DNA of 64,000 bases from an uncultured Pedosphaera sp. (GTDB taxonomy: Bacteria; Verrucomicrobiota; Verrucomicrobiia; Limisphaerales; Pedosphaeraceae), in NCBI GenBank assembly GCA_903918755.1, contig CAIXFN010000017.1, positions 1 to 64,000 of the forward strand, given 5' to 3'. Numbering within the stretch: position 1 is the first letter of the stretch; each line of letters starts with the position of its first letter. The notes under the pieces are model-generated. The model saw only the letters and a list, made by a program, of their open reading frames with translations. It made no database searches and was not told where the DNA came from. Below, one piece after another: positions 1-64,000 of the stretch. The position numbers and the translations under genes were made by a program.

Positions 1-246
1 CGCCGTGCGGCCATGGCCGAACGGGATGCGGAAATGGGCGGCACCCCGGTTGAACAACCGGTGGTCGGCACTCAACCCGATGTGGGCGGCCAACCCGAAG
101 ACGGCGGTCGGCCGGATCGTGGTGAACGCCCCGATCGTGGCGGCGACCGCGGTGGTGACCGTGGCGGGCGCGGCGGCGACCGCGGCGGAGATCGCGGTGG
201 CCGTGGCGGCGGTGGTGGTGGTCGCGGACCGGCCCCCCGGAACTGA
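1..246 (+). CDS. C-terminal end of an RGG-tailed protein (partial at window edge)
   Basis: The reading frame is open from the first base and stops at TGA 244-246, so only the last 81 residues are seen. From about residue 40 the tail is almost only Arg, Gly and Asp in RGGDRGG repeats, a disordered RNA-binding type of tail found on bacterial RNA helicases, cold-shock-like and ribosomal accessory proteins. An ATG at 13 lies in this frame, but nothing marks it as a start, and the composition suggests a tail rather than a whole protein. A strong terminator follows 24 bases after the stop. The catalytic part lies outside the window, so function cannot be assigned. Confidence 0.6.
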   Translation, partial: RRAAMAERDAEMGGTPVEQPVVGTQPDVGGQPEDGGRPDRGERPDRGGDRGGDRGGRGGDRGGDRGGRGGGGGGRGPAPRN

Positions 247-270
247 TCCCATCAGCTCCCAATAATTCCA

Positions 271-298
271 GGCGGACCAGCAATGGTCCGCCTTTTTT
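271..298 (+). terminator. Rho-independent terminator
   Basis: Perfect 8-bp stem GGCGGACC/GGTCCGCC with a 6-base loop (agcaat), followed by six T residues at 293-298. It sits 24 bases past the stop of the RGG-tailed gene and ends that transcript. Confidence 0.92.
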
Positions 299-420
299 AT
301 TTTCCACCGGTTCGCGCGGGGTCTCCCCCTTGGAATGGCAAGGGAAGTCAGCCGGCGGTAAAACCACCGGCTCGCCTGCGTCTGTCCAGCCGACCGGAAT
401 GGGATGGCGCCATCAGCGCG

Positions 421-1482
421 TCAAGATCCCGCTACCAACGGCGCGCGCAGCCCGAACTTCCCGGCCAGCGCCAGCGCCGCTTTCAAAGACTTGACCCCGT
501 TCGTACAGGTGGGATGGGAAAGCGACGCGGCCGCCACGCAGACTCCGGTCAGAAGGCACCGTCCCAGATCCCAGCCTTCATGCAGCCCGAGCAAAACCCC
601 CGCGCAGAAAGCATCTCCTGCCCCGGCCGTCCCGCCGATATATCCGACGGGGAGGTCGAGAGACGATTGCCAGGTATCCTCCCCTTTACGGTTCCGGGCG
701 AAGCCGCCTTCCGGGAAATGGATCACCACCAATTCTCGTACCCCGCATTGCAACAGCGCCCCGGCGGCATGGCGCACCGCCGTGGTATCCAGCCGGCCAT
801 CAGCATTGCGCAGGTTGAAGCCGGTGGTCTTACCCGCCTCAATCTCATTCAGGATGCAATAGTCCACGTGCTTCAACGCGGGAGTGACGATCCGGGCAAA
901 GCGGTCACTGTCCTCGCTCACCACATCGATGCTGGTCTTCAATCCCGCCGCCTGCGCCGAGGCCAGGAGCCGGGCCGCCCGGGTGCCATACTTGGCATCC
1001 GGTTCATCCAGCGCGTCCAGCAGCAACAGGTAGCCCAGGTGAAAGATCCGCGCCTTGCTCCGGTTGAAATCCAGCCCCGTCCCCCGCCACAACGCATTGG
1101 CCCCGCGGGCATGGAAAAACGTCCGATGCCCCCCTTCCCGTTCCGTCATCACATCCGTGTAAGAGGTTGGCGCTTTGGGGTTTACATTAAGAAAATGCGT
1201 GTCGATGCCCCGGGCCTGGCAGTCGGCCAGGATTTCCCGCCCCAGCGGGTCGTCCCCCACCATCCCGGCGGCGGACAAAGGAAAGGGCGACCCGAGCCGC
1301 ACCAGATCCACCAGCACATTGTAGGGCGACCCACCGGTTCCCTGCGACTGACTCCGGATATTGGCCAGATGCCCCCGTTGCGGATAGACATCCACCATTT
1401 TGACTTGATCGATAATCCAATTGCCCCCCGCAAGGAGGCCGGAGCGGTTTTGGGGAACTTTTGCCAGGTCTTTTGCCTTCAT
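421..1482 (-). CDS. PfkB-family carbohydrate kinase
   Basis: Predicted sugar or nucleoside kinase of the ribokinase/PfkB superfamily, 353 residues from the ATG at 1482. The C-terminal signature GGTAGAGDAFCAG carries the anion-hole glycines and catalytic Asp expected of the family. The N-terminal half has the substrate-binding pattern with a GGSPYNVLVDLVRLG stretch and a VGDD segment. The frame is also open up to a GTG at 1533, but the added residues do not look like a PfkB N-terminus. The gene is divergent from the enzyme I gene, with about 170 bp between them. The substrate cannot be read from the sequence; a sugar is the default guess. Confidence 0.85.
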   Translation of the reverse strand: MKAKDLAKVPQNRSGLLAGGNWIIDQVKMVDVYPQRGHLANIRSQSQGTGGSPYNVLVDLVRLGSPFPLSAAGMVGDDPLGREILADCQARGIDTHFLNVNPKAPTSYTDVMTEREGGHRTFFHARGANALWRGTGLDFNRSKARIFHLGYLLLLDALDEPDAKYGTRAARLLASAQAAGLKTSIDVVSEDSDRFARIVTPALKHVDYCILNEIEAGKTTGFNLRNADGRLDTTAVRHAAGALLQCGVRELVVIHFPEGGFARNRKGEDTWQSSLDLPVGYIGGTAGAGDAFCAGVLLGLHEGWDLGRCLLTGVCVAAASLSHPTCTNGVKSLKAALALAGKFGLRAPLVAGS

Positions 1483-1654
1483 AATCTGCCGAAATTGCTT
1501 TGAGACTGCGCCCCGGTCGGTGCATACTTTCACCGTTGGCGCAGTTACATGATATTAGTGTCACGCTGAGTGAATTCAATTGTCCCGGCCCATGGCAAGC
1601 GATTTCTCCACCAAAACACTTTTCAAGCGCCGTTGTTGCTAGTAATTTTCGCCC

Positions 1655-3433
1655 ATGCCCGAGCTTGCGCCCAAGGCAGAAAAAGTGTTTCGCGGCATCC
1701 CCGCCTCGGCGGGGGTTTGCCGGGGCACTATTTTTGTACTGGGCCGTTCCCATGCCACCATCCCCCGGCACGAAATCACCCTGGAGCAGGTTCCCGGTGA
1801 AATTACCCGGTTGGAACGGGCGCTCATCCAAACCCGGCACGATATCCTGGAGGTCCAGCACAAGGTCAGCACCACCATGGGCGCCCAGGAAGGGGGCATC
1901 TTTGACGCCCACCTCCTCGTCCTGGAGGATCGCACCCTGCTGGATGAAGTGCTCCGCAACATCGCTGATTCCAAAATCAACGCGGAATATGCCTTTCATG
2001 TCGTCGCGGAAAAATACGCTTCCGCCCTCGCGGCCATCGAGGACGATTATCTCCGCGAACGCGCCACGGACATGCGCGACGTCACTTCGCGCATCCTGAA
2101 CAACCTGCTCGGTCGGCGCGAAGAACTGGATCTCCGCAAACTCAAGGAACCTTGCATTGTCATTGCGCATGACCTCAACCCTTCGGTCACGGCGCAAATC
2201 GATAAGAAAACCGTCCTCGGCTTCGCGATTGACGCCGGCGGGCGGACCTCCCACACCGCAATCATGGCCCGCTCCATGCGCATCCCGGCCGTCGTGGGGT
2301 TGAAGAACGTCAGCAACGAGCTCGAGACCGGTCAGTACGCCCTGCTGGACGGCTTTAATGGCCTGATCATCATCAATCCCACCGATCAGACCCTCTTCGA
2401 ATACGGCCAGATCATGCGCAAGCAGGTCACGCTCGAAGAGAAACTGCGCGACGTCCGGGCCAAACCGGCCATCACTTTGGACGGCCACCGGGTCACCCTC
2501 TCTGCCAATGTCGAAAAGGCCGCCGACGCCGAGGAAGTCCGCGCCAACGGGGGTGAAGGGGTGGGCCTTTTCCGCACCGAATTTCTCTTTATCAACCGGG
2601 ATATCCTCCCCACCGAAGCGGAACAATTTCAGGCCTACAACGAGGTCGCCGAACGTCTCAAACCCGATCCCGTCATCATCCGGACGCTGGATTTGGGGGG
2701 CGACAAATTCATGGCGCACCTGGGGCAGCCGCCGGAAATGAATCCTTTTCTGGGCTGGCGGGCCATCCGCTACTGCCTCCAGGAGCCAGCCATGTTCCGC
2801 GCCCAATTACGGGCCATTCTGCGCGCCAGCATTCATGGCAACATCAAGATGATGTACCCCATGATTTCGGGGCTCGAGGAATTGGAACAGGCGAACGCGC
2901 TGGTGGAGACCTACAAGGCCGAGTTGCGGGCGGAGCAGATCCCGTTCAATGAGAATCTCGAAATCGGTGTGATGATCGAGATCCCCTCCGCCGCGCTCGT
3001 CGCGGAGAGCCTGGCCCGTCGCGTCAAGTTTTTCAGCATCGGGACCAATGACTTGATCCAGTACACCCTCGCCGTGGACCGGATGAACGAACGGGTGGCG
3101 CATCTCTATGAACCGACGCACCCGGCCATCCTCCGCTTGATCCACGCCACCGTCACCGCCGCCCACAATAACGGCATCTGGGTTGGCGTTTGCGGGGAAA
3201 TGGCCAGTGATCCCGAGATGGTCCCGCTGTTGCTCGGTTTGGGGGTGGATGAATTGAGCGTGGCTTCCTCCCTGGTGCCCTCCATCAAATTCCTGATCCG
3301 GCGGCTGAAGCTGGCGGAAGCCCGCGAACTCGCCGAGCACGCGCTCAAAAGCGAATCCAGCGTGCAAATCGCGGAACGCTGCCAGGTCCTGGCGCGCGAG
3401 ATCGCGCCAAGCCTGTTCGAGAATAACGCCTGA
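1655..3433 (+). CDS. ptsI: PTS enzyme I (phosphoenolpyruvate-protein phosphotransferase)
   Basis: Cytoplasmic enzyme that takes phosphate from phosphoenolpyruvate and passes it to HPr. At 592 residues it has the usual full length. The phospho-accepting His is at about residue 200 in GGRTSHTAIMARS. The PEP-binding barrel follows, with GEGVGLFRTEFLF, RTLDLGGDK, IGTNDLIQYTLAVDR and the active-site Cys at about residue 513 in GVCGEMASDP. No HPr or sugar-specific EII gene is visible in this window, so it may serve a regulatory PTS or partners elsewhere. The nucleotidyltransferase follows after 7 bp, probably on the same transcript. Confidence 0.95.
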   Translation: MPELAPKAEKVFRGIPASAGVCRGTIFVLGRSHATIPRHEITLEQVPGEITRLERALIQTRHDILEVQHKVSTTMGAQEGGIFDAHLLVLEDRTLLDEVLRNIADSKINAEYAFHVVAEKYASALAAIEDDYLRERATDMRDVTSRILNNLLGRREELDLRKLKEPCIVIAHDLNPSVTAQIDKKTVLGFAIDAGGRTSHTAIMARSMRIPAVVGLKNVSNELETGQYALLDGFNGLIIINPTDQTLFEYGQIMRKQVTLEEKLRDVRAKPAITLDGHRVTLSANVEKAADAEEVRANGGEGVGLFRTEFLFINRDILPTEAEQFQAYNEVAERLKPDPVIIRTLDLGGDKFMAHLGQPPEMNPFLGWRAIRYCLQEPAMFRAQLRAILRASIHGNIKMMYPMISGLEELEQANALVETYKAELRAEQIPFNENLEIGVMIEIPSAALVAESLARRVKFFSIGTNDLIQYTLAVDRMNERVAHLYEPTHPAILRLIHATVTAAHNNGIWVGVCGEMASDPEMVPLLLGLGVDELSVASSLVPSIKFLIRRLKLAEARELAEHALKSESSVQIAERCQVLAREIAPSLFENNA

Positions 3434-3440
3434 GTTTTTC

Positions 3441-4187
3441 ATGAAATTGCTGATCCTGGCGGCGGGCTACGCCACCCGCCTCCATCCCCTCACCCTCACG
3501 CGGCCCAAACCTCTGCTTCCGGTCGCTGGCAAGCCGATGATTGACCATGTGCTCGATAACCTCGCCGGCCTCCCCGGCTTGGACCGGGTTTATGTGGTCA
3601 CCAACGCCAAATTCTCCACCCAGTTCCAGGCTTGGGCGGATGCCTATCGCGCGAGCAAGACCGCGTTGGATTTCACCGTTATTAATGACGGTTCCACCGA
3701 CGACACCAACAAACTCGGCGCGATCGGCGACCTGCACCTCGTGCTGCAACGCGAACAGGTCGCGGATGATTTGATTGTGGTGGCAGGCGACAACCTGTTC
3801 AGCCAGGCCCTTGCGGGGTTCGGCGAGTTTTGCCGGCAGGCCGACACTCCGGTCCTCGGCATCTATGATGTCGGCAACCTGGAGGAGGTCAAAAAGTACA
3901 ACTCCATTTCCGTGGATGCCACCGGGCAGATCACGTTTTTCGAGGAGAAACCCATACAGCCCACCAGCACGCTGACCGGTATCGCCTTGTATTATTATCC
4001 CCGCGCCGTCCTGCCGTTGATCCACCAATACATCGCGGAAGGCAACAACCCGGACCAACCGGGCCGGCTCGTGCAATGGCTCTATCCGCGCGTCCCGTTC
4101 CGCACCTGGAACGTGCCGGGGACGTGGTTTGACATTGGCTCCAAGGAAACCTTGGAAGAGGCCAACCGGATCTTTGCCGGAAAATAA
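3441..4187 (+). CDS. Sugar-phosphate nucleotidyltransferase
   Basis: NDP-sugar pyrophosphorylase-type enzyme of 248 residues, expected to join a sugar 1-phosphate to a nucleotide. The N-terminus has the family signature LAAGYATRLHPLT followed by RPKPLLPVAGKPMIDH. The second G of the usual GxGTR loop is replaced by Ala in GYATR, which is tolerated in the RfbA/GlmU-like group. VVAGDN gives the metal-binding Asp, and WFDIGS near the C-terminus matches the sugar-binding end. It begins 7 bp after ptsI, so the two genes are likely co-transcribed. The exact nucleotide and sugar are unknown. Confidence 0.87.
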   Translation: MKLLILAAGYATRLHPLTLTRPKPLLPVAGKPMIDHVLDNLAGLPGLDRVYVVTNAKFSTQFQAWADAYRASKTALDFTVINDGSTDDTNKLGAIGDLHLVLQREQVADDLIVVAGDNLFSQALAGFGEFCRQADTPVLGIYDVGNLEEVKKYNSISVDATGQITFFEEKPIQPTSTLTGIALYYYPRAVLPLIHQYIAEGNNPDQPGRLVQWLYPRVPFRTWNVPGTWFDIGSKETLEEANRIFAGK

Positions 4188-4208
4188 TTAATCCGCCACC
4201 GGCCCCGG

Positions 4209-4925
4209 TTAGCGTGGCCGGATCAGAATTTCCTCCACCAGCGCCCGGGACGGCAATTGGATCGCCAGCAACGCGCACGCGGCCACGTCCTCGGCGCGCA
4301 ACATCTTTATTCGGGCTTCCGCCGGCGGTGGGCTCGGACGCTGATCCAATAACGGCGTGTCGATATCCCCCGGAAAAATCGAGCAGGCCCGCACCCCATT
4401 GCCCCGCTCTTCCGCGTTGATGGCCTGGGTGAGTCCCGCCATCCCGAATTTCGACATGGCATAGGCCGGACCGGCTTTGGCACTGGCTTGCTTTGCGGCA
4501 TCCGAGACAATGTTGACAATGGTCCCGGACTTTTCCCGCCGCATTCCCGGCAGAAATGCCTGCACGCAATAGTACGCCCCGTTCAAATTCGCATCCATGA
4601 TGCGATGGTAATCCGCGGCCGAAAGTTCATGGAGTGCCCGCTTGGGGGCATTCGTCCCGGCGGCATTCACCAGCACTTCCACGTTGCCGAATTGCGACCG
4701 GACATGCCGCCCCATCTGCTCCACCGCCTCTGCCGAAGCGATGTCGCAAGGCACCGCCAGCATTTCCCCCCGGCTTTCCATCTCCATGCCAATCGTCTCC
4801 GCCAGGGAGTCGCTTCGCCGCCCCACGAGGGCGACCCGCCAACCGGCGCGGGCCAACGCCAACGCCACGGCCCGTCCCACGCCACTCCCGGCCCCGGTCA
4901 CCACTGCGGTATTATTCATGATCAA
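4209..4925 (-). CDS. Short-chain dehydrogenase/reductase (SDR)
   Basis: Classical SDR of 238 residues. The Rossmann fold starts at VTGAGSGVGRAVALALA (TGxxxGxG). NAAGT gives the structural NNAG-like motif. The catalytic set is the Ser of NIVSDAA and the Tyr and Lys of YAMSKFG. An NAD(P)-dependent oxidation or reduction is expected, but the substrate is not readable. Two in-frame ATGs lie at 4925 and 4919, and either could be used. It is on the minus strand, downstream of the Gfo/Idh/MocA gene with 32 bp between them, so the two likely form one operon for a sugar or polyol derivative. Confidence 0.9.
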   Translation of the reverse strand: MIMNNTAVVTGAGSGVGRAVALALARAGWRVALVGRRSDSLAETIGMEMESRGEMLAVPCDIASAEAVEQMGRHVRSQFGNVEVLVNAAGTNAPKRALHELSAADYHRIMDANLNGAYYCVQAFLPGMRREKSGTIVNIVSDAAKQASAKAGPAYAMSKFGMAGLTQAINAEERGNGVRACSIFPGDIDTPLLDQRPSPPPAEARIKMLRAEDVAACALLAIQLPSRALVEEILIRPR

Positions 4926-4957
4926 ATCCTTGCGTTTAATTATCTGGTCGCCCGCTC

Positions 4958-6037
4958 TTAGGCCACGTCCACCCAGCGCCGATCGCGAATCGAAAGCACG
5001 GCGGCATCCATCACCGCCTGCGCCTGGGCTCCGTCGTGGAAGGACGGCACACAGGGGCGCTGTTCAACAATGGCCTGGATAAACTCCACATCCTGATCAT
5101 AGCGGAAGGTGAACGCAGGATCGCCCGCGTGCGGATCGCGCGCGGAACCGGGCCATTTCAGAAATTCCTCCGGCACCGGAATGGTGCGCAAACCGGCCTC
5201 CCCCTGTTTGGTCACCTGGATCTCCAGCGGCCGCTCTAATTGGAACACGATGCTGCCTTCCGTGCCGTTAACCTCGCAATAGTCCTGGCTGCGGGCGCCG
5301 CTTCCCCGGCCGGTGGCCACTTTGGTGCTTTCCAGCATCCCGCTCGCGCGGTTCCGCGCGAATTCCGCCATGATCCCAATCCAATCTTCCAGATCGGACA
5401 CCTGGCCGTCGCGCACATCATGAAACCGCCGGTCGTCCGCCACGAGCCGCCGGATGGGTCCCAGCAGCAAATGCGCATAATCAATCCGGTGTGAGAGCAT
5501 ATCTCCCAATTCCCCGGTTCCGGCCAGTTTCGCTACTTGCCGCCAACCCACCGCCCGGGTGCCCCAATCCTGCAGCCGGCACGAGCGGAAGTGATACGGC
5601 TCCCCCACCGCGCCCGCCTTGACCAGGTGCGCCATATAGCGCATGGCCGGGACAAATCGGTACGTAAACGCGGTCATGTGCCGCACCCCCGCCTTTTGGG
5701 CGGCGTCCGCCATCGCCTTCGCTTCAGCGTAATTCATGGCGATGGGCTTCTCACACAACACATGCTTCCCCGCAGCAATCGCCGCCAGGGCGATCGGGGC
5801 ATGCACAAAATTGGGGGTCGCAATGATCACCGCATCCACCTCGGAGCGGGCCACCAACTCCCGATAGTCGAGCGTCATGGCGCCCACCCCGGTTTGCTGC
5901 CCCGCCCGGGCCAGCACCCCGGCATCGGTATCACAAAGCGCGACCAATCGCGCCTCCGGGCACAAAGCCAGACCCGGAACATGATTTTGGAGCACAATCC
6001 CTCCGCAGCCGACAATGCCGACACCGATTGGTTTCAT
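4958..6037 (-). CDS. Gfo/Idh/MocA-family oxidoreductase
   Basis: NAD(P)-dependent sugar or inositol dehydrogenase-type protein of 359 residues. The nucleotide-binding motif VGIVGCGGI is at residues 6-14. CEKPIA holds the family Lys of the EKP motif at about residue 95. The C-terminal half is the alpha/beta substrate domain, with HRIDYAHLLLGP and CEVNGTEGSIVFQ. Verrucomicrobia and planctomycetes carry many paralogues, mostly for breakdown of plant or algal sugars, so no specific substrate is claimed. The start is the ATG at 6037. The SDR gene follows 32 bp downstream. Confidence 0.92.
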   Translation of the reverse strand: MKPIGVGIVGCGGIVLQNHVPGLALCPEARLVALCDTDAGVLARAGQQTGVGAMTLDYRELVARSEVDAVIIATPNFVHAPIALAAIAAGKHVLCEKPIAMNYAEAKAMADAAQKAGVRHMTAFTYRFVPAMRYMAHLVKAGAVGEPYHFRSCRLQDWGTRAVGWRQVAKLAGTGELGDMLSHRIDYAHLLLGPIRRLVADDRRFHDVRDGQVSDLEDWIGIMAEFARNRASGMLESTKVATGRGSGARSQDYCEVNGTEGSIVFQLERPLEIQVTKQGEAGLRTIPVPEEFLKWPGSARDPHAGDPAFTFRYDQDVEFIQAIVEQRPCVPSFHDGAQAQAVMDAAVLSIRDRRWVDVA

Positions 6038-6103
6038 AGATTGGCCGAAGATGGCACAATTGGCGGAGGGAGGAAAACAAAAAAGGCGGCGCCGGAATGT
6101 TGT

Positions 6104-6127
6104 GAAAAAAACTCCGCTGAAGCGGCT
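6104..6127 (-). terminator. Rho-independent terminator after tRNA-Glu
   Basis: On the minus strand a CCGCT-TC-AGCGG hairpin is followed by a run of seven T residues (the A run at 6105-6111 on the plus strand). It lies 20 bases past the tRNA CCA end. Confidence 0.7.
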
Positions 6128-6146
6128 TCGAACCAGAGCGACGAAC

Positions 6147-6221
6147 TGGTAGCGCGTACGGGAATCGCACCCGTCTCCCGGCCTTGAGAGGGCCGTGTCC
6201 TAACTGATAGACGAACGCGCC
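6147..6221 (-). tRNA. tRNA-Glu (CTC)
   Basis: A 75-base cloverleaf with encoded CCA. The acceptor GGCGCGT pairs with ACGCGCT, with a G-U pair at position 1-72. The D stem is GTCT/GGAC. The anticodon stem CGGCC/GGCCG carries the loop CTCTCAA, giving anticodon CTC, which reads GAG. The T stem is ACGGG/CCCGT. The T loop reads TGCGATT instead of the expected TTCGATT, so position 55 is G rather than T. A second Glu tRNA with anticodon TTC is expected elsewhere in the genome. Confidence 0.93.
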
Positions 6222-6530
6222 AATCGGTCAACGCCCTGACTCTAATCAGGTCCGGCTGATTGTCAATTTTTTCTGTCATTCCCAATCGGCTTCCCGCCTT
6301 GGAATGGACTGGGTTGTGAACCTGAGCAAGTCGCAAGCTTTTTCGTGAATCGGACGCCCAGACCGCCTGAAGGCGGAACTCCTAGCCCCAGAGACGCGCC
6401 ACTCTCTCCAAAGCCGACGAAACAAAAATCGCGCCTGTTCCCCGCTGCGGAAGGATTTGCTTCCCCCTTTTTTCGCAACCAAATTTTCTGGCTGGTGTTT
6501 CATCCTTTTAGTCCTATTGTATTCAAGCTT
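6222..6530. other. Intergenic stretch between tRNA-Glu and the GspC/PilP-like gene
   Basis: The frame of the downstream gene is open through part of this stretch, but the signal peptide places the real start at 6531. It holds one copy of a dispersed palindrome at 6363-6385. No convincing promoter hexamers were seen. Confidence 0.5.
6363..6385. repeat. Dispersed palindromic repeat, copy 1
   Basis: The palindrome CCGCCTGAAGGCGG at 6363-6376 is followed by aactcctagcc. The same core and flank (actccgagcc) recur at 48115-48139. This is a REP-like element; its shadow translation gives PPSGG or PPEGG peptides, which explains junk open frames around it. Confidence 0.7.
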
Positions 6531-7478
6531 ATGCGCTGTGGCCTGACCAACCTTTTGCGAGTGACCGGCATTACCGCCTTCGTGCTGTCGGGCGCGGGCC
6601 ATGCCTGCCTGGCGGATGACGATAATCCATACCATGCCATAGTGGATCGGAATGTGTTTGACCTTAAGGCGCCACCACCGCCAGCCCCGCTGAAGGAGAC
6701 GGAAGCTCCCAAACCTCCCCCGAATATCAAGTTCACCGGGACCACCAGCATTTTCGGCAAGACCCGGGCATTGTTCATGGTGCAGGAAGCCGCCACCCCG
6801 GGAAAACCCGGGGCGGGCGGGCCGCCCAAAGAAGAATCCGTCATTCTCAAAGTCGGTGAGCGCCACCAGGGCTTGGAATTGCTGGAAGTGGACGAAGAGA
6901 ATGGTACGGCCAAAATAAAGAACAACGGGGAAGAAGTAGTCCTCACCCTTCCGCTCGGACCAGCCGCCGGTGGCGGCGGCGCTCCGCCCCCGGTTGGGGC
7001 TCCCGGAATGCCGCACAATCCTAACCCGGGAGCGCAACCGGGTATCATTCCCAACCAGAACCTCGGCGGACAATTCCGCGCTCCGACTTTCATCCAGCCG
7101 CAAGCCGTCGGCAACCCGGGCACCAGCATGGGCTCCGGCCTGAACCCCGCCATCAGCTCCCCCAACGCCACCGCCATGGGCTTGGACGCCGGTCTGGGCG
7201 GAATTCCTGGCCGTGATTTGCGGACCACCGCTGCGGCCCAGCAACCTGCGGGACCTGCCTCCATTGAGGAGGCTGCCCTCTTGCTCGAAGCCAACCGGAA
7301 ATTCCACGCCAATAATCCCAACATGCCCCCCCTCCCCCCGCCAATGATGGGGATGGGCTCTTCCGGTGATTCCACCCCCACGGCACCCAGCACGCCAGCT
7401 CAGACAACGCAAAATCCTTGGAATACCCGGCCGACTTTTACGCCCACTGTTCTGCCAACGCCCGGTCTGCCCCGCTAA
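6531..7478 (+). CDS. Secreted GspC/PilP-like protein with Pro/Gly-rich tail
   Basis: Protein of 315 residues from the ATG at 6531. Residues 1-27 form a signal peptide ending near GHACLA. The next 100 residues read NPYHAIVDRNVFDLK, then a proline linker, NIKFTGTTSIFGKTRALFM, SVILKVGERHQGLELLEVD and GTAKIKNNGEEVVLTL. This is the pattern of the GspC/PilP homology region, which binds secretins in type II secretion and type IV pili (known for the family, inferred here). From residue 140 the tail is Pro/Gly/Ala/Asn rich and probably disordered. No secretin or other secretion gene is adjacent, so its partner must be elsewhere. The longer frame starting at 6345 was not used because it lacks a signal peptide at its start. 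Confidence 0.6.
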   Translation: MRCGLTNLLRVTGITAFVLSGAGHACLADDDNPYHAIVDRNVFDLKAPPPPAPLKETEAPKPPPNIKFTGTTSIFGKTRALFMVQEAATPGKPGAGGPPKEESVILKVGERHQGLELLEVDEENGTAKIKNNGEEVVLTLPLGPAAGGGGAPPPVGAPGMPHNPNPGAQPGIIPNQNLGGQFRAPTFIQPQAVGNPGTSMGSGLNPAISSPNATAMGLDAGLGGIPGRDLRTTAAAQQPAGPASIEEAALLLEANRKFHANNPNMPPLPPPMMGMGSSGDSTPTAPSTPAQTTQNPWNTRPTFTPTVLPTPGLPR

Positions 7479-7690
7479 TTAAGCGGGCCTCCGCACTTCG
7501 GGCTCAGCCTTCCAGCGCCAGAGGCGCGACATGTCCGTAGCAACCGTGTCCCAAGAAAATTCTTACCCCGCCGGAACGACTTGGCGTTTCGCGGAAAACT
7601 GAACTTTTGGAACCGAGGCACTTCGAAATAATGTTGAACTTGGGTTCCGTTTTACCACCGATCACACAACTTCATTTTGCTCCCATCGGA

Positions 7691-8302
7691 TCAGCCATGC
7701 TTCGAACTGACGGATTTCATGCGGCGGAAACGAAAAACCAGGGCCGCGAAACCCAGGCTGCTCAGCACCAATGTCGAAGGCTCAGGATCCTCAACTAACA
7801 CCAAACCATTTGCGCCAATCCCTCCCGGACCGGTGAAGAGGAAAAAGGGCGGCGCGGTTCCGCCGCCCAAACCCGTCGTAATTTGGCCAACATTACTGAC
7901 GCCGACAAAGGAAGGGCGCTCGTATCCCCCACCTAGGCCGATTGCAGCCTCGTATGTTGGCGCGTTTCCATCCCAGCCCCTGATGACGAAGAAGGGCTTT
8001 TCACCAGGCTGGACCCCAAGAATCGTTTGGACGGCGGAACTGATTTGACCAGGAAAGGCATTTGCTGCCGGGGTGATGACCATGACCGGCCTGGTAGACT
8101 CAAAAGCCAAATATTCCGTGGCGCCGAAATAGAGCCCGAAATGGTAATTGGAGGCGGGGGAAATCTTGCCGGTAACCGGATTGCCCCAAATGTTGGTGGC
8201 GACCACCGCCCCGGCAAAACTGACCGTGCCTTGGGCGTCAACCTGACGCGGCGCGGCGATCAAGCCGAATCCCAAGGTGATTAAAAACAGGTAGCTTTTC
8301 AT
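7691..8302 (-). CDS. PEP-CTERM protein, paralogue 1
   Basis: Small exported protein of 203 residues. It has a signal peptide (residues 1-24, cut near VDAQG), then a core shared with four neighbours: GTVSFAGAVV, KISPASNYHFGLYFGAT, VMVITPAANAFPGQISSA, FFVIRGWDGNAPTYE and APPFFLFTGPGGIGANGL. It ends with PEPSTLVLSSLGFAALVF and a basic FRFRRMK tail. PEP-CTERM tails are recognised by exosortase (established), which removes the tail; no exosortase is in this window. It is the last of the five genes in transcription order. The biological role is unknown. Confidence 0.88.
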   Translation of the reverse strand: MKSYLFLITLGFGLIAAPRQVDAQGTVSFAGAVVATNIWGNPVTGKISPASNYHFGLYFGATEYLAFESTRPVMVITPAANAFPGQISSAVQTILGVQPGEKPFFVIRGWDGNAPTYEAAIGLGGGYERPSFVGVSNVGQITTGLGGGTAPPFFLFTGPGGIGANGLVLVEDPEPSTLVLSSLGFAALVFRFRRMKSVSSKHG

Positions 8303-8487
8303 ACTTATTTACTCCATCGCTGATTCCTGATTCATCCCCACATTATTCTGTTTCCCCGGTTCCCCGCCTGCTTTAGCAAATGCCCGGAAATTCCCTGCTG
8401 CATTCAACCGAAAGGCCCCGCACTTCACGCAAGTTTTAGGCCCGCAATCTTTTCAAACCTCCGCCTCAACAAATCCACTGACTCTTC

Positions 8488-9114
8488 TCACTTTCCCATC
8501 GGGCAGGGCTTCCCCTGACCACAGATCTTCCGGCGACGGATATGAATCGCAAGCGCCGCGAAACCAACGCTACTCAGCACGAGTGTGGAGGGCTCGGGCC
8601 CGTCAACTAACACCAATCCATTCGCACCAATCCCACCGGGACCGGTGAAGAGGAAAAAGGGCGGCGTCGATCCGCCACCTAAACCGGTCGTGAATTGACC
8701 AACCCCACTGATGCCGGCATGCGTCGGAAACTGATACCCCCCCACGCCACTAATTGCCGCTTCGAACGTTGGCGCGTTGCCATCCCACCCCTTGATGACG
8801 AAGAAGTCGGTTTCGCCCGTGGGGTGTTGGGCGATGGTCTGGGTGGCAGAGCTGATCGTGCCCGCGAAGGCATTCGCTGCCGGGGTGATAACGAATGCCG
8901 GGGTCGTCGAGGACTGAGCGGCAGCCGCCGTCGCCCCCAGGTACAAACCAAAGTGGTAATTGGATGCGGGGGAAATCTTACCGTGAACTTGTGTTCCCCA
9001 ATTGTTGGTTTCAACTACAGCGCCGGCAAAACTGACCGTGCCTTGGGCGCCGGACGGGCGCGGAACGGCGAGCAAACCCAATCCCAAAGTAATAACGAAA
9101 AGGAACTTTTTCAT
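8488..9114 (-). CDS. PEP-CTERM protein, paralogue 2
   Basis: Exported protein of 208 residues starting at the ATG at 9114, where the signal peptide MKKFLFVITLGLGLLAVPRP begins. The frame is open 30 bases further upstream, but that extension is not signal-like. The core matches the neighbours, with GTVSFAGAVVETN, KISPASNYHFGLYLGATA and TPPFFLFTGPGGIGANGL. It ends with GPEPSTLVLSSVGFAALAI and the basic IRRRK. Its first 80 or so bases are nearly identical to those of paralogue 3, which points to recent duplication or gene conversion. Confidence 0.88.
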   Translation of the reverse strand: MKKFLFVITLGLGLLAVPRPSGAQGTVSFAGAVVETNNWGTQVHGKISPASNYHFGLYLGATAAAAQSSTTPAFVITPAANAFAGTISSATQTIAQHPTGETDFFVIKGWDGNAPTFEAAISGVGGYQFPTHAGISGVGQFTTGLGGGSTPPFFLFTGPGGIGANGLVLVDGPEPSTLVLSSVGFAALAIHIRRRKICGQGKPCPMGK

Positions 9115-9174
9115 AATAATATATTCACACCACCAACTAAACAACCAACGGGACTTCGCTCATGACCTGATCGA

Positions 9175-9774
9175 TCAGGACTTCCTCGGCCCACCGATTT
9201 TCCTAAGTCGAACGTGCCATGCGCAGGCGGCGAAAGCCAAGCTACTCAGTACGAGTGCCGAAGGCTCGGGGATACTGTACAATACCAGGTCATTGGCGCC
9301 AATTCCGCCGGGACCGGTGAAGAGGAAGAAGGGCGGAGCGCTACCGCCGCCGAGCCCGGTCGTCATTTCACCAACATGACTCTCACCTCCATATTTATTC
9401 GAACCATCGGCAATGGCAGCTTCGAAGGAGCTCGGATTCCCGTCCCAGCCTTTGACGACGAAGAAGAGCGTTTCACCAGGAGAGTGGCCAAAAACCGTCT
9501 GGGTGGCGGCACTGATCTGACCAGGGAACGCGCTCGCAGTCGGGGTGATGACCAAGACCGGAGTGGTGGAGAGCTCGGCCGCAGTCGCAGTAGCGCCCAG
9601 GTACAAACCGAAGTGGTAATTGGATGAGGGGGAAATCAGGCCGTTGGCGCCCGTACTGATCCGGTTGGTGGTAACCACCGCGCCAGCAAAACTGACCGTG
9701 CCTTGAGCGCCGGCCGGGCGCGGAACGGCGAGCAAACCCAATCCCAAAGTAATAACGAAAAGGAACTTTTTCAT
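9175..9774 (-). CDS. PEP-CTERM protein, paralogue 3
   Basis: Exported protein of 199 residues with signal peptide MKKFLFVITLGLGLLAVPRP, identical over these 20 residues to paralogue 2. The core carries GTVSFAGAVVTTN, SPSSNYHFGLYLGATATAA, TLFFVVKGWDGNPSSFE and APPFFLFTGPGGIGAN. The tail IPEPSALVLSSLAFAACAW ends with HVRLRK, the PEP-CTERM arrangement of motif, hydrophobic segment and basic end. A conserved leader (TAATCAGGAGCAGTCA on the minus strand, 9790-9805) precedes the start. Confidence 0.88.
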   Translation of the reverse strand: MKKFLFVITLGLGLLAVPRPAGAQGTVSFAGAVVTTNRISTGANGLISPSSNYHFGLYLGATATAAELSTTPVLVITPTASAFPGQISAATQTVFGHSPGETLFFVVKGWDGNPSSFEAAIADGSNKYGGESHVGEMTTGLGGGSAPPFFLFTGPGGIGANDLVLYSIPEPSALVLSSLAFAACAWHVRLRKIGGPRKS

Positions 9775-9789
9775 ATTAAATAATGCGGT

Positions 9790-9805
9790 TGACTGCTCCT
9801 GATTA
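9790..9805 (-). promoter_or_regulatory. Shared leader element before PEP-CTERM paralogue 3
   Basis: On the minus strand TAATCAGGAGCAGTCA ends 15 bases before the start codon. The same AATCAGGAGCAGTCA appears before paralogue 4, and a weaker form (GAATCAGGAATCAG) before paralogue 1. The AGGAG inside it is too far from the ATG for a normal ribosome-binding site, so it may be a promoter or leader remnant inherited by duplication. Confidence 0.4.
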
Positions 9806-9957
9806 ATCTCAAAACTGTTCTCTTGCTCTCGCTCCCAGCCAGGTTCAACTTCGCACCATTATTCACGACTGAATTCAGCCGCAAGGCCCGCCCTTCGATC
9901 GACATCTACGACCAGATTAAAATCGATCCTCCGCCTTAATGCGTGAAGGCAATCCCT

Positions 9958-10572
9958 TCACGGCCTCATCGGGCGAAGCTTCCTTCCGCCGCTGGATTTC
10001 GCAGGACGGGCAAAAAAGGCAATGGCCGCGAGAGCAACGCCACCCAGCTGGAAGGCGGTGGGTTCTGGAACAGGAGTAAAAATCAACCCATTTGCGCCAA
10101 TCCCGCCGGGGCCGGTGAAGAGAAAAAAGGGCGGTGCGGAGCCGCCACCCAAGCCGGTCGTGATCTGTCCAACAGCGCTCACCCCAGAGATGAATGAAGT
10201 ACCGGTGCTCAACCCGATCTCATAGGAGGCCGCGCCTCCGTTCCAGCCCTTAATGACAAAGTAGTCAGTCTCGCCCGTGGGGTGGCCGCTGATCGTCTGG
10301 GTGGCGGAGCTAATCGTGCCCGGGAAGGCGTTGGCCGCCGGGGTAATCACGAACGCCGGGGTCGTGGAGGACTGTGCTCCAGCGGCGGTCGTGCCCAGAT
10401 ACAGCCCGAAAGTGAAGTCGGAAGCGGGGGAGATCTTGCCGGAAGGCTGGCCTCTCCAATCGTAGGTCATAACCACCGCCCCGGCAAAACTGACCGTGCC
10501 TTGGGCTTGGACCTGCCTCGGTGAAACCGCCAAGCCAAATGCCAGGCCGATTACCAAAATAGAGCTTCTCAT
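9958..10572 (-). CDS. PEP-CTERM protein, paralogue 4
   Basis: Exported protein of 204 residues from the ATG at 10572, giving signal peptide MRSSILVIGLAFGLAVSPRQ. The frame stays open for 56 codons further upstream, but that part is not signal-like and overlaps the conserved leader. The core holds GTVSFAGAVVMTYDWRG, KISPASDFTFGLYLGTTAA, DYFVIKGWNGGAASYE and APPFFLFTGPGGIGANGL. The C-terminus VPEPTAFQLGGVALAAIAF is a slightly degenerate PEP-CTERM, and the basic cluster is extended to about 15 residues with Arg and Lys. Confidence 0.86.
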   Translation of the reverse strand: MRSSILVIGLAFGLAVSPRQVQAQGTVSFAGAVVMTYDWRGQPSGKISPASDFTFGLYLGTTAAGAQSSTTPAFVITPAANAFPGTISSATQTISGHPTGETDYFVIKGWNGGAASYEIGLSTGTSFISGVSAVGQITTGLGGGSAPPFFLFTGPGGIGANGLIFTPVPEPTAFQLGGVALAAIAFFARPAKSSGGRKLRPMRP

Positions 10573-10587
10573 ATTGAAAACTCCCAC

Positions 10588-10604
10588 TGACTGCTCCTGA
10601 TTTA
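10588..10604 (-). promoter_or_regulatory. Shared leader element before PEP-CTERM paralogue 4
   Basis: Minus-strand TAAATCAGGAGCAGTCA ends 15 bases before the start codon, at the same distance as the copy before paralogue 3. Confidence 0.4.
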
Positions 10605-10760
10605 TCCCACTATTCTCCTCTGGCGGCGATTGCGGAACTCCTCCAAACTTGCACCTTAATCCCCGGCTGTCAAACCGAATAGAGCGGGAGTAGCCCGTTA
10701 GCATGAAGAACCAATATTTTAGACTATTCCAGTTGGCCAAAACGGCAAACTTGGCTCTTA

Positions 10761-10796
10761 AAAATCAAAAGGCCGTTTCCTTTTGGGAAACGGCCT
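10761..10796 (-). terminator. Rho-independent terminator after PEP-CTERM paralogue 5
   Basis: An 11-bp perfect stem AGGCCGTTTCC/GGAAACGGCCT (10770-10780 with 10786-10796) with a 5-base loop. On the minus strand it is followed by TTTTGATTTTT. It lies 30 bases past the stop of paralogue 5, so this gene is a separate transcript from paralogue 4. Confidence 0.9.
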
Positions 10797-10825
10797 GAAT
10801 GGAAGACTTTTAAGTCCCCGTCAGC

Positions 10826-11401
10826 TTACTTGCGACGGCGGAGGAACGCGAGGGCCGCGAGACCAGCGCCACCGAGGACGAAGGTCGAGGGCTCGGGAAC
10901 CGGGGTCAAAACCAGACCGTTGGCACCAATGCCACCGGCACCGGTGAACAGGAAGAAGGCGGGCGAGGAACCGCCGCCCAAACCGGTCGTGATCTGACCA
11001 ACACCGCTGATACCGGCATAGGAAGCACTGCCAGTGGAGATCGCGAATTCATAGGAACCCGCGCCACCGTTCCAACCCTTGATGACGAAGAAGTCGGTTT
11101 CGCCCGTGGGGTGACCGGCAATCGTCTGGGTGGCGGAGCTGATCGTGCCCGCGAAGGCATTGCCAGCAGGGGTGATGACCAACGCCGGGGTCGTGGAGGC
11201 CTGAGCAGCAGCCGCGGTAGCACCCAGGTACAGCCCGAAGGTGTAGTTGGAAGCAGGAGCGATCTTGCCAGTGACCGAGGTGGTCGTGTTGTTGGTGGTG
11301 ACATTGGCACCGCTGAAAACAACGGTACCTTGGGCACCAGCGTTCACAGCAGCAGCAACCACGGCAACGCCGATGGTGGAGCTAAGGATGAATTTTTTCA
11401 T
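10826..11401 (-). CDS. PEP-CTERM protein, paralogue 5
   Basis: Exported protein of 191 residues. The signal peptide is MKKFILSSTIGVAVVAAAVN with cleavage near AGAQG. The core includes GTVVFSGANVTTNNTTTSV, KIAPASNYTFGLYLGATAA, DFFVIKGWNGGAGSYE and SPAFFLFTGAGGIGANGL. The tail VPEPSTFVLGGAGLAALAF followed by LRRRK is a textbook PEP-CTERM. It is the most diverged of the five in its signal peptide and is the only one with its own strong terminator. The role is unknown; family members are usually exported surface or matrix proteins. Confidence 0.9.
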   Translation of the reverse strand: MKKFILSSTIGVAVVAAAVNAGAQGTVVFSGANVTTNNTTTSVTGKIAPASNYTFGLYLGATAAAAQASTTPALVITPAGNAFAGTISSATQTIAGHPTGETDFFVIKGWNGGAGSYEFAISTGSASYAGISGVGQITTGLGGGSSPAFFLFTGAGGIGANGLVLTPVPEPSTFVLGGAGLAALAFLRRRK

Positions 11402-11454
11402 TTGTGGATTAGGATCTTAACTTTGTAGGTTTATTGGTTTGTCTTCCTTAAAGA

Positions 11455-12165
11455 TTATTGAACCGTGAAGGAGGGCTTCCAGGAACCAGTGACGGTGCTG
11501 TTCAACAGGAACCCTTGGCCAACCTTGGGGATAACCGAGGCGGGATTGTTGTTCGAATCATACCAGCCAGCCACCGGGGCCACCGAGGTGTCATAATAGG
11601 TGATGGCGTTGTCGTAGCTCTGGGCCGTCGTGTTAAACGTAAACACCGCCAAGCCAGGGATGGCAGGCAGGGTGTAGGTGCTGTTCGTGGTCAAGTCCGC
11701 AGAGAGGGGGACCGTGAGACCCACGAAGCTGTAACCAATGCCGATCGGAACAGTGTTGGTGGCCTGGGAGACCGTGCCGATAAAGGTCACGTTCGTGGCC
11801 GCAGGGCTGTTCACGAAGAAGCTCTCGCCCAAGGAGAGCGTGGTGGTGCTGGGGTTGTTGTTGGAATCATACCAACCAGCGGCCGGGGCAACGTCCGTGT
11901 TGTACCAGGTGTCCGCGTTACCAAGGCTCTGGCTCGCAGCATTCCATTTGAACACAGCCACACCCGAGGGGAAGCTGGCGCCCATGACCGTGGCGATGCT
12001 GTTGTTGGTGCCGCTCAGCTGAGCCGTCACCAAGGTGTACCCGGAAACGAGGGGCACATTGACGTAACCAACGACATTCAACGAATAAACGTTGGATTGC
12101 GCCATGGAGGAGAGCGCGCCTACTGCCACGAGGGCAGCCGTAAGGACTAATGCTTTTGTTCTCAT
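11455..12165 (-). CDS. Verrucomicrobial secreted protein with two similar halves
   Basis: Secreted protein of 236 residues. A signal peptide ends near SSMAQ and is followed by SNVYSLNVVGYVNVPL, an N-terminal motif common in secreted verrucomicrobial proteins. Two halves resemble each other: VFKWNAASQSLGNADTWYN with DVAPAAGWYDSNNNP, and VFTFNTTAQSYDNAITYYD with SVAPVAGWYDSNNNP, each followed by a GESFFVNS or GQGFLLNS stretch. The family function is unknown. It has no PEP-CTERM, unlike the genes downstream of it, and is probably its own transcript or the head of this minus-strand cluster. Confidence 0.75.
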   Translation of the reverse strand: MRTKALVLTAALVAVGALSSMAQSNVYSLNVVGYVNVPLVSGYTLVTAQLSGTNNSIATVMGASFPSGVAVFKWNAASQSLGNADTWYNTDVAPAAGWYDSNNNPSTTTLSLGESFFVNSPAATNVTFIGTVSQATNTVPIGIGYSFVGLTVPLSADLTTNSTYTLPAIPGLAVFTFNTTAQSYDNAITYYDTSVAPVAGWYDSNNNPASVIPKVGQGFLLNSTVTGSWKPSFTVQ

Positions 12166-12639
12166 ATTTATTTTTGTTATTTAATTCCGCGTGTGCAGAC
12201 AGATTCTCAGATTCAAGACCCAACGTCAATAGTTTTTTTGAGTTTTTTTGAACATTCCCGCAACCCCGATGTTGGGGACTTGGCGGACCCTGCCCCCACC
12301 CCATTCCTCCCCAACGATAATGACGCAAGTCATTAGCTATTAATATTTTGTGAATATTTGGAGAGATTTTGCAGGAACCGAATTGCCCCGCCGGCCCATC
12401 CTCCCGGGATGGTCAGGATGCTGGCGGACGCAACTGACGGACGCCCCGGGCGAAAGCCCCGCCCCACCGCGCGCGGAAGCATGCGACGCCACCGCCCCCC
12501 TCCCCACCGCCGTCCCTTTACCGGTTAAATTTCACCCGGAACAGCCCCCTCCTCCACGCGCGCCAAGCAGATCCTTGCCCGAATCTTGCCCTGGGCCGAT
12601 TCTGCCGGGATCACGGAAAGCGACTGCCCCCGCAAAATT

Positions 12640-12688
12640 TTTACACTTGCTTAACAATTCCCCGGGTTCAGCTCACCACCGCTTTACA
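12640..12688 (+). promoter_or_regulatory. Triple-hexamer regulatory site A
   Basis: TTTACA at 12640-12645, 5 bp, TTAACA at 12651-12656, 26 bp, TTTACA at 12683-12688; an ATG follows at 12717. The same spacing is found at 14626-14674 and 17283-17331. Direct repeats one helical turn apart are the usual binding mode of OmpR/PhoB-type response regulators, so this is a candidate operator. Confidence 0.6.
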
Positions 12689-12716
12689 AACGGCGCGTCT
12701 ATTGAGACTTAACGAC

Positions 12717-12902
12717 ATGCAAGAATTGCACCATGCCTGGCGTACCGAAACCGCCACAATGGCGGTCCCGGGTGCACTGGCCCCGAGCGGCGGATTATTA
12801 TCGTGTCTGGCTCCGCGGATTTTCCCATGGCACTCCAAAACCTGCTTCCTTGGCTGCAGCTCCTGCCGACTCCGGACCATTGCAGGGGCACTCCATCCAT
12901 AA
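12717..12902 (+). CDS. Possible short leader ORF or gene remnant upstream of the YHYH gene
   Basis: A 61-codon frame starting MQELHHAWRTETATMAVPG, in the same frame as the YHYH-PEBP gene and ending with TAA 10 bp before it. It has no recognisable domain or signal peptide. It is listed only because its ATG falls at nearly the same distance from regulatory site A as the start codons of the PQQ-propeller and multicopper oxidase genes do from sites B and C. It could be an untranslated leader, a regulatory peptide or the stub of a displaced gene. Confidence 0.25.
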   Translation: MQELHHAWRTETATMAVPGALAPSGGLLSCLAPRIFPWHSKTCFLGCSSCRLRTIAGALHP

Positions 12903-12911
12903 CCTCAAATC

Positions 12912-14612
12912 ATGAGCAATCGAATAGTCCACACTCCCCGATCCTCCCCCGCCGGCCGGGGGCTGACCCTGGCCGCTCTCTTGGTCCTGGCATTTGGCCA
13001 CCCTGCCTCGGCCCATGATCTCGGAACTGGCGCGGAACATCCGCATTACCGGATTGCCAGCCAGCCGCCCCTCCAACCCGGAACCCGCTGGCTGGTGGCG
13101 CAATCAACCACCTCTCCAACGATAGCCGGACGGCGGAGCGCGACCAACTCCCCGGGCCAACCGTCTCAGGCAATCCCTTTTGCCGCGTTTGCCCCGCGCG
13201 TGCGGACCCATTGGGATCAGGATTTCCTCTACGTGGAGGACAATGGCCTGCCCGCCCATGCGCTGATGGTGGGAATCACCGCATGGCAACAACAAGTCCC
13301 GTTGCCCCAGCCCTACTTTGGGGCCAACGCCTGGCGACTCCCCTTGCACCCCACTCCCGCCGCCGCTCCCCGATCCATCCGCAACCAATTCCTGCGCGGG
13401 GCCATCGCGATCGCCGTCAACGGCATCCCGATTTTTAATCCGCAGAACAACCGCGGCGAGCTTTCCCTGGAAATCGGGGAACTGGATGAATATGGGGGGC
13501 ATTGCGGGCGGGCGGACGACTACCATTACCACGCCGCTCCCCTGCACTTGCAGCCGATCATCGGCCGGGCGCTGCCCATCGCCTATGCGCTGGATGGTTA
13601 CCCGATCCATGGCCTGACTGAGCCCGATGGCTCGTCGCCAGCGCAACTGGACGCTTTCCAGGGGCACACCACCCCCCAACTCGGATACCACTACCACGCC
13701 GCGACCAAATATCCGTATGTGAACGGCGGTTTTCATGGCGAAGTGGTGGAACGGGATGGCCAGGTAGACCCGCAACCCCGGGCCCAGCCAGTGCGCCCAG
13801 CCCTCACCCCGTTGCGCGCCGCCCGGATCACGGGCTTCACCGCCGCCCCGGACAGCCAATCCTTCGACTTACAATACCTGGTCAACCATCGCACCGCCGC
13901 CATTCATTATGCCACGAGTGGATCCGGCGATTGGCAATTCCAATTCCTCAGCCCGGAGGGCGCCACCCGCACGGCAACCTATCGTACCGGTGATGCCCGC
14001 GGGTTGCGGCGCGGCGCCTTGGGCCCGGAGAGCCCGGCTCCCGGGGAACGCACCGGTCCCGCCGATCGCGACCAGCAAACGGCGCGCGCTCCAGTTGAGC
14101 CGGCACGCGCACCCGATATTCTCCCGAAAAGCAACGGCACCCTGCGACTGCTCAGCCCGGTCGTCGTCAATAATGGCCCTTTGCCCGTTGATTTTACCGG
14201 GGACAGTTCCAGCGCCACCCTGCCGCTGAGTTGGACCGGGGCTCCGACGGGCACCCGAAGCTATGTCTTGATCATGCATCACTTGGATCCCGCGGGCGTC
14301 ATCAAGTGGTATTGGACACTCTATAATATCCCGGCCGCGGTGCACGAACTGCCCCGCAACACCACCGGCCTTGGCACGTTGGGCAACAACAGCGTCAATG
14401 ACCGGATCGGCTATGCGCCCCCGCACTCGAAAGGGCCTGGTCCCAAAACCTATATTTTGACGCTCTATGCCCTCTCGGCACCGCTGGACATCACCGTCAA
14501 TCCCGCGCGGGTAAACCGCGGAGTTCTGCTGGCAGCCATGCAGGGTTTGGTGCTGGAACAGGCGGAACTCCGCGTGATTCATGATCGGACGGGCACAGCC
14601 CCCGGCCATTGA
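12912..14612 (+). CDS. YHYH-domain protein fused to a PEBP (YbhB/YbcL-like) domain
   Basis: Exported protein of 566 residues with signal peptide to about residue 35 (AFGHPASA). Residues 60-300 form a YHYH domain. The signature appears as DDYHYHAAPLHLQ near residue 200 and again as GYHYHAATKYPYVNGGFHG near residue 260, with DGYPIHG between them. The middle (300-390) is Arg/Pro rich. Residues 400-566 match the phosphatidylethanolamine-binding (Raf kinase inhibitor-like) family: LSWTGAPTGTRSYVLIMHH, WYWTLYNIPA, NDRIGYAPPHSKGPGPKTY and TLYALSAPLDI. Neither domain has an assigned reaction here. The His-rich YHYH sites suggest metal binding (inference). It lies downstream of regulatory site A. Confidence 0.82.
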   Translation: MSNRIVHTPRSSPAGRGLTLAALLVLAFGHPASAHDLGTGAEHPHYRIASQPPLQPGTRWLVAQSTTSPTIAGRRSATNSPGQPSQAIPFAAFAPRVRTHWDQDFLYVEDNGLPAHALMVGITAWQQQVPLPQPYFGANAWRLPLHPTPAAAPRSIRNQFLRGAIAIAVNGIPIFNPQNNRGELSLEIGELDEYGGHCGRADDYHYHAAPLHLQPIIGRALPIAYALDGYPIHGLTEPDGSSPAQLDAFQGHTTPQLGYHYHAATKYPYVNGGFHGEVVERDGQVDPQPRAQPVRPALTPLRAARITGFTAAPDSQSFDLQYLVNHRTAAIHYATSGSGDWQFQFLSPEGATRTATYRTGDARGLRRGALGPESPAPGERTGPADRDQQTARAPVEPARAPDILPKSNGTLRLLSPVVVNNGPLPVDFTGDSSSATLPLSWTGAPTGTRSYVLIMHHLDPAGVIKWYWTLYNIPAAVHELPRNTTGLGTLGNNSVNDRIGYAPPHSKGPGPKTYILTLYALSAPLDITVNPARVNRGVLLAAMQGLVLEQAELRVIHDRTGTAPGH

Positions 14613-14625
14613 ACTCCGGCCAACT

Positions 14626-14674
14626 TTTACACGTGCTTAACAATTCTCCCGGCCAGGCACACCACAACTTAACA
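14626..14674 (+). promoter_or_regulatory. Triple-hexamer regulatory site B
   Basis: TTTACA at 14626-14631, 5 bp, TTAACA at 14637-14642, 26 bp, TTAACA at 14669-14674, then 29 bp to the ATG at 14704. The whole segment from about 14620 to 14706 is visibly similar to 12634-12719, including a shared gcgtctatt and aacgacATG. Confidence 0.65.
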
Positions 14675-14703
14675 AAGGCAGCGTCTATTAATGACGTAAC
14701 GAC

Positions 14704-16041
14704 ATGAAACCCACGCTCCATATTATACGCGCCGGAATCCTCGGACTGGCAGTCACGGGCCAACTCGCCGCCGGGGCGGCGGATTGGGCGCAGTTCCGGG
14801 GCCCCAACGGTTCGGGGATCGCCGCGACGGACGCCGCCCCCCCAATCACCTGGAGTGCCAAGGAGAACCTGCAATGGCGCCTCGCCCTCCCGGGCCCGGG
14901 CTCTTCCAGCCCTATTGTGGTGGGCGATCGCGTATTTCTGACCTGCTACACCGGCTACGGGGCCGGCCCGGGTGGCGGACTGGATCAACTCCAACGCCAC
15001 CTGCTGGCGGTTGACCGCCGCACCGGCAAGTTGCTCTGGGATCAGGCCATCGCCGCCACCCTCCCGGAGGACACCTATAGCGGGTATCTCACGGAGCACG
15101 GCTACGCCAGCAGCACACCGGTCTCGGACGGGGAGCGGATTTACGTGTTTTTTGGCAAATCCGGAGCCCTGGCGTTTGATTGGAACGGCCGCCAACTCTG
15201 GCAGGTCAATCTCGGGCAAATGTCCAGCAACCGCCGCTGGGGTTCGGGCGCCAGCCCGATTCTGGATCAGGACAAGCTCATCGTGAATGCCGCGGATGAG
15301 AGTCGTTCGGTGCGGGCGCTGGACAAATTGACCGGCAAGGAACTCTGGAAAGCGGAGGCGAACAGCCTGGAACTTTGCTTTGGCACCCCCATCGTCGCCG
15401 CCGGACCGGCCGGCCGGCACGATCTGGTTCTGGCCGTGCCGGGCGAACTTTGGGGCCTGAATCCCGACACCGGCAAACTGCGGTGGTTCGCGGAAACGGG
15501 CATCGATGGCAACGTTTCACCGACGGTGGTCACCGCTGATGGCGTGATCTTCAGCACGGGTGGTTTCCCCCGGATGGGAACGGTCGCGGTCCGGGCCGGC
15601 GGCAAGGGCGACGTTTCCACCACGAACCTGGTGTGGACGAGCCAGACTGCCTCGTATGTGCCCTCCCCCGTGGTCTCCGCCGGGCGGGTATTTGTGGTCA
15701 GCGATCAAGGTTTCGCCAGTTGTCTGGATGCGCGGACCGGCGAATCCCTTTACAAAGAGCGTTTGCCTGGCGCCAGCGGTGGCGGCATGGGCGGCAAGCC
15801 CTTCTACGCCTCCCCGGTGCTCGCCCAGGACCGTCTTTACGCCGTCAGCCGTCGGAATGGCGTGTTTGTGATCGGCACCGGCGCCGGCTTCAAGCTGCTC
15901 GCCCAAAACCAACTGGCCGGCGACAATTCCGACTTTAACGGCACTCCGGCGATCGTCGGCCGACAACTCTTCCTGCGCTCGAATGCGGCCCTTTATTGCC
16001 TGGAGGCAAAGGCGAATGGCGGCGCAGGTGAATCCCGGTAA
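14704..16041 (+). CDS. PQQ-like beta-propeller protein
   Basis: Exported protein of 445 residues with a signal peptide ending near AAGAA. It begins with DWAQFRGPNGSGIA, typical of the planctomycete/verrucomicrobial PQQ-like repeat (BamB-like) family. Propeller blades are marked by repeats such as VDRRTGKLLWDQ, LDKLTGKELWKAE, LNPDTGKLRWFAE and LDARTGESLYKE. No residues identify a quinone-binding dehydrogenase, so a binding or scaffold role in the periplasm is more likely than catalysis. It lies directly behind regulatory site B. The EF-hand protein follows after 56 bp, probably on the same transcript. Confidence 0.87.
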   Translation: MKPTLHIIRAGILGLAVTGQLAAGAADWAQFRGPNGSGIAATDAAPPITWSAKENLQWRLALPGPGSSSPIVVGDRVFLTCYTGYGAGPGGGLDQLQRHLLAVDRRTGKLLWDQAIAATLPEDTYSGYLTEHGYASSTPVSDGERIYVFFGKSGALAFDWNGRQLWQVNLGQMSSNRRWGSGASPILDQDKLIVNAADESRSVRALDKLTGKELWKAEANSLELCFGTPIVAAGPAGRHDLVLAVPGELWGLNPDTGKLRWFAETGIDGNVSPTVVTADGVIFSTGGFPRMGTVAVRAGGKGDVSTTNLVWTSQTASYVPSPVVSAGRVFVVSDQGFASCLDARTGESLYKERLPGASGGGMGGKPFYASPVLAQDRLYAVSRRNGVFVIGTGAGFKLLAQNQLAGDNSDFNGTPAIVGRQLFLRSNAALYCLEAKANGGAGESR

Positions 16042-16097
16042 AACACGTCAAACAATTTAGCAATCACTCGGTCAATCACGCAAAAAATCAAAACAAC

Positions 16098-16988
16098 ATG
16101 AAAACAAAAATACTCCTCCTCGCACTGGCCCTTGGGGCCGCGCCCTGCTTCAGCCAGGCCCAAGACGGCAATCCCCCGCCCATTAACCAGCCCCCCCGCG
16201 CCGGCGGCCGCGGTGGCCCGGGCGGTCCCGGCGGCTTCCATGTCCTCCCCCCGCCAGTCATGGAAGAATTGAACCTGACGGAAGCCCAACTGAAGGAAAT
16301 GGCGGCGTTGGAGTCGGAATTGAAGGGTAAACTGGAAAAAATCCTCAAACCCGACCAACTCGAAGTGCTGAAGCAGTTCGTGGGCGCGGGACGCCGGGGC
16401 GGCCCCGGAGGCCAAGGCGGTCCGGGGCAAGGTGGCCCTGCGGGCGGTTTCGGCGGGCCCCGGGGTCAAGGTGGTGAAGGTCAGTTTCCGCCGCCCGACC
16501 AAAATGGCCCCGGGCGCGGTCCCGGACCGGGAATCCCTGGCGGACCCGGCCATGGCGGTCCGGGGCAAGGTGGCCCTGCGGGCGGTTTCGACGGCCCCCG
16601 GGGTCAAGGTGGTGAAGGTCAGTTTCCGCCACCCGACCAAAATGGCCCCGGGCGCGGTCCCGGCCAAGGCGGTCCCGGCGGACAACGTGCGGTCAACCCG
16701 TTGGTGGCCGCCCTGGATCTGAACGGCGATGGCATTATTGATGCCAGCGAAATCGCCCAGGCCAGTGAGTCGTTGAAGAAGCTCGACAAGAATGGCGACG
16801 GGAAAATTACCCCGGAGGAATACCGCCCAGCCCGCGGCGGTCAAGGTCCCGGCAACGGAGGTCCCGGCGGCGGCCCCGGCCGACGCGGTCAAGGTGGTCC
16901 CAGTGGGCCTGGTGGCCAAGGGGGGCCCGGCGGACAGGGCGGTCCGGGTGGTGAGAATCGCCCGCAAAGACCTCCGCTGGATCAGTAA
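16098..16988 (+). CDS. Gly/Pro-rich secreted protein with Spy-like segment and EF-hand pair
   Basis: Protein of 296 residues with a signal peptide to about residue 20 (CFSQAQ). Residues 55-95 (MEELNLTEAQLKEMAALE and on to KILKPDQLEVLKQF) resemble the LTxxQ helices of Spy/CpxP-type periplasmic chaperones. A Gly/Pro/Gln region follows and contains a near-exact tandem duplication with a 138-bp period (first copy from 16418, second from 16556). Two calcium-binding EF-hand loops come next, DLNGDGIIDASE and DKNGDGKITPEE. The Gly-rich tail is probably disordered. Calcium binding and periplasmic location are inferred. The context links it to the PQQ propeller gene before it. Confidence 0.8.
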   Translation: MKTKILLLALALGAAPCFSQAQDGNPPPINQPPRAGGRGGPGGPGGFHVLPPPVMEELNLTEAQLKEMAALESELKGKLEKILKPDQLEVLKQFVGAGRRGGPGGQGGPGQGGPAGGFGGPRGQGGEGQFPPPDQNGPGRGPGPGIPGGPGHGGPGQGGPAGGFDGPRGQGGEGQFPPPDQNGPGRGPGQGGPGGQRAVNPLVAALDLNGDGIIDASEIAQASESLKKLDKNGDGKITPEEYRPARGGQGPGNGGPGGGPGRRGQGGPSGPGGQGGPGGQGGPGGENRPQRPPLDQ

Positions 16989-17011
16989 TCGCGGATTAAA
17001 CAAAAACGGGG

Positions 17012-17045
17012 GTGGCGACAACATTGTCGCCACTTTCGTTTCTTC
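17012..17045 (+). terminator. Rho-independent terminator after the EF-hand gene
   Basis: Perfect 10-bp stem GTGGCGACAA/TTGTCGCCAC with a 2-base gap as drawn (17012-17021 with 17024-17033), followed by TTTCGTTTCTTC. It separates the EF-hand transcript from the multicopper oxidase. Confidence 0.82.
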
Positions 17046-17046
17046 G

Positions 17047-17083
17047 GAGCAGGCTTCCCACGCTCGGCACGGGGAGCCTGCTC
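17047..17083 (+). other. Second hairpin behind the terminator
   Basis: GAGCAGGCT (17047-17055) pairs with AGCCTGCTC (17075-17083), followed by attttat. It may act as a back-up terminator. Confidence 0.55.
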
Positions 17084-17282
17084 ATTTTATGGGGTCCCTC
17101 CCCAACCTGAATCCGCTCGCCCCGCTTGCGCCTGGCCTGCCCCGCAATCCCCGTCTGGCCGACACTCAACCCCCATGATGGCAAACCGAATGCCCCCGAC
17201 GGTAACACCCCCTTTCGCGGCGCCCCCAGCCAAATCTTGGTCCAAGTTTTGCCCGCGCGGAACGATGAGGTGGGGCGGGACT

Positions 17283-17331
17283 TTTACAGACCCTTTACAT
17301 ATTCCGCGGGGTCGAAAACAATCGCTTAACA
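17283..17331 (+). promoter_or_regulatory. Triple-hexamer regulatory site C
   Basis: TTTACA at 17283-17288, 5 bp, TTTACA at 17294-17299, 26 bp, TTAACA at 17326-17331, then 29 bp to the ATG at 17361. The flanks differ from sites A and B, so the shared spacing is not simply a recent copy of a whole segment. Confidence 0.65.
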
Positions 17332-17360
17332 TCGCTGGGGCAACTTGGGGGTGCAACCAT

Positions 17361-19082
17361 ATGAAAAACATCATAAAACTCAGTGCCCTGCTGGGATTGA
17401 CCATCGCCAGCGCCCCGGCCCAGACATACAACGCCTTGTGGATTCCGCCCACACTCACGGGAACGAATTTCAATCTTTCCCTTCACCAGACGAACAAGCA
17501 GTTCTTTCCCGGCCTCAACACGCCCACTTTCGCCTACAATTCCGGCAATGTGTGGGGCCCCACCCTGATCATGAACAAAGGGGACACGGTCCAAATCTAC
17601 CTGACCAACAACCTGAACCAGACCACCACCACCCACTGGCATGGCTTTCACATTCCTGGAATTATGGACGGCGGCCCGCACGAAGTGATCCCCGCCGGCA
17701 CCACCTGGACACCCACCTTCACGATCCTCAATGGGGCCTCCACCTATTGGTATCACCCGCATCTGCATCCCGCCACCCAGAATCAGCTTTCCTACGGAGC
17801 CGGGGGCATGATCATCGTCCAGGACGCGCAGGAAGCTTCCCTGCCCTTGCCCCGCACCTATGGCGTCGATGACATCCCGCTGGCCCTGACCAGCCGCCGC
17901 TTCACCACCAACGGCAGCAACGCCATCGTCGTTACCAATAACTGCGCCTATGGCGACTACCAGCTGGTCAATGGTACCATCAACGCCCAGATCACCCTGC
18001 CCCAACAATACGTGCGGCTCCGCCTCCTCAATGCCGAAATTGAGCGGGCCTACAACCTGGGCTTCAGCGACAACCGGACGTTTTACGTCATCGCCACAGA
18101 CGGCGGCCTCGCGAATGCGCCCATTCCCGTCACCCGGGTCAGCCTCGCGGTCGGCGAACGGGTGCAGGTGCTGGTGAATCTGGGAACCACCGCCGTCGGC
18201 TCCAGTATCAATTTGATGGCTTACAACACCGCCGCATCGCTCGGTGGGGCGGGTCGCACCGGTTTGCAATTCGCCTATCCCGGCGGCGAGCCCTCCTCGT
18301 CCGGCCAGTTTGGCAGCCTGCTCAACAACCAGAACTATAATATCCTCAACCTCAAAGTGGGCAGCGCGACGACCAATCCGATCACCAGCCTGCCCACGAC
18401 GCTGACGAACAACACCTATTGGACCAGCAACGATGTCAGCAACACCCGCGTCATCAACATCACCGGCGGCAACCCGCCCAACGGCGTCTTCACGTTTGAC
18501 AACGTGGCCTTCAGCATGAACGTGATCAACCAGACCCTGAATCTGAATGCCATCGAAAAGTGGGTGGTCATCAACAATTCCGCCTTCAGCCATTCCTTTC
18601 ATATCCACGACATCCAGTTCAACCTCGTGTCCCGCACCAGCCCGGCGGGCGGGCTGAACGCCTATGAACAAGGCTGGAAGGACACGCTGTATACCCAGCA
18701 AAACTCCACCAACGTGTTCATCGCGAAATTCGATACCTTTGCCAGCTATTACAATCCGTTCATGTATCATTGCCATTTCTCGGACCATGAAGATCAGGGC
18801 ACCATGGGCCAGTTCCTGGTGGTAAACAACTCCGTGGAGGATCTGGCGATCGCCAGTTTCACCCGGCATGGTCCCAACGGTGATATTGCCCTCCAGTTCA
18901 AGGCCACGCCGGGCACGACATACAAGCTCCAATATTCCAAAAACATGGACAGCAGCAGTTGGTCCGACATCGGCACCGTGACGAGCAACGGCATTTCGGC
19001 GAACTTCACCGACACGGACCCGACGCGTCTGGCGCAACCCCGCGGCTTTTACCGGGTCACCATTCCGGTGAATAGCTATTGA
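17361..19082 (+). CDS. Multicopper oxidase
   Basis: Secreted copper enzyme of 573 residues that oxidises a substrate such as a phenol or Cu(I) while reducing oxygen to water. The start at 17361 gives signal peptide MKNIIKLSALLGLTIASAPA. All four copper-binding motifs are present: HWHGFHI (about residue 91), YWYHPHLH (about 132), HSFHIHD (about 410) and YHCHFSDHEDQGTM (about 470). The last contains the type 1 Cys and an axial Met. Domain order and length fit the CotA/CueO/laccase group. About 80 residues after the last motif form an extra domain with TYKLQYSKNMDSSSW, a C-terminal module common in verrucomicrobial secreted proteins. The metal efflux genes follow after 31 bp, so a copper-handling role is likely. 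Confidence 0.92.
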   Translation: MKNIIKLSALLGLTIASAPAQTYNALWIPPTLTGTNFNLSLHQTNKQFFPGLNTPTFAYNSGNVWGPTLIMNKGDTVQIYLTNNLNQTTTTHWHGFHIPGIMDGGPHEVIPAGTTWTPTFTILNGASTYWYHPHLHPATQNQLSYGAGGMIIVQDAQEASLPLPRTYGVDDIPLALTSRRFTTNGSNAIVVTNNCAYGDYQLVNGTINAQITLPQQYVRLRLLNAEIERAYNLGFSDNRTFYVIATDGGLANAPIPVTRVSLAVGERVQVLVNLGTTAVGSSINLMAYNTAASLGGAGRTGLQFAYPGGEPSSSGQFGSLLNNQNYNILNLKVGSATTNPITSLPTTLTNNTYWTSNDVSNTRVINITGGNPPNGVFTFDNVAFSMNVINQTLNLNAIEKWVVINNSAFSHSFHIHDIQFNLVSRTSPAGGLNAYEQGWKDTLYTQQNSTNVFIAKFDTFASYYNPFMYHCHFSDHEDQGTMGQFLVVNNSVEDLAIASFTRHGPNGDIALQFKATPGTTYKLQYSKNMDSSSWSDIGTVTSNGISANFTDTDPTRLAQPRGFYRVTIPVNSY

Positions 19083-19113
19083 TAAACCGTTCGGCCGGCG
19101 CGAAAAAACCTCG

Positions 19114-20343
19114 ATGAAACGCATCGCCCCCTGGTTCGTCCTGCTGCTGGCCGTCATCGCGTGGTCCCAACTCCGGCCACAGGCCGGCGCGCCGGTCAGC
19201 GACACGCGAGTGGCCTACCAATGCCCCATGCATCCCTGGGTCAAAGCCGCTCAAATCGCGGACTGCACCATCTGCGGTATGAAGCTGGTCGCCCAGGGCG
19301 CCACCGGCAGCCAGTCAGAAGCTCCCCGCGGCAGCGTCATGCTACCGCGGGGCAGCGCCCGGGTCATGGGCCTGACCACCGCCACGGTCACCAACCGACC
19401 GCTGCAACGTACCCTGCGGGTCACGGGAATGATCGGCGAGGATATGTCCCGGCACGGAGTCATCAGCGCGCCGGTCGAAGGCCGGATTGACGGTCTGGCC
19501 ATGAGTTGCGAGGGCGAACGCATCACCCGCCGGCAACCGCTGGTCACCCTCTTCAGCCGCACTTTGCTGGCGGCGGCCAACGACTACCGGCAGGCCCTCA
19601 CCAATGGCGGCCCCACCCAGGAAACCACCCACCGGGCGCTGCTGCAATTTGGACTAGTGCACGAGCAAATCCTGACCATTCCCACCCGCCAGCCGGATGA
19701 CGCCTATTTCGGGCTGCTCGCCACTCTGAGCGGCACCATCGTGAAGAGTTACGTGGCCGAAGGCCAATATGTGAAGGCCGGCGAAAAGCTCTTTGAAATC
19801 GCTGATTTCACCAAAATGTGGTTTATGTTCCCCGTCTATGAACAGGATTTGTCCTGGGTGCGCGTAGGCCAGACCGTGCGGTTGACGTCCCCCTCCCTCC
19901 CGGGCGAATCGTTCAGCGCCCTCATTACTTTCATCAGCCCAAATCTGGACGAAACCACCCGGTCCGCCCAGGTTCGGGTGGTGCTCGAAAATCCCGAACG
20001 ACGGCTGAAAAATAATACTCTGGCCGCCGGAGTCGTCGAATTGGAGGCGCCTATCGTGCTGGCGGTTCCGCGGAGTGCGGTCTTGTGGTCCGGCTCCCCG
20101 CCCCGGGTTTTTGTGGCCACGGCCCCGGGTGTTTACGAACCGCGGGCGGTCCGGTTGGGGCGGACCGGCGACACGGATTGGGAAGTGCTCGCCGGGCTGG
20201 CCCCCGGCGAGGAAGTGGTCCTCGCCGGCAATCTGCTGCTGGATAGCCAGGCGCAAATGGACCAACTGGCCGTTCCGGCGGCGGGGGCAACCGCCCCTCC
20301 AGCCGCGGCCGTCGTTGTCCCGCCGGCGGGAATCCAGCCATGA
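19114..20343 (+). CDS. RND efflux periplasmic adaptor with heavy-metal-binding domain (CusB-like)
   Basis: Membrane fusion protein of 409 residues that links an inner-membrane RND pump to an outer-membrane channel. After an N-terminal membrane anchor or signal (residues 1-25), residues 30-60 hold a heavy-metal-binding module, YQCPMHPWVKAA with DCTICGMKLV, typical of CusB-like adaptors. The HlyD body follows: barrel-sandwich parts at SAPVEGRIDGL and GTIVKSYVAEGQYVKAGEKL, then IADFTKMWFMF and a C-terminal beta domain. Its last four bases overlap the start of the RND gene (ATGA), so the two are translationally coupled. Confidence 0.92.
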   Translation: MKRIAPWFVLLLAVIAWSQLRPQAGAPVSDTRVAYQCPMHPWVKAAQIADCTICGMKLVAQGATGSQSEAPRGSVMLPRGSARVMGLTTATVTNRPLQRTLRVTGMIGEDMSRHGVISAPVEGRIDGLAMSCEGERITRRQPLVTLFSRTLLAAANDYRQALTNGGPTQETTHRALLQFGLVHEQILTIPTRQPDDAYFGLLATLSGTIVKSYVAEGQYVKAGEKLFEIADFTKMWFMFPVYEQDLSWVRVGQTVRLTSPSLPGESFSALITFISPNLDETTRSAQVRVVLENPERRLKNNTLAAGVVELEAPIVLAVPRSAVLWSGSPPRVFVATAPGVYEPRAVRLGRTGDTDWEVLAGLAPGEEVVLAGNLLLDSQAQMDQLAVPAAGATAPPAAAVVVPPAGIQP

Positions 20344-23300
20344 TCGTGGCCTTGATCGCCTGGTCCCTGCGGCACCGCCTGCTGGTGGCCTGCGGCACCC
20401 TGCTCCTGGCCGCGCTGGGACTGCAGGCCCTTTATGAGACACCGGTGGATGCCCTGCCCGACCTGGGAGAAAATCAAGTTATCCTCCTGACGGATTGGCC
20501 CGGCCGCGCTCCGCAGGAAGTGGAGGACCAGATCACCCACCCCCTGGCCCTCCAATTGCATGGCTTGGCGGGCGTGAACGTGGTGCGCGCCTCCAGCAGT
20601 TTTGGTTCCTCGCTCGTCACCCTGGTGTTCACCGATGGCCCCAGCCATGATCTGACCCGCCAGCGGGTGTTGGAACGACTGAACACCCTCACCGGTACCC
20701 TGCCCGAGGGCGTCGTGCCCCATCTCGGGCCGGATGCCACCGGTTTAGGCTGGGTTTACGAGTATTATCTTGCGGTGGAACCAAGCCGGGCGCCCAACGG
20801 ACGGGGGTATGACCTCGGGGAATTGCGGGCGCTGCAGGATTGGCTCATCCGGCCGGAGTTATCGGCCGTCCCTGGCGTGGCGGAGGTCGCCGGCGTGGGC
20901 GGCTTCGTTCGCCAGTACCAGATTGAAGTCGATTCGCAGAAAATGCGCCTCGCGGGCTTGTCCCTCGGCGGGATCATGGAAGCGGTCAACCAGGCCAATG
21001 CCAACGTGGGCGGTGATACCGTGGCCGAAAACGGGATGGATTTCACTTTGCGGGGAATCGGTCTGCTGCACGGCCGGGAAGATCTGGAACAAATCGTCGT
21101 GCGGGAAAAGGATGGCACTCCCCTCTACCTCAAGGATGTGGCCCGGGTCCAAATTGGGGGGGCGGAGCGCGGCGGCGTCCTGGATGTGGACGGACGCGAG
21201 GTGGTGGGCGGCATCGTGGTGATGCGCGCCGGGGAAAACGCCCGCGCCGTGATCCAACGGGTCCGGGAAAAAGTCGACCGTCTCGCCTCCGCTTTGCCGC
21301 CGGGGGTGAGCCTCCGGGCATTCTATGACCGCGGCGGTTTGATCGACCGCACCATTGGCACCCTCCGGCGTGCCCTGATCGAGGAAATCACTCTGGTCAC
21401 CCTGGCCCATATTCTTTTCCTGTTTCACTTCCGCAGCATTCTGATTGTCCTCCTGCCCTTGCCGGTGAGCATCCTGATTTCGTTCCTGCTGCTCCGCTGG
21501 TGCGGCGTCACCTCCAATATCATGAGCCTCTCGGGCATCGCCATCGCCATTGGGGTGCTCGTGGATGCCGCCATCGTCTTGACGGAAAATGTCCTCCGCC
21601 ACAGCGAGCGGGCGGTCCGACAAAAGGGCGGCGAATTGGATTTGGCGGAACGGTTGACCGTCGTGAATACCGCCGCGCGGCAGGTGGGCCGGCCCATCGG
21701 CTTCGCGCTGGCCATCATCCTCCTGGCCTTTGTCCCCGTGCTCGCCTTCACGGGACCGGAAGGTCGCCTCTTTCATCCCCTCGCCCTCGCCAAGACGTTT
21801 GCCATGCTGGGCGCCACCTTGCTGGCCCTTACCGCGGTGCCCGTCCTTTGCGTCAGCCTGGTGCGTGGCCCATTTTTTCCCGAGGACCGCAACTTCCTCA
21901 TGCGCCGGCTGCTGGGATTTTATGATCCGGCCCTGGATTTCGCCTTGCGGCACCCGCGCAGCGTCCTGCTTTCTGCGGCGGCAACGCTCCTGCTGGCGCT
22001 GGCGCTGCTCCCACGCCTCGGCTCGGAATTCATGCCGCCCCTGAATGAGGGGAGTCTCCTCTTCATGCCTTCCTACACCCCGGCGACCGGACTCACCGAA
22101 GTCAAACGAGCCCTGGCGTGGCAGGATCAGGTGCTCAAAAGTTTCCCCGAAGTACTTTCCGTCGCGGGCAAACTCGGCCGCAGCGATACGGCCACGGATC
22201 CGGCACCGGTGGCCATGATTGAAACCACCCTCGCCCTCAAGCCGGAAAACGAGTGGCCGGCGGGGATGACGCGCGCCCAATTGATTGCCGATATGACCGC
22301 GGCCCTGCGGCAGGTTCCCGGTTCCATCCCCGGATTTCTGCAACCCATCGAAGGCCGGATGCTGATGCTGGCCACGGGCATCCGCGCCCAGTTGGGCATC
22401 AAAATTCTGGGTGATGATCCTGCCCAACTTCAGGCGGCGGCCTTCGCCCTCCAGCGATTGGTCCAGCAGGTGCCGGGGGCCACGGGCGTAACCCCCAGTC
22501 GCAACCAGGGGAAGCCCTACCTCGAAATTCAATTACGCCCCGCCGCTCTGGCCCAATCTGGATTGCGGCCGCGGGAAGTGTTGGAAACCATCGAGGCGGG
22601 ACTGGCCGGACGGAACGTCGGCTCCATCCAGGAAGGTCGCCGCCGGTTCCCAATACAAGTCCGCCTGCAACGCAGCGAGCGCGAGGACTTGACCCGCTTG
22701 CGGGAATTGCTGGTGAGCGGCGCGGGCGGACGGGTGCTTCCTTTGGGTCAACTGGCCAATCTGGAACGGGTCGCAGGTCCCGAGGAAATTGTCAGTGAAA
22801 ACGGCCGGTTGCGGGCTTATGTGCAGGCCAACGTCTCCGGCCGTGACCTGGCGGGATTCGTTACCGAAGTGAAACGCCTGGTGCAAAACGAACTGGCCGC
22901 CCCACTGGCCGCCCAGGGTCTGACCATTGAATACAGCGGAGATTACGAGAACCAACTGCATGCCGCCGCGACTTTGCGACTGATTATCCCCGCGGCTTTG
23001 CTGATCATTTTTTTGCTGCTGCACCAACTGTACGGCAGCCCGCGGGAAGCGGCGCATGTGCTGCTCGCAGTTCCGTTTGCCTTGAGCGGGGGCGTCTTCC
23101 TGCAAGCCATCGGCGGCTGGCATTTTAGCGTCGCCGTCTGGGTTGGTTACCTCGCGCTGTTTGGCACCGCCATTCAAACCGGGGTGATCATGGTGGCCTA
23201 CCTCGATGAAGCCGTCCGCCGCAAACAGGATGAACTGGGCGCCGCTTTCACCCACGGGGACTTGGTCGCCGCCGTCAAAGAGGGCGCCCGCTTGCGGCTG

Positions 23301-23513
23301 CGGCCGAAAGTCATGACCGTGGCCACCATCGTCGCCAGTCTGACGCCGATTTTTTGGAGTCACGGCCCCGGCGCGGAGGTGTTGCAACCCTTCGCCGCCC
23401 CGGTGCTGGGCGGCATGCTCAGCAGTCTCCTGCATATCCTCATCATCACCCCGGTCATTTTTCTCTGGCTGCGGTCCCGGGATCTGCCCCTCACCTCGCC
23501 CTCCCCGCGTTAA
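20340..23513 (+). CDS. Heavy-metal RND efflux permease (CusA/CzcA family)
   Basis: Inner-membrane proton-driven pump of 1057 residues, full length for the family with 12 expected membrane segments. Family marks are TPVDALPDLGENQVILLTDW at the N-terminus, EVEDQITHPL, and GIAIAIGVLVDAAIVLTEN in TM4 with the proton-relay Asp. The C-terminal half repeats this with FGTAIQTGVIMVAYLDE. Substrate is most likely Cu(I)/Ag(I) or another soft metal, judged from the neighbouring multicopper oxidase and the metal-binding domain of the adaptor. No TolC/CusC-type outer-membrane gene follows, so the channel is encoded elsewhere. Confidence 0.94.
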   Translation: MIVALIAWSLRHRLLVACGTLLLAALGLQALYETPVDALPDLGENQVILLTDWPGRAPQEVEDQITHPLALQLHGLAGVNVVRASSSFGSSLVTLVFTDGPSHDLTRQRVLERLNTLTGTLPEGVVPHLGPDATGLGWVYEYYLAVEPSRAPNGRGYDLGELRALQDWLIRPELSAVPGVAEVAGVGGFVRQYQIEVDSQKMRLAGLSLGGIMEAVNQANANVGGDTVAENGMDFTLRGIGLLHGREDLEQIVVREKDGTPLYLKDVARVQIGGAERGGVLDVDGREVVGGIVVMRAGENARAVIQRVREKVDRLASALPPGVSLRAFYDRGGLIDRTIGTLRRALIEEITLVTLAHILFLFHFRSILIVLLPLPVSILISFLLLRWCGVTSNIMSLSGIAIAIGVLVDAAIVLTENVLRHSERAVRQKGGELDLAERLTVVNTAARQVGRPIGFALAIILLAFVPVLAFTGPEGRLFHPLALAKTFAMLGATLLALTAVPVLCVSLVRGPFFPEDRNFLMRRLLGFYDPALDFALRHPRSVLLSAAATLLLALALLPRLGSEFMPPLNEGSLLFMPSYTPATGLTEVKRALAWQDQVLKSFPEVLSVAGKLGRSDTATDPAPVAMIETTLALKPENEWPAGMTRAQLIADMTAALRQVPGSIPGFLQPIEGRMLMLATGIRAQLGIKILGDDPAQLQAAAFALQRLVQQVPGATGVTPSRNQGKPYLEIQLRPAALAQSGLRPREVLETIEAGLAGRNVGSIQEGRRRFPIQVRLQRSEREDLTRLRELLVSGAGGRVLPLGQLANLERVAGPEEIVSENGRLRAYVQANVSGRDLAGFVTEVKRLVQNELAAPLAAQGLTIEYSGDYENQLHAAATLRLIIPAALLIIFLLLHQLYGSPREAAHVLLAVPFALSGGVFLQAIGGWHFSVAVWVGYLALFGTAIQTGVIMVAYLDEAVRRKQDELGAAFTHGDLVAAVKEGARLRLRPKVMTVATIVASLTPIFWSHGPGAEVLQPFAAPVLGGMLSSLLHILIITPVIFLWLRSRDLPLTSPSPR

Positions 23514-23624
23514 TGTTGGGGCCCGGAGGAAACGCAAGATTCCCTTTGCCACACCGTTGATTGCTTCTGTATGCTTTAACCTAGCTAATTCTGGATCCCG
23601 GTTTTCCTGATTGGGAGACCTCAC

Positions 23625-24455
23625 ATGAAGCAACCCAAAACCTTGGCCCAAACCCCGGCGTTCACGCTCATCGAGTTGCTGGTCGTCATCAGCATTATTG
23701 CCATCCTCGCCGCGCTCCTGCTGCCCGTTCTGGCCAAGGCCAAAACGAAGGCGGAAGCCATTCAATGCATCAACAATAACCGGCAGTTGACCATGGCCTG
23801 GATCATGTACGCCCATGAAGCAAACGATGCCCTCGTCTGGAATGACCTCACCCAGGACGGGTCCGGCTGGGTGAGGGGCATGCTGAATTATGATGGGTCC
23901 AACCCGGACAACACCAACACCGTTTTCCTGACTGACCCGCAGTACGCCAAACTCGCCCCCTATTCCGCGCGCAACGCCGGAATCTACAAATGTCCCGCGG
24001 ACAAAAGCACGGTGCTCATCGGCGGTCAAAAATATCCGCGGGTCCGCAGCATCTCGATGAGTCAGGCCATGAACTCCCGCGATGATTGGCTGGCCGCGAT
24101 CACCGGCGCGAAATACCGGGTGTTCCGGCGGCTGATGGATATCAATCCCATGGGGCCATCCAAGGCCTACGTCCTCATCGATGAACATCCGGACAGCCTC
24201 AATTATGGGGATTTCGCCGTCGCCATGAATGACGGGGCCGCCGCGTCCACCATTATGCTCGTGGACGTTCCCGCCAGCTACCACAACCGGGCCGGCGGCA
24301 TCAGCTTCGCGGACGGCCATGCCGAAATCCATCCCTGGCGGGATCCCCGCACCGTGGTTCGCATCACCGGCATCTGGATGTCCTCCTCCGTGCAAGCTTC
24401 CCCCGGGAACCAGGACATGATCTACCTTTCCCAGCACGCGTCCATCCGGCAATAA
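23625..24455 (+). CDS. Prepilin-like protein with H-X9-DG motif, copy 1
   Basis: Protein of 276 residues. The N-terminus [20 protein letters not shown] is the class III signal cut and methylated by prepilin peptidase, preceded by a short leader. The C-terminal part has HNRAGGISFADGHAE, which fits the H-X9-DG motif of the abundant planctomycete/verrucomicrobial pseudopilin-like family. These are thought to be exported surface proteins; a direct role in pili is not shown. A paralogue follows 111 bp downstream. Confidence 0.88.
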   Translation: MKQPKTLAQTPAFTLIELLVVISIIAILAALLLPVLAKAKTKAEAIQCINNNRQLTMAWIMYAHEANDALVWNDLTQDGSGWVRGMLNYDGSNPDNTNTVFLTDPQYAKLAPYSARNAGIYKCPADKSTVLIGGQKYPRVRSISMSQAMNSRDDWLAAITGAKYRVFRRLMDINPMGPSKAYVLIDEHPDSLNYGDFAVAMNDGAAASTIMLVDVPASYHNRAGGISFADGHAEIHPWRDPRTVVRITGIWMSSSVQASPGNQDMIYLSQHASIRQ

Positions 24456-24566
24456 GGCGACCGGCTTGATCGCCGGTTCACCACCCCTTGGAAGCCAGTT
24501 TTGCACGGTCATCAACTTGACTTGGAACCGTCGCGCGGCCACCATCGCGCCTGGTTTTCCTACCTC

Positions 24567-25361
24567 ATGAAAACAAAGCACAATCAGACCCCGGCCGGCG
24601 GTTTCACCTTGATCGAACTGCTGGTCGTCATCGCCATCATTGCCATCCTGGCCGCCATGCTCTTGCCGGCCTTGAGCCGCGCCAAGACCAAGGCGCTGGG
24701 CATTCAATGTGTCAGCAATCTGAAACAGATGGGCATGGCGCATTTCATGTACGTCAATGATTCCGGCAAGACCATGCCCTACCAAGGCCCGGGGGACACC
24801 TACGACCTGTGGATGAAAAAGCTCATCGCCTATTACGCGGGCGTCGACAAGGTCCGGATCTGCCCGGTGGCCCCGGAGCAAACCCCTTGGAAACAGCGCA
24901 ACACGCTCCTGAACGGCTTCGGCGTTTGCGACCAACCCTGGCAATGGATTTATGGCACGACCAACTATCAGGGCAGTTATGCGTTCAATGGGTGGTTTTA
25001 CGCCGGGGTGAGCGATGATGCCAAGGAATTCAAATCTGAAACCAACATCCAGAATCCTGCCCGCACCCCGGTTTTCTTCGATTCCAATTGGGTGGACTCC
25101 TGGCCGACCGCCACCGACCTCCCCTCCCGCGACTTGTATCAGGGCGGTAATGACAGCGGCATGCAGCGGCTCTGCCTCGCCCGCCACGGCTCCATCAGCA
25201 GTGCCCGGACCGCGCCCCGCCTGGTTCCCGCGGGCTCACCGTTGCCCGGTTCCGTCACGATCGAGATGGCGGATGCCCACGCCGAAGTCGTCAAGTTGGA
25301 TAGCCTCTGGCAATTGTCCTGGCACAAGGATTACAAGGCCCCCGCCAGTCGGCCCAAGTAA
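24567..25361 (+). CDS. Prepilin-like protein, copy 2
   Basis: Protein of 264 residues from the ATG at 24567, giving [12 protein letters not shown] before the prepilin motif [20 protein letters not shown]. It shares [19 protein letters not shown] with copy 1 (LAKAKTKAEAIQCINNNRQ). The C-terminus has [17 protein letters not shown] in place of FADGHAE, so the DG of the motif is DA here. It is likely a tandem duplicate that has diverged. The frame extends upstream to 24501, but that part lies before the prepilin leader and is not used. Confidence 0.86.
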
Positions 25362-25396
25362 GGCGGCGACGGACGGACGCCAAGCCTGGCCGGTCC

Positions 25397-27178
25397 TCAA
25401 GCGCTGGCCCGAGGTTCCCTCGGTTGGGCGGGGGTGACTGTGGGTGCCTTCGCCGCGGCATCCGCTTTGGTCCGTAAATCGGCTTCATGATCGAGGCCGT
25501 GTTCCTCGTCCTGCCAGTGCCGGGAGACCATCCCATCCCAACAAGCCCAATTCAGCGGGTAAACTTCCGGGGCAAAGAGCACGTGGTAGAAGTGCCAGAC
25601 GACGATCGCGAGGCACGCGAGGATCGCCTCGTAGAAGTGGATATTCGTGGCGGCATCGACGGCCCACCGGGGCAGAAAGCGCGTCACATCCAGTTTGAAC
25701 CAGATCATCAATCCACTGCCTCCCATGATGATGGTGCCCCAAACGACGGCCCAGTACTCCATCTTTTCAGCGTAACCAAACCGCCGGAACTGAGGCTTTT
25801 GTGCGCGCAGTCCGATTAGATAACCCAGCATGCCGAAAACATCCAACACATCCTTCCAGATCGGAAAAAAGTCTCGCAACAATTGCCGGCCTTCCCGGGT
25901 AAACAGGAGGTATAACACATGATACACCCCCGCCGCCAGCATCACAATTCCGGCCACGCGATGGCTCCAGCGGCGGAACGGCTCGCTCCAGCCCAGCATC
26001 CGCCCGATCCAGGAATCCGGAAACTTCAAGGCAAACCCCGTGATGGCCAAAACAATAAAACTAATGGCCAGCAAGGCATGCTGGATGCGCTGATGCCGGT
26101 TCATCCGGAGGACCGCCCGGTCACGGGAACGGTTGATCGCCGCCAGGCGCCGGGCCAGCAGCAGGCCATTATGCAAAAGCATACCGCCGATGACCGCGGC
26201 GATCAGCCACAAATACAACTTCCGGATCCACCAGTTGATCTGCTCCCCGATCAAGCCGCCGGAATTGGCGGCGGCGTCGATATGCACCTTGCCCAGCGCG
26301 AATTGTTCTGTCGCTCCCGGATGGCATTTGCCGCAAGTCTCCGGCAAATGCGCGGCATTGATCGTTGAACGCGGATCCCGGGAGGGCAGGATCTTGTGCA
26401 CCCCGTGACAGCTCGCACAATTCGCCGCCAGGGTGGAACCATACTGCGCCGCCAGCCCGTGATAGCTGTCAAAAAAAGTTTTCACCCGGTCTTGCGGCAA
26501 CTTGAATTTCGTATTCATGCGCTCCGAGGCATGGCACCGGCTGCAGACATCCAGGGAAATCTTCATCGGCGAACTGCCCTTCAAGGTTTCAATCCGGTGT
26601 TCGGCATGGCAGTCCGTGCAGGTCGGCGCTTCGCGATGGCCCGCGGCCAGCGCGCGGCCATGGATGCTCTCGGCCACATCCTTGGCGGCGGCCTCATGGC
26701 ATGCTCCGCAAGTCTGGGCCAGCCGGGAAAAATTCAAGGGGGAGTTGGCGGAGTCCGGCGGCATGATGGTGTGGCCGTCATGGCAGTCACTACAATTGGC
26801 CGCCACCAGGTTGCCTTTGCCATGCGCCATCCCGTGCACACTCGCGCCATAACTGGCCGATTGCTTTTTATGACAGGTGGCGCACGCGGCGGCCTGCGCC
26901 GGCACATTGTCATCCGGATGCTTCCGCGTCAGATCGGCATGGCAATCCACGCACGCCGCCTTCTTGTGCACCGAGGCGGCGAGTTTGGCTTCGTCGGCAA
27001 AGAGCGATATCTCCCGCCCCGCCGAGTTGGTCCGCGTCAGGGTCTTGTCGGCATGGCAATCCAGGCACTCTTTGTTCTTGATGGGCTCGTCCGCCGCCCG
27101 GACCGCCTGCGGCAGGGATAGCAACAAAAGGCCGGTGATGACCGCCACCCGAAAAATCCGCCGCAATGTACCATGCAT
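25397..27178 (-). CDS. Nine-haem cytochrome c fused to a cytochrome b membrane domain
   Basis: Electron-transfer protein of 593 residues with signal peptide to about residue 28. The periplasmic part has nine CxxCH haem sites: CLDCH, CVDCH, CATCH, CSDCH, CGACH, CTDCH, CSRCH, CASCH and CGKCH. After residue 325 come four to five membrane segments of the cytochrome b561/formate dehydrogenase gamma type, with HQRIQHALLAISFIVLAITG, HRVAGIVMLAAGVYHVLYL and FYEAILACLAIVVWHFYHV, whose His residues can bind b haems. Such fusions pass electrons between the quinone pool and periplasmic acceptors or donors (family knowledge). A small cytochrome c gene lies 96 bp upstream in the same direction. The terminal acceptor is unknown. 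Confidence 0.9.
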   Translation of the reverse strand: MHGTLRRIFRVAVITGLLLLSLPQAVRAADEPIKNKECLDCHADKTLTRTNSAGREISLFADEAKLAASVHKKAACVDCHADLTRKHPDDNVPAQAAACATCHKKQSASYGASVHGMAHGKGNLVAANCSDCHDGHTIMPPDSANSPLNFSRLAQTCGACHEAAAKDVAESIHGRALAAGHREAPTCTDCHAEHRIETLKGSSPMKISLDVCSRCHASERMNTKFKLPQDRVKTFFDSYHGLAAQYGSTLAANCASCHGVHKILPSRDPRSTINAAHLPETCGKCHPGATEQFALGKVHIDAAANSGGLIGEQINWWIRKLYLWLIAAVIGGMLLHNGLLLARRLAAINRSRDRAVLRMNRHQRIQHALLAISFIVLAITGFALKFPDSWIGRMLGWSEPFRRWSHRVAGIVMLAAGVYHVLYLLFTREGRQLLRDFFPIWKDVLDVFGMLGYLIGLRAQKPQFRRFGYAEKMEYWAVVWGTIIMGGSGLMIWFKLDVTRFLPRWAVDAATNIHFYEAILACLAIVVWHFYHVLFAPEVYPLNWACWDGMVSRHWQDEEHGLDHEADLRTKADAAAKAPTVTPAQPREPRASA

Positions 27179-27274
27179 AAAATTCGTTTTCGTTTCGTGG
27201 CGCGCGAAGCCCGGACGGCCTCCCGCGCCCCCTCGTCTGCTGTCCCCGCCACCGGATTATCCCTCACTGCAGTC

Positions 27275-27601
27275 CTAAGACTTGAACGTCCGCATATAGG
27301 CCACCAGGGCCTTGATATCTGCGTCCGAGATACCCTCGCTCGGCTTCATCACTTCCTTGCCTTCCTTGGTCTTCAACCCTTCCTTCGTGGCCTTGAAGGC
27401 CGCCTCATCTTTTAACGCCGCCTGCACCGCCGGATCGGTGTAGTCTTTGGCTCCCCACTTCTTTCCCATCTTGGTCGCCCCCTTGCCATCCAGACCGTGA
27501 CACTTCGCACATTCCTTTTCATAAAGTGCCTTCGCGTCACCAGCTGCCGCCGATCCCACGGCAATGGCCAGCACTGTCGCGATCAGAGTGATTGTTTTCA
27601 T
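27275..27601 (-). CDS. Small periplasmic class I cytochrome c
   Basis: Protein of 108 residues with signal peptide to about residue 20 (GSAAAGD). A single haem site CAKCH is at about residue 34 in YEKECAKCHGLDGKG, and the distal Met ligand lies in EVMKPSEGISDADIKALVAY. It is a soluble electron shuttle and, from its position 96 bp before the nine-haem cytochrome gene on the same strand, its likely redox partner. Confidence 0.9.
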   Translation of the reverse strand: MKTITLIATVLAIAVGSAAAGDAKALYEKECAKCHGLDGKGATKMGKKWGAKDYTDPAVQAALKDEAAFKATKEGLKTKEGKEVMKPSEGISDADIKALVAYMRTFKS

Positions 27602-27908
27602 TTGTTTGATCTCCGTTTAGTCATTTGCCTGCTTCTGGCGGATTCGCCATTTACGCATTTAAGATGCCCGGGCACCGTCCCCGTCGCTTCTGCTATCTTG
27701 CGGAAGGCCCCGCATTTCTTGCCGCCTCGCCCGCCCCGCTCCCCGGCCGGCCACCATTCTTCCCCAAAGAATGGTGAGCTTTCGGCAAAGCAGGCGGGGC
27801 GCCGGCCGGCTGATTATCGGAGGATGGCGAACGTGGATGCTGGCAGCGGCCCTGTTTACCGTGGTGCCACGGCCGGAAATGCGCCGCCCAGTTTCCCCAA
27901 CCAGTTCC
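27602..27908. other. Divergent intergenic region with a hairpin
   Basis: This is the shared upstream region of the minus-strand cytochromes and the plus-strand pyruvate:ferredoxin oxidoreductase. The only clear structure is the inverted repeat at 27752-27776. The frame of the oxidoreductase is open back to 27771, but those residues are not conserved-looking. Confidence 0.5.
27752..27776. other. Perfect 10-bp inverted repeat
   Basis: CACCATTCTT (27752-27761) and AAGAATGGTG (27767-27776), loop CCCCA. No T run follows on either strand, so it is more likely an operator or mRNA leader hairpin than a terminator. It lies 133 bp before the oxidoreductase start. Confidence 0.5.
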
Positions 27909-30900
27909 ATGAATCACGCCACTTATAAAACCCTGGATGCCAATGAGGCGGTTGCGGCTATCGCCTACCGCCTCAACGAAGTCATCGCGCTTTATCCCAT
28001 TACTCCCAGTTCGGCCATGGGCGAATCCGCCGATGCCTGGGCCGCGACGGGCAAGCCGAATCTGTGGGGCACGGTGCCGGCCATCATCGAAATGCAAAGC
28101 GAGAGCGGGGCCGCGGGCGTGATTCACGGCGCGCTGCAGACCGGCGCCCTGGCCACCACGTTTACGGCCTCCCAGGGGCTGTTGCTGATGATCCCGAACC
28201 TGTACAAAATCGCCGGCGAACTCACGCCCATGGTGCTGCACGTCGCCGCCCGGGCGCTGGCCGCGCAGGGCCTTTCCATCTTTGGCGACCACAGCGATGT
28301 CATGGCGGCGCGCGCCACGGGCTTCGCCATGCTTTGTTCCGCGTCCGTGCAGGAGGCCCAGGATTTCGCCCTGCTGGCCCAGGCCATCACCCTCCAATCC
28401 CGGTTGCCGGTCATGCATTTCTTCGACGGCTTCCGCACCTCGCATGAAATCCAGAAAATCGCGGTGCTGCCGGATGCGGTGTTGCGCGCTCTGATTGATG
28501 AATCCCTGATTTCGCAACACCGCGCCCGCGCGCTTTCGCCGGACCACCCGGTGCTGCGCGGCACCGCCCAAAATCCCGACGTCTATTTTCAAGCGCGGGA
28601 AACGGTCAATCGCTTTTATCAGGCCGGCCCGGACATTGTGGCCGCGACCATGGACAAATTTGCCGGCCTGACCGGCCGGCAATACCACCCATTCGAATAC
28701 CACGGCTCGCCCACGGCGGAACGCGTCGTTGTGCTCCTCGGTTCCGGTTGCGAGACAGCGCAGGAAACCGTGGATTTTCTCAACGCCCAGGGCCAAAATG
28801 TCGGCGTTGTCAAAGTCCGGCTCTATCGCCCCTTTGATACCCGCCGTTTTCTCGCGGCGCTGCCGGCCACGGTCAAGGCGATCGCCGTGCTGGATCGCAC
28901 CAAGGAACCCGGCAGCCTCGGCGAACCGCTCTATCTGGACTGCGTCGCCGCCCTGGGCGAGGGTCTGGCCGCGGGTTGGGCGCCGTTCACCGCTCCGCCG
29001 CGCGTGGTCGGCGGCCGCTACGGCCTGTCCTCAAAGGAGTTCACCCCGGCGATGGTCCAGGCCATCTTTGCCAACCTGGCCCTGGGCCAGCCGAAGAATC
29101 ACTTCACCGTCGGGATTCACGATGACGTCACCGGCACCAGCCTCGCTTACGATCCCGCCTTTTCGGTGGAGTCCCCCGCGGTTTTCCGGGCGCTTTTCTA
29201 CGGCCTGGGTTCCGACGGCACCGTGGGCGCCAACAAGGATTCCATTAAAGTCATTGGCGAAAACACCAGTCACTACGCGCAGGGTTATTTTGTTTACGAT
29301 TCCAAAAAATCCGGGGCCGTGACGGTTTCCCATTTGCGCTTCGGGCCTGCCCCCATTCACTCCACTTACCTCGTCACCCAGGCCAACTTCATCGGCTGCC
29401 ACCAACCGGTCTTCCTCGAACGATTTGATGTGGCGGCCCAACTGGCCCCCGGCGGCACGTTGCTGCTGAACTCCCCCTGGGAACCCGCCCAGGTCTGGGA
29501 CCACCTGCCGCGCGCCACCCAGGCCAGCCTGCTGGCGGCGCAGGCCCGGATTTTCGTGGTGGACGCCCAGAAAGTCGCGCGGGATTGCGGCATGGGTGGC
29601 CGGATCAATGTCATCATGCAGGTTTGCTTCTTCTCCCTCTCCGGTGTCCTGCCGGCGGCGGAAGCCATCGCGGCGATCAAGGACGCGATCCGCAAATCGT
29701 ATGGCAAAAAGGGCGAGGACATCGTCCAGACCAACCTCCGGACGGTGGACAACACCCCGGCCCATTTGCACTCCGTCCCCCTGCCGGCGGGACCGCCCAG
29801 TGGAGCGATAGCACGGGATGTGGTTTCCGCCGCCGCCCCCGACTTTGTCCGGAACGTGTTGGGCAAAATCCTCGCTGGCCAGGGGGATGATCTCGCGGTG
29901 AGTGCCCTGCCGGTGGACGGCACCTACCCCACCGGAACCGCGCGCTGGGAAAAGCGCAATCTCGCGACGGAGATTCCGGTCTGGGATCCGACTGTGTGCA
30001 TCCAATGCGGCAAATGCGTGTTTGTCTGCCCGCACGCGGTGATCCGCAGCAAGGTTTACGAACCGGCTGCGCTTTCCGGAGCACCCGCCACCTTCCAAGC
30101 CACGAATGCCCGCCTGCCGGAATGGCAGGGTTTGCAATACACCCTCCAGATCGCCCCGGAGGACTGCACCGGCTGCGCGGTTTGTGTGGATGTCTGCCCC
30201 ACGCGCAACAAGTCGGAGGCGCGGTTGAAAGCCATCAACATGCGTCCCCAGGCGCCACTGCGGGACACGGAGCGGACGAATTGGGACTTTTTCCTCACCC
30301 TGCCCACCCCGGACCGTGCGGCCGCCCATCCCGGCAGCGTCCGCAGCATGCAGACGCTGGAACCCCTGTTCGAGTTCTCGGGCGCCTGCGCCGGTTGTGG
30401 CGAAACGCCCTATGTGAAGTTGCTTTCCCAACTGTTTGGGGACCGCCTCACCGTGGCCAACGCCACCGGCTGCTCCTCCATTTACGGTGGCAATCTCCCG
30501 ACCACGCCCTGGACCAAGAACGCGGCGGGACGGGGCCCCGCGTGGGCCAATTCCCTGTTTGAAGACAACGCCGAGTTTGGCCTTGGCTTCCGCTGCTCGC
30601 TCGACAAGCAGCAGGAATTCGCCACGGAATTGCTTGCCCAACTGGCCCCCCGGGTGGGACCGGACCTGGCGCAACAGATTTTGGGGGCCCGGCAGGGCAC
30701 CGAGGCGGAGATCGCAACCCAACGGGCCGCCGTGGCCCAATTGAAAAAGGCCCTGGCTACAATTATCAAGGAGGGATGCGGCGAGGCGGGCGCGTCTGGA
30801 CTGGCGTCCCGCCTCCTCGCAGTCGCGGACACCCTCGTCCGGAAAAGCGTCTGGATCCTTGGCGGGGACGGCTGGGCCTATGACATCGGTTTCGGCGGGC

Positions 30901-31541
30901 TGGACCACGTTCTGGCCAGCGGCCGCAACGTGAAGGTCCTGGTGCTCGACACTGAGGTGTATTCTAACACCGGCGGCCAGTGCTCCAAATCCACCCCGCG
31001 GGCCGCCGTCGCGAAGTATGCCTCCGGCGGCAAACCGGCGCGCAAAAAGGACCTCGGACTGATGGCCATGACGTATGGCAATGTTTACGTGGCTTCGGTG
31101 GCCATGGGGGCGAAGGACGAACACACGCTGAAAGCGTTCCAGGAAGCGGAGGCCTACGCGGGTCCCGCGTTGATCATCGCCTACAGCCATTGCATCGCCC
31201 ACGGCATCAATATGACTACCGGCCTGCAAAACCAGAAGGCCGCGGTGCAGTCCGGCCAGTGGCTGCTCTATCGGTTCGACCCGGACCGCGCCGAACGGGG
31301 AGAAAACCCCCTGCAACTGGACTCCCCGCCGCCCCGCCTGAAGGTGAGTCAATACCTGAACCTGGAAAACCGCTTCAACATGCTGGCCAAGAGCCAACCC
31401 GCGGAGTCGAAGCGACTCTTTGAACAGGCCCAACAGGACGTCACGATCCGGCAGCAACTCTACCAGTATCTCGCCGCGCGTAATTTTCAAACTCCCGGTC
31501 CCACCCCACCCCCGGCGCCGGCGGATTCCTCCAGCCACTGA
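27909..31541 (+). CDS. nifJ: Pyruvate:ferredoxin (flavodoxin) oxidoreductase
   Basis: Cytoplasmic enzyme of 1210 residues that converts pyruvate and CoA to acetyl-CoA and CO2, giving electrons to ferredoxin or flavodoxin. All parts are on one chain. The pyrimidine-binding domain starts TLDANEAVAAIAYRLNEV and holds YPITPSSAMGE. A ferredoxin insert has CIQCGKCVFVCP and CTGCAVCVDVCP. The TPP domain has CAGCGETPYVKLL, the GDGWAYDIGFGGLDHV signature and NTGGQCSKSTPR. The start at 27909 (MNHATYKTLDANEA) fits the family; the frame is open 46 codons further upstream. It points to anaerobic or microaerobic metabolism. The next gene starts 13 bp later. Confidence 0.95.
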   Translation: MNHATYKTLDANEAVAAIAYRLNEVIALYPITPSSAMGESADAWAATGKPNLWGTVPAIIEMQSESGAAGVIHGALQTGALATTFTASQGLLLMIPNLYKIAGELTPMVLHVAARALAAQGLSIFGDHSDVMAARATGFAMLCSASVQEAQDFALLAQAITLQSRLPVMHFFDGFRTSHEIQKIAVLPDAVLRALIDESLISQHRARALSPDHPVLRGTAQNPDVYFQARETVNRFYQAGPDIVAATMDKFAGLTGRQYHPFEYHGSPTAERVVVLLGSGCETAQETVDFLNAQGQNVGVVKVRLYRPFDTRRFLAALPATVKAIAVLDRTKEPGSLGEPLYLDCVAALGEGLAAGWAPFTAPPRVVGGRYGLSSKEFTPAMVQAIFANLALGQPKNHFTVGIHDDVTGTSLAYDPAFSVESPAVFRALFYGLGSDGTVGANKDSIKVIGENTSHYAQGYFVYDSKKSGAVTVSHLRFGPAPIHSTYLVTQANFIGCHQPVFLERFDVAAQLAPGGTLLLNSPWEPAQVWDHLPRATQASLLAAQARIFVVDAQKVARDCGMGGRINVIMQVCFFSLSGVLPAAEAIAAIKDAIRKSYGKKGEDIVQTNLRTVDNTPAHLHSVPLPAGPPSGAIARDVVSAAAPDFVRNVLGKILAGQGDDLAVSALPVDGTYPTGTARWEKRNLATEIPVWDPTVCIQCGKCVFVCPHAVIRSKVYEPAALSGAPATFQATNARLPEWQGLQYTLQIAPEDCTGCAVCVDVCPTRNKSEARLKAINMRPQAPLRDTERTNWDFFLTLPTPDRAAAHPGSVRSMQTLEPLFEFSGACAGCGETPYVKLLSQLFGDRLTVANATGCSSIYGGNLPTTPWTKNAAGRGPAWANSLFEDNAEFGLGFRCSLDKQQEFATELLAQLAPRVGPDLAQQILGARQGTEAEIATQRAAVAQLKKALATIIKEGCGEAGASGLASRLLAVADTLVRKSVWILGGDGWAYDIGFGGLDHVLASGRNVKVLVLDTEVYSNTGGQCSKSTPRAAVAKYASGGKPARKKDLGLMAMTYGNVYVASVAMGAKDEHTLKAFQEAEAYAGPALIIAYSHCIAHGINMTTGLQNQKAAVQSGQWLLYRFDPDRAERGENPLQLDSPPPRLKVSQYLNLENRFNMLAKSQPAESKRLFEQAQQDVTIRQQLYQYLAARNFQTPGPTPPPAPADSSSH

Positions 31542-31554
31542 GAAAGCAAACGCC

Positions 31555-32553
31555 ATGGACTTGAGCACCACCTATTTGGGCCTGCGCCTTCGCACGCCCC
31601 TCGTACCCGCCGCCTCCCCGTTGTCCGAATCACTCGACAACATCCGCCAACTCGAAGACTGCGGCGCCGCCGCCGTCGTCTTTCATTCCGTCTTCGAGGA
31701 GCAAATCCGCCGCGAACGGGATGAACTGCTGCACCATCTCGATTTCGGCACCGAGAGCAATCCCGAGGCGCAAACATATTTTCCCGAGCCGGCCGCGTTC
31801 AATGTGGGACTGGATGTTTACCTCGAGCACCTGGCCAGTGCGAAACGGGCCGTAAACATTCCCATTATCGCCAGCCTGAATGGCTCGACCCTGGGCAACT
31901 GGACCAGCTACGCCCGATCCCTGCAGGCCGCCGGGGCGGATGCGTTGGAACTCAACATTTACTGGATCCCCACGGATCTGAACACCAGTGCGGCCGCCAT
32001 CGAACAGATCTACCTGGATATCGTGGCGGCCGTGAAATCCGAGGTGACCATCCCCGTGGCCGTCAAACTCAGCCCCTTCTTCACCAACTTTGCCCACTTC
32101 GCCGGCCGTCTGGATGCCGCCGGGGTGAATGGCATGGTGCTCTTCAACCGGTTTTACCAACCCGATATCGACATTGAAACCCTGGAAGTCCGCCCCAACC
32201 TCCTGCTGAGCACCCCCATGGCCATGCGCCTGCCCTTACGCTGGATCGCCCTGCTTTATGGGCAGGTAAACGCCGATTTGGCTGCCACCAGCGGGATCCA
32301 CCGCCCCACTGATGTGGTCAAGATGTTAATGGCCGGGGCGGATGTCACGATGGTTTGTTCCGCCCTCCTGCGGAATGGAATCTCCTACCTGCGGCTGTTG
32401 GAATCCAATCTGGCGGAATGGCTGGAGCGCCATGAATATGAATCCGTGGCGCAACTCAAGGGGAGTTTGAGCCAGAAACATTGCGCCGATCCCAGCGCCT
32501 TCGAACGCGCCCAATACTTGCGGGCCATCGCGGGCGGTTTCCACGGAACCTGA
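31555..32553 (+). CDS. Dihydroorotate dehydrogenase-like flavoprotein
   Basis: TIM-barrel FMN protein of 332 residues from the ATG at 31555 (MDLSTTYLGLRLRTPLVPAA). It has the family body, with IPIIASLNGSTLGNW, ALELNIYWIP, VAVKLSPFF and the C-terminal phosphate site ATSGIHRPTDVVKMLMAGA. Pyrimidine DHOs have a catalytic Cys or Ser in NxSCPN; here ELNIYWIP stands at that place, so it is probably not a true pyrimidine enzyme. Genes of this type commonly follow nifJ in many bacteria. Both are on one transcript here, with 13 bp between them. An electron-transfer or amino-acid-related role is possible. Confidence 0.87.
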   Translation: MDLSTTYLGLRLRTPLVPAASPLSESLDNIRQLEDCGAAAVVFHSVFEEQIRRERDELLHHLDFGTESNPEAQTYFPEPAAFNVGLDVYLEHLASAKRAVNIPIIASLNGSTLGNWTSYARSLQAAGADALELNIYWIPTDLNTSAAAIEQIYLDIVAAVKSEVTIPVAVKLSPFFTNFAHFAGRLDAAGVNGMVLFNRFYQPDIDIETLEVRPNLLLSTPMAMRLPLRWIALLYGQVNADLAATSGIHRPTDVVKMLMAGADVTMVCSALLRNGISYLRLLESNLAEWLERHEYESVAQLKGSLSQKHCADPSAFERAQYLRAIAGGFHGT

Positions 32554-32570
32554 GTTCCGTCGGCCGCCGT

Positions 32571-32825
32571 CTACAGGGGAAGCATCTCCACGAGAATCAT
32601 GCGCGCCAGCGCCGCGTTCAGGGCCAACCGGGCCTGGCAAACCTGGCAGATGATGTTGGTGTGGCTCGCAATCAACCGGATGATCTGGCCTTCTCCCAAT
32701 CCGAGTTCCCGGAGGCGGCACGACTGCTCGGGCGATCCGCACAACTCCCGGATTCTTACCGTCCGGCCCGCCTTGATCTGATGCAACGGGGAGAGCCCGG
32801 CCATTGCCGGATTCCGCTCCGCCAT
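32571..32825 (-). CDS. feoA: FeoA-domain protein
   Basis: Small SH3-like FeoA protein of 84 residues (start at 32825; an ATG at 32857 would give 95). The body LSPLHQIKAGRTVRIRELCG, CRLRELGLGEGQIIRLI and ALNAALARMILVEML fits FeoA, the cytoplasmic helper of the Fe(II) transporter FeoB. No FeoB is next to it, so it is an orphan here; some such proteins act alone or with distant FeoB. A CxxC (CQVC) is present near residue 61. The gene is convergent with the DHO-like gene. Confidence 0.75.
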   Translation of the reverse strand: MAERNPAMAGLSPLHQIKAGRTVRIRELCGSPEQSCRLRELGLGEGQIIRLIASHTNIICQVCQARLALNAALARMILVEMLPL

Positions 32826-33081
32826 TCCGCAACCTGCCCACGAGCTTGATTCTGCCATACGCCAGACACGATACTGCCAACTGAATTTCCGGCTAATCCT
32901 CCTTTGCGACAGACCGGCCTTTCCTTGCCCTCTCGGAACCCGGAACTCCGACGCTCTCCCGGGCGAACCCCGTCTCGCGGATGCTCGGGCTTGCGCCGCC
33001 CGCCCGCCGCAACAATTAATGCGAAACAAATCGCAACCCAAGTGGGGCACCGCCCCCGCGTTGGCTTCACATTCATGGCAT

Positions 33082-34017
33082 ATGAACAATAACCTAATCT
33101 GCAAACTGACCAACACGCGGACCGGGCGATGCCTCGCCGCCGCCGCCTTGACCACCAGTCTGGCCATCGGCACCGCCCAGGCGCAATCGCCTCCCATGGA
33201 TTGGAAGGTGAACACAATTTCGCCCGTGGCTAATCCCATTTACTTTGAGGATCCCCAAATCAACAGCGAAGTGCGCCCGCTTTACATGAACCACCGGCTT
33301 CCCGGCACGTTTCATTTTCAGGGCGGCACCGTCCCCTTGGGCGGCGAAATCGAGGTCTATGCCGTGCAATTGCGCTACGCGGTCAATGACCGGCTGGCGA
33401 TCATTGCCACCAAGGACGGATACATTGAATCCGAGGCCGACCATACCCTCCCGCATAGTTACGGCTGGGGAAACATTACTGCCGGGCTGAAGTATGCCTT
33501 GATCGACGACAAAGAGGACCACTTCATCCTCACTCCCGGGTTCACCGCCGAAATTCCCGTCGGAACGCACGGTGTCTTTCAGGGCCGGGGCGGCGGCTTG
33601 TGGAACGTTTTCGCTTCGGCGGAAAAAGGTTGGTCGGACTTCCATGTCACCGGCAACCTCGGTTTCCTGCTCCCCAATAACTACCATGCGCAAACCGCGC
33701 AGGCCCACTACAGCCTCCAATTGGACTACTACACCTGCCAATATTTCATCCCCTTCGTTGTGGGGAATGCCTACACCGTCCTTTCGGAAGGCAAAAACAA
33801 GCTGCTGGGCGCGGTGGACCTCAACACCGAACTCGCCGATCTGAGCGATTTCGGCAGCACCAAGGCCGAAGGTCGGACGCAGGCCATCGTGGGCTTGGGC
33901 TTCCGCTCCCGTCTGCTGAAGAACCTGGATATCGGCTTCGCCTATGAATACGGCGTCTCTAATCCCCAAGGCATCTTCAAAGATCGTTTCACCACTGATT
34001 TGATCTTCCGGTTCTAA
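33082..34017 (+). CDS. Predicted outer-membrane beta-barrel protein
   Basis: Exported protein of 311 residues starting at 33082, with signal peptide ending near IGTAQAQ. Alternating hydrophobic strands such as YAVQLRYAVNDRLAIIATKD, FILTPGFTAEIPVGT, NIDIGFAYEYG-like segments and a final aromatic residue (FTTDLIFRF) are typical for an outer-membrane barrel. A shorter frame extension to 33019 was rejected because it places the signal sequence inside. No specific family was recognised. A possible terminator hairpin lies at 34135-34172. Confidence 0.7.
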   Translation: MNNNLICKLTNTRTGRCLAAAALTTSLAIGTAQAQSPPMDWKVNTISPVANPIYFEDPQINSEVRPLYMNHRLPGTFHFQGGTVPLGGEIEVYAVQLRYAVNDRLAIIATKDGYIESEADHTLPHSYGWGNITAGLKYALIDDKEDHFILTPGFTAEIPVGTHGVFQGRGGGLWNVFASAEKGWSDFHVTGNLGFLLPNNYHAQTAQAHYSLQLDYYTCQYFIPFVVGNAYTVLSEGKNKLLGAVDLNTELADLSDFGSTKAEGRTQAIVGLGFRSRLLKNLDIGFAYEYGVSNPQGIFKDRFTTDLIFRF

Positions 34018-34134
34018 CCGTTTCCGAATTTCCGCCAATCCCGAACAATCGTGACGACCATGCAGCCAACCTCCCAAACCGATGCGAAGCGGCGGATCGC
34101 GTCCGGGTCGTCACGTAAATTCGGGCAGCAGCAG

Positions 34135-34172
34135 CCGGCAACACCAGGCGAGTCCCGCTTGGTGTTGTCCGG
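34135..34172 (+). other. Strong hairpin after the outer-membrane protein gene
   Basis: CCGGCAACACCA (34135-34146) pairs with TGGTGTTG-t-CCGG (34160-34172) around a 13-base loop, with one bulged T. There is no clean T run, so it is either an imperfect terminator or a transcript-stabilising hairpin. Confidence 0.5.
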
Positions 34173-34227
34173 CCGGCTTTGAATCCCCCCCGGGGCCGGC
34201 GTCCGGCCCGTCCGATCTTTGATTTTT

Positions 34228-35259
34228 ATGTCTGCTCCCTCTCTCGCCCACCCCGTCGCCACCCCGGGCCATCCATCTATGTCACCGGATAATATCACCG
34301 CCGGAAAACCTATGAGCCACCTCCATAAAACCACCTCGAGCTCGCCGGCTGCGCTTCTCACGACCGCTCCCCCGATGCCGGCCCCCCACCCTGTATCTGT
34401 CCGCTCCCGCTCCGCCGCCCATTCCACAGCTTTCGGCCGCCCGCGGGATTTTCTGGGCAATCGCTTTATCTACCTGACCGTTTCCGCCCGGGCCCGTGGT
34501 CTTTCCGTGGGCGTGAATCTCAATCCCGACCGGCTTTGCAATTTTGATTGCGCCTACTGCGATGTGGACCGGCGCCTTCCTTTGCCCGAGCAAACCCTGG
34601 ACGTGGACGCCATGGCCGAGGAATTGCAGCATACCTTGGATTTGGTCATCTCCGGCCGCATCCACGATCATCCGGCCTACCGGTCGCTTCCGCGCGAATT
34701 ACTCGTGCTCCGTCACGTGGCCCTCAGCGGGGATGGCGAACCCACCCTCTGCCCCAATTTTTCCGACGCGGTTGAAGCGGTGGTACATGTCCGGGCCCGG
34801 GGAACCTTCCCCTTTTTCAAAATCGTCCTGCTCACCAATGCCACCGGTCTCGATACGCCAGCCGTCGATCTCAGCCTCAAATTATTGACGGATGCCGATG
34901 AAATCTGGGCCAAATTGGACGCCGGCACGCAATCTTTCATGGACCGGGTGAATAATCCGCAGGTGCCCCTGAAGCACATCCTGGCCAATATCCTGACGCT
35001 GGGCCGGCAACGTCCCGTGATCATCCAAAGCATGTTCCTCGCCCTGAATGGCCAGGGTCCGACGACGGATGAACTGGCCGAATATCTGGCCCGCCTGAAT
35101 GAACTGAAATCCGCCGGCGCCCATATCCCGCTCGTGCAAGTTTACTCCCCCACCCGTCCCATGGCCCGGGCCGAGTGCGGTCACCTGCCCCTCAAAAACC
35201 TTTCGGACATCGCCAAACTCATCCGCTCCTCCACGGGGCTGCCGGCGGAAGTGTTCTAA
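34228..35259 (+). CDS. Radical SAM protein
   Basis: Radical SAM enzyme of up to 343 residues. The iron-sulfur cluster motif is CNFDCAYC at about residue 110, inside VNLNPDRLCNFDCAYCDVDR, and ALSGDGEPTLCPNF is the following SAM-binding GGE-like strand. The first 70 residues are Ser/Pro rich and not conserved-looking. The true start may be the ATG at 34228, that at 34312, or a later one; the conserved part begins at about FGRPRDFLGNRF. The substrate is unknown. It ends in a strong terminator and is a single-gene transcript. Confidence 0.85.
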   Translation: MSAPSLAHPVATPGHPSMSPDNITAGKPMSHLHKTTSSSPAALLTTAPPMPAPHPVSVRSRSAAHSTAFGRPRDFLGNRFIYLTVSARARGLSVGVNLNPDRLCNFDCAYCDVDRRLPLPEQTLDVDAMAEELQHTLDLVISGRIHDHPAYRSLPRELLVLRHVALSGDGEPTLCPNFSDAVEAVVHVRARGTFPFFKIVLLTNATGLDTPAVDLSLKLLTDADEIWAKLDAGTQSFMDRVNNPQVPLKHILANILTLGRQRPVIIQSMFLALNGQGPTTDELAEYLARLNELKSAGAHIPLVQVYSPTRPMARAECGHLPLKNLSDIAKLIRSSTGLPAEVF

Positions 35260-35310
35260 TTAATATTAATGTCTGGCACGTAAAAACGCCGACGGAGAAT
35301 TTTTGGAGGT

Positions 35311-35357
35311 ATCCGTTGCCCTCGTCGGAACACGACGGCAACGGATCAATTTTTTTG
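35311..35357 (+). terminator. Rho-independent terminator after the radical SAM gene
   Basis: The 10-bp outer stem ATCCGTTGCC/GGCAACGGAT (35311-35320 with 35337-35346) with an inner GTCG/CGAC pair is followed by CAATTTTTTTG. Confidence 0.88.
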
Positions 35358-35550
35358 CGGGAACCGCCTCGCAATCCTGGCGGCGCCACCTGTCGAGAGG
35401 AACCGTAACCCAAGCATACTCAAAGCCCCGGAAGCGGTGGCCTGGGGTTCCGTGGAAAACCAAACCTTCGGAACCGAGGTGATCCGGAAGGTTTTTGAAT
35501 TTGGGTCCCGCTTCGCAATCGGACACCGGACTCGGGGCGGACGATCACTG

Positions 35551-35583
35551 GATAAACCGAAACGGCACCCGCCCTGGGTGCCG
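35551..35583 (-). terminator. Likely terminator of the cytochrome c maturation operon
   Basis: The 8-bp stem CGGCACCC/GGGTGCCG (35563-35570 with 35576-35583) with a 5-base loop is followed on the minus strand by TTTCGGTTTATC. The T run is broken, so the call is moderate. Confidence 0.55.
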
Positions 35584-35630
35584 CTGACCAAACAAAGACC
35601 GGCGAGTTCATCGCCGGCGAAGACGTCCGC

Positions 35631-37568
35631 CTAAGCCGCCGCGGGCACGTGCTTGCCCTTCGGGCCTCCCGATAGACCGCCGGGTGGCACCACCGCGGGT
35701 TGCGGTTTCTGAAAGCTCCTCCACCAGCGCTTCGGCATTAGTCCGACCGCGATCAAAGCGAGTTGCGAGCCGATGAAAATCATCAACCAGGTGAATTTCG
35801 AATCATCGGTGAAGCCGTAGGAATGCAGTCCGATGCCGAGCATATTCACTCCGAACCACGAAAAGCTCGTGATGATATTGCCAATCAAGGCCATGTTCAT
35901 CAAACCGCGCTCCTTGATCATACCGCCCCAGCGGGCATGCAAGATCACGGCATTCCAAAGGACGATCAGCAGCGCGCCATTCTCCTTCGGATCCCACCCC
36001 CAAAACCGGCCCCAGGATTGGTCCGCCCAAATGCCCCCCAGCACGGTACCCACAAAACTGAACAGGGCCGCGAAGCAAACAATACCATAGACCATGCGCC
36101 CCAGGGACTTGGCCGTCGTCTCGTCCAGGGTGCGGGTGAAGAAGCCGCGCATGATGTAGATGATGGCCAAAAAGCCCGCCACAAAAGTGGAGGAATAGCC
36201 CAACGTAACCACGGTGACATGCGTGGAGAGCCAGAAATTGGAATCCAGCACCGCCACCAACATTTCCATGGTATCACCGGAAAGCGCCAGGTTGTGGGCG
36301 ATGATCAACGTCAGGAACCCCGCCGCGGCGGCGATGACCGAGCCAATTCCATCCTTGTAAATCCGCTCCAACACCATGCCGAGAATGGCCGCACCCCAGC
36401 CAATGAAGATCGCAGAGGAATACAGGTTCGTCACCGGCGGACGTCCCTCCAAGGCCATGCGGTAAATCAATCCAAAGGTATGAATGATGAAGGCCAGCAC
36501 TACCAGGTACATGGCCGAGCGGCGCAACCATTCCGCCCAGTTGAACCAAAAGCAGCAGGCCAGCAGAAAGGCGGTCACATAAATGATCATCGCCAGGTAA
36601 AACGGCTCAAAATGATTGAAGAAGTACTCACTCCGACCTTTTTTGGCCTCGGGGGCGAACCACTGATTCAACCAAGTCTGATATTCCAGCACCGCCTGAT
36701 TGAACTCGGCGGGCTTGTTCTGCCGGAACGCCGTGACCATGTCGGTATAATGCTTGGCCACCGGATCCAGCTTCGCCTCGTGAATAACGGCGTTGGAGAG
36801 CGTGGTTCCCATGTCGGTCCAGTTGTCCCGCGCCATATCCGCGCGCTGTGGAGGAATCGTCAAAACGTAGGCCATCCGCGTCATGGGTTCAAAACCGCCC
36901 ACCAGAGCCTCCAACTGCCGGAGCATCTTCGGATCGGCTTCCTTCTCGGGTTCCTTCAGAGAGCGTAGGGTCTCAACTCCCTTGATCGCAGTGGCGATGT
37001 CCGCCGTGAGATTGTCCGAGTCAATCGGTCGCAACACCAGTTCGAGCCGCATGTAAAGGATGGCGGAATGGTGCAGGCGGATAATCCCTCGCTCGAGCGC
37101 GGTTTGATTCTGGGGGGGAATTTTGTCGACGACTTCAATGCGTTCCGCCTGCTTTTCCAGTTCCGGCAATTTCGGGCGCAATTGCTCAAACGAGAAATGG
37201 TTGGCCTTGTCCGGCAGTTTCAGCAGGTTCACCAACTCCAGGTTATCGATCCGGAAGAACTTCTGCTGATCCGCCACTTCCGGCTTCATCATCACATTGG
37301 CCAGCCATTGGATGGCCGTGAGATTGGTTCCCTTGGGGAACATCCCGGTGGAAGCCGTTTCGTCCGGCAGGAAAACCGCGTGCTTGTGCCGGATTTCGAG
37401 CAGCGAATTCCGTGCCACGGAATCCATGGGCTGAATCCGGCCGCCCATCAATACGGGCAACTGGGAGAATCCACGCAAGTCAAAATCGGGCTGGGGCTCC
37501 GGCTTCAAAGTCGAAAGCACCCAACCGGCGAAGATCGCCACCGTAATCCAGGGAATCCACTTTTTCAT
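35631..37568 (-). CDS. ccsA: Cytochrome c maturation protein CcsA (system II)
   Basis: Membrane protein of 645 residues that with ResB carries haem across the membrane and joins it to apocytochromes c. The C-terminal half has the tryptophan-rich haem-handling segment SWGRFWGWDPKENGALL, plus HTFGLIYRMALEGRPPVTN and the expected His residues in several membrane segments. The first 310 residues form an unusually large N-terminal part with one membrane segment and a long soluble region (starting MKKWIPWITVAIF). It begins 3 bp after resB and forms an operon with it. It fits the many c-type haem sites at 25-27 kb. Confidence 0.93.
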   Translation of the reverse strand: MKKWIPWITVAIFAGWVLSTLKPEPQPDFDLRGFSQLPVLMGGRIQPMDSVARNSLLEIRHKHAVFLPDETASTGMFPKGTNLTAIQWLANVMMKPEVADQQKFFRIDNLELVNLLKLPDKANHFSFEQLRPKLPELEKQAERIEVVDKIPPQNQTALERGIIRLHHSAILYMRLELVLRPIDSDNLTADIATAIKGVETLRSLKEPEKEADPKMLRQLEALVGGFEPMTRMAYVLTIPPQRADMARDNWTDMGTTLSNAVIHEAKLDPVAKHYTDMVTAFRQNKPAEFNQAVLEYQTWLNQWFAPEAKKGRSEYFFNHFEPFYLAMIIYVTAFLLACCFWFNWAEWLRRSAMYLVVLAFIIHTFGLIYRMALEGRPPVTNLYSSAIFIGWGAAILGMVLERIYKDGIGSVIAAAAGFLTLIIAHNLALSGDTMEMLVAVLDSNFWLSTHVTVVTLGYSSTFVAGFLAIIYIMRGFFTRTLDETTAKSLGRMVYGIVCFAALFSFVGTVLGGIWADQSWGRFWGWDPKENGALLIVLWNAVILHARWGGMIKERGLMNMALIGNIITSFSWFGVNMLGIGLHSYGFTDDSKFTWLMIFIGSQLALIAVGLMPKRWWRSFQKPQPAVVPPGGLSGGPKGKHVPAAA

Positions 37569-37571
37569 GAG

Positions 37572-38780
37572 TTAAATCGCTTTCTTTTGCAGTTCCGTGA
37601 GCACCGGTTTCGCCTTCGCACCCTTGGCCGGAATAGTCACCCGCTTCCGGATGAAACCGATCAAATGCATCCCAAATTGCACCACCATCCCGAATCCCAC
37701 CAAAGCACAGGACAAATACGGCGTCAACCAGCTCGGATTGTGGACAACCTGCAACACGGTGCCGCTGTCGTCCGGCTCAAAACTGGCTTGATAAAAGGTC
37801 TCCCCGGCGTACCGGAGAGGATTATTCATGTAGATCCGGACCACCCGGTCTTCCCCCGTATCGGGCCGGCGCAAATGCACCATGCTGCTGAAATCCATCG
37901 CGATCTCCGTCCCTTTGTATTTGCCGTGGTTGAAGTTATCCAGGTGCAGGCTGAACGGTTTGTAGAAACGCTTGGCCCGGATGGCCACCTGCAGCGTGCG
38001 CTTGCCCAAATTGATCGTTTGCGGCTCCAGCACCAACCCCACCAGCATGCTTCCCAGCGAACCAGAAGGCGTGATTAATTCCACCAGGGCGCTGGGCAAA
38101 TCCCGCCGATCCATCGCCGTCACCTTCGCCTCTTCCCGGACATAGTATTGCGCGCCCGGCCCAACCGTTGCGCCCGCCTTGGTAAAGCCCGGCTCCTCTT
38201 TCGCGCTGATGGTGGAGTTCGGATAAAACTTCTTGATTTGGACCACGAACGGCAGTTCTGGATACCGTACTTCCTTATCCTTCTGCAGCACAGACTCCGG
38301 AATCGCCACCACCTGGTCCTTGTCCGGCTCCGTCACATCCACCACGGCCAGCTCCACTTGCCGGTCGCTTTCGGAATAATTCTTGGTTTCGCCGATTTTG
38401 ATCCGCATGGAACTCTCCGAGGCCAGCAGGTCCGTCAACAATTGCCCGAGCAACATCATGATCAGGCCAAAATGGATCATCAGGATGCCGATTTTCTTCT
38501 TTTCAAAACGAAAGCGCTGAATGTGCGCCGACACCAGATTGGTCAACAGCACGGCCCCTACCAGGTAGCCGCCGGGAAATACCGGGATGTGCCAACTGGC
38601 TCCCTTGGGCCCCCAATAAATGAAAAAACTCCGGAAATACTCGTTCTGCGCCTTGTAGAGCCCCAGATCGACCTGGGCCAGCGTCCCAAAAAAAACGAGG
38701 AGCAGCCCGAGACAGAGACACACCACCGTCAGGCGCATCGAACAGAAAAACTTGGTGATTTGGTTAAGGAGCCTGGGCAT
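37572..38780 (-). CDS. resB: ResB-like cytochrome c biogenesis protein
   Basis: Partner of CcsA in system II, 402 residues. Membrane segments near the start (SMRLTVVCLCLGLLLVFFGT) and at GYLVGAVLLTNLVSAHIQRF are followed by a segment with MIHFGLIMMLLGQLLTDLLA. A large periplasmic domain with RYAGETFYQASFEPD comes next and a C-terminal membrane segment (YLSCALVGFGMVVQFGMH) closes the protein. Its start overlaps the end of the upstream lipoprotein gene by 17 bp. ccsA follows after 3 bp. Confidence 0.92.
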   Translation of the reverse strand: MPRLLNQITKFFCSMRLTVVCLCLGLLLVFFGTLAQVDLGLYKAQNEYFRSFFIYWGPKGASWHIPVFPGGYLVGAVLLTNLVSAHIQRFRFEKKKIGILMIHFGLIMMLLGQLLTDLLASESSMRIKIGETKNYSESDRQVELAVVDVTEPDKDQVVAIPESVLQKDKEVRYPELPFVVQIKKFYPNSTISAKEEPGFTKAGATVGPGAQYYVREEAKVTAMDRRDLPSALVELITPSGSLGSMLVGLVLEPQTINLGKRTLQVAIRAKRFYKPFSLHLDNFNHGKYKGTEIAMDFSSMVHLRRPDTGEDRVVRIYMNNPLRYAGETFYQASFEPDDSGTVLQVVHNPSWLTPYLSCALVGFGMVVQFGMHLIGFIRKRVTIPAKGAKAKPVLTELQKKAI

Positions 38781-39894
38781 ATTTCACACCTTTCACAAAT
38801 TGGACGAATGCGGTCTTTTCCTTTTCCACGACGGCGGTGTCACCCATCAGTTTATAGTACCAATCCTCGCCTCCATGGGTCACCATGATCCCGACCAAAC
38901 GCGCCGGTTTCTGGTTCATGGCATTGGTTCCAGTCAGGTCGATCATCACGGCCTTGTCGCCCCCCACGTCCACCGGTGTCAACAAAGCCTGCAAGGCCGG
39001 ATCTTCCAGCGTCGGCAGCGTGAGTTGCTTCCGCCACCGGGCCATGTTCGCCAGGGCCCCGCCCCCGGCCGGGCCGATGTTCACATCTGCCCTGGTCCCT
39101 CCGTCTCCCGGCACCGCGAACTTCGCACGCAACATCTGCCCGGGGGCGGTCGCTTGCCAGTTCGTCGGCGGCTGCCACTGCGGTTGGCTGGCGTCCGGCG
39201 CGCCCGCGCCGGCAATGGTCAGCGGAGTGCTGGGGGCGGTAGCGGGTGGCGTCTCCTGAGCCGGGGCGTCTTTGATCTGAATTGATTTAAGAAATTCCAA
39301 AAAGGCAGGCTTTTGTTCGTCCACGAGGGTGGGTTCCCCGGCCATCTTATAAAACCAACTGCCTTCGGGACGGTGCACCATGGCCGTCACAATCTTGACG
39401 GGTGCCTTGTCGCGTGTCCCGGAGACTTCGAATAGGCTGCCCTTCTCCCCGCCCACTGTGACGGGTTGCATCTGCTTGGCCGCCTCATCTTCGCTCAGCG
39501 CCGTGGCGCCCGCCTGCTCCCGCCACATATTGACGAGCATGGCGTCCTTGCCTGCCAGATTGCCCAATTGGGTCACCGCAATATCCGCCTTGCGCCCCTT
39601 TTCATCATTAACGGAAAAACCCGCCACGCTGAATTCGCCCCGGCCGGTTTCCTTCCAGTCCTTGGGCAATTGCCAGCCCAGTTGGGGCACCGCCCGCGCC
39701 GCCCCCGGCATTCCGGTCGTCGCTGCCGCTCCCGGCGCTTGTCCCGGTGTGCTGGCGTCAGGCGCCGCTGTTTTGGGCACTTTATACGCCGTGACCTCCT
39801 CGCGATTGCAGCCCGCGACCGCAAACATGAGCAGACAATAGGATCCCCAGACCGGCGCGAGTCGCAGTTTTGGCGCAGTAGCGAATAATTTCAC
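38764..39894 (-). CDS. Lipoprotein with a duplicated domain, first gene of the ccs operon
   Basis: Protein of 376 residues. A signal sequence ends in the lipobox FAVAGC, so the mature protein is probably a lipoprotein. Two copies of one domain follow a Pro/Ala linker each: residues 75-205 (LGWQLPKDWKETGRGEFSVA, ADIAVTQLG, NMWREQAG, WFYKMAGEPTLVDEQKPAFL) and 235-375 (WQPPTNWQATAPGQMLRAKF, ADVNIGPAG, RWRKQLTL, WYYKLMGDTAVVEKEKTAFV). The family is not recognised and the function is unknown. Translation coupling with resB (17-bp overlap) suggests a role in cytochrome c maturation or in handling its substrates. Confidence 0.75.
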   Translation of the reverse strand: MKLFATAPKLRLAPVWGSYCLLMFAVAGCNREEVTAYKVPKTAAPDASTPGQAPGAAATTGMPGAARAVPQLGWQLPKDWKETGRGEFSVAGFSVNDEKGRKADIAVTQLGNLAGKDAMLVNMWREQAGATALSEDEAAKQMQPVTVGGEKGSLFEVSGTRDKAPVKIVTAMVHRPEGSWFYKMAGEPTLVDEQKPAFLEFLKSIQIKDAPAQETPPATAPSTPLTIAGAGAPDASQPQWQPPTNWQATAPGQMLRAKFAVPGDGGTRADVNIGPAGGGALANMARWRKQLTLPTLEDPALQALLTPVDVGGDKAVMIDLTGTNAMNQKPARLVGIMVTHGGEDWYYKLMGDTAVVEKEKTAFVQFVKGVKYAQAP

Positions 39895-40060
39895 GCTCCT
39901 TATTTACCCCTTCAGCGCCTAACTCACAAGGGGATGTTGCAAATGGAGGACGGGTGGGCGGTTCCTCGCCCCGACGGTTGTGATCCTGAAAATCCTGCGG
40001 TTTACTGGGGATTCCGGCAAAAGGATGGACCTGGACGGCGGCTTTCACGCCTTTTAGTGG

Positions 40061-40091
40061 CCAATTTTGGATATTTTCATGCCAAAATTGG
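40061..40091. promoter_or_regulatory. Inverted repeat upstream of the ccs operon
   Basis: CCAATTTTGG (40061-40070) and its reverse complement CCAAAATTGG (40082-40091). It lies about 170 bp before the lipoprotein start, so it could be a regulator site for that operon; it could also be an unrelated palindrome. Confidence 0.35.
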
Positions 40092-40211
40092 GTGAGGTCA
40101 TGAGGCCTTTACCCCAGCTTGGTTTTGACCTCGCAAGTCCCGCTTTGGGAAGCAGGAAATCAGCTCCGCGCGAGCCCCCCGCGAGGACGCGCTTGCACAA
40201 AACCCAATTGC

Positions 40212-40246
40212 GCTGGATCGGTGACGTCACCCGGCACCGATCCAGC
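40212..40246 (-). terminator. Hairpin at the end of the rho gene
   Basis: Perfect 12-bp stem GCTGGATCGGTG/CACCGATCCAGC with an 11-base loop, ten bases past the rho stop. On the minus strand it is followed by gcaattgggttttg, a poor T run, so it may terminate weakly or protect the 3' end. Confidence 0.6.
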
Positions 40247-40255
40247 ATCAACCGG

Positions 40256-42004
40256 TTAAATCCCGCCCATGCCCAACAGGAATTCGATATTGCTGCGCGT
40301 CTTCTTCAGCTTGTTCAGCATCAGTTCCATCGCTTCCACCGGCGGAACCCCCGTCAGGGCGCGACGCAGCACCACCACCTTGTTGTATTCGTCCGGGTGG
40401 TAAAGCAGTTCTTCTTTGCGGGTACCGGAAAGCTCGATGTTGATCGAGGGGAAAATGCGGCGATCCACCAGATGGCGGTCCAGATGCACTTCCATGTTAC
40501 CGGTGCCCTTGAACTCTTCAAAAATGACCTCGTCCATTCGGGAACCGGTATCCACCAGCGCCGTGGCCATGATGGTCAGCGAACCGCCTTCTTCGATGTT
40601 GCGCGCCGCGCCGAAAAACCGTTTGGGTTTATGGAGCGCGTTCGCATCCACACCGCCGGACAGAATCTTTCCGGAATGCGGTTGCACCGTGTTGTACGCT
40701 CGGGCCAGACGGGTGATCGAATCCAGCAGAATGACGACATCCCGCTTGTGTTCCACCATGCGTTTGGCCTTTTCGATCACCATTTCGGCCACTTGCACAT
40801 GCCGCTCGGGTGGTTCGTCGAACGTGGAGCTGATCACTTCCGCGGGTTTGCAACTCCGCTCCATATCCGTCACTTCCTCGGGCCGCTCATCGATTAACAG
40901 GATGAACAGGTAAGCCTCGGGGTTGTTCTTGAGAATGGCGTTGGCCAGTTTCTGCATCAGCACCGTTTTACCGGTGCGGGGCGGCGCCACAATCAGTCCG
41001 CGGGTGCCTTTGCCGATTGGGCAGACCAGGTCCAGCACGCGGGTGGACAATTCATCATGCACCGTCTCGAGCAGGAAACGCCGGTTGGGGAACAGCGGCG
41101 TCAGGTTGTCAAAATGGGTCTTGTCCTTCGCCTTGTCGGGATCTTCCGTGTCCACGGCCTCCACCTTGAGCAACGCAAAGAAACGTTCCTTGTCCTTCGG
41201 CGGACGGATCTGGCCGGCGATCAAATTGCCGGTTTGCAGATCAAACCGGCGGATCTGCGAGGGCGAAACATAAATATCTTCCGGGCACGGCAGGTAATTG
41301 AAGCTCTGGGAGCGGAGGAATCCGAAACCTTCGGACAAGACTTCCAACACGCCCTCCGAGAACAACATCCCGCTGCGTTCCGCATTCTTCTGCAGAATGT
41401 GGAAAATGACCTCATGCTTGCGCATGGTACCGAAATTATCGACGCCCAACACCCTGGCCATCTGGTTCAAGTCCCCCATCGACATCGCCTGCAATTTGGC
41501 AATGTTCAGGGTGGTGCCGGCGGCTTCTCCGGTCCCGGTGGCCCGGGGTTGCGCCTCTTCTTCATCCTCATCCTCATCCACGGGATGAGTCGGGGGCTCG
41601 AGTTCCATCGGCTTCGGCGCCGGGTTGGCGGGTTTGGGAGCCGGCAAGGGTTTGGAAACTGGTTTGAGAACGGGCCTGGCCGGGACCACGGGGCGCGGTG
41701 ACGGCGAAGCGGAGGAGACCGGGGCGCTCACCGGGGCCGGGCTGGGGGCGGCTTGCACTACCGGCGTTGGCTTTAGTTCAACCGGGGCCGCCTTGGGCGT
41801 GGCGGCGGGAACCGCTGCTTCCACCGGCGGGACTTTGGCGACGGGCACCGGTTGCGGTTCGGGAATCGGGGCGGACGGAGTTTCCGGAAAAAGATCGGCG
41901 GTGGGAGAGGCCTCTCCCGAAGCTGGGGCGACGACACTAGTGGCGGATTTTGCTGCCTTGGGCTTTTTGGGCTTGGCAACTTTTTTGGGACTGACTTTGG
42001 GCAT
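40256..42004 (-). CDS. rho: Transcription termination factor Rho
   Basis: Hexameric RNA helicase that ends transcription, 582 residues against about 420 in E. coli. The extra length is an N-terminal region (residues 1-160) of Ala, Pro and Val with [14 protein letters not shown] at its start and an acidic [11 protein letters not shown] stretch. The Rho core follows: [10 protein letters not shown] (Rho-N), [20 protein letters not shown] with the RNA-binding fold, then the ATP site [14 protein letters not shown] and the Walker B region [16 protein letters not shown]. Long N-terminal inserts in Rho are known from several phyla. It is a single gene with a hairpin after the stop. Confidence 0.96.
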
Positions 42005-42164
42005 ACGTTATAAAGTGGTTAAAATATTTGTCGCAACCGGAGGCAGCCATTTTTTGCTGGGGCGGTGCGAGCACGGTAGGCAGGGGCCGGGATCAGATTT
42101 GGGTAAGCAAAACCAGTCCAGAACGGTTACCAACCGGGAGCAAGCCTAAGATTCTTTACTTTGC

Positions 42165-44336
42165 TTAGTAAGGCAAGGGAAATCTTGCGGTCAATTCGCG
42201 GACACGATGACGCACTTCCGTCACCGTGTCAAGGTCTTTGATGTCCATCAGCACTTCGCTGATCATGTCCGCGATCGCCGCCATCTCCTGCTCCTTCATG
42301 CCGCGGGTCGTCACGGCCGGGGTGCCCAACCGGATTCCGCTGGCCTGGAACGGCGAGCGAGTTTCGAAAGGAATGGTGTTTTTATTGACCGTGATGCCGG
42401 CCTCATCCAGGGCGATCTGGCAATCTTTGCCGGTCAAACCGCGGGCGCCCACATCCACCAGCATCAAATGGTTGTCCGTCCCGCCGCTCACCAGGCGGTA
42501 GTTATTCCGCTTCATCCCTTCGGCCAGGGCTCGGGCATTTTTTACAATCTGCCCTTGGTAAGCCTTGAACGACGGTTGCAAGGCTTCTTGAAAGCACACC
42601 GCCTTGGCTGCGATCACGTGCATCAAAGGACCGCCTTGAATCCCCGGAAATGCCTGGGAATCAATCTCTTTGGCATACTTTTCCTTGCACATGATCAAGC
42701 CGCCCCGGGGTCCCCGTAGGGTCTTGTGCGTCGTGGTGGTGACAAAATCTGCATGCTCGATCGGGCTGGGATGCAACCCGGTGGCCACCAATCCCGCGAT
42801 GTGCGCGATGTCGGCCAGCAGCAGGGCGCCCACTTCGCGGGCAATCTCGCCCATCCGCTGAAAATCAATGATGCGGGAATAGGCGCTCGCCCCGACTGTG
42901 ATCATCTTCGGACGATGTTCGCGGGCCATCCGGGCCAGTTGGTCGTAATCAATCCGTTCATCGTCCTGGCGCACCCCGTAATGGACGATTTCAAAGAACT
43001 TGCCCGAGAAATTCGCCTTGTTCCCGTGGGTCAAATGCCCGCCATGGGTCAGATCCATGGTCAGCATCTTGTCGCCCGGCTTCAGAAACGCAAAATACAC
43101 CGCCATGTTGGCGCCGCTGCCGGAATGCGGCTGCACATTGGCATGCTCCGCCCCGAACAGCTTCTTGGCGCGCGCGATGGCCAGCGTTTCCACCGTATCG
43201 ACATTTTCACAGCCACCGTACCAGCGCTTTTTCGGGTAACCCTCGGCGTATTTGTTGGTCAGCACCGACCCCTGCGCCTCCATTACGGCGGGACTCGTAA
43301 AGTTCTCGCTGGCAATGAGTTCAATGTTTTCCTGCTGCCGTTGCCGTTCGGCGGCAATGGCTTGGGCGATTTCGGGATCGACGGCCCGGAGATTCAATTC
43401 CGCGGCGGAGGGGATGTTTTCCATTTTTTTAACACGGCGTTCGTGACGACCTCCCTCAAAATGAGCGCTGAGGAATGCGTCCACGATCTTTTTGGCGGTC
43501 TCCGGTGGCGTGATTTTGCCACCGAGACAAAGGACATTGGCGTCGTTGTGCTGCCGGGCCAGCGTCGCCATTTGCTCGTTGAAGACTTGGGCGGCCCGAA
43601 TGCCCGGAAACTTATTGGCGGAGATGCAAATCCCCACGCCGGTGGTGCACACCAGCAGGCCCAATTCAGCCTTGTGCGCCAACACGACTTGGGCCACGGC
43701 CTGGGCGTAATCCGGGTAGTCGGTAGAGGCCGTGGAATGGGTGCCCATATCCATCGTGCTTACTCCCCGGTCAGCCAGGTAATGCTTGAGGACTTCTTTA
43801 AGCTCAAATCCCCCGTGATCCGAACCTAGGGCAAACGTCACCGCTGCCCCGGAACCGGCTTCGCCGGCGGCGACGACCTCGCCCTGGTCAATAAAGCGCA
43901 GCAGGGTTTGAATCCCTTGTTCGATCTGGTCCCGGCAATTCAGATAAACATCATAGGAGCCGCCAATCGGGTCGCTGATGTCCTTCTCAAAGATGTCCAG
44001 GGTATCGTCAAATTCCCGGAGGAGAAACGTCTTTTCCGCCGCCTGGGGATACAACAAAAACACCGTATCCACATGGCTGTGGGTCATCCCGAAGATATAG
44101 TCCGCCTGCTGCACCAATTCCGGCGTGAGCATCCGGCTGCGTTGCCGGGAAATGTCGATCCCCAATTCCTTCACCGCCCGGACCGCATGCGCGCTGGGAG
44201 CCTGGCCATCCATGGCCCCAATCCCGGCGGACAGGACCTGGATGTCACGCCGGCCTTTCATCACATAACGGAAAATGCCTTCCGCCATGGGACTGCGGCA
44301 TACGTTACCCGTGCAAACAAAGAGGATGGTTTTCAT
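42165..44336 (-). CDS. Triple fusion: LMW protein phosphatase - RpiB - GlyA
   Basis: One uninterrupted frame of 723 residues with three complete enzyme parts. Residues 1-155 are a low-molecular-weight phosphatase with the loop [10 protein letters not shown] (nucleophile Cys8, Arg14) and the acid [10 protein letters not shown]. Residues 166-300 are ribose-5-phosphate isomerase B, with [28 protein letters not shown] and [16 protein letters not shown]. Residues 305-723 are serine hydroxymethyltransferase (419 residues, full length), with [19 protein letters not shown] and the PLP Lys in [14 protein letters not shown]. GlyA could also start separately at the ATG at 43424; a GAGGGAGG lies 25 bases before it. 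RpiB could start at the GTG at 43841. B. subtilis keeps the same order as separate genes (ywlE, ywlF, then glyA). Confidence 0.82.
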
Positions 44337-44390
44337 CGCGCTTTAGCGGTCTCAAATTGGGGCGAGTTGGGGGAATCGTCAACCGCGAAA

Positions 44391-45488
44391 TCAGGCGGGC
44401 TTGGCCGCAGGTAACATGGAGATGACTTTCAATAAATCGAGCGCCCGCGCCAGGACGGGGTCCCGCACCACCGGCTTCTCAACTTCTCCCGCCTGCGGGG
44501 TCAGCGCCGAATAATCCACTTCGCGGCCCGGATGATTCTTTCGGTCCCGGATCAAATCCGCTTCGCTGGGACGCACCCGTGCCGGCCGGCCGGCTACCCC
44601 GTTCGTCGGCGCGGGAGCGCCGCCAAAAGCCGCCAGAATCCCCGCGGTTTTGTTCAAATCCCGAAAGGGATCGGCGTAATAGGCCTTTTCATCCTCGGCG
44701 CTTACCGCCACGGCGATGTCGGGCGATACCCCCGCGGTCGTCAATAAGTCCCCATTGGCCAGGCGCACCGACGCGGTGGCAATCCGCAGGCTTTGACCGG
44801 TTTTCAAGGGGTAAATTTGATCCATCGTGGCTTCCCCGGCGGTATTGGTGCCGAGAATCACCGCCCGGTCTGCCAGGCGCAATACGGCCGCCAGGGCTTC
44901 GGCCGCCGCCGAAGTCTGTTGATTGACCAGCACGGTTACCGGCAGGTTGATGCCCTCGGTTTTGGCCTTGGAAGAAACCATCCCGGTGCCGAAGTCGAGC
45001 AAGCCCGTCTCTTTCCCGATAAACAAATCCGCGACCCCCGCCGCCGCCGCATAATCATGACCTCCGGCAAAGCGCAAATCCAGCACCACTCCCCGCAGCC
45101 GGTTGGTTCCGTTGCCCGCTTTGGCCGTCAGCTCCTTCAGCGCGGTGCCTACTTGTCCCGGCAAGGCGCTCACCACCCGGCCCACCCGGAGATAAGCGAT
45201 TCCCCCTTCGAACAGGTTCGACTTGGTCAAGGCGGAGCCTTGCAAATCCAGTTCGACCCCGGTCGGCCCATCCACCAACGACACCTTGTTGTGCAACTGG
45301 TTCAGCAGTCCGGAGATCGCCCCACGATCCAGATCCGCCGGATTGGCCCCGGCCAGGTGTGCGCGGATCAGCTCATACACTTCCTTGAAATCCGGCGCGG
45401 CGTTGGTCGTTTGCGCCGACACCGTCACCGGCCGGGCGCAGAGCGCCACCAAACCGACCCCGAGAACCAATCGTCGTAAAAAATTCAT
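44391..45488 (-). CDS. S41 (C-terminal processing peptidase)-like protein, catalytic pair apparently absent
   Basis: Exported protein of 365 residues from the ATG at 45488 with signal peptide ending near VTVSAQ. It carries the S41 core: RGVVLDLRFAGGHDYAAAAG, VTVLVNQQTSAAAEALAAVL and RAVILGTNTAGEATMDQIYP. Active S41 enzymes have SASASE with the catalytic middle Ser and TFGKG with the catalytic Lys. Aligned by eye, these positions read Ala (TSAAAE) and Glu (TAGEA), so the protein is probably inactive or uses another mechanism. The C-terminal 120 residues are not conserved. A separate upstream frame to 45527 was rejected. It lies between glyA and purD, 36 bp after purD. Confidence 0.7.
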   Translation of the reverse strand: MNFLRRLVLGVGLVALCARPVTVSAQTTNAAPDFKEVYELIRAHLAGANPADLDRGAISGLLNQLHNKVSLVDGPTGVELDLQGSALTKSNLFEGGIAYLRVGRVVSALPGQVGTALKELTAKAGNGTNRLRGVVLDLRFAGGHDYAAAAGVADLFIGKETGLLDFGTGMVSSKAKTEGINLPVTVLVNQQTSAAAEALAAVLRLADRAVILGTNTAGEATMDQIYPLKTGQSLRIATASVRLANGDLLTTAGVSPDIAVAVSAEDEKAYYADPFRDLNKTAGILAAFGGAPAPTNGVAGRPARVRPSEADLIRDRKNHPGREVDYSALTPQAGEVEKPVVRDPVLARALDLLKVISMLPAAKPA

Positions 45489-45523
45489 ATCATTGCTGCC
45501 GGCCCGCGAGCCCGCCCTGCCGC

Positions 45524-46816
45524 TCACCTGAGCCCTTTGGCGGCAATATCACGTCGGAATTGCGCGCCGTCGAATTGTATTTTGTCCACCGCCGCGTAAG
45601 CCGCCAACCGGGCCGCAGCGAGGCTGTCCGCCCAGGCGGTGACCCCCAAAACCCGGCCGCCGTTCGTGACAATGCCATCACCCGACTTCGCCGTCCCGGC
45701 ATGGAACACCTTGGTATGCGGCATTTGGGCCGCCGCGGTCAAGCCCGTGATGACCTTTCCCTTGGTCACCGCCCCCGGGTATCCCCCCGACGCCATCACC
45801 ACACAAACCGACGCTTCCCCGCGCCACCGCAGCGTTTGGGCGCTCAAAGTGCCCGCCGCACTCGCATCCAGCAACTCCACCAGATCGTTCTCCAATCGCG
45901 TCAGGTACACCTGCGTTTCCGGATCCCCAAAGCGGGCGTTGAACTCCAACACTTTGGGGCCGTCCGGCGTCAGCATTACGCCCGGATACAATATCCCGCG
46001 AAAATCAATCCGTTCCTCCGCGCAACCCGCCAGCCACGGGCCGAGGATCGCCTGCCCAATCCGCTCCAATTCGTCCGCCGTCACAAACGGGGTGGGCGAA
46101 TACGTGCCCATGCCGCCGGTGTTCAATCCCAGGTCCCCGTCCAGCGCCCGCTTGTGGTCCTGCGCGGTGGGAAACAGCTTGGCGGTCCGGCCATCGCACA
46201 GGGCGTGCAACGAAATTTCCACCCCTTCAAGCAATTCCTGGATGACAATCCGGGCCCCCGCCGCACCGAACGCCTTGTCCACCAGGATCTCGGCAATCGC
46301 TTGATTGGCTTCCGGGATGGTGTGGCAAATCAAGACCCCTTTTCCCAACGCCAAACCGTCCGCCTTCACGGCACAACATCCGCCCAACGAGGCGGCAAAC
46401 GCCCGGGCCGGTTCCGCGGTCGCAAAAGTCCCACTCCGGGCCGTCGGAATCCCATGCTTTTCCATGAATTCCTGGGCGAACACTTTGGACGACTCAAACT
46501 GGGCCGCCCGCCGGTTCGGTCCCCAAATGCGCAATCCCTGTTCCTGGAACAAATCCACTATCCCCGCCGCCAGCGGGTTGTCCGGGCCCACCACGGTCAA
46601 ATCCACCGCCTGGTCCTGGGCAAACGTCAGCAATTGCGGCAAGTCATCCGCCGAAAGAGGCACACACTCCACCGGCCGGCCACCTGCCGCCAGGGTTTCC
46701 CCGGCAATGCCGGCATTCCCCGGCGCGCACCAAAGACGCTTGGCGTGCGGCGATTGCGCCAATTTCCACACCAGCGCGTGTTCGCGCCCACCGGAGCCAA
46801 TGACCAATAATTTCAT
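45524..46816 (-). CDS. purD: Phosphoribosylamine-glycine ligase
   Basis: Second step of purine synthesis: joins glycine to phosphoribosylamine using ATP. Length 430 residues, as usual for PurD. The N-terminus MKLLVIGSGGREHALVWKLA is the family signature. The ATP-grasp part includes AVKADGLALGKGVLI and LLEGVEISLHALCDG, with LEFNARFGDPETQVYL as the metal site. The neighbour gene glyA-rpiB supplies glycine and pentose phosphate chemistry, which fits the pathway, though the genes are not one clear operon. Confidence 0.96.
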   Translation of the reverse strand: MKLLVIGSGGREHALVWKLAQSPHAKRLWCAPGNAGIAGETLAAGGRPVECVPLSADDLPQLLTFAQDQAVDLTVVGPDNPLAAGIVDLFQEQGLRIWGPNRRAAQFESSKVFAQEFMEKHGIPTARSGTFATAEPARAFAASLGGCCAVKADGLALGKGVLICHTIPEANQAIAEILVDKAFGAAGARIVIQELLEGVEISLHALCDGRTAKLFPTAQDHKRALDGDLGLNTGGMGTYSPTPFVTADELERIGQAILGPWLAGCAEERIDFRGILYPGVMLTPDGPKVLEFNARFGDPETQVYLTRLENDLVELLDASAAGTLSAQTLRWRGEASVCVVMASGGYPGAVTKGKVITGLTAAAQMPHTKVFHAGTAKSGDGIVTNGGRVLGVTAWADSLAAARLAAYAAVDKIQFDGAQFRRDIAAKGLR

Positions 46817-47391
46817 CTGCCAATTAATCTGTGCGTTGCTTAGGTAACGAGGATCGCCTCAAATTTGGTAGACGCGTTCCGCCCGGAAGGCGTCGGCGGA
46901 CGCTTCTGGGTCCCCATATTGTCCACCACCCCCGGTCGCGTCAAGCCGGTCCCAGTCGGGGGCTTTCCCTGCTGAACGGGTTGCGTGCGAAAACTTAAGG
47001 GACCGCGAACCAGGATTAACTGTGCGGAGATTGGACCTCTCGATTGTAGGAGACGAAGTGATGAGGCTCTGACATTTCTTTTTCCGGCACCTTTTGGCCG
47101 GCAGTGTTTCAAACGAAGCACGCCAGGATCATGAAGCGACGCCGAACCTGGATTAACCTTCCGGAGATTGTCCCCTTCATTTGTAGGAGACGAAGTGATG
47201 AGGCTCTGACATTTCTCTTCCCGGCATCTTTTGATCGGCGGTGTTTCACACGAAGCGGGCCAGGATCATGAGCCGAACTTGAATCTGGATTAACGTTGTT
47301 GAAGTTGAATTCAGTGTCCGCCTTCGCCAGGGCTTCACCAGACCGGACGCCGGAGCTTGACGTCCCTCCCCCAACACGCGAATGTTTCAGC
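46817..47391. other. Intergenic region with 137-bp tandem repeats
   Basis: Mostly the repeat block at 47013-47294. The first 190 bp hold nothing recognised. Short open frames on the minus strand here are shadows of the repeat. Confidence 0.6.
47013..47294. repeat. Tandem repeat, two units of 137 bp plus the start of a third
   Basis: GGATTAAC occurs at 47013, 47150 and 47287, AGACGAAGTGATGAGGCTCT at 47051 and 47188, and CCAGGATCATGA at 47123 and 47260, all exactly 137 bp apart. Units are similar but not identical. The minus-strand shadow translation carries NVRASSLRLLQ in both units. Confidence 0.88.
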
Positions 47392-47628
47392 ATGCTTCGA
47401 GCCAACCTCGTTCGCGAAATTCAGTCGCTCCCTTTTCAGGAGCAGTTCGAGATGCTGGAATACCTCGCCCGCTCATTGCGCCAACAGAGTCAGGCGCAGG
47501 CACACCCCGGCAGCGTTCCCGGCACCTTGGCCGCCGCCGCCGAAGCCTTGCGCGACGATTACCAGAACGACCCCGAATTGACCGCATTCACCGCCTTGGA
47601 TGGCGAGGATTTCCATGCGGCGCGGTGA
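47392..47628 (+). CDS. Antitoxin of a MazEF-like module
   Basis: Protein of 78 residues starting MLRANLVREIQSLPFQEQFE. The end DYQNDPELTAFTALDGEDF matches the C-terminal pattern of small antitoxins that precede PemK/MazF genes (DYxxDxELTxFTALDxEDF). It overlaps the toxin start by 14 bp, the usual translational coupling. The frame stays open back to 47296, but that stretch includes the end of the 137-bp repeat and was not used. Confidence 0.8.
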   Translation: MLRANLVREIQSLPFQEQFEMLEYLARSLRQQSQAQAHPGSVPGTLAAAAEALRDDYQNDPELTAFTALDGEDFHAAR

Positions 47629-47959
47629 AATCTGGCTCATCAATCTCTCCCCGACCTTGGGCGCGGAGATGCAGAAAACACGTCCGGCCGTGATCGCAAA
47701 TGACGATGCGGTCGGCATTCTCCCGCTCAAAGTCATCGTTCCCATCACGGACTGGAAGGACCGCTACGCGCAGGCGCCTTGGATGGTACGGTTGGAGCCG
47801 AGTCCAGGGAACGGTTTGAGCAAGCCCTCCACTGCCGACGCCTTTCAGGTCCGCTCCCTGTCCGAACAACGGTTCGTGAGCCGCTTGGGCAGCCTCTCGC
47901 CCGGCGAAATGGAGGCGATTGGCAGCGCGCTGAGAACAGTGTTGAAACTGCAGTTCTGA
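47615..47959 (+). CDS. MazF/PemK-family toxin
   Basis: Protein of 114 residues (from the ATG at 47615; an ATG at 47600 would add five). It starts MRRGEIWLINLSPTLGAEM and continues KTRPAVIANDDAVG, with the conserved Arg-Pro and Asn-Asp pair of the family, then LKVIVPITDW and the C-terminal LSPGEMEAIGSALRTVL. Such toxins cut mRNA at short sequences; the antitoxin gene just before it neutralises it. The module sits between copies of the repeat described at 47013 and 47998. Confidence 0.9.
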   Translation: MRRGEIWLINLSPTLGAEMQKTRPAVIANDDAVGILPLKVIVPITDWKDRYAQAPWMVRLEPSPGNGLSKPSTADAFQVRSLSEQRFVSRLGSLSPGEMEAIGSALRTVLKLQF

Positions 47960-47997
47960 CGAAAAATCGGCGAGTTCCCAGACGGCGGACGGACAAC

Positions 47998-48052
47998 GGT
48001 GTTTCACACCAAGCGCTCCAAAACTCCAAAGCGAATTCAAAACTGGATTAAC
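47998..48052. repeat. Partial copy of the 137-bp repeat
   Basis: It carries the end of the unit: CGGTGTTTCACACCAAGCG, then GGATTAAC at 48045-48052. The distance from GTTTCACAC to GGATTAAC is 44 bp, the same as in the unit before 47287, but the sequence between differs. Together with the copies at 47013-47294 it flanks the toxin-antitoxin genes. Confidence 0.65.
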
Positions 48053-48114
48053 TGACCGGCGGTTGGATTCCGCCTTTAAGAAGGCAATGCGTGGGTGGTT
48101 GTCGGAGATGCCCG

Positions 48115-48139
48115 CCGCCTGAAGGCGGGACTCCGAGCC
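48115..48139. repeat. Dispersed palindromic repeat, copy 2
   Basis: The palindrome CCGCCTGAAGGCGG followed by gactccgagcc, matching the element at 6363-6385. Confidence 0.7.
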
Positions 48140-48435
48140 ATAGAGGGACCGGCGCAAGGTTAAGAGATCCGCATTTATGCGGAGGGGTGTTGGACGACGG
48201 GGATTCGTGAAAAGTTCGAGAGTGAGGACGATCCAAACGTGCCGAACCCGCTTCCCCCTTAGCTCACGATTTTTTGGGGACAGGGAATACGGAACTCCCG
48301 ACCCGGGAGCACGTTGCGAGCTTGGATTATGTGTCATAAACCTGGTTTGGCGGCAGTGGTCAGCGGATCGTTGGTATCCGTATTGCTAACCCCGTATAGG
48401 CAGGAAATCGGGCAGCGGTTACGCTGCCCGGCATG

Positions 48436-48618
48436 TCAACTCAGCTTGGCTTTTGCAGCCTTCCACGCAGTGGGCGTCAGTTCGCCGACCCGGGTGATGG
48501 GCCAGGCGCCGAGTTTGGGCACCACCTCGATCAGGTACGATCGTTGGAATTCTGGATCTCTCGGAGCAAATCTCCGGCCTCCATACTTGCCTGCTTTGGT
48601 CAGGTTTGAATTCCAAGA
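48436..48618 (-). pseudogene. Probable gene remnant without start codon
   Basis: Between TAG at 48619-48621 and TGA at 48436-48438 one minus-strand frame of 60 codons is open and reads like a real protein end: KYGGRRFAPRDPEFQRSY, then LIEVVPKLGAWPITRVGE and a Lys/Ala-rich finish. No ATG or GTG at the right place was found. It may be the end of a decayed gene. The family was not recognised. Confidence 0.3.
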
Positions 48619-48762
48619 CTAGCGACGCGTTTGACCGCCTTCACTCGCATTCCCATACCGAGGGGTATCCACGAAAATATCATCCGGGTGGCAAACCATG
48701 ATCCGCCAGTCCGCTTGACCCGCTCCCGGCGGGTGCTATCGTTCTGTCAGTTGGCCCACACC

Positions 48763-50496
48763 ATGGTGCTTTCGCCCATTATTGAACGGGAGTTTCGGCT
48801 GGCCTTGCGCCAGCGGCGGAACCTGCTGGGCCGCATACTCGCGGCCCGTATCAGTGTGGGCGTGCTCTCCTTTTTGCTCCTTGGGAGCGCGCTGTTCGGC
48901 TGGAGTTGGTGGATGAATCTGGTCCATTATGGCCTGATTCTGGCGGGATTGCACACGGCCATCCAACCTGCCCTGGAGTTGGCCCCTGGCCTTTTCACCG
49001 AGGAGCGCCGGAACCAAACCATGCCCCTGTTGTGGCTTACGGGCATGGGGCCGGGAGAGCTTTTTGCCAGCAAGCTCGGTAGCGGTATTCTCGTGGCCTC
49101 CAGTCAGATGCTTGCGCTCTTTCCGCTGCTGGCCATTCCCTTCCTCACCGGCGGTATCTCCCTGGATTTGTACCTGGCTACGATCACCATGCTGCCGGTG
49201 GTGTTCGCCTTTGTCATGGCAGTTGGCGTGCTGGCCTCCGTGTTAGGCCAGGAAGAAGGTGAAGCCATCCTGTTGATGTGGGTCATCGGCGCCCTAATCT
49301 GCCTGGCGGAGCCGCTGCCGTATTTTTTGGGCCGGGCGCTCGCGGGCACGCCGCCGTTTTCCGGCACCTGGCTCGCCCTAAGTCCGCTGTGGGGACCGGT
49401 GCTGGTGTGGAACCGATTCGGGATGGGCGGTGCGTCCGCGTTCTGGCTCGCGACCGGCGTCACCCTGGCTTGGACCATCGTGTGCCTCCTGTTGGCCGCC
49501 CTTATTCTTCGTTATAATTGGCGCCAGGAAATCGCCCTTTCCCCTCCCGGGAGTTGGCGCCGCTGGTGGCAAAATTTGCGCCACGGCTCGTCCACCTATC
49601 GGCTCAACCTACGCCGCCGCTGGCTGGTGGAAAACCCCGTCATCTGGCTCGGTTGCCAGGATCGCCAACCGGTGTTCGCGGCCACTGCCTGGCTGGCGGG
49701 ATTGGGTTTGCTCTGGGGGCTCGGTTGGTGGTTTTGGCCGCAGTTCTGGCTCGCCCCCGTCAATTTGTGGACGATCGCCCTGATTATGGGCGGTGGTGTT
49801 CACTGGATCTTCGTGCGGGCGGCCGCCCGCCGCATGGCCGTGGACCGACGCGACGGACTATTGGAGCTCTTTCTCACCACCCCGCTCAGTCCGGCCGAGA
49901 TTGCCGAAGGACACCGGTTCGCGCTGCTCACCCAGTTTCGCCCGTTTCGCGTGATCCTGTTGCTCGTTCTCAGCCTGCTTTTTGTGGCAGGCGCTTTCTC
50001 CCGCCCTTGGCCAGGGTGGTCGCTGGCAGTTTATCTCCTGATCTGGTCGCCCATTTTTGCCATCGCGATGCTTGACCAGTTGGGCGGTGCTTCCCAAGGC
50101 ATGTGGCTCGCCCTGAACACGGGTCGCACCAGCCATCAGATCACCAAGGTGCGCATCGTGGTGTACTCCAACCTGTTCAATTTTTGGAACTTTGGCCAGT
50201 TGCTGGGACGCGGCCACGGCATGAACCGCTTCCCCTCCGGTGATTTGATGAAATTCCAAATTGTCACCGGAATTGTCATTTTCATCATCTTGCTGAAATT
50301 ACTGTTCCATTACGTGGGCCGCCATCTACCCCTTTCCGAAGCCAACTCGCAGGAGCGGATCATTCATGAAATGCGCGCCATCGTGGAAGAGCCAGTCCCG
50401 GCTCCAGATGATCCGCGGCTTAAACACTGGCAGGACTTCACGAAACGCCTCCCCTCCCGCCACTGGATCATTCCACCGGACGAAAAGGTGCCTTAA
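48763..50496 (+). CDS. ABC-2-type transporter permease-like membrane protein
   Basis: Integral membrane protein of 577 residues with about ten hydrophobic segments in two halves separated by a soluble part near residues 270-300. It starts MVLSPIIEREFRLALRQRRN, the usual cytoplasmic helix of ABC-2 permeases, and has ELAPGLFTEERRNQTMPLLW with the family's coupling-helix-like ERRNxTMxLL. No ATP-binding subunit is adjacent, so it must pair with a distant one or be a stand-alone membrane protein. The substrate is unknown. The frame opens at 48631 but that extension is not conserved-looking. Confidence 0.7.
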   Translation: MVLSPIIEREFRLALRQRRNLLGRILAARISVGVLSFLLLGSALFGWSWWMNLVHYGLILAGLHTAIQPALELAPGLFTEERRNQTMPLLWLTGMGPGELFASKLGSGILVASSQMLALFPLLAIPFLTGGISLDLYLATITMLPVVFAFVMAVGVLASVLGQEEGEAILLMWVIGALICLAEPLPYFLGRALAGTPPFSGTWLALSPLWGPVLVWNRFGMGGASAFWLATGVTLAWTIVCLLLAALILRYNWRQEIALSPPGSWRRWWQNLRHGSSTYRLNLRRRWLVENPVIWLGCQDRQPVFAATAWLAGLGLLWGLGWWFWPQFWLAPVNLWTIALIMGGGVHWIFVRAAARRMAVDRRDGLLELFLTTPLSPAEIAEGHRFALLTQFRPFRVILLLVLSLLFVAGAFSRPWPGWSLAVYLLIWSPIFAIAMLDQLGGASQGMWLALNTGRTSHQITKVRIVVYSNLFNFWNFGQLLGRGHGMNRFPSGDLMKFQIVTGIVIFIILLKLLFHYVGRHLPLSEANSQERIIHEMRAIVEEPVPAPDDPRLKHWQDFTKRLPSRHWIIPPDEKVP

Positions 50497-50530
50497 TCAG
50501 GTCCGCGAGTTTTCTCCTCCCGCTCCTTTT

Positions 50531-50941
50531 TCACCCCACCCGGAACGAAATCTTGGCGATCAGCTGGGGACCAAAACTGTGTTGCAACCGTTTGAGAATT
50601 TCTTTGCGCTGGTAACGCACGATTTCATCCAGCCACACGCTGCTATCCACCGTCACAAACAGCGTTCCTTTGTTCAGGCCGGTCGGCTGCGCATGGGCCG
50701 CCACCAGTGGATCTATCAGGTGGTTCCAAACCGTTAACACCTCCGCCTCGGATTGCCGCCGTTCGATCCGCAACTCTTTGAGCACCGCCGGCAGGATGTC
50801 CGCGGCCTTCCGCGACTTTTCGCGGGTCTTTTCCACCGCCGTCCAATCCATCCCCCGCCACTGGGTAAGGATTTGCTGGCGGGCGCCCGCCTTCGGCGGT
50901 CCCAGTTTATAGTGGCGAAACGGTTGTGGTATAATGGCCAT
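50531..50941 (-). CDS. DciA-like (DUF721) protein
   Basis: Protein of 136 residues from the ATG at 50941. The C-terminal 90 residues match the DUF721/DciA family: LPAVLKELRIERRQSEAEVL, VWNHLIDPLVAAHAQPTGLN, GTLFVTVDSSVWLDEIVRYQ and KEILKRLQHSFG. DciA is the loader of the replicative helicase DnaB in most bacteria lacking DnaC (family knowledge). The N-terminal 45 residues are basic and less conserved. It is convergent with the permease gene. Confidence 0.82.
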   Translation of the reverse strand: MAIIPQPFRHYKLGPPKAGARQQILTQWRGMDWTAVEKTREKSRKAADILPAVLKELRIERRQSEAEVLTVWNHLIDPLVAAHAQPTGLNKGTLFVTVDSSVWLDEIVRYQRKEILKRLQHSFGPQLIAKISFRVG

Positions 50942-51101
50942 GCGGCAAACCGCATTCTTCATACCCCAACCCCGGACCCGAATCAACCCGGCGCAAATTT
51001 CCCCCTCCCGCAGTCGTCACCACATTCGCCCGAATCATTCTCATTGCTCCGCCCCAAATGCCCCGTTGCCCCATCCCCCACCCCGCGCTATGTTCTGCCA
51101 G

Positions 51102-51500
51102 ATGAATACTGTGAAGAAGCTTCATCACACCCGCTACCGGGTGGATGATCTGGAACGGACCGTCAAGTTCTACCGCGACGTCCTCGGGTTGGTGGAAACC
51201 CGCCGTCACAAATCCCCGCGCGGTTCGGAACTGGTCTTCATGAAGGCGCCCGAAAGCGAGGAATTGATCGAGTTGTGCTATTTCCCCGCCAGCGGCCCGG
51301 TACACGTGCAGGCGGACCTCACGCATCTGGCCTTTGAGGTCGAGAGTCTCACCGCCTTCGGGGAACACATCGCCGCGCTGGGAGTTCCCTTCTCGGACGG
51401 TCCCAACCTGCGCCCGGACGGCAGCGGCTTTGCCTTCGTGGATGCCCCAGAAGGCTATGAAATTGAATTGATCCAGCGCCCGAAACAACTGCTGGACTGA
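51102..51500 (+). CDS. VOC-family protein (glyoxalase I-like)
   Basis: Small metalloprotein of 132 residues. It has the two beta-alpha-beta-beta-beta modules of the vicinal oxygen chelate fold: HHTRYRVDDLERTVKFYRDV (metal His at the second or third position) and HLAFEVESLTAFGEHIAAL with ELVFMKAPES and GYEIELIQRP, where Glu closes the site. This matches lactoylglutathione lyases and related enzymes, but substrate cannot be fixed. ATGs lie at 51090 and 51102; the second gives MNTVKKLHHTRYRV and is preferred. Confidence 0.85.
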   Translation: MNTVKKLHHTRYRVDDLERTVKFYRDVLGLVETRRHKSPRGSELVFMKAPESEELIELCYFPASGPVHVQADLTHLAFEVESLTAFGEHIAALGVPFSDGPNLRPDGSGFAFVDAPEGYEIELIQRPKQLLD

Positions 51501-51544
51501 GCTTCCACCACCATGCCAGCCCAACCGGTAGCCGTTCCCCGGGG

Positions 51545-52276
51545 GTGGAGTTGAAAATCTCCGTCGTAGTCCCCGCGTTCAATGAGGAGAAGCTCATCGC
51601 GGCCACGCTCGCGCGCATCCAGTCGGCGGCGGCGGCCTTCACCCGGGCGGGTTGGACCTCGGAATTGATCGTCTGCGACAACAATTCCACCGATCGCACC
51701 GCCGAAATCGCCCGGGCGGCGGGGGCCACGGTCGTGTTCGAGCCCGTCAACCAGATCGGCCGCGCCCGCAACACCGGGGCTGCGGCCGCCACCGGCGATT
51801 GGCTCCTGTTCGTGGACGCGGATTCGCATCCCAGCCCCGAACTGCTGGCGGACGTGGTCACCGCCATTCAAAGCAGACGCTACCTGGCGGGCGGTTCCAC
51901 CGTGCGCCTGGATGACTCCTATTTCGTTGCGGGGCTGGTGGTTCGGTTTTGGAATGGCATCAGCCGGTCCGCCAAATTAATGGCCGGCTCCTTCATTTTT
52001 TGCGAGACCGCCGCGTTTCGGGAACTCGGCGGCTTCAACCTCCAATTGTATGCCTCCGAGGAAATCGAATTGAGCCAGCGGTTCAAGCGACTCGCCCGCC
52101 AGCGCCGCCAGCGTTTGGTCATCCTGCACCGCCACCCGCTGGTTACCTCGGCCCGCAAAATGCATCTTTACGGCCACCGGGAACACTTGCGCTTCATCGC
52201 CCGCACCCTCCTGGCCCGGGGCGGCACCCTGAACAACGCCAAGGACTGTAATATTTGGTATGATGGCCGCCGGTAG
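51545..52276 (+). CDS. Family 2 glycosyltransferase
   Basis: Cytoplasmic GT-A enzyme of 243 residues with a GTG start at 51545. ISVVVPAFNEEKLIAATLAR starts the fold, ELIVCDNNSTDRTAEIARAA continues it, and LLFVDADSHPSPELL holds the metal-binding DAD. The later NLQLYASEEIELSQRFKR carries the EE of the acceptor region. It transfers a sugar to an unknown acceptor, perhaps a lipid or surface glycan. There is no obvious operon partner, though the lipid A genes follow 57 bp later. Confidence 0.88.
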   Translation: MELKISVVVPAFNEEKLIAATLARIQSAAAAFTRAGWTSELIVCDNNSTDRTAEIARAAGATVVFEPVNQIGRARNTGAAAATGDWLLFVDADSHPSPELLADVVTAIQSRRYLAGGSTVRLDDSYFVAGLVVRFWNGISRSAKLMAGSFIFCETAAFRELGGFNLQLYASEEIELSQRFKRLARQRRQRLVILHRHPLVTSARKMHLYGHREHLRFIARTLLARGGTLNNAKDCNIWYDGRR

Positions 52277-52333
52277 GTGCCGCCCCAATCTCCCCGCTTG
52301 CCAACCCCAGCCCCGCCCGGTTTAATAATTGGC

Positions 52334-53692
52334 GTGCTACAACAGCAAACGATCAGTCGCCCGGTAAGCTTTTCGGGCATCGGTCTCCACGGCGGCGCGC
52401 GGGTCAACATGACCTTCCTGCCCGCGGCGCCGAACACCGGTATCCGGTTCCGCCGCATCGACTTGGAAGCGCGGCCGGAAATTGAAGCCCGCGTGGAGAA
52501 CGTCGTGGAAACCAACCGCTCCACCACCCTGGCCAAGGGCAACACCCGTGTGCTCACGGTGGAGCACATCCTCGCCACGTTCGCCGGATTCGGTATCGAT
52601 AACGCCATCGTCGAACTCGATGCCTATGAGCCCCCCATTGGTGACGGGAGTTCCCGCGAGTATTGCAAGCTGATCGAGGAGGCGGGCATCACCCCCCAGA
52701 CCGAACGCCGTGATCCCTATCACATCAGCGAGCCATTGGAATTGCAGGCCGGGGAAACCGAAATGGCGGTTTTCCCCCATGACAGCTTCAAGATCACCTG
52801 CACCAGCGCGGATAAGAAGGGCCGCTTCACCCAGTTTTTCAGCCTCGAAGTCACCCCCAAGACCTGGGAAGTCGAACTCTCCCACGCCCGCACCTTTTGC
52901 TTTTTTGAGGAAATCGAATTCCTCATCAAGAATGGCCTGATCAAGGGCGGCAGTCTCGAAAATGCCGTGGTGGTGCGGGACGACGCCGTGCTCACCACCG
53001 AACCGCTACGCTATCCGAACGAGTTCGTCCGCCACAAGATTCTCGATATCATTGGCGACCTTTCCCTGATCGGTCGCCCCATCTGCGGCCACATCATTGC
53101 CATCAAGCCCAGCCATGGCGCCAATTGCGAACTAGCCCGCCTCATCACCGCCCAAATGCGCCGCCCCCTGATTGCCGCGCAGTCGTTCGCTCCCCCACCC
53201 CCGCCGGCTCCGCAAAAAGCCGCAAGTGGTGAAGGACCGGCCCCGGTTCTGCTCCAGGACGGTGCCACTTTGGACGCCATCCAGGTGATGAAGATCCTGC
53301 CGCACCGCTATCCCTTTCTCATGGTGGACAAAGTCATCAAGGTGGACGGTAACAAGATCACGGCGGTGAAGAACGTCACCGTGAACGAGCCCTTTTTCCA
53401 GGGCCATTTCCCGAACCACCCGATCATGCCCGGGGTGCTCCAATTGGAGGCCATCGCGCAGGTGGCGGGCATCCTCACCCTGCGCCAGGCCGATAACATG
53501 GGCAAAATCGCGTATTTCATGTCCGCCGAAAGTGTGAAATGGCGCAAACCGGTCCGCCCGGGCGATACCCTCGTAATCGATGTGGAACTGACGAAATCGC
53601 GTGGTCGCATTGGCAAAGCCAAAGGGGTCTGCTCCGTGGATGGCGAGCCGGTGAGTGAGGCGGAAGTGACTTTCATGCTGGTTGACTCGTGA
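52334..53692 (+). CDS. lpxC/fabZ: Bifunctional LpxC-FabZ: UDP-3-O-acyl-GlcNAc deacetylase / 3-hydroxyacyl-ACP dehydratase
   Basis: Fusion of 452 residues from the GTG at 52334. Residues 1-290 are LpxC, the committed step of lipid A: QTISRPVSFSGIGLHGG, VEHILATFAGFGIDNAIVEL (His of the zinc site), EPPIGDGSS and the C-terminal HKILDIIGDLSLIGRPICGH with zinc ligands. Residues 310-452 are FabZ: ILPHRYPFLMVDKVIKVD with the catalytic His, and GHFPNHPIMPGVLQLEA. A linker of Ala/Pro (FAPPPPPAPQKAAS) joins them. The same fusion is known from Bacteroidota and other phyla. lpxA follows after 22 bp. Confidence 0.95.
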   Translation: MLQQQTISRPVSFSGIGLHGGARVNMTFLPAAPNTGIRFRRIDLEARPEIEARVENVVETNRSTTLAKGNTRVLTVEHILATFAGFGIDNAIVELDAYEPPIGDGSSREYCKLIEEAGITPQTERRDPYHISEPLELQAGETEMAVFPHDSFKITCTSADKKGRFTQFFSLEVTPKTWEVELSHARTFCFFEEIEFLIKNGLIKGGSLENAVVVRDDAVLTTEPLRYPNEFVRHKILDIIGDLSLIGRPICGHIIAIKPSHGANCELARLITAQMRRPLIAAQSFAPPPPPAPQKAASGEGPAPVLLQDGATLDAIQVMKILPHRYPFLMVDKVIKVDGNKITAVKNVTVNEPFFQGHFPNHPIMPGVLQLEAIAQVAGILTLRQADNMGKIAYFMSAESVKWRKPVRPGDTLVIDVELTKSRGRIGKAKGVCSVDGEPVSEAEVTFMLVDS

Positions 53693-53714
53693 ACTGGCCA
53701 TCCTCCTTACCCGC

Positions 53715-54482
53715 ATGATCCACCCCACTGCCGTCATCCATCCCCGCGCCCAAATTGGTGCGGGCTGCCGCATCGGTCCTTACTGCGTCATCGGCGAAAA
53801 CGTCGTGCTCGGCCCCGATTGCGTCCTCCATTCTCACGTCGTGATTGACGGCTTCACCCAATTGGGCGCGGCCAATGAGATTTTTCCCTTTGCCAGCATC
53901 GGCCTCAAGACGCAGGACCTCAAATGGAAGGGCGGCGTCACGCGCACCGTGATCGGCGACCACAACACCTTCCGCGAATACGTAACCATCCACAGCGCCA
54001 CCGGGGATGGCGAAGTCACCACCGTCGGCTCGCACAATAATTTGCTCGCCTACTGCCACGTCGCGCACAACGTTACGATGGGCAATCACGTCATCATGTC
54101 CAACGTCGGCACCCTGGCCGGCCACGTGACGGTGGAAGATCAGGCCATTGTGGGCGGACTGGCGGCGGTGCATCAGTTCTGCCGCATCGGCCGGCTGTCC
54201 ATCATCGGCGGTTGTTCCAAAGTCGTTCAGGACGTCCCTCCGTTCATGCTGGTGGACGGTAATCCCGCCAAAACCCGCACCGTCAACAAAGTGGGACTGG
54301 ACCGCGCCGGCATCTCCGAGGAAGTCCAAGCGGCGCTGCGGCAGGCTTACAAATTCCTGTTCCGCGAAGGCCTCACCAACCCCAACGCGGTCGCCCGGAT
54401 TGAGAGCGAACTCCCGTCACTCCCGGAAATCCTGCACCTCATCCAGTTCGTCAAAACCAGCGAACGCGGGATCAGCCGATAG
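53715..54482 (+). CDS. lpxA: UDP-N-acetylglucosamine acyltransferase
   Basis: First step of lipid A synthesis, 255 residues. The N-terminal left-handed beta helix shows hexapeptide repeats starting MIHPTAVIHPRAQIGAGC and running through IGPYCVIGENVVLGPDC. The catalytic His lies in NNLLAYCHVAHN, and GGLAAVHQFCRIGRLSIIGG is a second conserved stretch. The C-terminal helical part follows. The start at 53715 fits MIHPTAVI. It is the natural partner of the LpxC part of the gene before, and lpxD is not seen here. Confidence 0.95.
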   Translation: MIHPTAVIHPRAQIGAGCRIGPYCVIGENVVLGPDCVLHSHVVIDGFTQLGAANEIFPFASIGLKTQDLKWKGGVTRTVIGDHNTFREYVTIHSATGDGEVTTVGSHNNLLAYCHVAHNVTMGNHVIMSNVGTLAGHVTVEDQAIVGGLAAVHQFCRIGRLSIIGGCSKVVQDVPPFMLVDGNPAKTRTVNKVGLDRAGISEEVQAALRQAYKFLFREGLTNPNAVARIESELPSLPEILHLIQFVKTSERGISR

Positions 54483-54583
54483 GGCTCCGGCGGGCGCCGG
54501 CGCCTGACTTCAGCAGGTCACGCTTCCCGACCGTAATCGCATTCACCTTGCGGATAATTCCAGCTAATGGAAGAATTCCCCGC

Positions 54584-55804
54584 ATGACACCGAACCAAAA
54601 GGTGACTGCATTTTCCCGCGGCCGGGTAATATTCTGGCTCCTGGCCCTGTTTACAGGCTGGTTCCTCGCCTTCCCCGGAACCTCCATTCTTGCCCAATCA
54701 ACCATTAGTAACGCCATAACCTCCCCGCTCATATTCGAGCAAATCCTCGCCACCAACGGTGTGGTTCTGATGACCAACGCGGAGTTTCGCCAGATCATTG
54801 GTCGCAAAGCCATTTTCAAAGCCAACTCCCTTTCCGTCAGCTTTGACCTTGAGCGACTTGCCCCCGCGGTGCTCGCCCGCTTGCCGATCACTCCGACAAA
54901 TCCCCAAGCAGTCCCTTCGCCAAATCTCACCACCAACTCCGCTCCCAAGTCGCCTCCCAACCCCAAAATCCCCGGCATAGCCCGAATTCCCGGTGGCCCC
55001 TTCACGCTGGGCAATGCCATCGGTGATCCGGACATCACGGACGCCGACCCATTGCCGGTAAACGTGTCGGCGTTTTACATGGATGTTAACTTGGTGACGT
55101 TGAGTCGTTGGCAAGCAATCCATGCCTGGGCCACCAACCATGGATATTCCTTCAGTCATCCCGGCGCGGGCAAGGCCGCCTATCACCCGGTCCACAGCAT
55201 CGATTGGTTCGACGCCATCAAATGGTGCAATGCCCTTTCGCAACGGGCTGGCCGGGTCCCCGTTTATTGCCTGGATCCCGCCCTGAAACTCGTTTTCACC
55301 TCCGGCGAGGGCGCGCGGATTTTTGCCAATTGGTCGGCGAACGGTTACCGGTTGCCTACCGAGGCGGAATGGGAGAAAGCCGCCCGGGGAGGAGTGTCCG
55401 GTCAAAGATTTCCGTGGGGCAATAAGATCGAGCAAAAGCTCGCGAACTACACTGGTAACCCCGGCAGCTTCGCTTACGACGGTGGACCGGGCGGAAACAA
55501 TCCCGTGGGCGCCATCGGCGGCAACTCCCCGGCCACGAGTCCCGTCGGCTCTTTCCCACCCAACGCGTTTGGCCTCTACGACATGGCGGGAAACCTGGAT
55601 GCCTGGTGTTGGGATTTTGGCGGATCTCCTTATGGCGGCGGCACCGATCCCCACGGTCCCGAATCCGGTGCCACGCACATTGTCCGCGGCGGCAGTTGGG
55701 GCGACACCCCCGCCATCTGTCGCACCGCCAATCGCAACGGCGGCAATCCCGACGCTGGCTACGACCGCATCGGCTTCCGCTGCGTCCTCAACGCGCCCCA
55801 GTAA
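54584..55804 (+). CDS. Secreted formylglycine-generating-enzyme (FGE)-like protein
   Basis: Exported protein of 406 residues with signal peptide to about residue 37 (GTSILAQ). A variable N-terminal part (residues 40-140) precedes an FGE/SUMF1-like fold: ARIPGGPFTLGNAIGDP, DVNLVTLSRWQAIHAWA, GYRLPTEAEWEKAARGG, RFPWGNKI, NAFGLYDMAGNLDAWCWDFG and RGGSWGD with IGFRCVLN. The active FGE in bacteria uses two Cys in the core; the C residue in CRTANRN near the end of the fold is the only obvious candidate, so activity is open. The start at 54584 follows the usual pattern; an upstream TTG at 54548 gives a longer frame. Confidence 0.85.
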   Translation: MTPNQKVTAFSRGRVIFWLLALFTGWFLAFPGTSILAQSTISNAITSPLIFEQILATNGVVLMTNAEFRQIIGRKAIFKANSLSVSFDLERLAPAVLARLPITPTNPQAVPSPNLTTNSAPKSPPNPKIPGIARIPGGPFTLGNAIGDPDITDADPLPVNVSAFYMDVNLVTLSRWQAIHAWATNHGYSFSHPGAGKAAYHPVHSIDWFDAIKWCNALSQRAGRVPVYCLDPALKLVFTSGEGARIFANWSANGYRLPTEAEWEKAARGGVSGQRFPWGNKIEQKLANYTGNPGSFAYDGGPGGNNPVGAIGGNSPATSPVGSFPPNAFGLYDMAGNLDAWCWDFGGSPYGGGTDPHGPESGATHIVRGGSWGDTPAICRTANRNGGNPDAGYDRIGFRCVLNAPQ

Positions 55805-55830
55805 AGCTCGGCGAAAAGCGGTGTCTTCGT

Positions 55831-56784
55831 TCAGGCGCCTCTTTTCCGCACCTTATCGGCGATCAGCAAGGCCAGCCGGCTCCATAACTTATTAAAAATC
55901 CACGCTGCGCCCAATCCCAACACCAAACCCAGCGTAACCCCCAAAAGCCATCGCCAGGGGGAAGTCCACGGGACTTTCGAAATCCAATTGGCCAGGGAGA
56001 TCGCCAGCACGCCCCCGCCCATCCCTACGAGCGCTCCCAGCAACAAAAACAGGGTCCGAAAACCATCCGTAATGCTCCGCCGCAAAAACCCCACGAGCAC
56101 CGAAGTTGACAATACTCCCACAATAATCGCCACCCCCAGCGCGACGAAAAACAGGAGCACTCCCAGCAAGGCAATTCCCAGAAGGACCAGCCCAATCAAG
56201 GACATGAATAGGAGGCCGGGGCTAAAGTCATCCGACGTGTCCAACGGTTTTGGTTCCACCGGCGCGCCTGCCCACCGCTCCAGCGCGGGCTGCACTACCG
56301 CCAGGGTCAATGGGTTAACCTCCAGCGTTGGGTCACCACCCTTATAAAGTAGAATAAGTTGATTAGTGATAATTCCGTATTCCGATTCCGTGTGGAATTC
56401 CATCTCCAGACTTTCCCTCACCACCCCTTCGCCAGTTTGAATCCAGCCCGGTCCCTGATGAATCTCCTGTTCGGAAACCCAGCGGTAGCCATCGACAGAC
56501 TTTCGAAAACAAATGTTCCGGCTGGGATTGCCCTCAAAATAAAGCCGCCAGAGAGGTTCCTTCCCCCTTCCCTCGATCTGCATCGTGATGGGCACATTGC
56601 TGGAAATGCACGAGAACCCCAACGCCAGCCGATCCACCCGGTCCAACGCCGCCAAGAAGGGTTGCAACTTCGGGTCGGTGATGACGACTATTTCCTGTAT
56701 GGGGCCATTGTCGTGGCAACCAGCCAGGGCCAGGCAAAGCAAGGCCAGGCAATATACAAACCCACCGGTCATTTTGAATTTCAT
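55831..56784 (-). CDS. Putative lipoprotein with C-terminal membrane segments
   Basis: Protein of 317 residues from the ATG at 56784, with signal sequence and lipobox ALAGC (MKFKMTGGFVYCLALLCLAL). Residues 25-175 are soluble with no family seen. From residue 185 there are three or four hydrophobic segments: FSPGLLFMSLIGLVLLGIAL, LLFFVALGVAIIVGVLSTSV, LFLLLGALVGMGGGVLAISL and LLGVTLGLVLGLGAAWIF. A lipidated N-terminus on a multi-span protein is odd. It follows the HD gene after 16 bp on the same strand. Confidence 0.6.
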   Translation of the reverse strand: MKFKMTGGFVYCLALLCLALAGCHDNGPIQEIVVITDPKLQPFLAALDRVDRLALGFSCISSNVPITMQIEGRGKEPLWRLYFEGNPSRNICFRKSVDGYRWVSEQEIHQGPGWIQTGEGVVRESLEMEFHTESEYGIITNQLILLYKGGDPTLEVNPLTLAVVQPALERWAGAPVEPKPLDTSDDFSPGLLFMSLIGLVLLGIALLGVLLFFVALGVAIIVGVLSTSVLVGFLRRSITDGFRTLFLLLGALVGMGGGVLAISLANWISKVPWTSPWRWLLGVTLGLVLGLGAAWIFNKLWSRLALLIADKVRKRGA

Positions 56785-56800
56785 AAAGCCGCTGCAATTA

Positions 56801-57436
56801 TCAGGCCGTGCCATCCCACAAACGAGCCACGGAAGCAGCGAGATTCTTCCTGGCTTGCGCTTCATATTTGGCGCGAAAATATTCGGTGCCATACAAAAAG
56901 GGACGGGCCAGAAACCGTTCTAGAATTTCCGCCCGCTTTATTGTAAACACCGCTTCCGGCACCCACTGATACTCCTGCCGGATCTGGCGCTCGTATTCCC
57001 AAAACCGTGCCTCCTCCCGCCCCAGGATACTGAGATCAATGTCCACGAGGAGCGGCGCATCCGGGTGCAGTGAACCATCGTGATGTTTGGTGGCCATTAC
57101 CAGTCGGACGACCACCTCGGCATCCTCCTGCGGCAACCCCAGCGCGGCCAAAAAGTCGCGCGCCAGGTCCGCGCTGCGCTCCTCGTTATCAGCCGCTCGC
57201 GGGTCATATACTGCATCGTGATACCAGATGGCGAACTCCACGCTCAATGGCTGACTCGCCAATTCCCGGACGTCCGCAAACTCTTCCAGGCATTCGGCAA
57301 TGTGATGACCATTGTGGTAGGCGCGCACCGGTTCGGCATAACGCCGCAACAACTCCTCGTAGGTTGCGGAAACCGGACCACGTGCCCCGGCCGAATCACA
57401 GAGGACCTGCCACCTTTGCAAGTCAGGCAACTTCAA
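56801..57436 (-). CDS. HD-domain phosphohydrolase
   Basis: Small predicted metal-dependent phosphohydrolase. If started at TTG 57436 it has 211 residues, and that TTG overlaps the coaD stop as TTGA. The frame is also open up to 57502. Metal ligands are seen in YHNGHHIAECLEEF, the HD of WYHDAVYDP and ATKHHDGSLHPDAPLLVDID. The family acts on small phosphorylated or nucleotide substrates, but none is known for this group. Coupling to coaD suggests one transcript; a functional link is not proven. Confidence 0.8.
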   Translation of the reverse strand: MKLPDLQRWQVLCDSAGARGPVSATYEELLRRYAEPVRAYHNGHHIAECLEEFADVRELASQPLSVEFAIWYHDAVYDPRAADNEERSADLARDFLAALGLPQEDAEVVVRLVMATKHHDGSLHPDAPLLVDIDLSILGREEARFWEYERQIRQEYQWVPEAVFTIKRAEILERFLARPFLYGTEYFRAKYEAQARKNLAASVARLWDGTA

Positions 57437-57936
57437 CGGTAGTGCTCCAAAAGTTTTTGATAAACGCCCGGACTCAAGTATTGGCGAACAATCTTCTGCC
57501 ATCCTCGGGGTCCCACCAAGCCACGCACCATGCTCGAACTCACCTCGGCGATGCCGCGCGGCGGCATCAGGAAAACGGTGCAGATGGCCGGATCCAAATC
57601 GCCATTGATGTTGCGCATGGTGCGCTCAAATTCGTAATCGCTCTCCGAACGGATGCCGCGCAAGATATGGGTCGCCCCCACCGATTGCGCGTAGTCAATC
57701 AGGTAAAGATTGGAGAAGGAGTCCACGGAAACGGTCCGCTGCCGCTTGACCGTCTCCCGCAGCATCGCGAGCCGGGTCTCCAGGGAAAAAGTGTATTTCT
57801 TCTCCGGGTTGACGCCCACCGCCACAATCAACCGGTCAAACAGGCGCACGCCCTGTTCGATCATCCACAAATGCCCGATCGTGGGTGGATCAAAACTCCC
57901 CGCGTACACTCCCAGCCTTTGCTTCTTCGCCCTCAT
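57433..57936 (-). CDS. coaD: Pantetheine-phosphate adenylyltransferase
   Basis: Fourth step of coenzyme A synthesis, 167 residues from the ATG at 57936 (MRAKKQRLGVYAGSFDPPT). The nucleotidyltransferase signature GSFDPPTIGH is at residues 13-22, RGIRSESDYEFERTM carries the family binding residues, and EVSSSMVR replaces the usual SSTxVR near the C-terminus. The frame is open back to 58017, but those residues are not conserved. The HD gene overlaps its stop. Confidence 0.94.
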   Translation of the reverse strand: MRAKKQRLGVYAGSFDPPTIGHLWMIEQGVRLFDRLIVAVGVNPEKKYTFSLETRLAMLRETVKRQRTVSVDSFSNLYLIDYAQSVGATHILRGIRSESDYEFERTMRNINGDLDPAICTVFLMPPRGIAEVSSSMVRGLVGPRGWQKIVRQYLSPGVYQKLLEHYR

Positions 57937-58089
57937 GACCAGAACCCTACCACTCCCCCGGCATTTGTCAGTCGCGGAATCGCCTGAGTTGCAGGCCCCA
58001 GCCGTTGCCTGTATCAAAGCGGTTTCGGATGTCCCTGGCTTCCTGTAAGCCCCGGGAAAACCTGGATTGAGCTCTCGCTGAGCCGTCAG

Positions 58090-58566
58090 CTAATGTCCCG
58101 CGCTTGAATCAGACCAAATCTCCAACGCCCGAAACAACTCATCCGCCACCCCGTACTCATCCACCAGGTGGGATCTCGTCTCGATCAGATGCTGCAGAAG
58201 CAGAACCACCGCCTTCCGCTGCTCCGGGGTGCACGCCAAATGTCTCGCATTCCCCCGACCATCCGAGCAGAGGTGAGAAAGTAACCGAGCGCCATACCAA
58301 TCGAAGGGCTCTTGGGGCTTGCTCAGGGCGAGCCTGGCGAAGGCGGGCAGGTAATAGGCAAAGCCCTCCGGCGAAATGAAGCAAATCGGATCCTCGCCGA
58401 CATTGCCCACGTCCTCCATCCGCAGCGTGATGTGGTCACGCGCACGCAACATCGCATCATGTCCCGCGCATTCCTCGCAGTGGTTGAAATCCGTGAAATG
58501 CCCGGGTCGCCGGCATTTGGCAAACGCCTGCTGAATCGTTCCGCGAATCTGAACATCGGAGTTCAT
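58090..58566 (-). CDS. Conserved hypothetical protein (DUF6714-like)
   Basis: Protein of 158 residues starting MNSDVQIRGTIQQAFA. It has HCEECAGHD (a CxxC close to His) near residue 30 and ICFISPEGFAYYLPAFARLA near residue 63, which fits my memory of the DUF6714 family of cytoplasmic proteins. Function is unknown. It sits between coaD and the CrtO-like gene on the same strand, with 153 bp before coaD and 63 bp after the CrtO-like gene. Confidence 0.6.
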   Translation of the reverse strand: MNSDVQIRGTIQQAFAKCRRPGHFTDFNHCEECAGHDAMLRARDHITLRMEDVGNVGEDPICFISPEGFAYYLPAFARLALSKPQEPFDWYGARLLSHLCSDGRGNARHLACTPEQRKAVVLLLQHLIETRSHLVDEYGVADELFRALEIWSDSSAGH

Positions 58567-58629
58567 ACTGGGAAAAAGTCGGTTTAGTGGCCCAAAGGTG
58601 CCAGTGGATCATTGCAAAGGAAAGCACCT

Positions 58630-59193
58630 TCACCGGGTGCCGGTCGGGACCCACTTCCGCGATCTCTGGACCGCCACACGCTCTAACCGGCAGCGCACCC
58701 AGCGCAGATGCAGGATTGGATAGACATTGCCAAAGACCTGAACGGCCACCATTCCGAGCAGCGCGCTCCACCAATTGATCTTAACCAGGTAAAGGAGATA
58801 GGGCAGGAGCAGCAGGGCCGCCCCCCAGTGGGCCGCTTCCGCCGTTTCCAACTGGGCGGGCACGGCGGCGCGCGCGGCGTCCGATGCCGCGAGATAAACC
58901 TCGCGGTTCAAAAAGCGGAGGGGAGTGCGCCGGAGGAGGATGCCAAATTGGGGCACCCCCAGCTTCCGATACAGGCGACCGTCGGTTTCCCAGGCCTGCA
59001 ACACTTGCAAACTCAGCGGCAACGGGAGCAGGTAGAATGGCCGCGCCATCGCCACCAACCCGAGAAAACAGAGCATTACGTCCAAGGCAAACCACGGCGA
59101 ACGGAAGCCGAAGAAGCGACCGAATTGCGGGAGGGAGAAGGCAAATGCCCCCGCCACCAGCAGGAAGATCAAGAATGCGCGCCGTTTTTGCAT
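58630..59193 (-). CDS. Small membrane protein resembling CrtO-type acyltransferases
   Basis: Integral membrane protein of 187 residues from the ATG at 59193 (MQKRRAFLIFLLVAGAFAFS). Four hydrophobic stretches are seen. The pattern WETDGRLYRKLGVPQFGILL and the end GNVYPILHLRWVRCRLER match the glycosyl-4,4'-diaponeurosporenoate acyltransferase family of carotenoid synthesis (WE-x2-G-x2-Y and NxYPI). No carotenoid genes are near, so the true substrate is open. The frame runs to 59457 upstream, but those residues are basic and not conserved. Confidence 0.5.
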   Translation of the reverse strand: MQKRRAFLIFLLVAGAFAFSLPQFGRFFGFRSPWFALDVMLCFLGLVAMARPFYLLPLPLSLQVLQAWETDGRLYRKLGVPQFGILLRRTPLRFLNREVYLAASDAARAAVPAQLETAEAAHWGAALLLLPYLLYLVKINWWSALLGMVAVQVFGNVYPILHLRWVRCRLERVAVQRSRKWVPTGTR

Positions 59194-59401
59194 GGACTCT
59201 GCCCAAACCACCCGCCGGAGGGTCGAGTTAAGGTCTTTCGAATTCCGGGCCCTTCGGATCACGCAGCGCCGGATTCCTGAACGCGCAGCATCAATCCCCT
59301 TCCCCGCATAATCAACCTCAATCCGTGACCGTTCCCGGCGGCACCCCTCGGGCCCATCGGTCCGGCTTGCCCGCCGCGCCAAATCCTGCCATTTTTTCAC
59401 C

Positions 59402-60145
59402 ATGCCAGATGATGCCATTCCCGGCCGGATTCCCGAGGTGCAGCAGTTTCGCACCACCCATTGGAGCGTCGTCCTGCGCGCGAGCCGCTCGGAGAACGCG
59501 GACGAGGCGCACCGCGCGCTGGAGGAATTGTGCCGGGCTTATTGGTATCCCATTTACGCTTTCATCCGGCGGCGGGGCACGGGCCTGCATGATGCGCAGG
59601 ATTTGACCCAGGCTTTCTTCGAAAAACTCCTGGAGAAACAGACCCTCGCGGTGGCCGATCGCCAACGCGGCCGTTTCCGGACCTTTCTTCTGTCCGCCCT
59701 GAACAACTTCCTGATCAACGAGGCGCGCGACGCCAAGCGACTCAAACGCGGCGGCGGCGCGGAGGTCATATCCCTCGATCTGGAAACGGCCGAGCAACAG
59801 CTGGCTTTGGAACCCGTCAGCGGCGAATCCCCGGAGCGGGTTTACGAACGCAACTGGGTGGAAGTCATGATGCGACGCGTGCTCGACCGCCTGCAGGCCG
59901 ACTCTGTGACCGAAGGCCAGGCCGAACGGTTCAGCCAACTGCGGGTCTATCTGGTGGGCGAACAGGGCGCCCCGTCCTTCACGGAAATGGCCAACCGCCT
60001 CGGCCTGACCGAGGCCGCCGTCAAAGGCCTGGTCCGGCGATTGCGCGCGCGCTACCGGTTGCTTTTCCGCGAGGAAATCGCCCAGACTTTGGGGGATGAC
60101 CAGGACATCGACGCGGAGATCAAGTATTTGATGACGCTCTACTGA
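59402..60145 (+). CDS. ECF-type RNA polymerase sigma factor
   Basis: Sigma factor of 247 residues that directs RNA polymerase to specific promoters. It begins with EVQQFRTTHWSVVLRASRSE, the N-terminal motif of the ECF group that in planctomycetes and verrucomicrobia accompanies protein kinases. Sigma region 2 is at LEELCRAYWYPIYAFIRRRG with DAQDLTQAFFEKLLEK. Region 4 is at PSFTEMANRLGLTEAAVKGL followed by VRRLRARYRLLFREEIAQT. A kinase gene follows after 93 bp in the same direction. No anti-sigma factor is seen, so control is likely through phosphorylation (inference from the family). Confidence 0.93.
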   Translation: MPDDAIPGRIPEVQQFRTTHWSVVLRASRSENADEAHRALEELCRAYWYPIYAFIRRRGTGLHDAQDLTQAFFEKLLEKQTLAVADRQRGRFRTFLLSALNNFLINEARDAKRLKRGGGAEVISLDLETAEQQLALEPVSGESPERVYERNWVEVMMRRVLDRLQADSVTEGQAERFSQLRVYLVGEQGAPSFTEMANRLGLTEAAVKGLVRRLRARYRLLFREEIAQTLGDDQDIDAEIKYLMTLY

Positions 60146-60238
60146 TCGCCCCGTTCCTGCCCCCGTGTGGCGCTCCCAAAAAACTGAAATTTATCCCTTT
60201 GGCTGCGGTCCCATCCGGCGGAAACGGGGTAGCACCCA

Positions 60239-63200
60239 ATGGAACTGAAACCATTGAACCAAGCTTCGCCATCCTGCCCCGCCTGCGGTCGCGCGCTGCC
60301 GGCCACCGCCCCGGGCGGCTTGTGCTCCGCCTGCCTGCTGAGCCGCGCGCTGCTGAGCGCCGCGGAGGAGGATTTGCACGAGGAGGCGCAACAAATCGGC
60401 GATTACGAATTGCTCGCTCCCATCGCCCGGGGCGGCATGGGGATTGTCTATCGCGCCCGCCAAAAATCGCTCAACCGCATTGTCGCGCTAAAGCTGATTC
60501 TTGCCGGGGACCTGGCCCCACCGGAGCTAATCGAACGCTTCCGCGTGGAGGCGGAAGCCGCCGCCAGCCTGGATCATCCGAACATCGTTTCCGTTTATGA
60601 GGTGGGCGAGGCGGATGGCCGCCACTTCCTGACGATGAAACTGGTCGAGGGGGGCAATCTGGCCGAGCGCCTGGCGCGCGGCCAGAAGTTCTCCGTCCAG
60701 GAAGCCGCCCGCACCGTCGCCAAACTGGCGCACGCGGTTCAGTTCGCCCATCAACGCGGCGTCTTGCATCGCGACATCAAGCCCACCAATGTCCTGATCG
60801 ACACCCACGCCGAGCCGGTCTTGACGGATTTCGGCCTGGCCAAACTCATCGAGCACGAGACGCAAATCACCCACACCCTTGCCGTCCTCGGCACCCCCTC
60901 GTACATCTCCCCGGAACAGGCCGCGGGGCAGGTCCGCCACGTGACCACCGCGGTGGATGTTTACGGCCTGGGAGCGCTGCTTTACGAATTGCTCGCGGGC
61001 GCGCCCCCCTTCGCGGGCGGCACCACCCTGGCCACCATCCGGATGGTGTTGGAGCAGGACCCGCAACAACCTTCCCGCCGCAATCCCCAGGTGGACCGGG
61101 ATTTGGATACCATCTGCCTCAAGTGCCTGGCCAAGGAACCCGGCGCCCGCTACCACTCGGCGGAGGCGGTCGCGGAAGACCTGGAGCGGTGGTTGCGCCG
61201 GGAACCGATCCTGGCGCGGCCCGCCGGCGCGGCGGAACGGCTGGCCAAATGGGTCCGGCGCCATCCCGCGCGGGCGCTTTCGCTGGCCGTGATTGGGCTC
61301 GCGCTGGTTTCGGTGACGGTGGTTTCGGATTATTCGCGGCGGCGGGTCAGCGCCGCCCTGGCGGTATCCCAAAAACAAAAAGGCGAGATCGAACAACAGC
61401 AGATCGCCATCGCCCGGCATGCCGCGGAAACCGCCGGGCAACTGGCCTATTCGCTCGAGTTGCAGGCGGCGCAACATGCGGCGGCGGGTCGCCACAGTTC
61501 CGCCCTGGGCTATTGGGCCCAGGTGCTGCGCCTCAATCCCTCCAACCACGTGGCCGCTTCCCGGATCTTTCAGACCCTCATCCGCGGCGGCTTCGTCCAA
61601 CCATTGGGCCCGGCCCTGAATAACGGACCTTACGCCCATGCAAGCTCGTTCAGCCCGGACGGCTCGCACCTGGTCATCGCCAGCGAGCGCGGTAAATCCC
61701 AACTATTCATCCGCGCCGCGGCCGACGGCAAATTGCTACGGGCCATTGATGCGGGCGGGAGCGTGGCGGCCTTTGACTTCAGCCCGGACGGAACCAAAAT
61801 CGCCACCCTGGTCGGCCTGGCGGGCTGGGGTAACGGACGCGTGCGCCTTTGGAGCACGGCCAACGGGCAGCCACTGGTACCTGAATTCCTGCTTCCGGAT
61901 TCCGGCTACCGGATCAACTTCAATGCTGACGGAACATTGCTCAGCGTGCCCTGGGCAATTGAACCGCAGATATTGGCGGCATCCGCCACCCGCCTTGGTC
62001 TCCGAACCAACGCCCGGCCGGCGGAAAAACCTTACTTTGTGGTGGACATGGTTTGGGGCGCCGGGCCGGGGCAACTCTTCATTTTGGGTGACGACAAACA
62101 AGTCCGCTGGCTGGACGCTTTTTCCGGCACGACCCTGGCCCGGCGGAACTTGAATTTTGCGGAGCTGGCGGCGCAATTGATCATTTCCCCCGACCACCAT
62201 GTGCTGGCCGCCCGGGACAAGGAAGGTGGGGAGGTGGCATTGCTCGACGCCGCCGATTTACGCATTTTACAGGAATTGCATCATCCACAGCCGGTCACGG
62301 GCATGGCCTTTTCACCGGATTCCAGTCTGCTCGCCGTCACGGGCAATGACGCCACCTTGCACCTCTGGTCGGTGGAGGGAACCCGGCACAAATTGCTCCC
62401 CACCGGGGCCCCGCAGGCGGGCCCGACATTCAGTGCGGACGGAACCAAACTCGCGGCGGTGGGCTTGGATCACACCGCCCGACTCTGGTCGATTCCCCAA
62501 GGGGAACCCTTGTGCGAGCCGCTCCAGTTGGGCCAGCGCGTTCTTTCCGTATGCCTGAATCCAACCGGGGACCGCCTCCTCACCACCTGCGCGGATGGCA
62601 GCGCGACCTTGTGGGAAGCCAACCCCGCCCACGCGGCAGAATTGCGTTTCACGGCCGCCCGCCCCATCCTTTCCACGCACCTTTCCCGGGACGGGACGCA
62701 GGCGTTCCTGACCACCGACGCGGGCCTCGAAACCTGGGACCTGGAGACCAGTAAGCACCTGACGACTTTGTCCGCCCGACCGGAGTTTCCGATTGATCCG
62801 CAATTCAGTCCGGACGATCGCTATGTGCTCCTGCCGATGGCGAAAGCAACGGTTTTTGACTGCGCCTCCGGGATTTCGGCCGGACCACCGCTGGCGCTGC
62901 CGGCTCCCGCCACCGCCACCGCCCTCTCGCCGGACGGCCGCCTCCTGGCCAGTGGGGATGAACAAGGACGGGTCCGCTTGTGGAACTGGCGCACCGGGGA
63001 ATTGCTCGCCTCGCCGGTGGTCCTGGACCCCCAGGAAATTATGCGCCTCGGATTCAGTCCCGACAGCCGGCGATTGTTCGCCACCGCTCGGAATCTCCAC
63101 TTGTATTGCTGGGATAGCGCGACCGGCAGCGCCACCTACCCCCCGCTGAAGATGGACAACTTTGGGGCGACGTTCGACTTTCTCGGCGATGGCCACCGGT

Positions 63201-63892
63201 TTGCCGCCCACGTGGGATTCGATGTCCACCTGTATGAAACCGCCACCGGCCGGGCGGAGCCACTCGTCCTCCACCACGACTTACCCAATATGCTGGTCCG
63301 GACCAGTCCGGATGGGGAACGCCTCGCACTGGTAGCTGAAGATAACCGGGTCAGCGAGTACAGCACCCACGGACCGGCCCCACTCATTTCCCCCCTGCCC
63401 CATGCCGCCCGGGTTTCCGCCCTGGAATATGACGCGGCAGGCCGGCGCTTTGCCACCGGCACGGCCACCGGTGACTTGGAAGTGTTCGACGCCGCCAGCG
63501 GTCGCTCCCTGACGGGAGTATTGCACCACGGTCGCGCGGGCCAGCCCGGCGCAATTGTGTCGCTCCATTTTACCACCGACGACCGCCGCCTGCTCTCGGC
63601 TTCCGCTGATGGCCTCGTCTGCCTGTGGGACCTCGGGCCGACCGCAGCGGAACCCATCCCTGGATGGCTGCCGGAACTGGCCGAAGCCATCGCCGGCCTG
63701 AAGGTGGGCGGCGGCGGGAGTGCTGAAGCCCCCATCGGATTGGAACCGGTCGCGCACGAAAAGCGCCGCGCCATCCGGTTGCAGTTGAGCGAGGTCCCCG
63801 GGCAAACCGCCTGGGCCCAATTGCCCCGCTGGCTTTTCGCCGATCCGCAAATCCGCGCGCGCAGCCCATTCTACGAATCCCGCCATCCCTGA
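60239..63892 (+). CDS. Serine/threonine protein kinase with WD40 propeller
   Basis: Membrane-bound kinase of 1217 residues. It starts with a zinc-ribbon-like [20 protein letters not shown] (two CxxC). The kinase domain spans about residues 54-320: [20 protein letters not shown] with VALKLILAG (ATP Lys), [13 protein letters not shown] (catalytic loop), LTDFGLAKL and [11 protein letters not shown] (activation segment). A membrane segment follows at [20 protein letters not shown], then a short coiled region, and from about residue 440 a long beta-propeller with WD40-like repeats such as [33 protein letters not shown] and [20 protein letters not shown]. The pair with the upstream ECF sigma factor is likely a signal pathway in which the outer propeller senses a ligand. 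Confidence 0.94.
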
Positions 63893-64000
63893 GGCGGAAC
63901 GATTTTGGCTCTTGAAATTTTCCGCGGTCCGCCTGATTTCAAAGGGTGTAAACCTTTGTGAATGCACAATAGGGACTTCTCATTTGCCGCAACCACCGCC

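Follow-up and report, generated by a model that had tools for sequence, protein, structure and literature searches.

Several described regulatory systems resemble the locus analysed here. In E. coli, the regulator-kinase operon cpxRA is likewise divergent from the gene of a small secreted protein, and the cpxP promoter carries TTTAC-N5-TTTACA (TTTACgttgtTTTACA) in the same orientation, pointing at the divergent gene; an FDRxIDxHIS recognition segment, a sensor modelled as PAS-like and a probable link to copper stress complete the likeness. The CusRS and CopRS systems also place CusBA-type pumps and copper oxidases under kinase-regulator control, but the boxes described below are presumably not Cus-type palindromes. 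Pho boxes consist of 11-bp direct repeats, the last half-site of which replaces the -35 element about 9-11 bp before the -10, and the Bacillus PhoP box resembles TTWACA-N5 direct repeats. PhoB class II promoters are similar to the promoters found here in their 11-bp repeats, in the last half-site standing in the -35 place and in the 9 bp to the -10 box. The CpxR-type DNA site has been described as a GTAAA-(N)4-8-GTAAA direct repeat (PMC12802237). The Cpx regulon of Pseudomonas aeruginosa is comparable in its GTAAA-N6-GTAAA sites, often with an 11-bp period, and in including cpxP and RND pump genes; its boxes, however, are listed mostly as single ones and its targets are different (PMC12802237). 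A link between Cpx and copper is known in Salmonella (PMC13201067). The analysis described below suggests, with a probability of about 0.85, that three sites of an uncultured Pedosphaera sp. serve as operator-promoters within a single regulon governed by a CpxR-like regulator and a CpxA-like kinase, both encoded on contig 77 of the same genome.

The window, that is, the whole stretch of 64,000 nucleotides analysed, contains three copies of the triple hexamer TTTACA-N5-TTWACA-N26-TTWACA (Table 1). The original prediction gave their coordinates and spacing exactly, and the distances of 28, 29 and 29 bp to an ATG behind sites A, B and C are also correct. The ATG counted behind site A (12717), however, is not the start of the YHYH-PEBP gene, which begins at 12912; it opens only a 61-codon ORF, which is possibly a leader peptide or a relic. 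The ORF includes a Cys-rich stretch, CFLGCSSC, and its stop lies just ahead of the YHYH-PEBP ATG. On the minus strand, positions 7691-11401 of the window encode a tandem array of five secreted paralogues whose ends are PEP-CTERM-like.

Table 1. Operators, predicted promoter elements and genes in the window
Feature	Position	Strand	Remarks
Site A operator	12640..12688	+	Hexamers 12640-12645 TTTACA, 12651-12656 TTAACA, 12683-12688 TTTACA; E 4.9e-13 against the sequence model
Site A degenerate fourth half-site CTCACC	12672-12677	+	Half-site column with A in 98%
Site A -10-like box TCTATT	12698..12703	+	Predicted start ~12710
61-codon ORF	12717..12902	+	Not the YHYH gene start
YHYH (PF14240)-PEBP (PF01161) fusion protein	12912..14612	+	Behind site A
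Site B operator	14626..14674	+	Hexamers 14626-14631, 14637-14642, 14669-14674; E 6.5e-15
Site B degenerate half-site CACACC	14658-14663	+	
Site B -10-like box TCTATT	14684..14689	+	Predicted start ~14696, 8 nt ahead of the ATG
PQQ/BamB-like beta-propeller protein	14704..16041	+	Behind site B
Secreted EF-hand protein	16098..16988	+	LTEAQ motif recalls Spy/CpxP; matches EF-hand models only
Site C operator	17283..17331	+	Hexamers 17283-17288, 17294-17299, 17326-17331; E 2.0e-9
Site C degenerate half-site AAAACA	17315-17320	+	
Site C -10-like position CAACTT	17341..17346	+	Weak, conserved last T kept; predicted start ~17353
CueO-like multicopper oxidase	17361..19082	+	Behind site C
CusB/HlyD-type periplasmic adaptor	19114..20343	+	
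CusA/CzcA heavy-metal RND pump	20340..23513	+	990 bits against a cut-off of 701

Sites A and B are alike at 56 of about 85-88 bases, as might be expected if the sites had arisen by recent local duplication, with no regulatory function, or by chance. Site B, however, is nearer (62/88) to the site of a PQQ gene in another family than to site A, so that recent copying is not required to account for the A-B likeness. No match was obtained in 100 dinucleotide-preserving shuffles, against three sites in the window. The 7.19 Mb genome contains four exact copies of TTWACA-N5-TTWACA-N26-TTWACA, and within the order 13 of 293 genomes, from 10 genera, have an exact match; the reversed control gave 0 in both searches. 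A sequence model of 70 columns, constructed from 18 aligned sites, matched 97 of the 293 genomes at E 0.01, while the same columns reversed matched 2 of 293, approximately the E-value expectation. The site is thus conserved across genera and families, and on the strength of the genome and cross-genome controls chance or copying was rejected as an explanation, its probability being practically negligible. Beyond the order, model matches are rarer (20 of 388 genomes of a phylum sample, the own genome counted in), and full triple boxes also precede the genes of related regulators in Chthoniobacter, a Spartobacterium, Desulfobacterota and a Blastocatellia genome.

The consensus over 88 non-redundant sites reads TTTACA-cnns-CTTWACAATTCTCC, followed by a CACATAA-type half-site and then by CTTWACA. 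The operator is composed of two dimer sites in tandem, each a direct repeat, at a distance of 32 or 33 bp: the upstream one is TTTACA-N5-TTAACA, and the downstream one combines a weak CACATA-type half with TTWACA. The first half is TTTAC in ~90% of the 88 sites, and the second is TTAAC in 77% and TTTAC in 22%. The spacing had been considered strictly fixed, but the spacer between hexamers 2 and 3 measures 26 bp in 33 of these sites and 27 bp in 55; with 27 bp, all four half-sites keep to an 11-bp lattice (positions 0, 11, 33 and 44). Compared with E. coli CpxRA, the repeat is 11-bp instead of 10-bp, the second half is mostly TTAACA, and a second dimer site is present 32-33 bp away.

No -10 box had been noticed at the right place for hexamer 3 to act as a -35. 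A conserved -10-like box, GTCTATT, is nevertheless located 9 bp past hexamer 3, and its last T is kept in 98% of the 88 sites. It had been sought at the normal distance from a -35 element, whereas it sits at the distance expected from an activator half-site; no -35/-10 pair could be seen because the -35 role seems to be taken by the activator. The second position of the box is C, not A, in 59%, so that the box is not a textbook TATAAT and the assignment of a sigma factor is uncertain. Six to seven bases beyond the GTCTATT box, a pyrimidine-purine step (76% and 79%) suits a transcription start. At the sequence level, the arrangement is that of class II promoters, with an activator half-site in the -35 place at a fixed (9-bp) distance from the -10.

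An OmpR/PhoB-type regulator had been proposed as the binder, and a candidate was found in the same genome. A further site on contig 77 lies between the gene of an EF-hand protein and a divergent operon comprising an OmpR-family regulator gene (about 40538-41308) with an overlapping gene of a CpxA-like kinase behind it. The same arrangement, a regulator divergent from a small secreted protein with a box between them, is present at L012, L022, L028 and other loci, in further genera too, and order-wide the regulator is divergently upstream at 45 of 97 sites. The regulator gene was detected in 38 of 40 site-bearing genomes against 1 of 40 site-free ones (E 1e-80, one copy each), a co-occurrence that is partly non-independent because one site often stands at the regulator gene itself; two site-bearing draft genomes were without it. 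The contig-77 regulator is the probable binder of sites A, B and C.

The regulator contains a PF00072 receiver and a PF00486 (Trans_reg_C) winged helix, both above cut-off, and the DRSIDVH segment of the recognition helix is invariant in its family. A tree that also contained seven regulators of E. coli and relatives from other phyla placed its clade as sister to the one with E. coli CpxR (joint support 97/89), outside the enterobacterial CpxR clade; its identity to CpxR is 42%. It scores below the cut-offs for CpxR (NF008199, 202.3 bits against 341), PhoB (TIGR02154, 188 against 296) and, in distinction from the CusRS and CopRS systems, whose regulators also lie elsewhere in the tree, heavy-metal regulators such as CusR and CopR (TIGR01387, 173 against 279). 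The kinase is likewise below the CpxA cut-off (NF007007, 169 bits against 486); even so, CpxA models ranked first and third in its table of matches. Its sensor has a generic PAS-like fold, for which the periplasmic domain of E. coli CpxA (8uk7) gave Z 9.2 over 104 residues, on a par with other PAS sensors. The regulon differs from that of E. coli CpxRA as well, and an EF-hand or YHYH protein takes the place of CpxP; in the two EF-hand proteins scanned, Pfam gives EF-hand only, and the LTEAQ motif was recognised by eye only.

These results also bear on the reading of the sites as Pho boxes, in which a PhoB/PhoP-type regulator would bind the half-sites and control phosphate-starvation genes. The TTWACA-N5 repeats recall the Bacillus PhoP box, and the 9-bp spacing from the half-site to the -10 is like that of pho-box promoters. 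Nevertheless, the half-site sequence, the regulator and the targets differ from those of PhoB promoters: the regulator groups with CpxR, not PhoB, and no pst or phosphatase gene was recognised among the targets examined. The regulator clade and the targets led us to reject this reading, which is very improbable.

A small regulon had been foreseen, and in other families, too, the site precedes genes for YHYH, PQQ, multicopper oxidase and EF-hand proteins. PQQ orthologues from other families stand behind it in L042, L076 and L079 (at 28-29 bp from the start in L076 and L079), and in L117, from another family, the oxidase orthologue has the site at a nearly equal distance from the ATG (about 27-29 bp over L076, L079 and L117). 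Among the 97 collected sites, 82 adjoin regulator operon, EF-hand, YHYH, PQQ or oxidase genes. The own genome has six strong sites according to the model, A, B, C and those on contigs 77, 76 and 104; the ones beyond the window belong to the regulator/EF-hand divergent region and to two more YHYH genes. In L049, L056, L064, L107 and L127, genes beside the operator or regulator encode small secreted proteins in which a GTGPR...C motif is repeated; the two scanned (L049, L107) matched no Pfam family. It is highly probable that the operator, regulator and regulon are as described here.

YHYH is a predicted metal-binding domain, judging from its histidines (PMC7824862). All three YHYH genes of the own genome carry the site, and in site-bearing genomes of the order 33 of 70 YHYH domains have an upstream site in the right orientation and 0 in the wrong one. 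On contig 76 (L013, 8476-12174; the site D operon), a YHYH gene is followed by a gene of a fused MbnP-CCP_MauG (MbnP-MbnH) protein. The domain combination, MbnP with a di-haem CCP/MauG domain, is that of known MbnP-MbnH pairs (PMC3621798), but here it forms a single protein, encoded in a YHYH operon under the operator. Order-wide, 59 of 96 MbnP domains are located just behind a same-strand YHYH and 0 on the opposite strand, and in two genomes MbnP is directly behind the site. Comparison with solved structures found matches for the PEBP part and none for the YHYH part, and the AlphaFold model of a YHYH protein (pLDDT 30, three sequences) supports no fold claim. In L157, the genes of an acidobacterial YHYH-like protein and of a related regulator are divergently arranged, with a TTTAC-N6-TTTAC box. 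The part of the literature that was searched yielded no paper on a YHYH-copper link and no YHYH-MbnP pairing.

The gene content fits the periplasmic metal or redox role first proposed and may narrow it to copper, given MbnP-MbnH, the CueO-like oxidase and CusBA. The MbnP-YHYH pairing, together with CusBA behind the oxidase, points to periplasmic copper, and such a role for the regulon is likely on the basis of these sequences; that copper would be the main signal is slightly better than an even bet. The actual signal could instead be oxidation or misfolding. With the same operator and regulator, the system might sense general envelope damage or oxidative misfolding, the copper genes being only a part of the response, and this is a substantial possibility, albeit below even odds. 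The sister position to CpxR, the PAS-like sensor model, and the peroxidase and FGE-like genes among the targets agree with it, as does the indirect response of Cpx to copper damage (PMC13201067). Receiver domain, FGE-like and DUF4405 genes, which are not copper genes, are found behind the sites too. However, copper-linked genes recur, and among the sites examined none had a recognisable protease or folding-factor gene behind it. In L125, from the own genus, an animal-type haem peroxidase gene immediately follows a weaker site (E 1.6e-6). It is most likely that the system is a Cpx-like copper/envelope regulon, a variant of Cpx rather than Cpx itself.

In such a regulon, envelope or copper stress would cause the kinase to phosphorylate the regulator, two dimers of which would bind one face of the DNA. 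The downstream dimer would contact RNA polymerase in place of the -35, in the class II manner of PhoB promoters, and transcripts would begin 7-8 nt before the ATG at sites B and C. The YHYH, EF-hand, PQQ propeller, multicopper oxidase, CusBA and MbnP-MbnH-type di-haem proteins may then handle periplasmic copper or copper-driven oxidation, as their gene content suggests. In its most specific form, the proposal is that a verrucomicrobial sister lineage of CpxR directs a copper regulon, that Desulfobacterota and Acidobacteriota possess related regulators and boxes, and that YHYH is the periplasmic copper-handling partner of the fused MbnP-MbnH enzyme; this form is tentative, its chances being a little below even.

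In the portion of the literature searched, no comparable transcription regulon was found described for Verrucomicrobiota; its operator, probable regulator and targets are now defined from sequence. The link with Cpx suggests an old common root of copper and envelope stress sensing. The orphan groups of YHYH and secreted EF-hand proteins gain a testable context beside the MbnP-MbnH copper proteins, and, if the proposal is true, the YHYH domain, so far given a role only in phage tails, would acquire a first one in the cell.
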